Shown here piece by piece: positions 1 through 36,052 of a stretch of DNA of 36,052 bases (position 1 is the stretch's first letter; each line of letters opens with the position of its first letter). Under the pieces are notes generated by a model, which had not been told where the DNA came from, made no database searches, and saw only the letters and a program-made list of their open reading frames with translations. The translations under genes were made by a program, and so were the position numbers. The stretch comes from Muribaculaceae bacterium (GTDB lineage: Bacteria; Bacteroidota; Bacteroidia; Bacteroidales; Muribaculaceae), in NCBI GenBank assembly GCA_017454355.1, contig JAFTDD010000012.1, positions 1 to 36,052 of the forward strand, given 5' to 3'.

Positions 1-154
1 AAAATAATTTTCTCGTAAATTTGCGTAAATTGTCGTAAATATTTTATTCACAGAATATTATCACCCAAATTAAATTTACGTAGATTTACGAAAATTTACG
101 AGATACAATATTTTTTCGAGAATTTTCGAGAATTTTCGAGAGATAAATATCGAG
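1..154. repeat. AT-rich phased inverted-repeat element, copy 1 (cut by window edge)
   Basis: The heptamer CGTAAAT occurs at 14, 24 and 34, exactly 10 bp apart. Its complement ATTTACG occurs at 74, 84 and 94. The arms 12-40 and 74-102 are 29 nt each and pair at 25 positions. TCGAGAATTT-type units follow at about 116-145. The same sequence recurs at 11180-11341 with one extra 10-bp unit in the right arm. No open reading frame of note lies in it. The left boundary is outside the window. Confidence 0.85.
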
Positions 155-169
155 TTGCGGAATTAAGGT

Positions 170-262
170 ATAACAACGTCTATTATCGTCAATTTTTTGT
201 CTAAAATAATTAAGATAGACGGAAATTGACGTTGTTATAGACGTGAATTGACGCTAACCTCA
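170..262. repeat. AT-rich inverted repeat with GTCTAT/CGTCAATT motifs
   Basis: The arm at 178-195, which reads GTCTAT then CGTCAATTT, is mirrored at 223-242, which reads AAATTGAC then ATAGAC. A further ATAGACGTGAATTGACG follows at 236-252. It directly abuts the 1-154 element and is built on the same plan with different short motifs. No coding function is seen. Confidence 0.65.
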
Positions 263-307
263 AAAATTACCGAACTATTGCATTAATTATCCATTAATTT
301 TCGGGCG

Positions 308-412
308 GCGGGGACGGTTCTTACGCGGCACGCGGGGACGGGCGGTGGGGACGGAACCCACGAAGTGGGTGACAGCCCCTAGGCGGGGGTGGAGCGAAGC
401 GGAACCCCCGTG
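308..412. repeat. REP-like GC-rich palindromic element
   Basis: The stretch contains GGGGACGGTTCTT (also at 5177), the hairpin AACCCACGAAGTGGGT at 355-370 (also near 11696 and 23930), and a 33-nt block at 380-412. That block is identical to 23757-23789 and to the complement of 23885-23917. Such blocks are dispersed palindromes of the REP type. I infer mobilisation by a REP-associated transposase elsewhere in the genome; none is in this window. Confidence 0.75.
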
Positions 413-520
413 TCAAAAGCACATTCCCCATTATTAGCCCCGTAGGGGCGACAGTTTCCGCATGTTTCTGCCGCCCTTACAGGGCTTGGATTGAGAAAAA
501 GCACGCGATAGTCACGGGGG

Positions 521-667
521 CTCACGCCCCCGCCTAAGGGCTGTCGCCCCTGACGGGGCTCGCGTTGTCGCCGCTCACGCCCCCGCCTAGGGGCTGTCGC
601 CCCTGACGGGGCTCGCGCTGTCGCCACTCACGCCCCCGCCTAGAGACTGTCGCCCCTGACGGGGCTT
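521..667. repeat. Three tandem copies of a 53-bp REP-like unit
   Basis: Units start at 521, 574 and 627, and the third is partial. Each contains CTCACGCCCCCGCCTA, then CTGTCGCCCCTGACGGGGCT, which is a GCCCC/GGGGC hairpin. The last unit ends about 50 bp from the terminase stop codon, so the array may act on transcripts leaving that gene, but no clear T-run follows on the minus strand. A run of open frame on the minus strand here is a by-product of the repeat. Confidence 0.85.
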
Positions 668-717
668 AATCACATCAAGATTAATACCGCCAACGGGTGT
701 CTCTTATGTCCTTATGT

Positions 718-2574
718 CTAAAAAAAGACTTTGAGGCAGTCGATGTCGCTGGAGGCGGGTCGCGGCGGCCGGTCGTGCTCGGCGAGGGCGGCGATGGCGA
801 TGGCGCGTGTCATCACCAGGTCGTCGTGGTGACCGGGCGCGGCCTCCCACCGCGTGCCGGCCTCGAGTTCCTGATAGACGGCCATCTCGTCGACGGTCAT
901 CGCGTCGCGCTCAACGTAGGAGCCCAGGTGTACGCGCTCCTTGAGCAGATAGATGGCGCGGGCCTTGGTGTGGCGGTTGGTGTGGAAGCCCACGGCGCCG
1001 CTGTCGCGGCGATAGACGTCGCGGTAGTCACGCGCCACCAGCGGCAGCAGCAGTCCGCCGTCGGCGCCCTCGGTGCCGCCGGTGTCGAGGGTGTTACTCT
1101 CGATAACGAGCAGCGCGCGGTTGTAGTACTGCGCCATGGCCACCGCCTTCCATGCCAACAGTTCGTGCGGCAAGTGTCCGCGCCACTGCGCCACCACCTC
1201 CGGCACGCCGTCTCGCTCCACGCCGTAGGCGTCCATCACGACGATTACGCTCCAGTCGCTGCCGGCGGCCAGTCCGCCCACATCGACGGCCACCACATAT
1301 CGGTGGCTCGAGGCCGGCTGTTGCCACACGCGGGTCAGTCCGCGCGGGTTGTCGTCCCAGCGCGGCCGTTTCCAGCCATCGCGTCCCGCCGCGGGCAGCA
1401 CCTCGCCGACGGCCTGCGGCGCGCGGCAGCCCTCGCGCAGGCGCTCCAGATCCTCCATCGAGAAGGCGCAGCGGTCGGTGCCGGTGAACGCCTCCACCGC
1501 CGTAGTGGGATACTCGGCCATCATCAGCGAGTGGGCGGTGTACTCGCGGCGCTTGCGGTGATACCACGCGATTATCTCGAGCGTCAGGCCGTTGTACCAG
1601 AGGTCGCGCTCATAGTCGTCCATCGCCTCCCACAATGCGGCCGCGTCGTCCACCGCGTCGTCGCGGTAGAGCGCGATGTCATACCACGGCACAAACACCG
1701 GCGTCTTGTCGCTCTCGCCTCGCACGGCGCGCTCCCACTCGGTGTGAAACAGATTGCCGGTGCCGTTGGCGGTGCTCTCCATCACCACGACGGTGTCGGC
1801 GGCCATTGGCACGGTGCCGCTGACGGTTCTCACCACGTCCTCGGGCGAGTGCATGTCGCTGTCCTTCCAGAAGGCCACCTCGCTCAGGTGGGCCATCGAC
1901 AGGTCGTAGCCACGCGCCGCGTCCTCGCTCAGGGCCGACCCGAGCACCACCAGGCCGCCCGACGGCGTGAGGCGGTAGACGCCCGGCGCGCCGCCGCCAC
2001 ACAGGCGCGGCGGCTCGTCGCCCGGCTCGACCATCTCGGGCGGATAACGCTCCACGAGCATTTGAAGCATCCGCTTGATATTATGGCTATTGAGACGCTG
2101 GTGGCCCAGCAGCAGACTGTTGAACATCACGTGGCGCACGATTTGCATCCACGCCATATACACCAGGATGAGCGTCGTGCCGCCCCACTGTCGCGCCTTG
2201 AGCAAGATAATGCGGATGGGCAGTCCGGCCACGCGCTGCCGCTCCATGGCCGCCAGCAGTCGCCGCTGCGGCCGGTTGGGGATGAACGGTCCGGCGCCAC
2301 CCAGTTTGTGCTTGATAGTCACGCAGCGCGCGCACCAGAACTCGAAGTCGTCCTTGATGCGCAGTCGCTCACGCGCCGTCTTGTCGAGGGCCAGATAGCC
2401 GTCCACACCGAGGCGCGCCACGGTGGCGCGCGGCACGCGGCAGCCGCCGGCCGGCACACGGTCGCCCCAGGCGCCGACGCCCGTCAGCGGGTCGTAGCCG
2501 CCCTCCACGGCCTCGAGGGCGGTGCGACGCCGCGCGTTCTCGGCGACAATCTCGTTTATATCAATCTTTTCCAT
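718..2574 (-). CDS. terL: Phage-type terminase large subunit
   Basis: This is a DNA-packaging motor protein of 618 residues, a normal length for the family. The N-terminal ATPase has a Walker A-like loop KARQWGGTT at 126-134, a Walker B-like stretch AHLSEVAFW with Glu232, and a coupling motif VVMESTANG at about 263-271. The C-terminal RNase H-like nuclease shows Asp431 and Asp440 in VAVDVGGLAAGSDWS, Glu492 in VIESNT, and Asp584/Asp585 in GHHDDLVM. ATPase and nuclease motifs all look intact, so it is not an obvious pseudogene. The conventional Walker B Asp is replaced by Ser, which I believe occurs in related bacterial terminases. The upstream neighbour on the same strand is a probable virion protein 397 bp away. 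No small terminase, portal, capsid or integrase gene is in the window, so this is a prophage remnant, a domesticated pair, or part of an element whose remainder lies elsewhere. No promoter is visible in the repeats just upstream. Confidence 0.87.
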   Translation of the reverse strand: MEKIDINEIVAENARRRTALEAVEGGYDPLTGVGAWGDRVPAGGCRVPRATVARLGVDGYLALDKTARERLRIKDDFEFWCARCVTIKHKLGGAGPFIPNRPQRRLLAAMERQRVAGLPIRIILLKARQWGGTTLILVYMAWMQIVRHVMFNSLLLGHQRLNSHNIKRMLQMLVERYPPEMVEPGDEPPRLCGGGAPGVYRLTPSGGLVVLGSALSEDAARGYDLSMAHLSEVAFWKDSDMHSPEDVVRTVSGTVPMAADTVVVMESTANGTGNLFHTEWERAVRGESDKTPVFVPWYDIALYRDDAVDDAAALWEAMDDYERDLWYNGLTLEIIAWYHRKRREYTAHSLMMAEYPTTAVEAFTGTDRCAFSMEDLERLREGCRAPQAVGEVLPAAGRDGWKRPRWDDNPRGLTRVWQQPASSHRYVVAVDVGGLAAGSDWSVIVVMDAYGVERDGVPEVVAQWRGHLPHELLAWKAVAMAQYYNRALLVIESNTLDTGGTEGADGGLLLPLVARDYRDVYRRDSGAVGFHTNRHTKARAIYLLKERVHLGSYVERDAMTVDEMAVYQELEAGTRWEAAPGHHDDLVMTRAIAIAALAEHDRPPRPASSDIDCLKVFF

Positions 2575-2593
2575 TTGTGTGTGTGTATTTATC

Positions 2594-2994
2594 GGCCGCG
2601 CCGGGGCGCGGGAAATCTTTCAAAAATCCTTCAATTATGCATTATGAATTATTAATTATTTTTAGGCCACGCTGTCGCGTGGGAAATCTTTCAAAATCCT
2701 TCAATTATGCATTATGAATTATGAATTAAATTCAGGCCACGCCCAGGCCAGGCCCTACATAATAAAAGATTTTGAAAGATTTCCCGCGCGGAAGCGCGGC
2801 CGATATTAGTCATTGCGGCAGGGCGGCCAGGCCAAGGCCAGGCCCTACATATTTAAAGATATTGAAAGATTTTGAAAGATTTCCCGCGCGGAAGCGCGGC
2901 CTAAATTCAATTCATAATTCATAATGCATAATGCATAATTATCGCGCACTTGACCAATTATGCATTATGCATTATGAATTATGAATTATGAATT
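2594..2994. repeat. Cluster of direct and inverted repeats between the two phage-type genes
   Basis: Two plus-oriented units (about 2594-2662 and 2663-2733) carry a GC-rich hairpin, then GGGAAATCTTTCAAAATCC and TTCAATTATGCATTATGAAT. Two inverted units follow (about 2745-2809 and 2835-2941), with AGGCCAGGCCCTACAT, GATTTTGAAAGATTTCCC and GCGCGGAAGCGCGGCC. The cluster ends in ATTATGAATT-type repeats at 2955-2994. The whole 397-bp gap is repeat. Its right end overlaps the 3' end of the neighbouring gene and supplies its stop codon. Confidence 0.85.
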
Positions 2995-4987
2995 GGGAAG
3001 GAAGGAGGAGGGTGGAGGAGGGGGCGGTGCCGGTAACGCGCAGGCGCACCACGCGCTGGGGCACCATCATCACCGGGGCCACCACACTCTCGTCGATGGT
3101 GCCGTCGACGCCCACGACGGCCACCTCAACCCAGTCGCCGGCCAACGCGCGCCGCGCCTCAAGCGACAAGCGCAGCGCCGCCGCGCGTCCGCGGCTATTG
3201 ACGCTCCACTGCACACTCGCCACGCGCGTGATGGTCACCTCGTCGCCAAGTGCGACGGGGTGGCTCGTCCACTCCACCGGCACGGCGTCGGCAGGTCGCT
3301 CGTCGGCAGTGTCGAGCACCTTGTCGTCGGTTGTCACCGCCAGTGCGCGTCCGGCACGGCACAGGAAGTGGCGGACACTCAAGTCGCGCTCGGCGGTGCG
3401 TCCGCCGGGCATCACCACTGTCACGGCACCGTCGTCGGCCGCCACCCACAATTCGCCCGTGGCGTCCACCGGCGCGAGGCTCGCTCCGCTCGGCACGCCG
3501 CGCAGCAGGGCGCGCATCGTCTGCCCCGCCAGCAGGCGCAGTTCGCCGCCGGCGGTGACGAAATAGACGCCCCGCTCGCCCTCCACCGGATGCACAGTGC
3601 CGTCGATCACCGTGCGGCTCACCAAGCGTGGCTCGCCCAGGGTGCCGGCGGCACTTTGCGACACGGCGTAGATGCCGTCGCGCGTGAACACAAAAGCGAA
3701 ATACCGGCCGGCGCCACCCCAGAAGAGAGGCCGCGTGACGGGCAGCAGCGCGAGCGGCTCGACACCCGTCACACGGCGCGTGGCGGCGGCAACCGGCGCG
3801 TTGGCCGGCGGCGAGAGCGTCAGGGAGCCGTCGGTGCCCAACGCGCAGTAGCAGCCATTATGACACATCGCGTCGACCAGCGGCCGCGACAGGTGGTCGA
3901 GCGACACCGCGTCGAGCGCCGCCACGGCGTACACGTTGCCGGCCGTCACCGGCGTCCACTCGGCAAGGCTCTCGAGGTCGGCACACGTGGCCACCACGCG
4001 CATCGCGCTCACCGCGAGGCGGGCCGCCACCGCCTCGGCAGGTCTCGGCGCGAGCGAGGCCACAAGGCTATAGGTGCGGGTACCGCTCGATGTGGACGTC
4101 ACGCAGCGCAGCGCCACGTCGCCTTCCACGTCGGCGAGGTCCACCTCATCGAGGCTCACGAGCAGGTCCACCGCCTTGACCATCGCGCGCCAACGCGGCG
4201 CCACACCGCCGGCGGCGGTCACCGTGGGCACGAATGCGTCCACGGTGAGCCGGGCGTCCTCCACGCCGGTGAACGATGTCTCGTTGTGGGTGACGTCGCG
4301 CACCGTCTCCCGGGCGGCGTTGGCGGCCGCCGTGTCGCTGAGCGTCACCGGTCGGCTCACCCAGAGGTAAGTGTCGTCTTGCAGCCTGAGCGCCACGCGC
4401 GCGGCCACCGCGCCGTGACGGTGTCCGACGGCCGTGACGGCGGCCGTGGCGGCTCGCCACGCCTTGCGTGTGGCCGCGGCGATGGCGACGGCATCGGCGG
4501 CGTCCACCGTCTGCCAGCGGCTGTACGGCTCGGCGAAAGTGTAGGCGTCCAGCGGCGCGGTCGCCCCGGTGACGGCGCGCTCCCCTATCGCCAGCGACGG
4601 CACGGCGTCGGCCGGGTCGAGGGTGGCGAGGCCGCCCTCTCCATCGTCGGCCAGCAGCAGTGTGCCGCCGGTGGTGGCCACGACCACGAGGTCGCCCACG
4701 GCAAAGGCATGCAGGGCAGCCACGCCGGCGGCTAAGGTGTACACCGGGCGGCCGTCGAGCAGCAATTGGCGGCCATAGGACGCGAGCAGCGAGCCGGAGG
4801 GCAGCACGTGCAGCAGCCGCGAGGCCGCGGGCACCGTGCCTAATTCGCGCGGCAGGCCCATCACCTCGAGCGACAGGCCGTCGGCACTCTCGCGCAGGTT
4901 CAACACACGTGAGGCGGTGCCCGCCGGCATCGCCTCACCCCAAGTAGCCGGCGCCACCGCGCGCGGCTTGATTGTCATCTTTTTCAT
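2972..4987 (-). CDS. Probable phage virion (tail/stabilisation-type) protein
   Basis: From the ATG at 4987 the protein has 671 residues. It is predominantly beta-strand-like and alanine/valine-rich, with no signal peptide or membrane segment. Repeated short blade-like stretches ending in GG or DDG suggest a beta-propeller or similar fold. The C-terminal section (VEWTSHPVALGD, SVQWSVNSRGRA, LEARR) resembles my memory of packaged-DNA-stabilisation or tail-tube proteins of podovirus-like phages; this is inference. The adjacent terminase supports a phage origin. An upstream in-frame extension to 5146 is rejected because it would start above the predicted promoter at 5096-5126. GGAGGAGG lies a little over ten bases before the chosen ATG. 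The last residues (QFIIHNS) and the TAA are encoded by the ATTATGAATT repeat, so the natural C-terminus may have been replaced by repeat insertion. Confidence 0.7.
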   Translation of the reverse strand: MKKMTIKPRAVAPATWGEAMPAGTASRVLNLRESADGLSLEVMGLPRELGTVPAASRLLHVLPSGSLLASYGRQLLLDGRPVYTLAAGVAALHAFAVGDLVVVATTGGTLLLADDGEGGLATLDPADAVPSLAIGERAVTGATAPLDAYTFAEPYSRWQTVDAADAVAIAAATRKAWRAATAAVTAVGHRHGAVAARVALRLQDDTYLWVSRPVTLSDTAAANAARETVRDVTHNETSFTGVEDARLTVDAFVPTVTAAGGVAPRWRAMVKAVDLLVSLDEVDLADVEGDVALRCVTSTSSGTRTYSLVASLAPRPAEAVAARLAVSAMRVVATCADLESLAEWTPVTAGNVYAVAALDAVSLDHLSRPLVDAMCHNGCYCALGTDGSLTLSPPANAPVAAATRRVTGVEPLALLPVTRPLFWGGAGRYFAFVFTRDGIYAVSQSAAGTLGEPRLVSRTVIDGTVHPVEGERGVYFVTAGGELRLLAGQTMRALLRGVPSGASLAPVDATGELWVAADDGAVTVVMPGGRTAERDLSVRHFLCRAGRALAVTTDDKVLDTADERPADAVPVEWTSHPVALGDEVTITRVASVQWSVNSRGRAAALRLSLEARRALAGDWVEVAVVGVDGTIDESVVAPVMMVPQRVVRLRVTGTAPSSTLLLPSQFIIHNS

Positions 4988-5095
4988 AATAAAGGTCTTG
5001 TCCTCCTCCGCCCCCTCCTGAAGGAAGAGAGGTTCGGTTGTGTGTGTATTGTAAGAGTGGTGTGCAAAACGGCCGTGCCGTTTTGTTAACGCCGG

Positions 5096-5126
5096 CAAAG
5101 ATAGCGCCGGCGGCGCCGGACGGCAA
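5096..5126 (-). promoter_or_regulatory. Bacteroidetes-type promoter for the virion-like gene
   Basis: Read on the minus strand, TTG (5124-5126) is followed after exactly 20 bases by TATCTTTG (5096-5103). This fits the -33 TTTG / -7 TAnnTTTG pattern of Bacteroidetes. The leader to the ATG at 4987 would be about 100 nt. The spacer is unusually GC-rich and itself palindromic. Confidence 0.6.
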
Positions 5127-5176
5127 CGGCAACACGTCACATCCACGCGTTTTGCCGGGACGGGTTGCCGAAACGC

Positions 5177-5223
5177 GGGGACGGTTCTTGTGTTTCAGCA
5201 AGTGAAACACAAGAACCGTCCCC
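5177..5223. repeat. Perfect 21-bp inverted repeat, GGGGACGGTTCTT family
   Basis: Arms 5177-5197 and 5203-5223 are perfect complements around the 5-nt loop GCAAG. The arm begins GGGGACGGTTCTTGTG and has a related piece at 313-325. From memory, similar GGGGACGGTTCT palindromes recur in many bacterial genomes as REP elements; I could not verify that here. Neither side has a T-run, so it is not a typical terminator. Confidence 0.85.
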
Positions 5224-5242
5224 ATGAAGCAGGTCCCTTTCT

Positions 5243-5262
5243 CCCCCTCCTTCAGGAGGGGG
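5243..5262. repeat. CCCCCTCC-TTCA-GGAGGGGG hairpin repeat
   Basis: An 8-bp perfect stem with loop TTCA lies just beyond the stop codon of the protease gene. Related CTCCTTCAGGA pieces occur near 5012-5035, at 10793-10822 and at 18738-18776, so this is a small dispersed family. A G-run follows on the plus strand; there is no T-run on the minus strand. Confidence 0.7.
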
Positions 5263-5279
5263 CGCGGGGGGGGAGGCTG

Positions 5280-8200
5280 TTAGAAGAGCCGTTTCAGGAT
5301 TTGACAAGTACCGTCTTTTTTGGTTATGATCACGATATTCACGCCATCAAACGGCTTGTTGGACACTTGTCCGGCCGGATTGCTGTAGAGCACACTCTTC
5401 ACATCGCCGTCCACGTTGATGTCGCGCACATCGGTGACCACGCTACCGTCGATGCTGCCGATCTCCGTCAGGCCGTCAAGCGGGAACACCGTCAGTCCGC
5501 CGCCCGCCGCGCGGCGCTTGGAGGCATGGGTATTGCCGGCGTTATACTTGGTGATGGCGGTGAAACTGTAGATGCCGCCGTCGTTGAGGGTCGGCACCTG
5601 GCCGATGTACTCGCTGAAGTCCACCGCAATCTCGCCCGTGAGGCCGGCCTGGTTGACCGAGCCCACACTGGGCGGCGTGACGAAGCAGTTGGCGGTGGCG
5701 TCCCACAGCGCCCAGGTCACCGTGGCGACCTCCATCGGCTTGGGGTTGACAAACGAGTAGGTGACGCCGGAGGCACTGGTCTGTTCGCGGTCGCCAAACG
5801 ACGGGATGATGAACGTGTTCATCAGGTAGATGTCGCCGTCGTCGGCCGTGGGCATCACACCCTCGTCGAGCACGATGGTGGGGTTGGTCAGGTCGGTCAC
5901 CACACCTCGCACGCCGCTAATCTTGTGGTTGAGCAGCGAGACGGGGAACTCGCCCTCGACGCCGTTGGCGATGGTGAGGGCGACCCAGTTGCTCTCGTCG
6001 TAGGCTCCCTTGTCGTCCATCAGGTCGGTTTTCTCGAGCACGTAGTCGACATCGTCGCCGGCGCCGCGCAGTTGCGTCACGGCGTATCCGTTGTCGTCCT
6101 TGCAGTAGAGCGTGCGTCCGTCATCGCTCAGGAAGACGGCCGTCAGGTCGTCGGCACTGACGCGATACTTGTGCTCGATGTTGTCCTCGGCCACAATCTC
6201 GGCCAGCGTCTTGGCGGGCTCGAGCAGGGTGACGGTCCGGGTGTTGCTCCATGCCGAGAGGGTGCCGTCGGTATAGACGGCGCGCACCTTGTAGTCAAAC
6301 GTGCCGCAACTCTCCAACTCGGTGAGGTCGAAACTCTTCTGTTCGATGCCGGTGATGGTGCGCGTGGTGGCGTCACCCTCCTCGACGGCGGCGCGGCGGC
6401 GCGGTGCGCGCAGGCCGTTGGCCGTGAGATCGCCGGCATAAATCTGGAACTCGACAAACTCGGCAATGTTGGTGTTGACGGTGATGTTGACGTAGTCCTC
6501 GTCGGCGCAGTCAAGCACCCAGGCGTACTCGGGATAGTCGTCGGCGTTGTCGTAGGTGTCGGTGCTCAGCGTGATGGTCTTGCTGCCGGCGCTCGTGGTG
6601 AGGGTGAACTTTGCCTGACCGTAGTTGCTGGGGTAGTAACTGGCGGCGCGGGCGTGCAGCGTGATCTTGTTGCCGTAGGCGCTCAGTCCGCTATAGGTTG
6701 GCGTCTTGATGTTGCCGTTGACGAGCGCGCTGCCGTAGTAGGCAAACACGCCGCTGCCGGTCCATCCGTCGCCGAAGTAGGTGGGCACATCGATCGAGGT
6801 GATATGGTCATCCTCGTCCACAACGGGCTCCCACTCGCTCATGTCGACAGCCTCGAGCAGGCTGGCGGCGAGTTTCTCGAGTTTCTTGTTCACCCACAGG
6901 GTGTAACTCTTCACGAGGGAGGAGGCGGTGTTGTCGGTCCACTCGGCGCGGAACGAGGTCTCGTCGATGAACTCGTCGGCGGCGGCGAGCATCACCGGCG
7001 TGGGGTTGCTGGTGATGGGGTCGGCGAGGGTGACGACCTCCACGTTGGAGGTGCGTGCCGTCGAGCCGTCAACATAGTTTGCGGTTACCCAATAGTCAAA
7101 CGTGCCGTTCTCGGTGAGGCCCTCGACGGTGTACTCGCGCTGCGTGCCGGGGATGCCGGTGATGGTGCGCGCGGTGGCGTCGCCGCTCTCGGCGATCACA
7201 CGTCGACGCGGCGCGGCGCTCGAGGTGCCGGTGGCGTTGCCGTTGGCGTCGGTCTCGCCGGCATAGATGTGGATGTCATATAGAGCGATCGGGTAACTCG
7301 TGCTGGTCGAGGCGAACTTCACCGTGGTGGCGTCGCCCAGGCCGCTGATCACCTGGGTATAGGTCGTCTTGCTGTTGGTAATCGACAAGTCGGTGTTCTG
7401 CGAGCTGCCGCTTGCGGCGGTGGTGGTGATGCGCAGCGTGGTGCTGCCGGTATTGCGGCTTGGCGAGACGCGCGTTGTCACCACAACGGTGATCTTGCCA
7501 TCGTTGTTGTAGCCGCTCAGGTCGTAACTCGGGCTGGTGATGGCACCGGTGTAGCGGCGGCTGCTGCTGCTGCCGTAGTATCCCAGTTGCAGGTATCCGC
7601 TGTAACTGCACACGCGGCTGGTGCCGGTCCAACCGGTCATATCGGTGTAGTTGCTCAAACTCGAGGCGATGTCGGTGTAACTGTTGCCGCTACCCACCTT
7701 GCTATAGGCGCTGTAGTTGCCGCTGTAGAGCAGGCCCGTGCGGGGCATGTCCTCGTGGGTGGCCACATAGAGCGTGTAACTGGCCACGTCGTCGCGCGGC
7801 GTGGGGTCGGTCCACACGGCCGTGAAGTGGGTGTTGTTGATGCTGTACTCGTCAACGGGCTGCATTGTGGGCGGATAGTAACTCGCCTGACCGCTCAAGG
7901 GGATTGTGACGCTCTGGGCGCCCGGACTGGTGATGACGATGTTGTCGTTGTGGCTGCCGGTTGCCGCCGGATAATAGGTCACGAGGATCTCCACGTCGCC
8001 TGCCATGGCATCGGCTGCGCTGATGGTGGTGGGCTCCACGCTGAAGTTCTCGCCGCTTGTGGTGAGCGTCACGTCGCCGGTGAGGTAGTGACCGCTGACG
8101 GCGAACCGCTTGTGGTCGACGGTGCCGGCCACGATGCGGGTGAAGTGCATGAACACCTTGTTGGCCTCCAGAGTGGGGACGACTGCCTTGCCGCTGCCGC

Positions 8201-10727
8201 TCAGGGCGACCACGACATCGTCGGCGCCGTCGCTGCTGATGGTGAGCGTGGCGCTATAGGCGGTGGCGGCGAGCGGCGTGAATGTGACGGCGATGTCCTC
8301 GCCGGCCTCAGCGTCGTCCATGCTGATGGAGTTGGCGCTGAGGGCGAACACGCCCGCCGGGTCGTTGAGGGAGAGCGTCACGCCGGCCTCAAGGTTGGAG
8401 CCGGTCACGGTGATATACTTGGTCGCCGTCTCGCCCACAAACGTGTCGCTGAACACGCGGTCGGTTTCCGACGCCGTGAGTATCGGGCCGCCGGTCACAC
8501 CCAGGATATACTGGATGCCCTTGATGGCGTTGATCTTGCCATGGGTGCCGAACGTCTTGGCGCCGTGTCCGGCACCGTTGGTCCACTGGTCGGTGTCCCA
8601 CGTGTTCTCCATCACCTCCTTGATATAGTCTGGCGACGGTGTGACACCCTTCTCGACACAGGCCTGCAGCCACTGCGCGATGATACCGCTCACGCAGGGT
8701 GTCGCCATCGACGTGCCCTCCATTGCCGCGTAAGGATTGCTGCTGCTATTCACAATCAGGTCGCCGCTATAGTCGTCGCCGTAGTAACTGTAGTCGTCCA
8801 CGCTCGAGGTATGATAGTGGTTCACGGCCGCGATGATGCGCGCTCCGGGCGCGTTGATGTGCGGCAGCGCGGTGCCCAGCGGGCCGTAACCGGCCGTCTG
8901 CCAACTCGAGAAATAGGCGTGGTCGCCGATGTTGGGATACTCGCCGCTGGCATCTGTCACCGTGCCGGCGTAGTTGGTCACCGAGTTGCGGGTCACGTAG
9001 GCACCCACCGAGATGACCTTGTCGTAGCACGCGTTGTCGCTCACCGAGCACTCGTCATTGCCGGCGCAATAGTTGTAACTGCCCGAATAGGTGCTGTTCA
9101 GGTTCAGGTCGTTGCCGAACCAGCAATAGGAGTTCTCCCACATGTCTATAGTCGTGCTTGCCGTCGTGCTTGTGGGATATACCGACACGCAGAAGGCGTA
9201 GGCTCCCTCATACACGCCGTCACTGTTGCTGTCGCTATAACTGGTCGAGATCATGATTGGGCAATACACCTGCCAGTAGTACTTGCCGTTGCTGTCCTGG
9301 GTGCGCGTGATGCGGATTTTGCCCGCGTCACCGTACTGGTTGTAATAACTCGTGCTTGACCTGAAGTAAGTGGCCAAGCCTGTGGTGCCGGTCACGGTGA
9401 TAGTGGTGCTGGAGGTATAGGCGCTCGATGAATAGACCACGGCTCCGGTGCTCACGTTCACCACATGGAACTTCAACGAGGTCGGGACGTTGGCCGTGCG
9501 GGCATATGCCGTGATGGTGGGATAGAGCATCTCCACGTTGCCGTCGGCATTGCTGAAGCAGCGCTGCACGTTCACCAGCATCGGTTTGCTCGAGGTGGAG
9601 GTGCCGCTGGCGTACATACCGCCGCCGCTGGACATTCCGGCGTCGACAAACGACTGGGCGCGCATGCCGTCGTTGCTGGCGGCGTAAACGATGATGTGGT
9701 TGTCGCCGGCATACTGGTCGACGATGCTTGCGATGGTGCCGGTGCCGTCGTGAGGACCCACCTGCGAGCCAAGGCTCAAACTGATCACACACGGCTTGCC
9801 CACCTGGTCGGCATAGTTGCAGATGTTCTGTATGGCCGTACCGATTGATGTGGTGTAGAGGGAACTCAATCCTGCGATGACGAGGTCGGCCTCGGGGGCC
9901 ATACCGCCATAGGTGGCGTTCTCGTGGTCGTCGGTGACGGTGACGGTGGTGCCGTTGACGATAACACTCGAGCCGCCGGCGGTCGAACTGGTGTGTGTGC
10001 CGTGGTCGCCGTCATTGGTGTCGTAGGTCAGGCCGCTGATGGCGCTCGCCGTCGAGTAGGTCGTCAGCGCTGTGCTGTTGCTGCCGCTGAGCGTGTAGGC
10101 TCGCACGATGCGCGAGTTGCCGGCGGCGTCCTTGAAAGCGATGTGCTGGAAGTCGATACCGCTGTCGATCACGCCCAGAATGACACCCTTGCCGGTGTAC
10201 TTTGAACTGAGACCCAAGGCCTTGGCGGCATCACTATTGGTCATCGCGTCAATGGCCTGGGTGACACTGCGCTGGCGGTCGTTGACCGTCTCGAGCACCT
10301 CGGCGACCTCAATATAGGTCACATTGAAGAGGTCCGAAATCTGGCCAATCTTGTCCACCGGCAGCAGCATCGCCGCCAGTCCGTTGCCGAAGTTGGACTG
10401 CATCACGCCGCCCAACGCCTCTACAGGGCCGAACGCGCCGTTGCTCACGCGCACAAAGGCCGAGATCATCTCGACGCCGTTATACTGCTCGACGTCGGCA
10501 ATCATCACCTTGCCAATCGCCCGCTTGACGACTTGCTCGTCAACAAAGGGCAAAGCGTCGGTGGCTTGCTCATAAGTGAGTTTCTGTCTCACCTTGGTCC
10601 GGCCGCCGTTCTCACTGCGCTGGCTCAGAAGAATCTGAGTGCCGGCCGACATCTTCTCGGGCATGTCGGCAAGCGCGGTGGCGACAATGACAATGGCCGC
10701 AACCATTACTGTTAACAATCTTTTCAT
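5280..10727 (-). CDS. Secreted subtilisin-like (S8) serine protease, multidomain, type IX-like C-terminus
   Basis: The 1815-residue protein has a signal peptide at residues 1-20 (KRLLTVMVAAIVIVATALA), then a propeptide-like region to about 150. The S8 catalytic domain spans about 170-745, with Asp188 (GVIDSG), His242 (DHGTHTS), oxyanion Asn352 and Ser673 (GTSMATP). The triad is complete. A large insert at about 370-560 sits between the oxyanion Asn and the catalytic Ser, in the usual place for a PA-like insert. Two choice-of-anchor-D-like beta domains follow (about 750-950). Next come two repeats (about 952-1235 and 1243-1502), each a fibronectin-III-like strand set split by a jelly-roll-like insert and each carrying APRRR near its end. 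Residues 1521-1735 match the C-terminal module of the LRR protein at 23985. The tail (NPAGQVSNKPFDGVNIVIITK to KRLF) resembles a type IX secretion sorting domain. I infer export to the cell surface and extracellular proteolysis; the substrate is unknown. Confidence 0.92.
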   Translation of the reverse strand: MKRLLTVMVAAIVIVATALADMPEKMSAGTQILLSQRSENGGRTKVRQKLTYEQATDALPFVDEQVVKRAIGKVMIADVEQYNGVEMISAFVRVSNGAFGPVEALGGVMQSNFGNGLAAMLLPVDKIGQISDLFNVTYIEVAEVLETVNDRQRSVTQAIDAMTNSDAAKALGLSSKYTGKGVILGVIDSGIDFQHIAFKDAAGNSRIVRAYTLSGSNSTALTTYSTASAISGLTYDTNDGDHGTHTSSTAGGSSVIVNGTTVTVTDDHENATYGGMAPEADLVIAGLSSLYTTSIGTAIQNICNYADQVGKPCVISLSLGSQVGPHDGTGTIASIVDQYAGDNHIIVYAASNDGMRAQSFVDAGMSSGGGMYASGTSTSSKPMLVNVQRCFSNADGNVEMLYPTITAYARTANVPTSLKFHVVNVSTGAVVYSSSAYTSSTTITVTGTTGLATYFRSSTSYYNQYGDAGKIRITRTQDSNGKYYWQVYCPIMISTSYSDSNSDGVYEGAYAFCVSVYPTSTTASTTIDMWENSYCWFGNDLNLNSTYSGSYNYCAGNDECSVSDNACYDKVISVGAYVTRNSVTNYAGTVTDASGEYPNIGDHAYFSSWQTAGYGPLGTALPHINAPGARIIAAVNHYHTSSVDDYSYYGDDYSGDLIVNSSSNPYAAMEGTSMATPCVSGIIAQWLQACVEKGVTPSPDYIKEVMENTWDTDQWTNGAGHGAKTFGTHGKINAIKGIQYILGVTGGPILTASETDRVFSDTFVGETATKYITVTGSNLEAGVTLSLNDPAGVFALSANSISMDDAEAGEDIAVTFTPLAATAYSATLTISSDGADDVVVALSGSGKAVVPTLEANKVFMHFTRIVAGTVDHKRFAVSGHYLTGDVTLTTSGENFSVEPTTISAADAMAGDVEILVTYYPAATGSHNDNIVITSPGAQSVTIPLSGQASYYPPTMQPVDEYSINNTHFTAVWTDPTPRDDVASYTLYVATHEDMPRTGLLYSGNYSAYSKVGSGNSYTDIASSLSNYTDMTGWTGTSRVCSYSGYLQLGYYGSSSSRRYTGAITSPSYDLSGYNNDGKITVVVTTRVSPSRNTGSTTLRITTTAASGSSQNTDLSITNSKTTYTQVISGLGDATTVKFASTSTSYPIALYDIHIYAGETDANGNATGTSSAAPRRRVIAESGDATARTITGIPGTQREYTVEGLTENGTFDYWVTANYVDGSTARTSNVEVVTLADPITSNPTPVMLAAADEFIDETSFRAEWTDNTASSLVKSYTLWVNKKLEKLAASLLEAVDMSEWEPVVDEDDHITSIDVPTYFGDGWTGSGVFAYYGSALVNGNIKTPTYSGLSAYGNKITLHARAASYYPSNYGQAKFTLTTSAGSKTITLSTDTYDNADDYPEYAWVLDCADEDYVNITVNTNIAEFVEFQIYAGDLTANGLRAPRRRAAVEEGDATTRTITGIEQKSFDLTELESCGTFDYKVRAVYTDGTLSAWSNTRTVTLLEPAKTLAEIVAEDNIEHKYRVSADDLTAVFLSDDGRTLYCKDDNGYAVTQLRGAGDDVDYVLEKTDLMDDKGAYDESNWVALTIANGVEGEFPVSLLNHKISGVRGVVTDLTNPTIVLDEGVMPTADDGDIYLMNTFIIPSFGDREQTSASGVTYSFVNPKPMEVATVTWALWDATANCFVTPPSVGSVNQAGLTGEIAVDFSEYIGQVPTLNDGGIYSFTAITKYNAGNTHASKRRAAGGGLTVFPLDGLTEIGSIDGSVVTDVRDINVDGDVKSVLYSNPAGQVSNKPFDGVNIVIITKKDGTCQILKRLF

Positions 10728-10859
10728 CCTAATTTCGATTATGTATTGTAAACCTAAAAAAAGTCGATAGTCGATAGTCGTCGAGTTTCAGTCTCCCTCT
10801 CCTTCAGGAGGTGGCGGGGGACTGGATAGTCGCGTTGGCATTTTGACTAAAACCGGTGG

Positions 10860-10890
10860 CAAAAGTAATACTATTTTCCGAAACAACAAG
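10860..10890 (-). promoter_or_regulatory. Promoter for the S8 protease gene
   Basis: On the minus strand, CTTG (10887-10890) is followed after 19 bases by TACTTTTG (10860-10867), matching the Bacteroidetes pattern. The leader of roughly 130 nt to the ATG at 10727 contains a CTCCTTCAGGAGG repeat (10793-10822) and GATAGTCGATAGTCG repeats. Confidence 0.55.
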
Positions 10891-10987
10891 CAATTTTCCT
10901 TGAAAATCTAACAAATTGTAATATTTTTCCCACTAAAACCTTATAGTATGTAAGTTTTCTCGATATTTATGCAAATTTTAACACAAA

Positions 10988-11242
10988 ATTTAGTTCACGC
11001 AAAAATTCGTAGCCTTAATATCCTCACGAAAATCTCCGAAAAATCCCGAAAAAGAATCTCTCGTAAATTTTCGTAAATTATCGTAAATATCTTATTTTCT
11101 TGATTTTATCGTCAACATTTAATTTACCCTAAAATCCGCAACCTTGAAAATTCTCACGAAAATTTCCGAAAATTATCGAAAAATATTTTCTCGAAATTTG
11201 CGTAAATTGTCGTAAGTATTTTATTCACAGAATATTATAACC
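10988..11242. repeat. Two imperfect tandem copies of a roughly 125-bp AT-rich unit
   Basis: Copy A (about 10988-11112) and copy B (about 11117-11242) share in order a TTTA-rich start, CCTTGAAAATTCTCACGAAAA or close variants, CCGAAAAAT, and CTCGTAAATTTTCGTAAATT-type phased motifs. The region between the protease and infB is otherwise free of genes. I see no tRNA or conserved RNA fold in it. Confidence 0.65.
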
Positions 11243-11341
11243 CAAATTAAATTTACGTAAATTTACGTAGATTTACGAAAATTTACGAGATACAATATTT
11301 TTTCGGAAATTTTCGAGAATTCTCGAGAGATAAATATTGAG
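11180..11341. repeat. AT-rich phased inverted-repeat element, copy 2
   Basis: This copy is closely similar to 1-154. ATTTACG occurs at 11251, 11261, 11271 and 11281, exactly 10 bp apart, giving four units against three in copy 1. The left arm carries CGAAATT at 11192, CGTAAAT at 11201 and CGTAAGT at 11211. It overlaps the second of the tandem 125-bp units. The two copies lie in the same orientation on either side of the phage-type genes and the protease. Confidence 0.85.
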
Positions 11342-11345
11342 CCCA

Positions 11346-11513
11346 CTGCAAAAAGTCGCTGATTAATTTTAAACACGAATTACCATGAATTATCCATGGA
11401 TTTTTATTCTAAATATTACAATTAAAATTAATAATTTATGAATAATTAATGGATAATTTATGGAAATTCATGTTCAAAAATTTTGTTGCGATAGATGTAA
11501 TACTTTTTTGCAG
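11346..11513. repeat. MITE-like AT-rich element with long inverted arms
   Basis: It begins CTGCAAAAAGT (11346-11356) and ends ACTTTTTTGCAG (11502-11513), which are inverted. Inside, CGAATTACCATGAATTATCC on the left is mirrored by GGATAATTTATGGAAATTCA on the right. The start GCAAAAAGTCGCTGAT also opens the element at 23612, and the left arm recurs alone, inverted, at about 22340-22386. It has no coding capacity, and no target-site duplication could be assigned with confidence. Confidence 0.75.
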
Positions 11514-11669
11514 GAGACTCATTAATTAAGGCTCTCGTAAAATTTCGTAAAACTTATCGTATAATCCGTAATCCAAGTTTCCAAAGTAGTTTAATCGATG
11601 ATTTACAACGCTGCAAGGACGAGGCAAGCCTCGTCCTCCGTTAGTAAATTAAATAAAATTCTCAGTCGT

Positions 11670-11940
11670 ACAAACCCACGATAGTGGGTTACACGAACCC
11701 ACGAAGTGGGTTTTACATAAACCCCAGGTTGACACCGCCAAGTGGCTACCTGGGGGTGAGGAGCAGAATATTTCTATGCTACCTCGAAGAGGTTGCACTC
11801 TCTCGCGAGATGGTGCAACCTCTTCGAGGTCGCGACATCTATTATCTTGCTTCATGCCCACAGGTAGTCGCTTCGCTCCAACCTGGGGGTTTTGTAAAAC
11901 CTCTGGCGAGGTTTGTGCAACCCGCTCAAGCGGGTTGTGG
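11670..11940. repeat. Composite REP-like palindrome cluster downstream of infB
   Basis: Hairpins occur in series: AACCCACGATAGTGGGTT at 11673-11690, AACCCACGAAGTGGGTT at 11696-11712, and perfect 18-bp arms at 11781-11798 and 11813-11830 around TCTCGCGAGA. AAACCTC/GAGGTTT follows at 11897-11914 and CAACCCGCT-CA-AGCGGGTTG at 11918-11937. The last two lie 65-105 bp beyond the infB stop and could fold in its transcript, but no T-run follows. Open frames on both strands across this block are products of the palindromes. Confidence 0.8.
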
Positions 11941-12001
11941 TAGTTCAAAATCTGATACCAGCAAATTGTTACTTTAGAAACTTTAATTAAAAAGGAGGGT
12001 G

Positions 12002-14956
12002 TCAGAGAGACTTCTGGATTTCGATTTCCTCAAAGCCCTCAATCAGGTCGCCCACCTGCAGGTCATTGTAACTCTGAACGCTCAAGCCGCACTCAAAGCC
12101 TGTGGCGACCTCCTTCACGTCGTCCTTGAAGCGCTTCAACGACGCCAAGTTGCCGCTATAGATCACGATACCGTCGCGAATGACGCGCACCTTGTTGGTA
12201 CGCTTCATCTTGCCCTCACGCACTATGGCGCCGGCAATCGTGCCCACCTTGCTGATGTGGAACACTTCCTTGACCTCGGCGGTGCCGCTCACCTCCTCCT
12301 TGATTTCGGGCGAGAGCATACCCTCCATAGCGCTCTTGACCTCCTCGATGGCGTCGTAGATGATGCTATAGATGCGGATATCGACGCCCTCCTGCTCGGC
12401 CAGACGCTTGGCGGCGCCCGACGGACGCACCTGGAAGCCGATAATCGACGCGTTGCTCGCGGCGGCCAGCGTGACGTCGCTCTCGGTGATTGCGCCCACG
12501 GCCTTGTGGATGACGTTGACCTGCACCTCGGGCGTCGACAATTTGATGAGCGAGTCGCTCAATGCCTCGATCGAGCCGTCCACGTCGCCCTTGACAATCA
12601 GGTTGAGTTCGTGGAACTCGCCCAGCGCGCGCAGTCGCGCGATGTCCTCGAGTCCCGGTCGCTTCTGGGTGCGGCCGGCCTGCTCGCGCATCAGTTGCTC
12701 GCGGCGGTTGGCAATCTGGCGAGCCTCCTGGTCGGTGTCGAGCACGTTGATTTTGTCGCCGGCAGTGGGTGCGCCGTTCAAGCCGAGGATGAGCACCGGT
12801 GTGGCCGGTCCGGCCTCCTTGATGCGCTGGTTGCGCTCGTTGAACATCGCCTTCACCTTGCCGTAGTACATGCCGGCGAGCACGATGTCGCCCACGTGCA
12901 GCGTGCCGTTCTCGATGAGCACCGTGGCCACATAGCCGCGGCCGCGGTCGAGCGACGACTCGATTACCGAGCCGACGGCCTTGCGGTTGGGGTTGGCCTT
13001 CAACTCCAGCAGGTCGGCCTCCAGCAGCACTTTCTCCATCAGTTCCTGCACGCCGATGCCTTTCTTGGCGCTGATGTCTTGGCTCTGATACTTGCCGCCC
13101 CACTCCTCAACAAGATAGTTGAGCGCCGAGAGTTCCTCCTTGATTTTATCGGGGTTGGCGCCCGGCTTGTCGATTTTGTTGATGGCAAACACGATGGGCA
13201 CGCCGGCTGCCGAGGCGTGGTTGAGGGCCTCGATGGTCTGCGGCATCACGCTGTCGTCGGCTGCCACAATCACAATAACGATATCGGTCACCTTGGCTCC
13301 GCGGGCACGCATGGCGGTGAAGGCCTCGTGACCCGGCGTGTCGAGGAAGGTGATGCGGCGGCCGTTGGGCAGTTTCACGTTGTAGGCACCGATGTGCTGG
13401 GTGATACCACCGGCCTCGCCGGCAATCACGTTGCTCTTGCGGATATAGTCGAGCAGCGACGTCTTGCCGTGGTCCACGTGACCCATGACGGTCACCACCG
13501 GCGGGCGCTCCACCAGGTCCTCGGGATCGTCTTCCTCGTCGCTGATGGCCTCGTGCACGTCGGCACTCTGATACTCGGTCTTAAAGCCGAACTCCTCGGC
13601 CAGGATATTGATTGTGTCGGCGTCCAGGCGCTGGTTGATGCTCACCATCATTCCCAGCGAGAGACACGTGGCGATAATCTTGTTGATGGGCACGTCCATC
13701 ATGGCGGCGAGGTCGTTGGCGGTCACAAACTCGGTGAGTTTGAGCACCTTGCTCTCGGCCATTGCGGCGATTGCCTCCTCGTGGGCCGCCTCGCGGACAG
13801 CCTCACGTTTCTCCTTGCGGTATTTGACTCCCTTCTTGGTGGTGCGGGTGGTGAGGCGCGCGAGCGTCTCTTTCACCTGGCGCTGCACGTCCTCATCGCT
13901 CACCTCGGGCTTCAACGGCCGCTTGCTCTTCTTCTCCTTGCGCTTGCTCTGGCCGCTTGCGGCGCGCGAGGCCTGCTCCTGCGACTTGCCGGAGCCACCG
14001 TTGTTGCCGCCACCGCCGCCACGCGGTTTGTCGCGCTTGACCTCGGCGGCCGCCTGCTCGATGTTGACCTTCTCCTTGCCGATGCGCTGCCGCTTGCGGC
14101 GTCCGCCCTCGGCGCGCTCGCGGCGACGCTCCTCCTTGCTCTTGGCCTTGGGGCGCGTCGTGGAGTTGATTGCGCTCAAGTCAATCTTGCCCACGATGTT
14201 AAACTTGGGTCCGGCGGGCTGCGTCGGCAACCTGAACACCTCGGGTTCGGTGGGAGCGACAGGCTCGGCGACAGCGGGCTGCGACGCAGCATCGGCCTTG
14301 ACTTCGGAGGCCGGCGGGGTTGCAGGTTTCGCTGTCTCGACGGGCTTGGCGGGCTGTGCCGGTTTCTGCGGCTCGGCAGGCTTGGGCTGCTCCACGGGCT
14401 TTTGCGGCTTGGCAGGCTCGGCCGGCTTGGTCGGTTTCACGGGCTCGGCGGGCTTTTCCGGTTCAACGGGCTTTTCCGGCTCAACGGGCTTCACCGGTTC
14501 GGCCGGTTTCACGGGCTCGGCGGGCTTTTCAGGCTCGACGGCCTTGGGAGCCTCCACGGGTTGCGGCGCCTGCGCGGGCTTCTCAGCCTCCACGGGCTTT
14601 TCCGCCTCCACAGGTTGGGAGGCGGACTGAGCGTCCTCGGTCACATACGTGCCGGGACGGCTCAAGTCTATCTTACCCAAAATCTTGGGCTTCTGACCCG
14701 GCACGACCGTTTCAATCTCGTGACTGCGTTCACCGCCACGCTTGGGGCGCTGACGGTCTTCGGTCAACGTCTTCGACTTCTGCTTTTGGGCACTGTCCTG
14801 CTTGTATTCGCGCAGGAGCAGTTCGTAGACGTCGTCGGCAATCCTTGCGTTCACATTGGTCACATCAATCTCGATGCCCTTGTTGCGCAAGAAGTCTTGG
14901 ATTGTCATCGCGCCCACGTTCAATTCCTTGATCGCTTTGCTGAGTTTTATTGGCAT
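12002..14956 (-). CDS. infB: Translation initiation factor IF-2
   Basis: This GTPase brings initiator tRNA to the 30S subunit and promotes subunit joining. The protein has 984 residues, typical of Bacteroidales. Residues 1-55 form the IF2-N-like domain. About 115-210 is a low-complexity Pro/Glu/Lys linker built on VEPEKP and AEPVKP repeats, followed by a basic linker to about 350 and the second N-domain (about 400-460). The G domain shows GHVDHGKTS (492-500), DTPGHE (539-544) and NKID (593-596), and the C-terminal beta-barrel and IF2-C domains follow to the end. The start [13 protein letters not shown] is the normal family N-terminus. It is the third gene of the rimP-nusA-infB operon, 53 bp after nusA. 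The high-GC linker gives long open frames on the opposite strand that are not genes. Confidence 0.98.
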
Positions 14957-15009
14957 ATATCCTTCTTTGTTTTGTCGTTACCGGTTGTTAATAATCGTAA
15001 TTTTAAACG

Positions 15010-16314
15010 CTACTCGGCGGGCTGCTGCTCGTCGGCCTCTTGGGGCTCGTCGTAGTCAAACTCGGCGTTCAACACGTCAAAGACGTAGTCGACAGTCGAT
15101 TCCTCGAGGTCGGCACGCTCCATGATGTCGGCCTTGGGCAGGCGGAGCACGTCACGCGCGGTGTTGCAACCCAGTCCCTTCAGGGCGTCGATCACCCACT
15201 CGTCGATCTCGTCGCGGAACTCGTCCAAATAGATATCGTCAATCTCCTCGGCATCGTTGTCGCGATAGACGTCGATGTGATAGCCGGTGAGAATCGAGGC
15301 CAACTTGATGTTCAAGCCGCCCTTGCCGATGGCCAACGACACCTGGTCAGGCTTGAGAAACACCTCTGCCTTGGGATCGTCGGGATCGTCGGCGATGCGT
15401 ATCGACGAGATGCGGGCGGGGCTCAACGCGCGCTGTATCATCAGTTGCGGGTTGTCGGAGTAGTTGATGACGTCGATGTTCTCGTTGCGCAACTCGCGCA
15501 CGATGCCGTGGATGCGCCCACCCTTGACGCCCACACAGGCACCCACCGGGTCGATGCGGTCGTCGTAACTCTCGACGGCGATCTTGGCGCGCTCGCCCGG
15601 CACGCGGGCGATGGCCTTAATTTCAATCAAGCCGTCGTGAATCTCGGGCACCTCGGCCTCAAACAGGCGGCGCAGGAAGGCCTCGCTGGTGCGCGACACG
15701 ATAATCTTGGGGTTGTTGTTCTTGTTGTCGACAGTGTGGACCACAGCGCGAATCATGTCGCCCTTGCGGTAGATGTCGGTGCTGATTTGCTGGTCCTTGG
15801 GCAACAACAGTTCGTTGCCCTCGCTGTCGAGCAGCAGCACCTCCTTCTTCCACACCTGGTACACCTCACCAATGACGAGTTCGCCCTCGATGCTCTTGAA
15901 CTTGGTGTAGATTGCGTCCTTCTGCAGGTCGAGGATTTTGCTGGAGAGCGTCTGACGCAGGTTGAGGATTGCGCGGCGGCCGAACTTGGCGAAGTCGATG
16001 CGGCGGGTGTGCTCCTCGCCAACCTCACAGTCGGGGTCGTTGTCGGCCTGTGCCTCGCTCAACGCGATCTGACGGCTGTCGTTCTCCACGGCGCCGTCCT
16101 CAACAACCTCCAAGTTCTGGTAAATCTCGCAGTCGCCCTTGTCGGGGTTCACAATCACGTCGAAGTTGTCGTCACTGCCAAACATCTTGGCCAGCACGCT
16201 GCGAAACGACTCCTCCAGCACGCTGATCAACGTCGTCTTGTCGATGTTCTTCAGTTCCTTGAACTCCTTGAAATTGGCCATCATGTTGACGGCCTCTTCT
16301 CTCTTTTTTGCCAT
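15010..16314 (-). CDS. nusA: Transcription termination/antitermination factor NusA
   Basis: NusA binds RNA polymerase and nascent RNA and modulates pausing, termination and antitermination, including on rRNA operons. The protein has 434 residues. The polymerase-binding N-terminal domain (about 1-135) contains FKEFKELKNIDKTTLISVLE, characteristic of Bacteroidales NusA. An S1 domain lies at about 140-207. KH1 (about 215-290) carries GACVGVKGGRIHGIVREL and KH2 (about 295-350) carries SLAIGKGGLNIKLAS. A helix-hairpin-helix-like tail (about 365-420) and an acidic end complete it. MAKKREE is taken as the start because relatives begin with MAKK-type sequence; the downstream MM would trim ten residues. 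The gap from rimP is 15 bp. Confidence 0.97.
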   Translation of the reverse strand: MAKKREEAVNMMANFKEFKELKNIDKTTLISVLEESFRSVLAKMFGSDDNFDVIVNPDKGDCEIYQNLEVVEDGAVENDSRQIALSEAQADNDPDCEVGEEHTRRIDFAKFGRRAILNLRQTLSSKILDLQKDAIYTKFKSIEGELVIGEVYQVWKKEVLLLDSEGNELLLPKDQQISTDIYRKGDMIRAVVHTVDNKNNNPKIIVSRTSEAFLRRLFEAEVPEIHDGLIEIKAIARVPGERAKIAVESYDDRIDPVGACVGVKGGRIHGIVRELRNENIDVINYSDNPQLMIQRALSPARISSIRIADDPDDPKAEVFLKPDQVSLAIGKGGLNIKLASILTGYHIDVYRDNDAEEIDDIYLDEFRDEIDEWVIDALKGLGCNTARDVLRLPKADIMERADLEESTVDYVFDVLNAEFDYDEPQEADEQQPAE

Positions 16315-16329
16315 TGTAAAGCCTGTATA

Positions 16330-16803
16330 TCAAAAGTTTATTATATTCTTAGTGTACTTCACCGCGGCATAGTCGAGGCGCTGCTCGACCTGCTCGGCTA
16401 CGGGGCGTTTCATGCCCTCGCGCTTGACCTTGACGGTGGTCTCGATGGTGAAACCGGTCTGGTCGGCGTCGATGAGCACCCCGCGCAACTTGCGTCCGTC
16501 GGCTGTCAATGTTTCCACCTCACCGCCAAGGTTTTTCTCATAGTGCTGCGGCAAGACAAAAGGCTCACTGATGCCGTAGCCTGCCACAGTGAGTTCGAAG
16601 TCATACTTGTCGCGGTCAACGGCGGCGAGTACGGCGTCTGTCACCGCCTCACAGTCGTCTATCGTCACACCGTCCATACCGTCGATGAGCACCTCCACCA
16701 CATCATCGGGCAGATAGTTCACCGCCACCACAAACAGTTCGTGCGCCGCGGCGGCCTCGCGCGCCGCGCTCTCCAATGCCTCTCTGTCAAGACCGTTAGC
16801 CAT
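16330..16803 (-). CDS. rimP: Ribosome maturation factor RimP
   Basis: RimP assists maturation of the 30S subunit. The protein has 157 residues, the usual length. The N-terminal alpha/beta domain includes ELFVVAVNYLPDDVVEVLID and the DCEAVTDAV helix. The C-terminal SH3-like barrel starts near YGISEPF and LPQHYEKNLGGEVE, with GRKLRGVLIDAD following. It is the first gene of the rimP-nusA-infB operon, so it sits next to the leader region 16804-17108. Confidence 0.94.
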   Translation of the reverse strand: MANGLDREALESAAREAAAAHELFVVAVNYLPDDVVEVLIDGMDGVTIDDCEAVTDAVLAAVDRDKYDFELTVAGYGISEPFVLPQHYEKNLGGEVETLTADGRKLRGVLIDADQTGFTIETTVKVKREGMKRPVAEQVEQRLDYAAVKYTKNIINF

Positions 16804-16826
16804 TCTCTACCTAAATATTACAATTA

Positions 16827-16841
16827 ACTCAAGTTTCTGAT
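16827..16841 (-). promoter_or_regulatory. Shared leader motif ATCAGAAACTTGAGT before rimP
   Basis: On the minus strand ATCAGAAACTTGAGT lies 23 bp before the rimP ATG. The same 15-mer precedes the lipoprotein gene (19780-19794), and its first 13 bases with one change precede sufS (22389-22401). Its role is unknown; it may be the edge of a dispersed element rather than a binding site. The rest of 16804-17108 holds a TAACTTTG box, an AAAAAGTCGCT fragment near 16945, and nothing coding. Confidence 0.6.
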
Positions 16842-17025
16842 GTAAACGTGATTGATAGTCATGTTGATAACAAGTGGTTACTTGTAGGCCCCTACATTTC
16901 TCACAACCATCAATTTATCTACTATAGAAACATATCTAATTCTAAAAAGTCGCTTTGCCTTTTAATGTATGCTCAATGATACAATAAAAAGGAGGAAGCA
17001 GTTGCCCCCTCTCACGAATGCAGCG

Positions 17026-17033
17026 CAAAGTTA
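17026..17033 (-). promoter_or_regulatory. Possible -7 box for the rimP-nusA-infB operon
   Basis: TAACTTTG on the minus strand fits TAnnTTTG. I see no TTG at the right distance, so the call is weak. It would give a leader of about 220 nt, long enough for regulation. Confidence 0.35.
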
Positions 17034-17108
17034 CTGCTTTTATTAATGTAATACCAGTCGATTTAGTAATATTTAGCAAATATTAGTAAACTTTAACACT
17101 ACCAAACC

Positions 17109-18533
17109 TTAGGGCTGCATCAAATCATGCAACGTCACCTGGGCCTGCACAGTGCCGCTATACATATTGCGTTTCACTCCAAACGACGTTACAAACGTCA
17201 ACACCGGCGACTTGCGCGTACCCGTACGAGACAGGAACACCTCCAACTTCTTGTTGACATTCTCGTCAACCGCCTTTGTAATCTCATACTCGCCAACGCT
17301 CCACTTCATCTCACACACATTCACCGTCTGGTCGGCACGGTCAATAAGCAGGTCAATTTGGGCACCGACGTCACCATCTGAGCCCACCACCGACCAGCAA
17401 CACGCACGGCTCTGCACGCCGGCGATGCCCAGCGCACGTTTTATCTGTGACAAATGATTGAGACACAATATCTCGAACGCATATCCACTCCAGGCGTTAT
17501 AACGGGCACTGCGCAACGAGTTGGTCCAATAAGCCGGGTCATGATATCGGTTGCTCGTTACAATATTAAAATGAAAGAGGCTATAAGCGTCAACCAGTTG
17601 GTACAACACTCCACGCTTCGAGCCGTCAAACGGCAGATAACTGCGAACAAAACCGCATTTCTCCAACTCGGCAAGCGTCATCGTCAACTTGCTGTTGTTG
17701 TTCAGTTTTGTCAACTCCACGATTTGCTTGCGCGTCAACCCTTTATTGCGTGTGGACAATGCCGTCACCACGGCAATGTGGTCACCGGCTCTTTTGAATA
17801 GCGACCGGTAGAGGTTATCAAACTCGCCCAGCAGTTCACCATCGGGCGAGAAAAACAACCTGTCGATATTTTGCGACACACTTTGGCGCGCATCCATCAG
17901 CGAATAATAGTATGCCACTCCCCCCATCACCATATAGCACTCGGCAATCTCACGCTCGCGGTAACTGAAACCGTAGGCCGAAAAATATGCTGCCGTTTCG
18001 GCCAAAGTGAACGGAGCCACGTATAGTTGATGGGTGCGACGATTGTGCAGGCCGCCACGATTATTGATGATGTTATCAATCATCCACGAGGTTGATGAGC
18101 CGCACACCACCAATTTCACATCACCGCGGCCATCGGCCCAACCGTTCCAGAAACGCTCCAAAGCCCCGACAAATTTGGATCGCACTGTGTCCAACCACGG
18201 CAGTTCGTCGATAAAAATGATTTTCTCACAGTCGCCAAGCCGCTCCAGATAAGTCTGCAACTCATCAAACGCCTCTAACCAAGACTGCGGAGCCTTTGCC
18301 TCGGGGAACACTCGGCGAAGTGTGAAAAAGAAGTTGGCAAGTTGGTCATGCAAGTCGGCATTCTCCATTCCGGTCAGGTAAAAGCACGCCCTGTCGCCAA
18401 GTGCCCGTTTCACCAGAAAGGTCTTGCCGACACGTCGACGGCCATACACCGCGATAAACTCGGCACGCTCAGAGTCCAGATATTCTTGCAACAAACGCAG
18501 TTCGCGCTCGCGCCCAATCAGTTGCTGTCCCAT
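17109..18533 (-). CDS. AAA ATPase with PD-(D/E)XK nuclease-fold C-terminus (DUF234-type)
   Basis: The 474-residue protein belongs to the archaeal-type ATPase family, which occurs in many paralogous copies in Bacteroidetes. It has Walker A GRRRVGKT (31-38), Walker B IIFIDE (105-110) and a sensor-like CGSSTSW (144-150). A winged-helix-like middle follows (about 245-315, TRNKGLTRKQIVELT). The C-terminal part has the arrangement of a PD-(D/E)XK fold: Glu354 in GYAFE, Asp394 in GAQIDLL, and Glu408-X-Lys410 in VCEMKWS. Family function is not firmly established; roles in defence, mobile elements or DNA processing have been proposed and I cannot choose between them. It stands alone on its strand, between the rimP operon and the lipoprotein gene. 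Its promoter overlaps a palindromic repeat array, which suggests specific control. Confidence 0.88.
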   Translation of the reverse strand: MGQQLIGRERELRLLQEYLDSERAEFIAVYGRRRVGKTFLVKRALGDRACFYLTGMENADLHDQLANFFFTLRRVFPEAKAPQSWLEAFDELQTYLERLGDCEKIIFIDELPWLDTVRSKFVGALERFWNGWADGRGDVKLVVCGSSTSWMIDNIINNRGGLHNRRTHQLYVAPFTLAETAAYFSAYGFSYREREIAECYMVMGGVAYYYSLMDARQSVSQNIDRLFFSPDGELLGEFDNLYRSLFKRAGDHIAVVTALSTRNKGLTRKQIVELTKLNNNSKLTMTLAELEKCGFVRSYLPFDGSKRGVLYQLVDAYSLFHFNIVTSNRYHDPAYWTNSLRSARYNAWSGYAFEILCLNHLSQIKRALGIAGVQSRACCWSVVGSDGDVGAQIDLLIDRADQTVNVCEMKWSVGEYEITKAVDENVNKKLEVFLSRTGTRKSPVLTFVTSFGVKRNMYSGTVQAQVTLHDLMQP

Positions 18534-18565
18534 AACTTTACAATTAATATCACTTTATCGCGACA

Positions 18566-18597
18566 CAAAGGTAGCACTTTTCTGTCGTTTGAGCAAG
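18566..18597 (-). promoter_or_regulatory. Promoter of the ATPase gene, overlapping the first palindrome
   Basis: On the minus strand CTTG (18594-18597) precedes TACCTTTG (18566-18573) by exactly 20 bases, a good Bacteroidetes promoter. The leader to the ATG at 18533 is about 25-30 nt. The -33 element lies inside the arm GTTTGAGCA/AG of the first 53-bp repeat, so anything bound there would affect transcription. Confidence 0.65.
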
Positions 18598-18730
18598 TTT
18601 CGGAGTTGAAAACTGCTCAAATGGGATAAAAAAAATCGCGTTTGAGCAAGTTTCAGAGTTGAAATCTGCTTAAACGGGGTAAAAAAAATCGCGTTTGAGC
18701 AAGTTTCAGAGTTGAAAACTGCTCAAACGC
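18587..18730. repeat. Three tandem 53-bp repeats each containing a 9-bp palindrome
   Basis: Copies start at 18587, 18640 and 18693; the third stops after about 38 bp. Each has GTTTGAGCA and its complement TGCTCAAAC (with one or two changes in copies 1 and 2) around AGTTTCAGAGTTGAAAAC, which is itself partly symmetric. Copies 1 and 2 are linked to the next by GGGATAAAAAAAATCGC or a variant. The array lies immediately upstream of the ATPase start and overlaps its -33 box. With three copies and short A-rich linkers it is not a CRISPR. Confidence 0.88.
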
Positions 18731-18737
18731 TATACAT

Positions 18738-18776
18738 CTCTCCCTCCTTCAGGAAAGGGTTAGGGGGAGGACAGTG
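18738..18776. repeat. CTCCTTCAGGA-family short repeat
   Basis: CTCCCTCCTTCAGGA is followed by AAGGGTTAGGGGGAGGA. It ends a few bases beyond the stop codon of the lipoprotein gene. It is related to the repeats near 5012, at 5243 and at 10793, all of which flank gene ends or starts. Confidence 0.65.
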
Positions 18777-18779
18777 CCT

Positions 18780-19766
18780 CTACATAAAAACCACCACGCC
18801 GGCACGACTCGCGACTAGACCCTCGGGCGTCACGGCGAGCGCATACGGCAACTTGTCGGCGGCAACACCCTGCCGCGCGGCGGCGGCGTCGAGCGCGGCA
18901 ACCACAGCGGCGTCCAACGCCGCCACCCGCTCCTTGCCAACGATGTCGGCGGCTTGCATCGGCACGCCCGTCAGACGGTTCAATGTCACAAACCCGTAGG
19001 AAGGCCGGCCCTGACAATCGACAACAGCCAGGTAGTAGGTCACCCAGTCGTCACTGAGAGCGCGCACCCGGGCAATCACGTTGGGGCGGGCAAGCAGGCT
19101 CACGCGCTGCGCAAAGTTCGGCGTCTGGGCCTCGCCGGCCTCAATCAGCGACTGATAGGCGCGACTATAGCGACCGGCATAATGGCGCATCATCTCGGCG
19201 GGATCGTCAAGCGCCTGCAGATACTGCTTCACGGCCGTCGCGTCTTTGTCTTTGGGCTGCGGGAACTGACCGTTCAACGCCTCAAACACGAGGTCGTTGA
19301 GGCAATGGCGGATATGGCGACCGGGGTCGACCGTGGCGTCGGGCCAGTCGAGGTCAACGAGCATCTCGGCGCTGACGCTATCGGCACCAGCGAGGGGCAC
19401 CTTAACCGTCGCCACGCGCTGACGGTAGCGCGTCACATGCGGCACCTCGGGCAGTCCGTCGGCGACATGCTCAATCACCGCCACGATGTCAGCCGCGTTA
19501 GAGCACACGCTGTCGGCAGCCGCCAGCGGGCCATCCTTGGCCACGGGCACCAGTTTGTCGAGCACATCGCGCTGCAAGCCGTCGCAGCCGGCAGGCAACG
19601 CGCACGGCACGTCAACCTTCACGCGCTCCACGGTCGCGGCCGTGAGCATCGCCGCGGCCTCGGTGGCCGCGTCGTCGGCACCGTCGCCCGTACCGGCACC
19701 GGTGCAACCGCCCAGCAGCAACGCGCCGCCGGCGGCAATCATCAACAGGAATTGTTTCATTCTCAT
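18780..19766 (-). CDS. Lipoprotein with possible DUF3298/RsiV-like C-terminus
   Basis: The 328-residue protein starts with a lipoprotein signal (MRMKQFLLMIAAGGALLLGG then Cys21; lipobox LLGGC), so it should be anchored in a membrane facing the periplasm or outside. About residues 25-45 form an alanine/aspartate-rich linker. The C-terminal half (about 190-328) includes SDDWVTYYLAV, FVTLNRLTGVPMQAADIV and YALAVTPEGLVAS. This recalls the DUF3298/RsiV-type domain of Bacteroidetes lipoproteins; the match is from memory and tentative. It ends soon after TPEGLV, earlier than I would expect for that domain, next to a dispersed repeat, so the 3' end may be truncated. MKQ two codons later is an alternative start. 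The gene is divergent from sufC, with 148 bp between their starts. Confidence 0.7.
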   Translation of the reverse strand: MRMKQFLLMIAAGGALLLGGCTGAGTGDGADDAATEAAAMLTAATVERVKVDVPCALPAGCDGLQRDVLDKLVPVAKDGPLAAADSVCSNAADIVAVIEHVADGLPEVPHVTRYRQRVATVKVPLAGADSVSAEMLVDLDWPDATVDPGRHIRHCLNDLVFEALNGQFPQPKDKDATAVKQYLQALDDPAEMMRHYAGRYSRAYQSLIEAGEAQTPNFAQRVSLLARPNVIARVRALSDDWVTYYLAVVDCQGRPSYGFVTLNRLTGVPMQAADIVGKERVAALDAAVVAALDAAAARQGVAADKLPYALAVTPEGLVASRAGVVVFM

Positions 19767-19779
19767 AATATTATTTTTT

Positions 19780-19794
19780 ACTCAAGTTTCTGAT
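19780..19794 (-). promoter_or_regulatory. Shared leader motif ATCAGAAACTTGAGT before the lipoprotein gene
   Basis: The 15-mer is identical to the one before rimP (16827-16841) and lies 13 bp before the lipoprotein start. Farther upstream is the small palindrome CAAGACGAAGTCTTG (19810-19824), of unknown role. Confidence 0.6.
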
Positions 19795-19877
19795 AAAGGT
19801 CGTGTATTGCAAGACGAAGTCTTGTAAAAATATCCCACTTTTTTATTATAACGCACCCCTGCCCACAATATTTTTTG

Positions 19878-19885
19878 TAACTTTG
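19878..19885 (+). promoter_or_regulatory. -7 box for sufCDS
   Basis: TAACTTTG fits TAnnTTTG and lies about 30 bp before the sufC ATG. No clear TTG is found 19-21 bases upstream, so the -33 element is missing or weak. Placement directly before sufC supports an independent promoter there rather than read-through from sufB. Confidence 0.5.
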
Positions 19886-19914
19886 CACTCTTGATTTGAA
19901 AAGATATTAATTTT

Positions 19915-20661
19915 ATGTTACAGATACACGACCTCCACGCCGCCATCGACGGCAAAGAAATCCTGCGCGGCATCAACCTCGACGTGCATGCGGGCGAGGT
20001 GCACGCCATCATGGGCCCCAACGGCAGCGGCAAGAGCACCCTCAGCGCCGTGCTCACCGGCAACCCGGCCTACAGTGTCACCGGCGGCACCGTCACCTTT
20101 AACGGCAAAGACCTGCTCGCCCTCTCGCCCGAGGAGCGTGCCCATGAGGGTCTCTTCCTCAGTTTCCAGTATCCGGTCGAAATTCCGGGTGTGTCGATGG
20201 TCAACTTCATGCGCGCTGCCGTCAACGCCAAGCGCGCCTATCAGGGGCTCGAACCGCTCTCGGCGGCCGAATTTCTCAAACTCATGCGCGCCAAGCGCGA
20301 GGTGGTCGAACTTGACGCCAAACTCGCCAATCGCAGCGTCAACGAGGGTTTCAGCGGCGGCGAGAAAAAGCGTAACGAAATCTTCCAGATGGCGATGCTC
20401 GAGCCGCGACTGAGCATCCTTGACGAGACCGACAGCGGCCTCGACATCGACGCGCTGCGCATCGTGGCCGGCGGCGTCAACCGCCTGCGCTCGGCCTCCA
20501 ACGCCACCATCGTCATCACCCACTATCAGCGGCTGCTCGACTACATCAAGCCCGACGTGGTGCACATCCTCTACAAGGGACGCATCATCAAGACCGCCGG
20601 TCCCGAACTCGCCCTCGAACTGGAGCGACGCGGCTACGACTGGATAAAAGACGAGTGTTAA
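19915..20661 (+). CDS. sufC: Fe-S cluster assembly ATPase SufC
   Basis: SufC is the cytosolic ABC-type ATPase of the SufBCD scaffold complex, which builds iron-sulfur clusters. The protein has 248 residues, the normal length. It shows Walker A GPNGSGKST (34-42), a Q-loop in LSFQYPVEIPGVSM, the SufC-type signature FSGGEKKRNE (146-155), Walker B LSILDETDSGLD (167-178) and the switch His203 in ITHYQR. The start MLQIHDLHA is standard. sufD follows 82 bp downstream and sufS after it, all on the plus strand. sufB, which usually precedes sufC in Bacteroidales, is not present; the upstream gene is an unrelated divergent lipoprotein. Confidence 0.97.
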   Translation: MLQIHDLHAAIDGKEILRGINLDVHAGEVHAIMGPNGSGKSTLSAVLTGNPAYSVTGGTVTFNGKDLLALSPEERAHEGLFLSFQYPVEIPGVSMVNFMRAAVNAKRAYQGLEPLSAAEFLKLMRAKREVVELDAKLANRSVNEGFSGGEKKRNEIFQMAMLEPRLSILDETDSGLDIDALRIVAGGVNRLRSASNATIVITHYQRLLDYIKPDVVHILYKGRIIKTAGPELALELERRGYDWIKDEC

Positions 20662-20682
20662 ATTTTTGAGTTTAGTGTTCAA

Positions 20683-20718
20683 AATTCTTAGAGTTCTTAG
20701 AATTCTTAGAGTTCTAAG
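20683..20718. repeat. 9-bp-period TTCTTAGAG/TTCTTAGAA repeat between sufC and sufD
   Basis: TTCTTAG occurs at 20685, 20694 and 20703, followed by TTCTAAG, making a partly symmetric block. Read as protein it would give a repetitive LRVLRILRVL extension of SufD, which argues against an upstream SufD start. Confidence 0.7.
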
Positions 20719-20743
20719 CACGGAAATAGACACGAACCATTCA

Positions 20744-22093
20744 ATGCAACAATATATTGACCTATATAACGAACATCGCGAGGCATTCCACCGCGACGCC
20801 CCGGCGGCACTCAACGCCCTGCGCGAGCGCGCCCTGCAGGTGGTCGCCGGCACTCCCCTGCCGCCGCGCGGCAGCGACGACCACGAGGCCATCGACTTGC
20901 CGGAGATGTTCGCGACGGACTACGGCCTCAACGTCAGCCGCCTGAACATCGACCCGCGGCTGGCCGAGAGTTTCCACTGCGATGTGCCTAACCTGAGCAC
21001 CGCCCTGTGGTGTGTCGCCGGCGATGTGCCGCGCCCCACCGCCACCGCCCTGCGGCCTATGCCGGGCGTTGACGTGATGACACTGCGGCAAGCCGGCCAG
21101 CGGTGCCCCGAACTGCTTGAGCAATACTTGGGCCAGGCGGCCGACATCAGCCAACCTGTTGTCGCCCTGAACACACTGCTTGCTCAGGACGGCCTGCTGA
21201 TCCACGTCCACGAGGGCGTCACCTGCCCCAAACCGATACAAATCGTTAACATCCTCAACGCCACCGCGCCTATGATGGCCGTCAGGCGCCTGCTCGTCGT
21301 GGCCGATAGCGGAGCCAACGTCAAGCTCCTTCTCTGCGACCACACCCAGCGCGACGGCGTGCCGATGCTGTCGCTGCAGGTCACGGAGGTGTTTGCCGCC
21401 AGTGGCGCCACAATCGACGTTTATGACCTGGAGGAGGCCACAGCGGCCACACGCCGCGTCAACGCCAGTTTTGTCAGCCAGAGCGACAACTCCAACGTGC
21501 TCGTGGACACCATCACCCTGAGCGGAGGCACCACGCGCAACGAAATCACCGTGGACGCCAATGACCCCGGCACGGAGACACACCTGCTGGGAATGGCGAT
21601 TGCCGACGGCTCGCAGACCGTTGACAACCGCACCCTAATCCGCCACCACGCGCCGCGCTGCGACAGCAACGAGATGTATAAATACGTCCTCGACGACAAG
21701 GCCGTCGGCGGCTTTGAGGGACGCATCCGCGTGGACGAGGGCTGCCCGCGAGTGGAGGCATACCAAGGCAACCGCAACCTGCTCGCCGCCGCAACTGCCC
21801 GAATGCACACCAAGCCTCAACTGGAGATCTACACCGACGACGTCCGCTGCAGCCACGGCACGACCATCGGCCAACTGGACGACGACGCCCTGTTCTACAT
21901 GCAGTCGCGTGGCATCCCGCGCGACACCGCCCGCACCATGCTCATGCAAGCCTTTATGGCAGACGTTATCGACGCCGTGCGCCTCGACGTGCTGCGCGAC
22001 CGCCTGCGCCACCTCGTCGACAAGCGCTTTGCCGGGCAACTCGCCTCGTGCGCCAACTGCCACATCCAATCCCCCCGCCCGCCTATCGGCTAA
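20744..22093 (+). CDS. sufD: Fe-S cluster assembly protein SufD
   Basis: SufD is the scaffold partner of SufB and SufC in iron-sulfur cluster assembly. From the ATG at 20744 the protein has 449 residues. The N-terminal helical region (MQQYIDLYNEHREAF) is followed by the long beta-helix core. The conserved C-terminal part includes VGGFEGRIRV, AYQGNRNLL, then DVRCSHGTTIGQLDDDALFY and RGIPRDTARTML, diagnostic for the SufB/SufD family. An in-frame start at 20666 is rejected because the extra 26 codons lie largely in the TTCTTAG repeat. The stop codon opens a short CGACTATCAACTATCGAC repeat. SufD rather than SufB is chosen from the length, the sequence and the position between sufC and sufS. Confidence 0.93.
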   Translation: MQQYIDLYNEHREAFHRDAPAALNALRERALQVVAGTPLPPRGSDDHEAIDLPEMFATDYGLNVSRLNIDPRLAESFHCDVPNLSTALWCVAGDVPRPTATALRPMPGVDVMTLRQAGQRCPELLEQYLGQAADISQPVVALNTLLAQDGLLIHVHEGVTCPKPIQIVNILNATAPMMAVRRLLVVADSGANVKLLLCDHTQRDGVPMLSLQVTEVFAASGATIDVYDLEEATAATRRVNASFVSQSDNSNVLVDTITLSGGTTRNEITVDANDPGTETHLLGMAIADGSQTVDNRTLIRHHAPRCDSNEMYKYVLDDKAVGGFEGRIRVDEGCPRVEAYQGNRNLLAAATARMHTKPQLEIYTDDVRCSHGTTIGQLDDDALFYMQSRGIPRDTARTMLMQAFMADVIDAVRLDVLRDRLRHLVDKRFAGQLASCANCHIQSPRPPIG

Positions 22094-22119
22094 CGACTAT
22101 CAACTATCGACTAACTCCT

Positions 22120-22338
22120 CTCGTCTATTTCCGTCTATTTTCCGTCTATTATTCTCACGAAAAATCCGTAAAATCTTTCTCGTAAAATATTGCATCCCGT
22201 GAATTTCCGTGAACTTTCGTGAAATATTATTATTATGAAAATCAGGGAATAATGCCAATTTTGAAATATATAGTAATCACGGGAATTCACGTTAATTCAC
22301 GGGAGATATAAAGATAAAAATAGACGTAAATAGACGAG
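22120..22338. repeat. Concentric AT-rich palindrome between sufD and sufS
   Basis: The outer arms 22120-22139 and 22319-22338 pair at 19 of 20 positions and carry CGTCTATTT units. The inner arms 22196-22222 and 22277-22303 carry CGTGAA at 22198, 22208 and 22218, mirrored by TCACG at 22277, 22287 and 22297, all exactly 10 bp apart. Between the nested arms lies another stretch with CGTAAAA motifs. The element fills most of the 308-bp sufD-sufS gap and could form a large structure in the operon mRNA. Confidence 0.85.
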
Positions 22339-22339
22339 A

Positions 22340-22386
22340 GGTTAAATTCATGGATAATTCATGGTAATTCGTGTTTAAAATTATTT
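22340..22386. repeat. Solo arm of the 11346-type element before sufS
   Basis: GTTAAATTCATGGATAATTC and the following bases are the inverted counterpart of the left arm at about 11359-11403. It ends a few bases before the sufS leader motif. Confidence 0.65.
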
Positions 22387-22388
22387 AT

Positions 22389-22401
22389 ATCAGAAACTTG
22401 A
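22389..22401 (+). promoter_or_regulatory. Shared leader motif ATCAGAAACTTGA abutting the sufS start
   Basis: The 13-mer matches the leader motif of rimP and of the lipoprotein gene. It runs directly into the sufS ATG at 22402 and leaves no room for a Shine-Dalgarno sequence other than the motif itself. Confidence 0.55.
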
Positions 22402-23592
22402 ATGACTGACCAATTCCCGATACTGCAACGGCAAGTGAACAGCCACCGCCTCGTCTATCTCGACAACGCGGCCACCAGCCTCACGCCGGAGGCCGTTGTG
22501 AACGCCATCGCCGACTTCTACCGCCACCACAACGCCAACGTCCACCGCGGCGTGCACTCTTTGTCGCAGGAAGCGACCACGCTGCTCGAGGACGCGCGCC
22601 GCCGTGTGGCCGCCTTTATCAACGCGCCCTCGCCGCGGCACATCGTCTTCACCCGCGGCACCACCGAGGCCATCAACCTTGTCGCCTCATCACTCGGACA
22701 ATCATTTGAGGGTGGCGATGAAGTCATCGTCACCGCCATGGAGCACCACAGCAACATCGTGCCCTGGCAACTCATCAACAGCCGCTGCCGAGTGCGCCTG
22801 CGCGTAGTGCCGCTGCTGCCCGACGGCTCGCTCGACATGGATGCCCTCGACAGTCTCTTCAACGATAGCACACGCCTAGTCGCTGTCACCCACGTGAGCA
22901 ACGTGCTGGGCACCGTCAACCCTGTCGAGCGCATCACCGCCATCGCCCACAGCCACGGCGTGCCCGTGCTCGTTGACGGCGCGCAGGCCGTGGCCCACCG
23001 CCGTGTCGACGTCCAAGCCATCGACTGCGACTTCTACGCCTTCTCAGCCCACAAGATGTACGGGCCGATGGGTGCCGGCGTGCTCTACGGCAAGAACCTC
23101 GACAAGTTGCCGCCCTATCAGGGCGGCGGCGAAATGGTCGACAAAGTGACGATGGAGCGCACCACCTACCAGAACGCGCCGCTGCGTTTTGAGGCCGGCA
23201 CACCCTCGGTGGCCGACATCGTCGCGCTGCCGGCCGCCATCAACTGGATTGAGAGCGTGAGTTGGGAACAGATACATGACACCGAGCAGGCGCTGCTCAC
23301 GCGCGCCACCGCCGGTCTGGAGCACGTGCCCGGCCTTCACATTCTCGGCACCGCGCCCGACAAGGACGCCGTGCTGTCGTTTGTCATCAACGGCACCAGC
23401 AGTTACGACATCGGCGTGCTACTCGACCAGCAAGGCGTGGCCGTGCGCACCGGCCACCACTGTGCCGAGCCGTTAATGGCGCGCTTGGGCATCGACGGTT
23501 GTGTGCGCGCCTCGTTTGCCCCCTACAACACCGTTGACGACGTCGACGCCCTCGTCAACGCCACCATGCGCGCCGCCTCTATGCTCCGCTAA
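22402..23592 (+). CDS. sufS: Cysteine desulfurase SufS
   Basis: SufS is the pyridoxal-phosphate enzyme that takes sulfur from cysteine as a persulfide and supplies it to the SufBCD scaffold. The protein has 396 residues, near the usual 405. It has the N-terminal YLDNAATS, cofactor-contacting His115 in MEHHSN and Asp192 in VLVDGAQ, Schiff-base Lys218 in AFSAHKMYGP, and catalytic Cys354 in VRTGHHCAEPLM, the group II (SufS/CsdA) form. It is third in sufCDS, 308 bp after sufD because of the inserted palindrome. A strong terminator lies at 23806-23863. No SufE or SufU partner is in the window. Confidence 0.96.
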   Translation: MTDQFPILQRQVNSHRLVYLDNAATSLTPEAVVNAIADFYRHHNANVHRGVHSLSQEATTLLEDARRRVAAFINAPSPRHIVFTRGTTEAINLVASSLGQSFEGGDEVIVTAMEHHSNIVPWQLINSRCRVRLRVVPLLPDGSLDMDALDSLFNDSTRLVAVTHVSNVLGTVNPVERITAIAHSHGVPVLVDGAQAVAHRRVDVQAIDCDFYAFSAHKMYGPMGAGVLYGKNLDKLPPYQGGGEMVDKVTMERTTYQNAPLRFEAGTPSVADIVALPAAINWIESVSWEQIHDTEQALLTRATAGLEHVPGLHILGTAPDKDAVLSFVINGTSSYDIGVLLDQQGVAVRTGHHCAEPLMARLGIDGCVRASFAPYNTVDDVDALVNATMRAASMLR

Positions 23593-23611
23593 ATGATAGC
23601 CGGGAACCCAC

Positions 23612-23724
23612 GCAAAAAGTCGCTGATAATTTTTAACATAAATATCCATTAATTTTTATCCAAAACATCAACTCCGCGACTACGATTAATGAATATTAAT
23701 GGACATTTATGTTAAAAAGCAGCG
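23612..23724. repeat. MITE-like element, GCAAAAAGTCGCTGAT family
   Basis: The left arm at 23621-23653 (ending AACATAAATATCCATTAAT) and right arm at 23695-23724 (starting ATTAATGGACATTTATGTT) are inverted with a 3-nt indel. The opening GCAAAAAGTCGCTGAT matches the element at 11346. The core is about 40 bp and non-coding. Confidence 0.78.
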
Positions 23725-23756
23725 AAGCGCAAACCCGCGGAGCGGGCGACAGCCCA

Positions 23757-23917
23757 TAGGCGGGGGTGGAGCGAAGCGGAACCCCCGTGACAAATGCACA
23801 TTATTAGCCCCGTAGGGGCGGCAGAAACTTTCACGGAATTCTGTCGCCCCTACGGGGCTTTTTGTTTGAGATTCAATTCTATTACACGGGGGTTCCGCTT
23901 CGCTCCACCCCCGCCTA
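23757..23917. repeat. Perfect 33-bp inverted repeat enclosing a 21-bp hairpin
   Basis: Arms 23757-23789 and 23885-23917 are exact complements, starting TAGGCGGGGGTGGAGCGAAG on the left. A second, nested inverted repeat pairs 23806-23826 with 23839-23859. The same 33-nt arm occurs alone at 380-412. The block spans most of the gap between the convergent genes sufS and the LRR gene. Confidence 0.9.
23806..23863 (+). terminator. Long-stem intrinsic terminator of sufCDS
   Basis: A 21-bp stem (20 matches) with a 12-nt loop ends in GGGGCT and runs into TTTTT at 23859-23863. It lies about 215 bp after the sufS stop. It is derived from the REP-like element, so a dispersed repeat appears to serve as the terminator. 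The minus-strand side has no T-run. Confidence 0.75.
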
Positions 23918-23984
23918 GGAGCTTATCACCCACTTCGTGGGTTCCCGGCCACTCCTCTAAAATCTAACATCTAAAATCTAACAT

Positions 23985-25661
23985 CTAACGTCTAATCAGG
24001 CGGCCGTTCTCGATGACGAGGCCGCGGTAGTCTTTGCCAACGGGCTGCCCGAGCAGGTTGTAGCGCGTTGTGACAGTCGACGGCTCGACGGCGCGGACTT
24101 CGTCGATACCTGTCACGGGACTCGTGGGCAGGTGGAGCGGCATGACGAGGAAGTTGTCGCTCAGGCCGCCCTCAGTGTAGGCGCTGACGCGCCATGCGCG
24201 CGGCGCGCCGGCACTGCCCGAGGACACCGCGCGACGTGTGATCGCGTCAAACGGATAGTTGCCATCGCTCTGCAACGAGGGCTCCGTCGCGTTTTCCAGC
24301 AAGGTCATGTCGGCCTTGAGGCCGCCCTTGATGGCATGGACGTTGACACCGGCCTCCGGCGCGGGCACATAGAACTCGTTGTTGTCGCTGTATATCGTCC
24401 ACTCATATTTGGCGTACTCCTGCGGCTTGGGACGCACAAAGGCGTAGGTCTTGCCGTCGTTGGCGCCCACCTGGGTGCGGCTCATCAGCGAGGCGGGGAT
24501 ATACGTGTTGGGCACGTAGGTTGCCGCGGCACCCTTGACGGGCTCCTCGCTCACCTCAATCACAGGGTTGATTTTGTCGCGCAGCACGCCGGTAATCGTG
24601 CCGCCATTAATCTTGTAGCCCTTGAACGCGTCGGGCGACACGAGGCCTTCAACAGCGACCCAGTTGCTCTGGTCATAGACGTTGCCTCGCGCGGCCAAGA
24701 AGCCCGTCTCGACCATATAGTTCCTCTCGCCCTCGCGCGCCACGTCGGGCGTGAGCCACCGGTTGTCGTCCTTGCAGTAGAGCGCGCCTTGCCGGTCGGC
24801 ATAGACAGCCGTCAGATCGTCGCTGACGGTGTAACTCCTGCCCACCACGCCATAGTTGACAATCCACCACAGCGGATAGACGTTGTCGTCCTCGTCGATA
24901 GCCGATAGCCACGCCGTGAACTTCTGACTGTCGATGTAGGCCTGCCGCATCCCTTGCGGCACGTGGAGGGTGGTGCCTGTGGGCGTGTTGAACTCCGTGC
25001 CGCCATGCGGCAGCACGCCGTCCCACCAGCCAAACGCGTCGAGTGCCGCCGTTTCCGTCATCAGGAACCACACGTCGGTCACCGACGTGCAGTAGAGGAA
25101 CGCCTCGCTTCCGATGTGTTGCACGCTGGACGGTATCACAACCGACGTGAGCGACGCGCACTCGGCAAACGCCTCGTCCTCGATGCGCATCAGGCCCTCG
25201 CTGAGCAGCAGCGTGTTCATGGCCGAGCAGCGGAAGAAGGCCGCGTCGCCGATGGTTGTCACCGAGGCGGGTATAATCGTGCTCTTGAGGTAGGTGCAGT
25301 CGATAAACGCGTTTCGGCCGATGGTCTGGATGCCGTCCTCGATGACAAGCGTCTCGATGACGGTCTTCTCGGTGTAGGGGCTGGAGTTGGCCGAGAAGTT
25401 GAAGGCGTTGTCACCCACGGCGACCACGTCGAGGTCGTTGACGATGGCGCGGATGCGCAGGTCGACGATGGGTGTCGCCTCGTCCCAGGCGGATGCCACG
25501 TATCCGTTGAGGTCGGTGTCCCAGGTGTAGACCACGCCGTCGACGGTCACCTGATAGTCGGCGGCGGTGACGGCCGTCCACGACGCGAGCAGCAGCATGG
25601 CGGCCACAGTGCAGCGGCAAGGCCGCCACGCGCGCCACTGTTTCAATAGTTTGTTTATCAT
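23985..25661 (-). CDS. BspA-type leucine-rich-repeat surface protein with shared C-terminal module
   Basis: The 558-residue protein has a signal sequence (hydrophobic VAAMLLLASWTAVTAA at about 19-34). BspA/TpLRR-like repeats span about 100-200, with TIGRNAFIDCTYLKSTIIP, TTIGDAAFFRCS and HIGSEAFLYCTS fitting the IGxxAFxxC pattern. Residues 266-475 align with 1521-1735 of the S8 protease: shared DDLTAV, LYCKDDN, SNWVA, NPxI, Y/TxFVxPKP. The end (TTRYNLLGQPVGKDYRGLVI to GRLIRR) resembles a type IX secretion sorting domain. The last codons and the stop fall in a TCTAACATCTAAAA repeat (about 23956-23994). BspA-like proteins act in binding host proteins or other cells; the ligand is unknown here. 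It lies 66 bp after the giant gene on the same strand with no promoter seen between, so the two may be co-transcribed. Confidence 0.88.
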   Translation of the reverse strand: MINKLLKQWRAWRPCRCTVAAMLLLASWTAVTAADYQVTVDGVVYTWDTDLNGYVASAWDEATPIVDLRIRAIVNDLDVVAVGDNAFNFSANSSPYTEKTVIETLVIEDGIQTIGRNAFIDCTYLKSTIIPASVTTIGDAAFFRCSAMNTLLLSEGLMRIEDEAFAECASLTSVVIPSSVQHIGSEAFLYCTSVTDVWFLMTETAALDAFGWWDGVLPHGGTEFNTPTGTTLHVPQGMRQAYIDSQKFTAWLSAIDEDDNVYPLWWIVNYGVVGRSYTVSDDLTAVYADRQGALYCKDDNRWLTPDVAREGERNYMVETGFLAARGNVYDQSNWVAVEGLVSPDAFKGYKINGGTITGVLRDKINPVIEVSEEPVKGAAATYVPNTYIPASLMSRTQVGANDGKTYAFVRPKPQEYAKYEWTIYSDNNEFYVPAPEAGVNVHAIKGGLKADMTLLENATEPSLQSDGNYPFDAITRRAVSSGSAGAPRAWRVSAYTEGGLSDNFLVMPLHLPTSPVTGIDEVRAVEPSTVTTRYNLLGQPVGKDYRGLVIENGRLIRR

Positions 25662-25680
25662 CTGTCAGTTGATAGTCGAT

Positions 25681-25706
25681 GGTGGACGGGGCGACGCCCG
25701 CCCACC
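25681..25706. other. Hairpin between the giant gene and the LRR gene
   Basis: GGTGGACGGGGCGACGCCCG followed by CCCACC folds into a GC-rich stem with a small loop. No T-run follows on the minus strand, so it looks like an attenuating or mRNA-stabilising hairpin rather than a full terminator. Confidence 0.45.
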
Positions 25707-25727
25707 ATGAACGCTAATTTATAATTA

Positions 25728-28700
25728 CTATTGCTTGACCACGCGCTTGACCACGCGGTTGCCGCCGGCGGCAATCGCCTCGACAAAGTAGACGCCGGCA
25801 GGCAACTCGCCGATGCTGAGCGACGTCACGTTGTCGTTGATATTGGTCTGCCGCGCCACGCAAGCACCGCTGGCGGCATAGACGGCCACCACACTCAGCA
25901 GGCTGCCCGAGCGCACGTTCACCACATCGCGCACCAGGGTGGGCGTGATGATGATGCCGTCACTGTCGGCGTCGATGTCATTCACACCGGTAGTCTTCAC
26001 GTGGAAGAGGATCGGATTGTCGAGGTCACCGTGAATGATGTCGCTACCCCAAGGGAGTTTCTCCTCGATGGGTATTTGCTTGCCGTCGATAACGGTAGCG
26101 AAGGACGCCGAGAGGCTGCTCTCGTTGGCGTTGCCCGGCACGGTGAGCATGTAGTAGCCATCGGGAGTGGCGCGGCCGACGCTGCGGCACTCGCCCAGTA
26201 TGAACGATGCCACGGTGAGGGTGTCGACCTGCTCGCCGTCGACCATCACGCGCGCCACAACGTTCATGTTGTCGCTGAACTGATGGTGGTCAACCGGGTT
26301 GAAGATCGAGCGCAGCGGGGCACGGAGCGGAGCGACAGGCATCTCGCTGTGGCTGTCGATAACCGGATAATGGAAGGTGACGTCCTCGGTGTTGAGCGAC
26401 CTGTAGTAGTAGCCCTGGCCGGGGATGAGAGCCGTGAGTTCGCCTTCCCATTTGTATCCGTCGTAGAAGGCGACCGCCTCTTTGCTCTTGACCATGTCGC
26501 CGCGGGTGGGGTTCAGGTCGGCGAAGGCCTCCTGCAGGCTGAGGTTGTAGATCGAGATCGGGCCAATCCAGTTCCAACCCGGACGGATGGTCTGCGGCAT
26601 GGTGGCGGGGTTGACGGCGGTGCCGTTGATGGCGTGGCGCAAATCAATCTTCACCTTCACCTTGTAGAGATTGCCCACATCGACACTCTCAAGGCCGCTC
26701 TGCTGCCAGACGGTGCCGCTGTTCATGGCGAAGCCCTCCTTGCTCTTGATGGTGTTAAAGGAGCGTGAGTGCCCGAAGACGCTCTCGAGGTCCTTTTTCT
26801 CGGGCTCGGTGTAGAGCGAGATCCAGTTCCAGCCGGTAGCGAGGTCCAGAGACTGCTCGACCCGGTCACCGGTCACCCACTTGACCGGGTTGTCGTAAGA
26901 GCCGATAACGCCGTTGGGGTGGTAGGTGACGTTGTAGGTTTTTCCGTCAATGACGGCTTTCACGTCGCTGAGCACCACGCCGCGGTCGGCATCATAGATG
27001 CGGAAGACGATAGGCTCATTCTTGGTGATGTCCTCGTAGCCGTAGACGGTCAGGTTCACGAAGTAGGCGTCGCGCGTGGATACCAATTTCGGCTCAGCCA
27101 CGCCCAGGCACTCGCCGCTGACAAATGCCGCGATGATGGTGTTGGGGTTGCTGCAGATTTTGTCGTCAAAATAGATCTGACCGACGAAATTCATCGAACT
27201 CTCATAGTCTCTGGGATTGACGCTCCATGACGGCTCGTTGCCCCAGACATAGACGCTGACGGGCAGCGGAGTGCTGATATCGTCATCGTTGACGGCATAG
27301 ACATAGAAGACGTGTCTTCCGAGCGGCGCGTTGGTACCGATGACAAATTCAATCTCGGTCGACTCGTTGATGCCGAGCACACCCGAGGGGGTGTTGAGGG
27401 TCACCCACGACGGCAGGCCGGTGATGGTGAAGTTCTCGCTTGCGCGGCCCTTGTTGCGCAGGGTTGTGCTGACACGCGATTCAAACAGTCGTCCCTTGTG
27501 GATCACGAGGCCGTCGTACTGTGCCCAGACCAGGGTCCGGTAGTCCACCTCGGCACTCCACGTGATCGTCTCGGAGAGGTTGTCCTGCATGTCGCGCACG
27601 TTCTTGACGGTGAACGTGAGCAGGTTGCCCTGCATTCTGGCCGGCAGCGTGTTGAGGTTGATGTAAATCTCGTTGCTGGAGGCGACAAAGTCAAAGTCGA
27701 GGTTCTGCTTGAGCGGCGCGGTGCGCAACGCGGGAGCCGTGGCGGCTTGCGTGACGCCGTCTCCCAGAGCCGCTGGCGTGGTGATGTGATGCTCACCGGG
27801 TGCCGCGTTGTCGAGGCTGAACTCCTTGACGATGTTGTTGTTGTCATCCAGTCGGCCGTGCTCCATCGGATAATAGGCGATCAGGCCCGCCACAGTCGCG
27901 GTGTCCACCTGGTTGTAGCGGTTGGCGATGAGCGAGGTGCCATCGGTGGCAACATTCCAGAAGCGGACTTCGTCAATGTCGCCGGTGAAGCGGTTGGTCT
28001 CGGCAGGCGTTGCCGAGGGCGAGGAGCGCTTGAGCATTGAGCCGATGTAGATGTAGTCGCCCGAAGGCTCGGGAATGGTCTGCTCGGGAATGGTCTTGAC
28101 GGCCCCGCCGTCCACATAGGCCACCGCGCCCACGCCGCGATGGACGTTGAGGGCGAAGTGGTGCCAGTTGCCGTCGTTGTAGTTGACGTCAGTTAGGATA
28201 ATCGGCAGACCGTTGGTGTCGAGCGACGTGTTCTCCTCCTTGTCATAGACTTGCAGCACAAGCGAGTTGTCAACGTCAAAACTGAGCGAGATGCGGTCGG
28301 TGACCGAGAAGAGCGTCGCGCGGGCGTTCTTGTCCTTCTCGCCACGGAACCACATTTCCATCACGTAACTGTCGGTGGGACGCGGCGAGATGCTGCCGAT
28401 GGGGATTTTGATGGAGCGCTCGCCATCGAGGTGGGCGGCAAGGTTAGAGTTCTCGATATTCCACGTCTCGGCCGGCAGGTGGATATTGCGGCCTCGGGCG
28501 TAGTCAGTCACGAGTGTGCCGTGTCCCTCGTCCATCTTCCAGTATCCCACCAGTCCGGGCATATAGGAGGCGACGACCTCGTCCTTCTGTCCGAGCAGGG
28601 TGCGCACGGGAGTGTTCTTGTTCCAGAGCGTTAGTTCCTGCATCGTGCCGGTGTATCCGCGTCCGAGGACGATGCGTCCGGTGTTGTCATAGTCGGGCAC

Positions 28701-31700
28701 GGCGAGTTCGTCAAAGAGCATCGTCTCCTTGTCGTCCTCGGCCACAAGCATGGTGAGGGTGTTGTCGCCGGCGGTGGCGCCCTTGACGTAGTTGAAGGCG
28801 AGGAAGAGCCACTTGTCGGCGGGGACGGCCTCGGCCGAGGTGGCCGTGGTGCCGTTGATGTCCGCCACCACATTACCGCTGTCGTTAATGCTCAGCGAGA
28901 GGTGGTTGCCCTCCGTTCCATGCTCAATGAGCGAGCCGCCGGTCTGCCGCTTGAACCACAGCGAGCCCGAGAAACTCGTGTTGGTGATGGGCAGGTAGGC
29001 TTCGGTCTCGATGGAGTTGCCGTTGAACTGGAGTGACACATCGTGGTTCACCTGCGAGTCGTTGAGCGAGCCGGTGATAAAGAAGTTGGTGTCCTTGGTG
29101 AGATAACTCTCGCGGATCGCCTCGTTGAAGCGGATGTAGATATCATCGGTGGGGGTGAGCAGACCGGAGTTGGGGTAGGCCTGTCCGAGCAGTTTCGGGC
29201 CGCGCGTGTCGCGGATGACGGTTTGCTCGGGTGTCTGGTTGGTGTACTCCTTTTTGCCGAAGAGGCAGATGCTCTCGGCGGCGACGATATAGTTGCCGTC
29301 AATGCCCGGCAACTCGAGGCTATAGACTATATCCGGCTGCTCCGAGCCGAGCAGAGACTGGAGTTCGTTTTCGTGACCATCGGTCATATACTCGCTGCTT
29401 GTGAGCCACTCGTGGGCTGTCACCCACTGCGCGTCGCCGGCGAAGCGGTACTTGAGGCGCACGCCCTTCAAGCCGGTGAACATGCGGTTGATGTCACCGA
29501 TGGTGACCTTGAGTTGCTCGCCGCTCTGCACCGCGCGCTCGTTGAGGATGTTCTTGTCGAGTTTGAGGGTGATATTAGGAGCCGCCGGCACGAAGTGGGC
29601 GCTGAACGACACATCGCCGAAAGTCCACAATGCCGGGTTACACGTGTTGGCAATGACGAGGGTGACATCGTTGTAGTCGAGGATGGAGTTGTCACTCTGC
29701 TTGATGGTGAGCGTCTTGGTCAACGGCACGCCATACTGCAGCCACAACTCGGTGCCGTTGAGCAGCGACTGGCCGTCCATGAAGATTTGCAGGCCGTTGG
29801 GGTTGGAATCGGTCTTGACCATGAGGAAGACCGGCGAGAGTTCCTCGTGCACCTCGCTCTCGTTGTTGAACACGACTTGCACCTGGGCCTCCTGACCGGC
29901 GGGGATATCGACCAAGTTGCGCACGGGCATCGAGATCTTGGGATTATCGAGTTTCATCGTGGCGTAGTCGAGCGTCTGTCCGGGACGGTAGTACTTGGTC
30001 TTGGTCTCACCCTCGTAGGGGCAGCGCGTCTGGCCGCCACGCGTGCGGAAGATGGGTCCCCAGTTGTTGGGCGACCTGTAAATGTCCACGGTGTGGGCGT
30101 TGCCTCGCTGCGTGTCGTTGAGCGTATAGGAGAAGCGCTCGTTGGTCGTGGTCTCGTCGACGTCGTACTTGGTCTGGTGGTAGCCGATGTCGGTGTTGGA
30201 GATGATGATGGCACCCATCTTGTCCAACAGGAAACCGTTCTTGCCCCTATAGGCAAGGCCGGTGGAGAAGACCTCGGTGGAGTTGTGAACCTCCTTGGAG
30301 GAGGAACCGGTGCTGTTGGTGACGGTCACGCCGCGCTCAAACGACTCGTTGCCGAGTTTGTAGGTCTTGGCGTCGCCGAAGGCCTTGAGTTTGTCCTCCT
30401 CGTTCTCGGCGAGTTTCTGCTTCCACTTGTCAACAATCTCGTTGCACCACATCACGCTGTCGATGCCCTCATATCCCTTCGGGAAACGGGCCCAGTAACT
30501 CGGGCCGTCAAAGCCATTCTTGGCCTCGGCACCCCACACAGCCTCGTCTTTGTTCGACGTGCCGTACTTGGGGTCGGTCTCCTTGAGGTAAGTATAATAG
30601 GTGGGCACAAGGGGATCCTCCTCAATCTCGGCAGCCGAGGTGATGTGCTTGAGCATCGAGTTGCGAGTGCGCTTGATGTTGTCAAACAGCGTCGTCTCGA
30701 TATACTTTTGCGAGAACTCGAAGTGGGTGTTGAACTTCTCGTCCATGGCCATGGTTTCCTCCATGGAGACGCGCCAGTTGCCGCTGTTGTCCTTGAAGAG
30801 GCCCACCTTGTCGGCGGCGCCGATGATGTAGTTGGTGGAGTAGCCGATAAACACATCGCCGTCGCGACCCACATAGACGTTGGACGAACTGGTGGAGGTC
30901 GACTTGGAGTTGGTGTAGGTGACCGAGGTGTGATTGTCCCAGGTCTTGTTCACGTCATACTTCCACGACACTTGATTTTCGCCGATAATAGTGTTATAGG
31001 TCAGTTTGCCGAAGAATGCTGTGCCGATAATCAAGTCAGTCTCAAATGACGTGCGGATGTCAACTCCCAACTCGGTGTTGTTGTGCACGCCACGGACGGT
31101 GTAGGTGTAGTCACACGTGATGCTGTCGGTGGCCCAGGTGGTGCTGGAAGCGTCGCCCGGCGGGTCACGCAGCACCATCTGCACGCGGTTGGGGCCGGCG
31201 GTGATGAAGTTGTTGCCGGTGGGCACCACTCCGGTGATAATAGCGTTGAGCCCCTGGTCGTTGCGCCACAGCCGCGTGGTCTTGTTGATGACGGTCGAGG
31301 CGTTCATGTTGCGGGTGTAGGGGGCCGTCAGGCTCGGTATGCCGGCGTTCCACTTATAGACGCCCTTGCCGATTGAGTCGAGTTTCACCTGCTCGGCGGT
31401 GAGCCGGACGAATTCGCCTCGCTTGAGTTCATGGCCATCGGGAGTGATGGTATCCTTCGCGGCGATAATCGCGCCGTTGCCCAACTCGTTGTCAAACGTG
31501 ATAATCGAATCGGCGAGGGCGTCCTCATACCGTCGGCCCGCCTTGTCGAAGTCGTAGTTGACGTAGGGCTCATAGGCATGGATGTTGAATGAATATTCGC
31601 GGCTCATCTGGAAGATGGGATAGCCGTAGTTGTAGGTAACCTTGCCGGTCGTCTCATCATAACTGTAGATGGGCAACTTGACGTCCTTGCCGGCATCGCG

Positions 31701-34700
31701 CACCACGATGGTGTCGGTGCCGAAAGCACCCGCCGGCGCACCCTGCTGCGTGATGTCAAGCACGGGTTGGGAGCGGTAGGTGAGCATCAGTTTCTTGTTG
31801 CACTTGAACAGCGGCAACGGCTTCTTGTCGGCGGTGTACATGGTGTCCGGCCTGATGGTGTCGTTGGGGTTGCGCATGTCGATGGCCGGGACGCTGCCGA
31901 ACATCTCGTCGCGCTCCACCTCGGCGTTGTTGGGGAACTTGACGCTCTCCACCTTGTAGCGGATGGGCGGGATGAGCGCGCTGAACTCGCCGGTTTTCTC
32001 GTCGGTGGTGATGACAATGAGTTTGGCGTCATCGAGGGTGCCGCCGGCGCGGTAGGCGACGCTCTTGATGGTGTCGGCCGCGGAGGCCACGGGCAGGTTC
32101 GCGCTGTTGGGAACCCACTCGGTGGTGGTGCCCTCAACGTGCTGCACGGCGTTGATCATTCGCTGCGGGTGGTCAAGCGGCGAGAGCGTGATGACCGCCT
32201 TGCCGATGTTGTTCTCGCTCGCGCCGTAGCCCAGCGGCTTCTTGCCCTCGGTCTCGCCGCCGACGACGCGTCCGGCCACGATGGCGAGAGTGTTGTCGAA
32301 GAAGTCGATGTGGGTATCCTCAAGGAACTCGTAGGTGCCGATTTCCTTGGCCGGGTAGCGGCCGGCGCCCTCAAAGGTGTGACCCGTGCGGCGCGCCTCG
32401 ATATAGTGGCTGCCGATGGGCACCTGGATCTCGTACTCGCCGTTCTCGTCGGTGACAATCAGTTGGTCGTTCTTGTTGCAGGGCACGCCGTCAACATAGA
32501 AACTCACGCTGTCCACCGGGATAGTCGTGCCGCTGTAACGGATGGTGCCGCGCACCTTGAAACTCGACACGTCGGTGAAGTCGGCGTTATTGATCGTCAT
32601 CGATGTGCCGCCGATGAATGCCGAGCGGCTCGTGGGGTTAAAGGCGTGGATGCCCTTGGTGGGATAGACGCTGTAACGCGTGCCGCTGCCCGCGAATGGG
32701 ATGCCGCGGATCTCGTACTCGCCCTTGTCGTTGGTCATGCCGTAGGCCGAGAGTTGGTCGCCGGTGGGAATGACGTCGCTGGGACGCGTGTTGGCACCCA
32801 GGGTGACGTGGTTTCCGTTGGGCTGGCCGTTGGTGCACGAACTGTCGAAGGCGTACTCCTCGAGGCCCTCGTCAAAGGTGATGTAGGACTTCAGGCCGTC
32901 GCTCTCACCGCTGATCAGGCGGTCGACATCGGCGGTAATCTCATTGGTGGTGAGCACACGGTTCCACACGCGCACCTCGTCGACGTTGCCGGTGAAGTCG
33001 GGCAACAACACCCAGTCGTTGCCGTCAAAAAATTGGTCCGCCCCTGAGAATTTCATTTTCATATTCTTGAAGCGTGGACCGTAGTATCCTCTCCAACTCT
33101 TGGAGTCTCTGGCCTCGATTGTATATGTGAGGAGAGTTGCCCACTCCGGAATTGTGAACTCGACAGAATAGGTTTGCCATTCACTGTGCTCTGTCCTATC
33201 GTCACAGACGGTTACCTGGTCAATATGGCCGCCACCAGTCATTGTCACCGTCACAAGCGCCGCATTTGCTCCCCATGGGGCTGACATCTCCACCGAGGCT
33301 TTGACATTATAGCCGACCATCTGTGACGAGACTGAGACTTCTTTAGAGGCGGTAATGGTCTGGTGGCTTGATGCGAAAGCGCCATCAATAATCTTCCAGC
33401 CGTAATCGGGATCCCGGCCGATATCAGACAGTTCCCAACCGTCCAACGACGCGCCGCTCTCGTCCATCAGCGGTGTCTTAAAGAAGGCCTCGATATAATT
33501 TGGCGTGGCGCTAACGTTCTCTTCGTTGGCAACCATCTGGTTGCCGGCGGTGTAGGTGGTGACCTTGTTGCCGTCACACAGCAGCGACACCTGCGAGAAC
33601 TGTCCCGCGGGGATGCCGCCGGCAACGGTACCCTCCAACAACAAGTCATACAATGCCTTGCTCTTGTTGTACCGCAGGTCGAGTTGCACCGGCTCGCTCA
33701 TCAGCGTCATGGTCTCGGCGACGCTGTCGGGCCTGACGAACATCTGCAGGGTGAACGGCTTGTGGTCGTTGACCACACCGCCGAGGTTGGTGAAGCGCAG
33801 CGCGTCACCCTTCTCGAGCACGGCGCGGCTGTGGTAAGGCGCGCCGGTGCGGGCATCGCTCTCGCGCGAGAGGCTCACGCGCACGTCGCCCACCGCAGTG
33901 CCGCCCTCAAACTGCACACGGCCGCTGATCACGCCGGAGGCGCGGCTGAAGCCCACATCGCGCATCGTGTTGCCAATCACGCGTCCGCCGCCATCACAGT
34001 CCTCGCCGTAGGCAATCACGCGATACTCATAGTAGCGGCAAGGCTCGGCGGTCTTGTCGGTGTAGGTGTAGGTGGTCTTGGTGTCCTCCTCCTCGTAGAT
34101 TGAAATCCAGTCGTCGCTGCCGATGTAGCGGCGCTGCACGTCGTAGAGCGTGGGCTTGGTGCCCACCTGGCGCGCCTTCCACTTGATGACCACCTCGGTG
34201 CCGGCGGTGCCCTTGGTGGCGTCGACCGCGGTGACGGCACTCACTCCGAGCACGTGGGCATAGATGGTGTCGCTGTAGAGATGCACCTTGTTATCGGCAA
34301 GATCGACTTGCACGAAGTAGCCGTACAGCGAGCACGCCGAGGCGGGCTTGTCGTCGGTGAACGACGCCTTGCCGGCGTTACGCGCCACGGTGACCTCGGT
34401 GTAATTGCGGGTCACGGCGCCGCCCGGCTCGATGCGGTGCACCTTGAAAGTGATGTCGTTCTCGCTCTTGGGCACGTTACCGAAGGTCCAATTCACCTGC
34501 ACGTCGTCGGTGGCGTTCATGTCCTGCACGAGGTGCATAGGGATAACGGGCACCGTGCTCGTGCGCACCTCGGTGGCATTGACCACTGTGAGCGCCTCGG
34601 GGTTGGACGGAATGTCGATGTCTCCCCACGAGTTTTTCTTCATGAACACCTCGTAACGGTAATATTTGCCGTACTCGAGGCCGCGGGAACTGTTGTCGGT

Positions 34701-35810
34701 ATAACTCTTGTTCTTGGTGGTGCCCAGCAACTCGCGGTTGCCCTGAAGGTCACCGCTCTCGCTGAGCAGCGTGCGGTAGATCTGGTACTCGCCCTGGTTG
34801 CTCGGGTAACTGTCCTCCCACGAGAGCGTCGTCGTGCCCTCAACCTGGTTGAACGACGCCGTGAGCCGGTTGATTTTGTTGACGAAACTTGTCGACTGGG
34901 TAGCGCCCTCGTTGAGGCTCTGGCTCACGTCGCCGCCCACCTCAAAGGTGAACGACGTCTGGGTGTTGCGCGTCACCCTGACCTCAAAGTCCTGGTCCAT
35001 GGGCACCTTGAGTTCGGTGGAGCCGTTGCCTCGGTTGGTGGCACTGAAACGGGCGGTGTTGACGACCTTGCCGTTGGCGGGCGTATAGACCGTCGCGTCG
35101 TAAACCGTGTTGAACGAGAAGTTAGACACGCCGTTGCCAATCTGCGACGGCAGCCAACTGTTGTCGGCGCTCACCGTCACCTTGTCCGGCGCGGTCCACT
35201 CGACCTTCGCCTCGCGGGCACGCGACATGTCGCTGAAGTCAATGCCCTTGAGGTAACGCGCGTGGATATAGAACCAGTAATCGCGGTGCCAGAAGTTGCT
35301 CTGGTAGTAGTAACTGTCGCTCTCCACCTGCAGCGCGCTCACCTCTTTCATGCCTCGCTCATTGGGAGCGTAACGCACGTAGAACCATTCGCCATCCCAC
35401 GAGCAATTCACCAGACCCCAAGTCTTGTCGGTTTGCGACCACGAGGCAGCGGCATCAACAATCTGGTGGAGCGAGCCGTCCTTGAGCATCACAAACACCT
35501 GCTGGTTGGAACTCTTGTAGTCATAGTCCTTGCTCTGCCCTTTATTATAGCGGAACTTGAAAAACATCCACGGGTTTTGCGTGGTGACTTTGCCGCCATT
35601 GGAGCACTCAAAGCCGCGGAACTCGTTCATCTTGCCGTCCTCGCTGTCGCCGGTACACCAGCCGTAGGACTTGCTGGCGGCGATGTCGTGCACATAGACG
35701 TTACACCAGTATGTGCCTCCACCCGGGTCACTATAGTCGCCGCTGATGGCGCTCGCTGTCATCGCCGTCACCAGCGACAACAACAGCGATAAATAATACC
35801 TGAACTTCAT
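25728..35810 (-). CDS. Giant secreted multidomain protein with LamG-like domains and type IX-like C-terminus
   Basis: The 3360-residue protein has an N-terminal signal peptide (MKFRYYLSLLLSLVTAMTASA). Fibronectin-III-like units follow at about 310-610 (TLSWEDSYPSNQGEYQIYRT). A carboxypeptidase-regulatory-like strand set lies near 627 (GRVQFEGG) and another near 1084-1150 (TDENGEYEIQVPIGSHYIEA). LamG/concanavalin-like domains lie at about 667-985, 2255-2430 and 2457-2660, each ending in a VDEVRxWN, LTLWN or FWN motif. The first is split by an insert at about 780-925. An SbsA Ig-like segment (DIYIRFNEAI) precedes the second LamG, at about 2215. Near the end are two GWNWI segments, and the last ~75 residues (VVAVYAASGACVARQ to NRVVKRVVKQ) resemble a type A sorting domain. 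No catalytic motif is recognised; adhesion or glycan binding is inferred. It is transcribed away from the rRNA operon from its own promoter. Confidence 0.88.
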   Translation of the reverse strand: MKFRYYLSLLLSLVTAMTASAISGDYSDPGGGTYWCNVYVHDIAASKSYGWCTGDSEDGKMNEFRGFECSNGGKVTTQNPWMFFKFRYNKGQSKDYDYKSSNQQVFVMLKDGSLHQIVDAAASWSQTDKTWGLVNCSWDGEWFYVRYAPNERGMKEVSALQVESDSYYYQSNFWHRDYWFYIHARYLKGIDFSDMSRAREAKVEWTAPDKVTVSADNSWLPSQIGNGVSNFSFNTVYDATVYTPANGKVVNTARFSATNRGNGSTELKVPMDQDFEVRVTRNTQTSFTFEVGGDVSQSLNEGATQSTSFVNKINRLTASFNQVEGTTTLSWEDSYPSNQGEYQIYRTLLSESGDLQGNRELLGTTKNKSYTDNSSRGLEYGKYYRYEVFMKKNSWGDIDIPSNPEALTVVNATEVRTSTVPVIPMHLVQDMNATDDVQVNWTFGNVPKSENDITFKVHRIEPGGAVTRNYTEVTVARNAGKASFTDDKPASACSLYGYFVQVDLADNKVHLYSDTIYAHVLGVSAVTAVDATKGTAGTEVVIKWKARQVGTKPTLYDVQRRYIGSDDWISIYEEEDTKTTYTYTDKTAEPCRYYEYRVIAYGEDCDGGGRVIGNTMRDVGFSRASGVISGRVQFEGGTAVGDVRVSLSRESDARTGAPYHSRAVLEKGDALRFTNLGGVVNDHKPFTLQMFVRPDSVAETMTLMSEPVQLDLRYNKSKALYDLLLEGTVAGGIPAGQFSQVSLLCDGNKVTTYTAGNQMVANEENVSATPNYIEAFFKTPLMDESGASLDGWELSDIGRDPDYGWKIIDGAFASSHQTITASKEVSVSSQMVGYNVKASVEMSAPWGANAALVTVTMTGGGHIDQVTVCDDRTEHSEWQTYSVEFTIPEWATLLTYTIEARDSKSWRGYYGPRFKNMKMKFSGADQFFDGNDWVLLPDFTGNVDEVRVWNRVLTTNEITADVDRLISGESDGLKSYITFDEGLEEYAFDSSCTNGQPNGNHVTLGANTRPSDVIPTGDQLSAYGMTNDKGEYEIRGIPFAGSGTRYSVYPTKGIHAFNPTSRSAFIGGTSMTINNADFTDVSSFKVRGTIRYSGTTIPVDSVSFYVDGVPCNKNDQLIVTDENGEYEIQVPIGSHYIEARRTGHTFEGAGRYPAKEIGTYEFLEDTHIDFFDNTLAIVAGRVVGGETEGKKPLGYGASENNIGKAVITLSPLDHPQRMINAVQHVEGTTTEWVPNSANLPVASAADTIKSVAYRAGGTLDDAKLIVITTDEKTGEFSALIPPIRYKVESVKFPNNAEVERDEMFGSVPAIDMRNPNDTIRPDTMYTADKKPLPLFKCNKKLMLTYRSQPVLDITQQGAPAGAFGTDTIVVRDAGKDVKLPIYSYDETTGKVTYNYGYPIFQMSREYSFNIHAYEPYVNYDFDKAGRRYEDALADSIITFDNELGNGAIIAAKDTITPDGHELKRGEFVRLTAEQVKLDSIGKGVYKWNAGIPSLTAPYTRNMNASTVINKTTRLWRNDQGLNAIITGVVPTGNNFITAGPNRVQMVLRDPPGDASSTTWATDSITCDYTYTVRGVHNNTELGVDIRTSFETDLIIGTAFFGKLTYNTIIGENQVSWKYDVNKTWDNHTSVTYTNSKSTSTSSSNVYVGRDGDVFIGYSTNYIIGAADKVGLFKDNSGNWRVSMEETMAMDEKFNTHFEFSQKYIETTLFDNIKRTRNSMLKHITSAAEIEEDPLVPTYYTYLKETDPKYGTSNKDEAVWGAEAKNGFDGPSYWARFPKGYEGIDSVMWCNEIVDKWKQKLAENEEDKLKAFGDAKTYKLGNESFERGVTVTNSTGSSSKEVHNSTEVFSTGLAYRGKNGFLLDKMGAIIISNTDIGYHQTKYDVDETTTNERFSYTLNDTQRGNAHTVDIYRSPNNWGPIFRTRGGQTRCPYEGETKTKYYRPGQTLDYATMKLDNPKISMPVRNLVDIPAGQEAQVQVVFNNESEVHEELSPVFLMVKTDSNPNGLQIFMDGQSLLNGTELWLQYGVPLTKTLTIKQSDNSILDYNDVTLVIANTCNPALWTFGDVSFSAHFVPAAPNITLKLDKNILNERAVQSGEQLKVTIGDINRMFTGLKGVRLKYRFAGDAQWVTAHEWLTSSEYMTDGHENELQSLLGSEQPDIVYSLELPGIDGNYIVAAESICLFGKKEYTNQTPEQTVIRDTRGPKLLGQAYPNSGLLTPTDDIYIRFNEAIRESYLTKDTNFFITGSLNDSQVNHDVSLQFNGNSIETEAYLPITNTSFSGSLWFKRQTGGSLIEHGTEGNHLSLSINDSGNVVADINGTTATSAEAVPADKWLFLAFNYVKGATAGDNTLTMLVAEDDKETMLFDELAVPDYDNTGRIVLGRGYTGTMQELTLWNKNTPVRTLLGQKDEVVASYMPGLVGYWKMDEGHGTLVTDYARGRNIHLPAETWNIENSNLAAHLDGERSIKIPIGSISPRPTDSYVMEMWFRGEKDKNARATLFSVTDRISLSFDVDNSLVLQVYDKEENTSLDTNGLPIILTDVNYNDGNWHHFALNVHRGVGAVAYVDGGAVKTIPEQTIPEPSGDYIYIGSMLKRSSPSATPAETNRFTGDIDEVRFWNVATDGTSLIANRYNQVDTATVAGLIAYYPMEHGRLDDNNNIVKEFSLDNAAPGEHHITTPAALGDGVTQAATAPALRTAPLKQNLDFDFVASSNEIYINLNTLPARMQGNLLTFTVKNVRDMQDNLSETITWSAEVDYRTLVWAQYDGLVIHKGRLFESRVSTTLRNKGRASENFTITGLPSWVTLNTPSGVLGINESTEIEFVIGTNAPLGRHVFYVYAVNDDDISTPLPVSVYVWGNEPSWSVNPRDYESSMNFVGQIYFDDKICSNPNTIIAAFVSGECLGVAEPKLVSTRDAYFVNLTVYGYEDITKNEPIVFRIYDADRGVVLSDVKAVIDGKTYNVTYHPNGVIGSYDNPVKWVTGDRVEQSLDLATGWNWISLYTEPEKKDLESVFGHSRSFNTIKSKEGFAMNSGTVWQQSGLESVDVGNLYKVKVKIDLRHAINGTAVNPATMPQTIRPGWNWIGPISIYNLSLQEAFADLNPTRGDMVKSKEAVAFYDGYKWEGELTALIPGQGYYYRSLNTEDVTFHYPVIDSHSEMPVAPLRAPLRSIFNPVDHHQFSDNMNVVARVMVDGEQVDTLTVASFILGECRSVGRATPDGYYMLTVPGNANESSLSASFATVIDGKQIPIEEKLPWGSDIIHGDLDNPILFHVKTTGVNDIDADSDGIIITPTLVRDVVNVRSGSLLSVVAVYAASGACVARQTNINDNVTSLSIGELPAGVYFVEAIAAGGNRVVKRVVKQ

Positions 35811-35861
35811 CTCTTGTATCTTAAATTAAATTTAGTTACAACATTATTAAGAATTTAGCCA

Positions 35862-35893
35862 CAAAGTTACAGAAAATAATCATAATTCACAAA
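35862..35893 (-). promoter_or_regulatory. Consensus promoter of the giant surface protein gene
   Basis: On the minus strand TTTG (35890-35893) precedes TAACTTTG (35862-35869) by exactly 20 bases, a full match to the Bacteroidetes consensus. It lies between the 5S terminator and the gene, with a leader of about 45-50 nt. Confidence 0.75.
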
Positions 35894-35914
35894 AAAATAT
35901 AAAAAACAATTAAA

Positions 35915-35949
35915 AGAGGCCCGCGACCGTTGGACGGCTGCGGGCCTCT
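35915..35949 (-). terminator. rRNA operon terminator
   Basis: Arms AGAGGCCCGC (35915-35924) and GCGGGCCTCT (35940-35949) pair perfectly, with an inner CCGT/ACGG pairing. On the minus strand the stem is followed by a TTTAATTGTTTTTTATA tail. It sits a few bases beyond the 5S 3' end. Confidence 0.85.
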
Positions 35950-35955
35950 CTCAAA

Positions 35956-36052
<97 letters not shown>

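Follow-up and report, generated by a model that had tools for sequence, protein, structure and literature searches.

Foldback transposons of eukaryotes carry long inverted arms made of short repeats, as does the locus described here, although host and ends differ. BrickBuilt, a bacterial MITE of Porphyromonas gingivalis, contains head-to-tail 23-nt repeats and, as portrayed in that source, resembles the elements reported below in being short and non-coding, with terminal inverted repeats, internal repeated units and a Bacteroidales host; in contrast, the 10-bp-spaced units found here make inverted, layered arms and are common to families with unrelated ends (PMC4596501). Insertion sequences of the IS1380 family, to which ISEcp1 belongs, are described with a 5-bp target duplication (PMC2887853). 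The elements termed family 1 here have the same duplication length, and their terminal repeats match an IS1380 element of the same genus, but they are without a coding region and no likeness was seen past the ends. REP and CGTC-tagged palindromes, in the account given of them, are likewise intergenic, palindromic and of high copy number, and one unit type found here contains CGTC; the present elements differ in being mostly 64-301 bp long, in having target duplications around full copies, and in carrying CGTC inside predicted paired arms rather than as an unpaired end tag (PMC3733652). A literature search found no paper on IS1380-type MITEs of such a build, which is not proof of absence.

The window analysed here is a stretch of 36,052 nt that makes up the whole of contig C83 of a Muribaculaceae genome (G000), a 2.7-Mb draft in 102 contigs; G016 is its sister genome. 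NCBIfam models identify the genes flanking the element of interest as SufD, SufS and SufC. The sequence-only reading had described an outer and an inner pair of palindromic arms at 22120..22338, and both pairs are real. The outer arms (22117-22141/22317-22341) are 25 nt long, 96% complementary and separated by 175 nt, and the inner arms (22195-22222/22277-22304) are 28 nt long, 82% complementary and separated by 54 nt. The element has a predicted fold energy of -79.9 kcal/mol, compared with -40.1 +- 4.5 for 200 shuffles (z -8.9, no shuffle equal), and z is -8.2 when it is folded as DNA. The 10-bp spacing that had been reported for the units holds for the inner CGTGAA units, whereas one step in the outer arm (22132-22150) is 11 bp. 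Beyond the two layers already described, a third, half-lost layer (repeat families D6 and D8) lies between the outer and inner left arms at about 22154-22191, and this layer is also present in related copies. The family-4 half at the right edge of the element has a 40-nt match, at 97.5%, to window positions 11364-11403, and the possible further end beyond it overlaps the first bases of sufS.

Table 1 Features of the suf region and of other elements in the window.
Feature	Position	Strand	Evidence or remark
Family-1 element, cut by contig start	1..168	-	Right end CCTTAATTCCGCAAC at 154-168
Family-2 element remainder	169..280	+	End CAATAGTTCGGTAA at 267-280
Left half of another phased palindrome	11023..11127	+	CGAAAATC-like and CGTAAATT units
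Family-1 element	11128..11345	+	Left end intact (11128-11142), right end decayed
Family-4 palindrome	11352..11525	+	GCAAAAAGTCGC-like ends; arms 11367-11405 / 11441-11479
sufD	20666..22093	+	TIGR01981, 226.8 bits, cut-off 222
Nested palindromic element, end-lacking copy of the 300-bp family-1 MITE-like element	22113..22341	+	Alignment to L094
Outer left arm	22117..22150	+	Three CGTCTATT units, in steps of 10 and 11 bp
Half-lost middle layer	22154..22191	+	One CGAAAAAT and two CGTAAAAT units; without clear right partner
Inner left arm	22195..22228	+	Three CGTGAA units, 10 bp apart
Inner right arm	22277..22304	-	Inverted CGTGAATT-type units
Outer right arm	22317..22341	-	Two inverted CGTCTATT units
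Family-4 half palindrome (another phased family), at right edge of suf element	22342..22378	-	Pattern match C83:22345-22369
ACTCAAGTTTCTGATGTA-like candidate end of an additional repeat family	22386..22403	-	Tentative; needs up to 3 mismatches
sufS	22402..23592	+	TIGR01979, 543.3 bits, cut-off 475.1

We conclude that the suf feature is very probably a decayed copy of a MITE-like mobile element, moved by an IS1380-family transposase acting in trans, in which modules were stacked by insertion and core replacement. Positions 22113-22336 align to a copy in the sister genome (L094) with 96.9% agreement over 224 columns. The G016 copy extends on both sides to the ends CCTAAAATCCGCAAC and CCTTAATTCCGCAAC, and the suf copy is without both of them. 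It consists of the CGTCTATT module and its contents without the shell, and in the alignment with full copies neither terminal repeats of its own nor a target duplication were found.

The nested architecture recurs at other loci, as had been supposed from the window: CGTNNATTNNCGTNNATT has 160+179 matches in G000, where the reversed control has none, 65+68 (133) in G016, and 0-1 in each of 35 other genomes of the genus. G000 and G016 are incomplete drafts (89% and 94% complete). Up to 600 bp upstream of sufS, nine units are present in G000 and none at the 29 other loci of the genus that were examined, G016 included; these loci are a part of the 59 other genomes with a sufS match, and one of them (L059) offers only 205 bp upstream. 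The gap between sufD and sufS in G016 is about 55-63 nt. The nested palindrome is not a conserved suf feature. Unit pairs fall inside ATG-initiated ORFs of 200 or more codons in none of 99 cases in the G000 stretches (window included) and in one of 63 in G016, while such ORFs take up 79% of the fetched 20-kb stretches used for this count. A distant search of the plasmid collection, with window positions 22100-22402 as query, returned no match. A scan of named genomes for CGTVDATTTNCGTVDATTTNCGTVDATT gave 22 stretches, ten of them from CAMHQD01, which we infer to be G016, and the remaining 12 from different records; as judged by eye, direct tandem repeats make up most of these 12, with an additional inverted partner in one case (L206). 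At L190, L194, L198 and L206, in records of unrelated phyla, CGTNNATT-like units form 10-bp repeats arranged head to tail.

Full family-1 copies are mostly 64-301 bp long, with ends CCTAAAATCCGCAAC and CCTTAATTCCGCAAC. Among 29 elements for which both ends and the flanks were available (one, a 399-bp pairing, has a poor end match), 12 are bordered by exact 5-bp duplications, where cross-pairing gives an expectation of 0.21. Because L130 and L142 represent the same site in two genomes, the 12 amount to 11 independent sites. With up to one mismatch allowed, the count is 17 of 29, and no other length is prominent; five of the 17 elements without an exact duplication are one base off. Exact matches to CCTNAANTCCGCAAC number 71 in G000 and 21 in G016, with none in five other genomes of the genus, and a slightly looser pattern has 1-10 matches in four genomes of the genus picked for their IS1380 genes. 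As a group, family-1 elements have the characters of MITEs, being short, multicopy and without a transposase gene, with terminal inverted repeats and a target duplication. A 64-bp element is a shell without the CGTCTATT module. As a separate observation, a RAYT-like (Y1_Tnp) gene of G000 (L126, contig C77, 811-1410) is split by a family-1 element of 253 bp, flanked on either side by ATTAG.

Family 2 has CGTCTATT units in common with family 1, but its ends are different (like CAATASTTCGGTAA). Exact 6-bp duplications border five of ten family-2 elements, where 0.00 would be expected; in one of these five the duplicated sequence is AAAAAA. Its ends match in nine of 61 genomes and extend beyond G000 and G016, including G048 (20 matches) and G006 (5 matches). 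Family 3 (six pairs, one with an exact 5-bp repeat) and family 4 (one pair) are too few for a duplication test; the family-4 pattern has 44 matches in G000, 14 in G016 and one each in G011 and G022. Since families 1 and 2 have different ends, and duplications of 5 and 6 bp respectively, the elements are MITE-like and of at least two kinds, and the single family proposed in the sequence-only reading has to be divided accordingly.

The IS1380 transposase model PF13701 matched nine of 61 genomes of the genus, five of them above the cut-off, and had no match in the incomplete drafts of G000 and G016. In G034 (L155), a 1594-bp insertion sequence has the ends CCTAAATTCCGCAGC and CCTAAAATCCGCAAC and AATAA on both sides, and its protein belongs to the IS1380 family (NF033539, 312.4 bits, cut-off 180). 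Family-1 and IS1380 element ends agree at 15 of 15 positions at one end (L155, L156), and at 13 of 15 (L155, L156) or 14 of 15 (L157) at the other. An IS1380 element in G072 has the same ends as that of G034, without a clear duplication. When the IS1380 protein was used as query, one broken match was found in G000, on contig C37 (52% identity over residues 1-206, one stop), between the similar ends CCTTAAATCCGCACC and CCTAAAATCCGCAAG, which span 937 bp; G016 had no match, and no intact IS1380 gene was found in either draft. Because of the IS1380-type terminal repeats and the 5-bp duplications, an IS1380-family transposase acting in trans is the likely mover of family 1. An element with ends matching those of family 2 is present in G059: it is 1373 bp long, begins and ends with CAATAGTTCGGTAA and is flanked on either side by TTAGTA. 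Its 405-aa protein scores below the cut-offs of the IS701 and IS4 transposase models and above that of DDE_Tnp_1. Elements of this type are present in four of eight genomes tried, and not in G000 or G016.

The earlier proposal that modules are interchangeable and nested inside one another is supported by several loci. In three cases an element sits inside another palindrome and is bordered by its own target duplication. At L120 932-1112, the loop of a family-2 element holds a family-1 element flanked by GTCTA; at L127 1127-1190, the 64-bp family-1 element, flanked by GTAAA, is found within a CGTGAATT palindrome that has no known ends; and at L075 14622-14792, a family-2 element flanked by TTTACG occupies an arm of a CGTAAATT palindrome. 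Two family-1 elements of 253 bp (L062) and 301 bp (L070) have shells that are identical at 109 of 110 positions on the left and at 61 of 66 on the right, whereas their cores agree in only 60 of 129 aligned columns. At L064 11331-11593, the left half of one type is joined to the right half of another. A phased unit is present in the outer 60 bp at 27 of 120 family-1 ends, a count that includes both ends of some elements, versus 716 of 6000 random non-ORF points, a control that includes points inside elements. Phased modules were also seen in a row and in one direction, not nested, at L226 346-480 (G016 contig C68), L111 266-416 and L072 755-955.

Within the window, the sequence-only reading had assigned the same architecture to 1-154, 170-262 and 11180-11341. 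Elements are present at all of these loci, although they are not all of one kind (Table 1). The family-2 remainder near the contig start is apparently interrupted by the adjoining family-1 element, its other half lying beyond the start of the contig. Positions 16808-16976, which start with ACTCAAGTTTCTGATGTA, are missing at the orthologous G016 site (gap of 167 versus 7 nt), and this stretch is probably a further mobile family (family 3). By eye, a unit of about 53 bp (GTTTGAGCAAGTTTC...) is present in three tandem copies at 18600-18730, upstream of a minus-strand gene at 17109-18533. GC-rich repeats (CCCACGAAGTGGGTT, AGCCCCGTAGGGGC and others) at 11600-11900 and 23750-23960 resemble, by eye, the flanks of RAYT-like genes in G000. 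Overlapping 14-mers with 35-36 copies in the G000 stretches spell GTTGTGAATTGCTTTCAAATTTGTATCTTTGCAGGAGATTTGGCAAC, a candidate CRISPR repeat from its appearance. The G000 contigs C13, C14, C22, C27 and C83 begin inside elements of the kind described here, and the assembly is fragmented by them, since contigs begin inside elements.

A very stable predicted hairpin within an operon could instead be a functional RNA structure of the suf mRNA, such as a processing site, a stabiliser or an attenuator between sufD and sufS. We regard this as very unlikely, since the element is missing from the 29 relatives examined. Covariation between the arms, which had been put forward as a check, did not appear: changes on both sides were found in one of 77 predicted pairs and the covariation term (+1.56) was unfavourable, a comparison of five suf-type copies with low power. 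At the gathering score, Rfam returned only 5S rRNA in the window and nothing at the suf element, and the region 21900-22600 yielded no terminator-like site; sigma-70-like sites numbered two, versus 0.8 +- 0.9 in shuffles, and were not counted as evidence. As had been pointed out, the structure would be part of the mRNA, provided that transcription continues through the operon. No finding points to a suf function, however, and the likeliest reading of this copy is a relic without a role in suf expression. It is also very unlikely that these are REP-type palindromes moved by RAYT (Y1 transposase). Y1_Tnp matches are indeed present (ten in G000, the highest number among 61 genomes of the genus, and nine each in G016 and G066), and a phased array with units at 346-480 was found within 700 bp of one RAYT-like place (L226, G016), at a distance of about 590 bp and to one side of the gene only. 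However, of the 14 such places examined, which cover eight of the ten G000 and seven of the nine G016 matches, 13 showed no phased pair within the available flanks; these reached up to 700 bp, five places having less sequence on one side. By eye, their flanks hold other, mostly GC-rich repeats, and the full elements have 5- or 6-bp duplications and DDE-type partners. Palindromes flanking a RAYT gene, as in a REP/RAYT system, are absent from nearly all places examined, and that candidate is weakened. Two RAYT-like places have a family-4-like stretch downstream.

The phased modules themselves may be more than cargo. Throughout G000, 75 of 76 CGTCTATT pairs with gaps of 0-8 are spaced at 10 bp, the exception being the suf copy; in selected stretches, a sample biased by having been chosen for unit or end matches, spacings of 10 and 11 bp number 94 and 1 in G000 and 60 and 1 in G016. 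In 17 CGTRAATT modules, de-duplicated from 51, the two arms agree at 350 of 408 motif-core positions compared with 329.5 +- 7.1 (8 of 2000 shuffles as high), whereas at the 2-bp linkers they agree at 26 of 68 compared with 25.8 (1046 of 2000 as high). Motif and spacing look like the constrained feature, and exact spacing with free linkers points to protein recognition on one helix face. These data are consistent with a reading in which the modules are working arrays bound by a DNA-binding protein that the host or an element encodes, with the mobile elements as carriers only and gene-near copies serving as regulatory or nucleoid sites. The presence of the same CGTCTATT units in two families with unrelated ends also favours it. 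On the other hand, the suf copy breaks the spacing, relatives do without a suf copy, the core agreement is due in part to module class and not to independent changes, and arms of differing classes are combined in some modules, so that we hold this reading as a tentative one that is compatible with mobile elements but which we do not favour as it stands. Our best guess is that the phased units are recognised by a putative DNA-binding protein, a guess compatible with the mobile-element reading. IS1380 transposition does not account for inner modules without known ends of their own, the CGTGAATT module among them. A bolder proposal, which we consider unlikely, is that the phased modules are cassettes in their own right, copied or moved between MITE families with unrelated transposases (IS1380 type and IS701/IS4-like), that they are arrays for a putative DNA-binding protein, and that the layers arose as they settled in one another's centres. 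If true, this would be a genetic element parasitising other non-autonomous elements.

Returning to the mobile-element reading, copy number, ends, duplications, matching insertion sequences, nesting, swapped cores and absence from the examined relatives were directly observed and are consistent with the following course of events. A non-coding MITE-like element, of which the present copy is the decayed form, would, in this lineage, have arrived between sufD and sufS. Family-1 elements, with IS1380-type terminal repeats of about 15 bp and 5-bp duplications, would have been moved in trans by an IS1380-family transposase that recognised their ends. The concentric look would result from short palindromic modules, with 8-bp units one helical turn apart, stacked within one another by insertion of element into element and by replacement of cores in conserved shells, the core swapping presumably being the work of recombination. 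The suf copy may have come as a full element that then lost its ends or, alternatively, may have moved as an inner module.

The feature was initially taken for an unfamiliar type. It is now largely explained by MITE-like elements with IS1380-type and IS701/IS4-like partners, although the common phased modules remain unusual; what is new is the occurrence of nested, helically phased modules common to MITE-like families with unrelated ends. Such nests break draft assemblies and may be mistaken for operon RNA structures. These observations portray a bacterial lineage in which the gaps between genes are filled in layers by small mobile elements, whose shells and cores are exchanged like parts.
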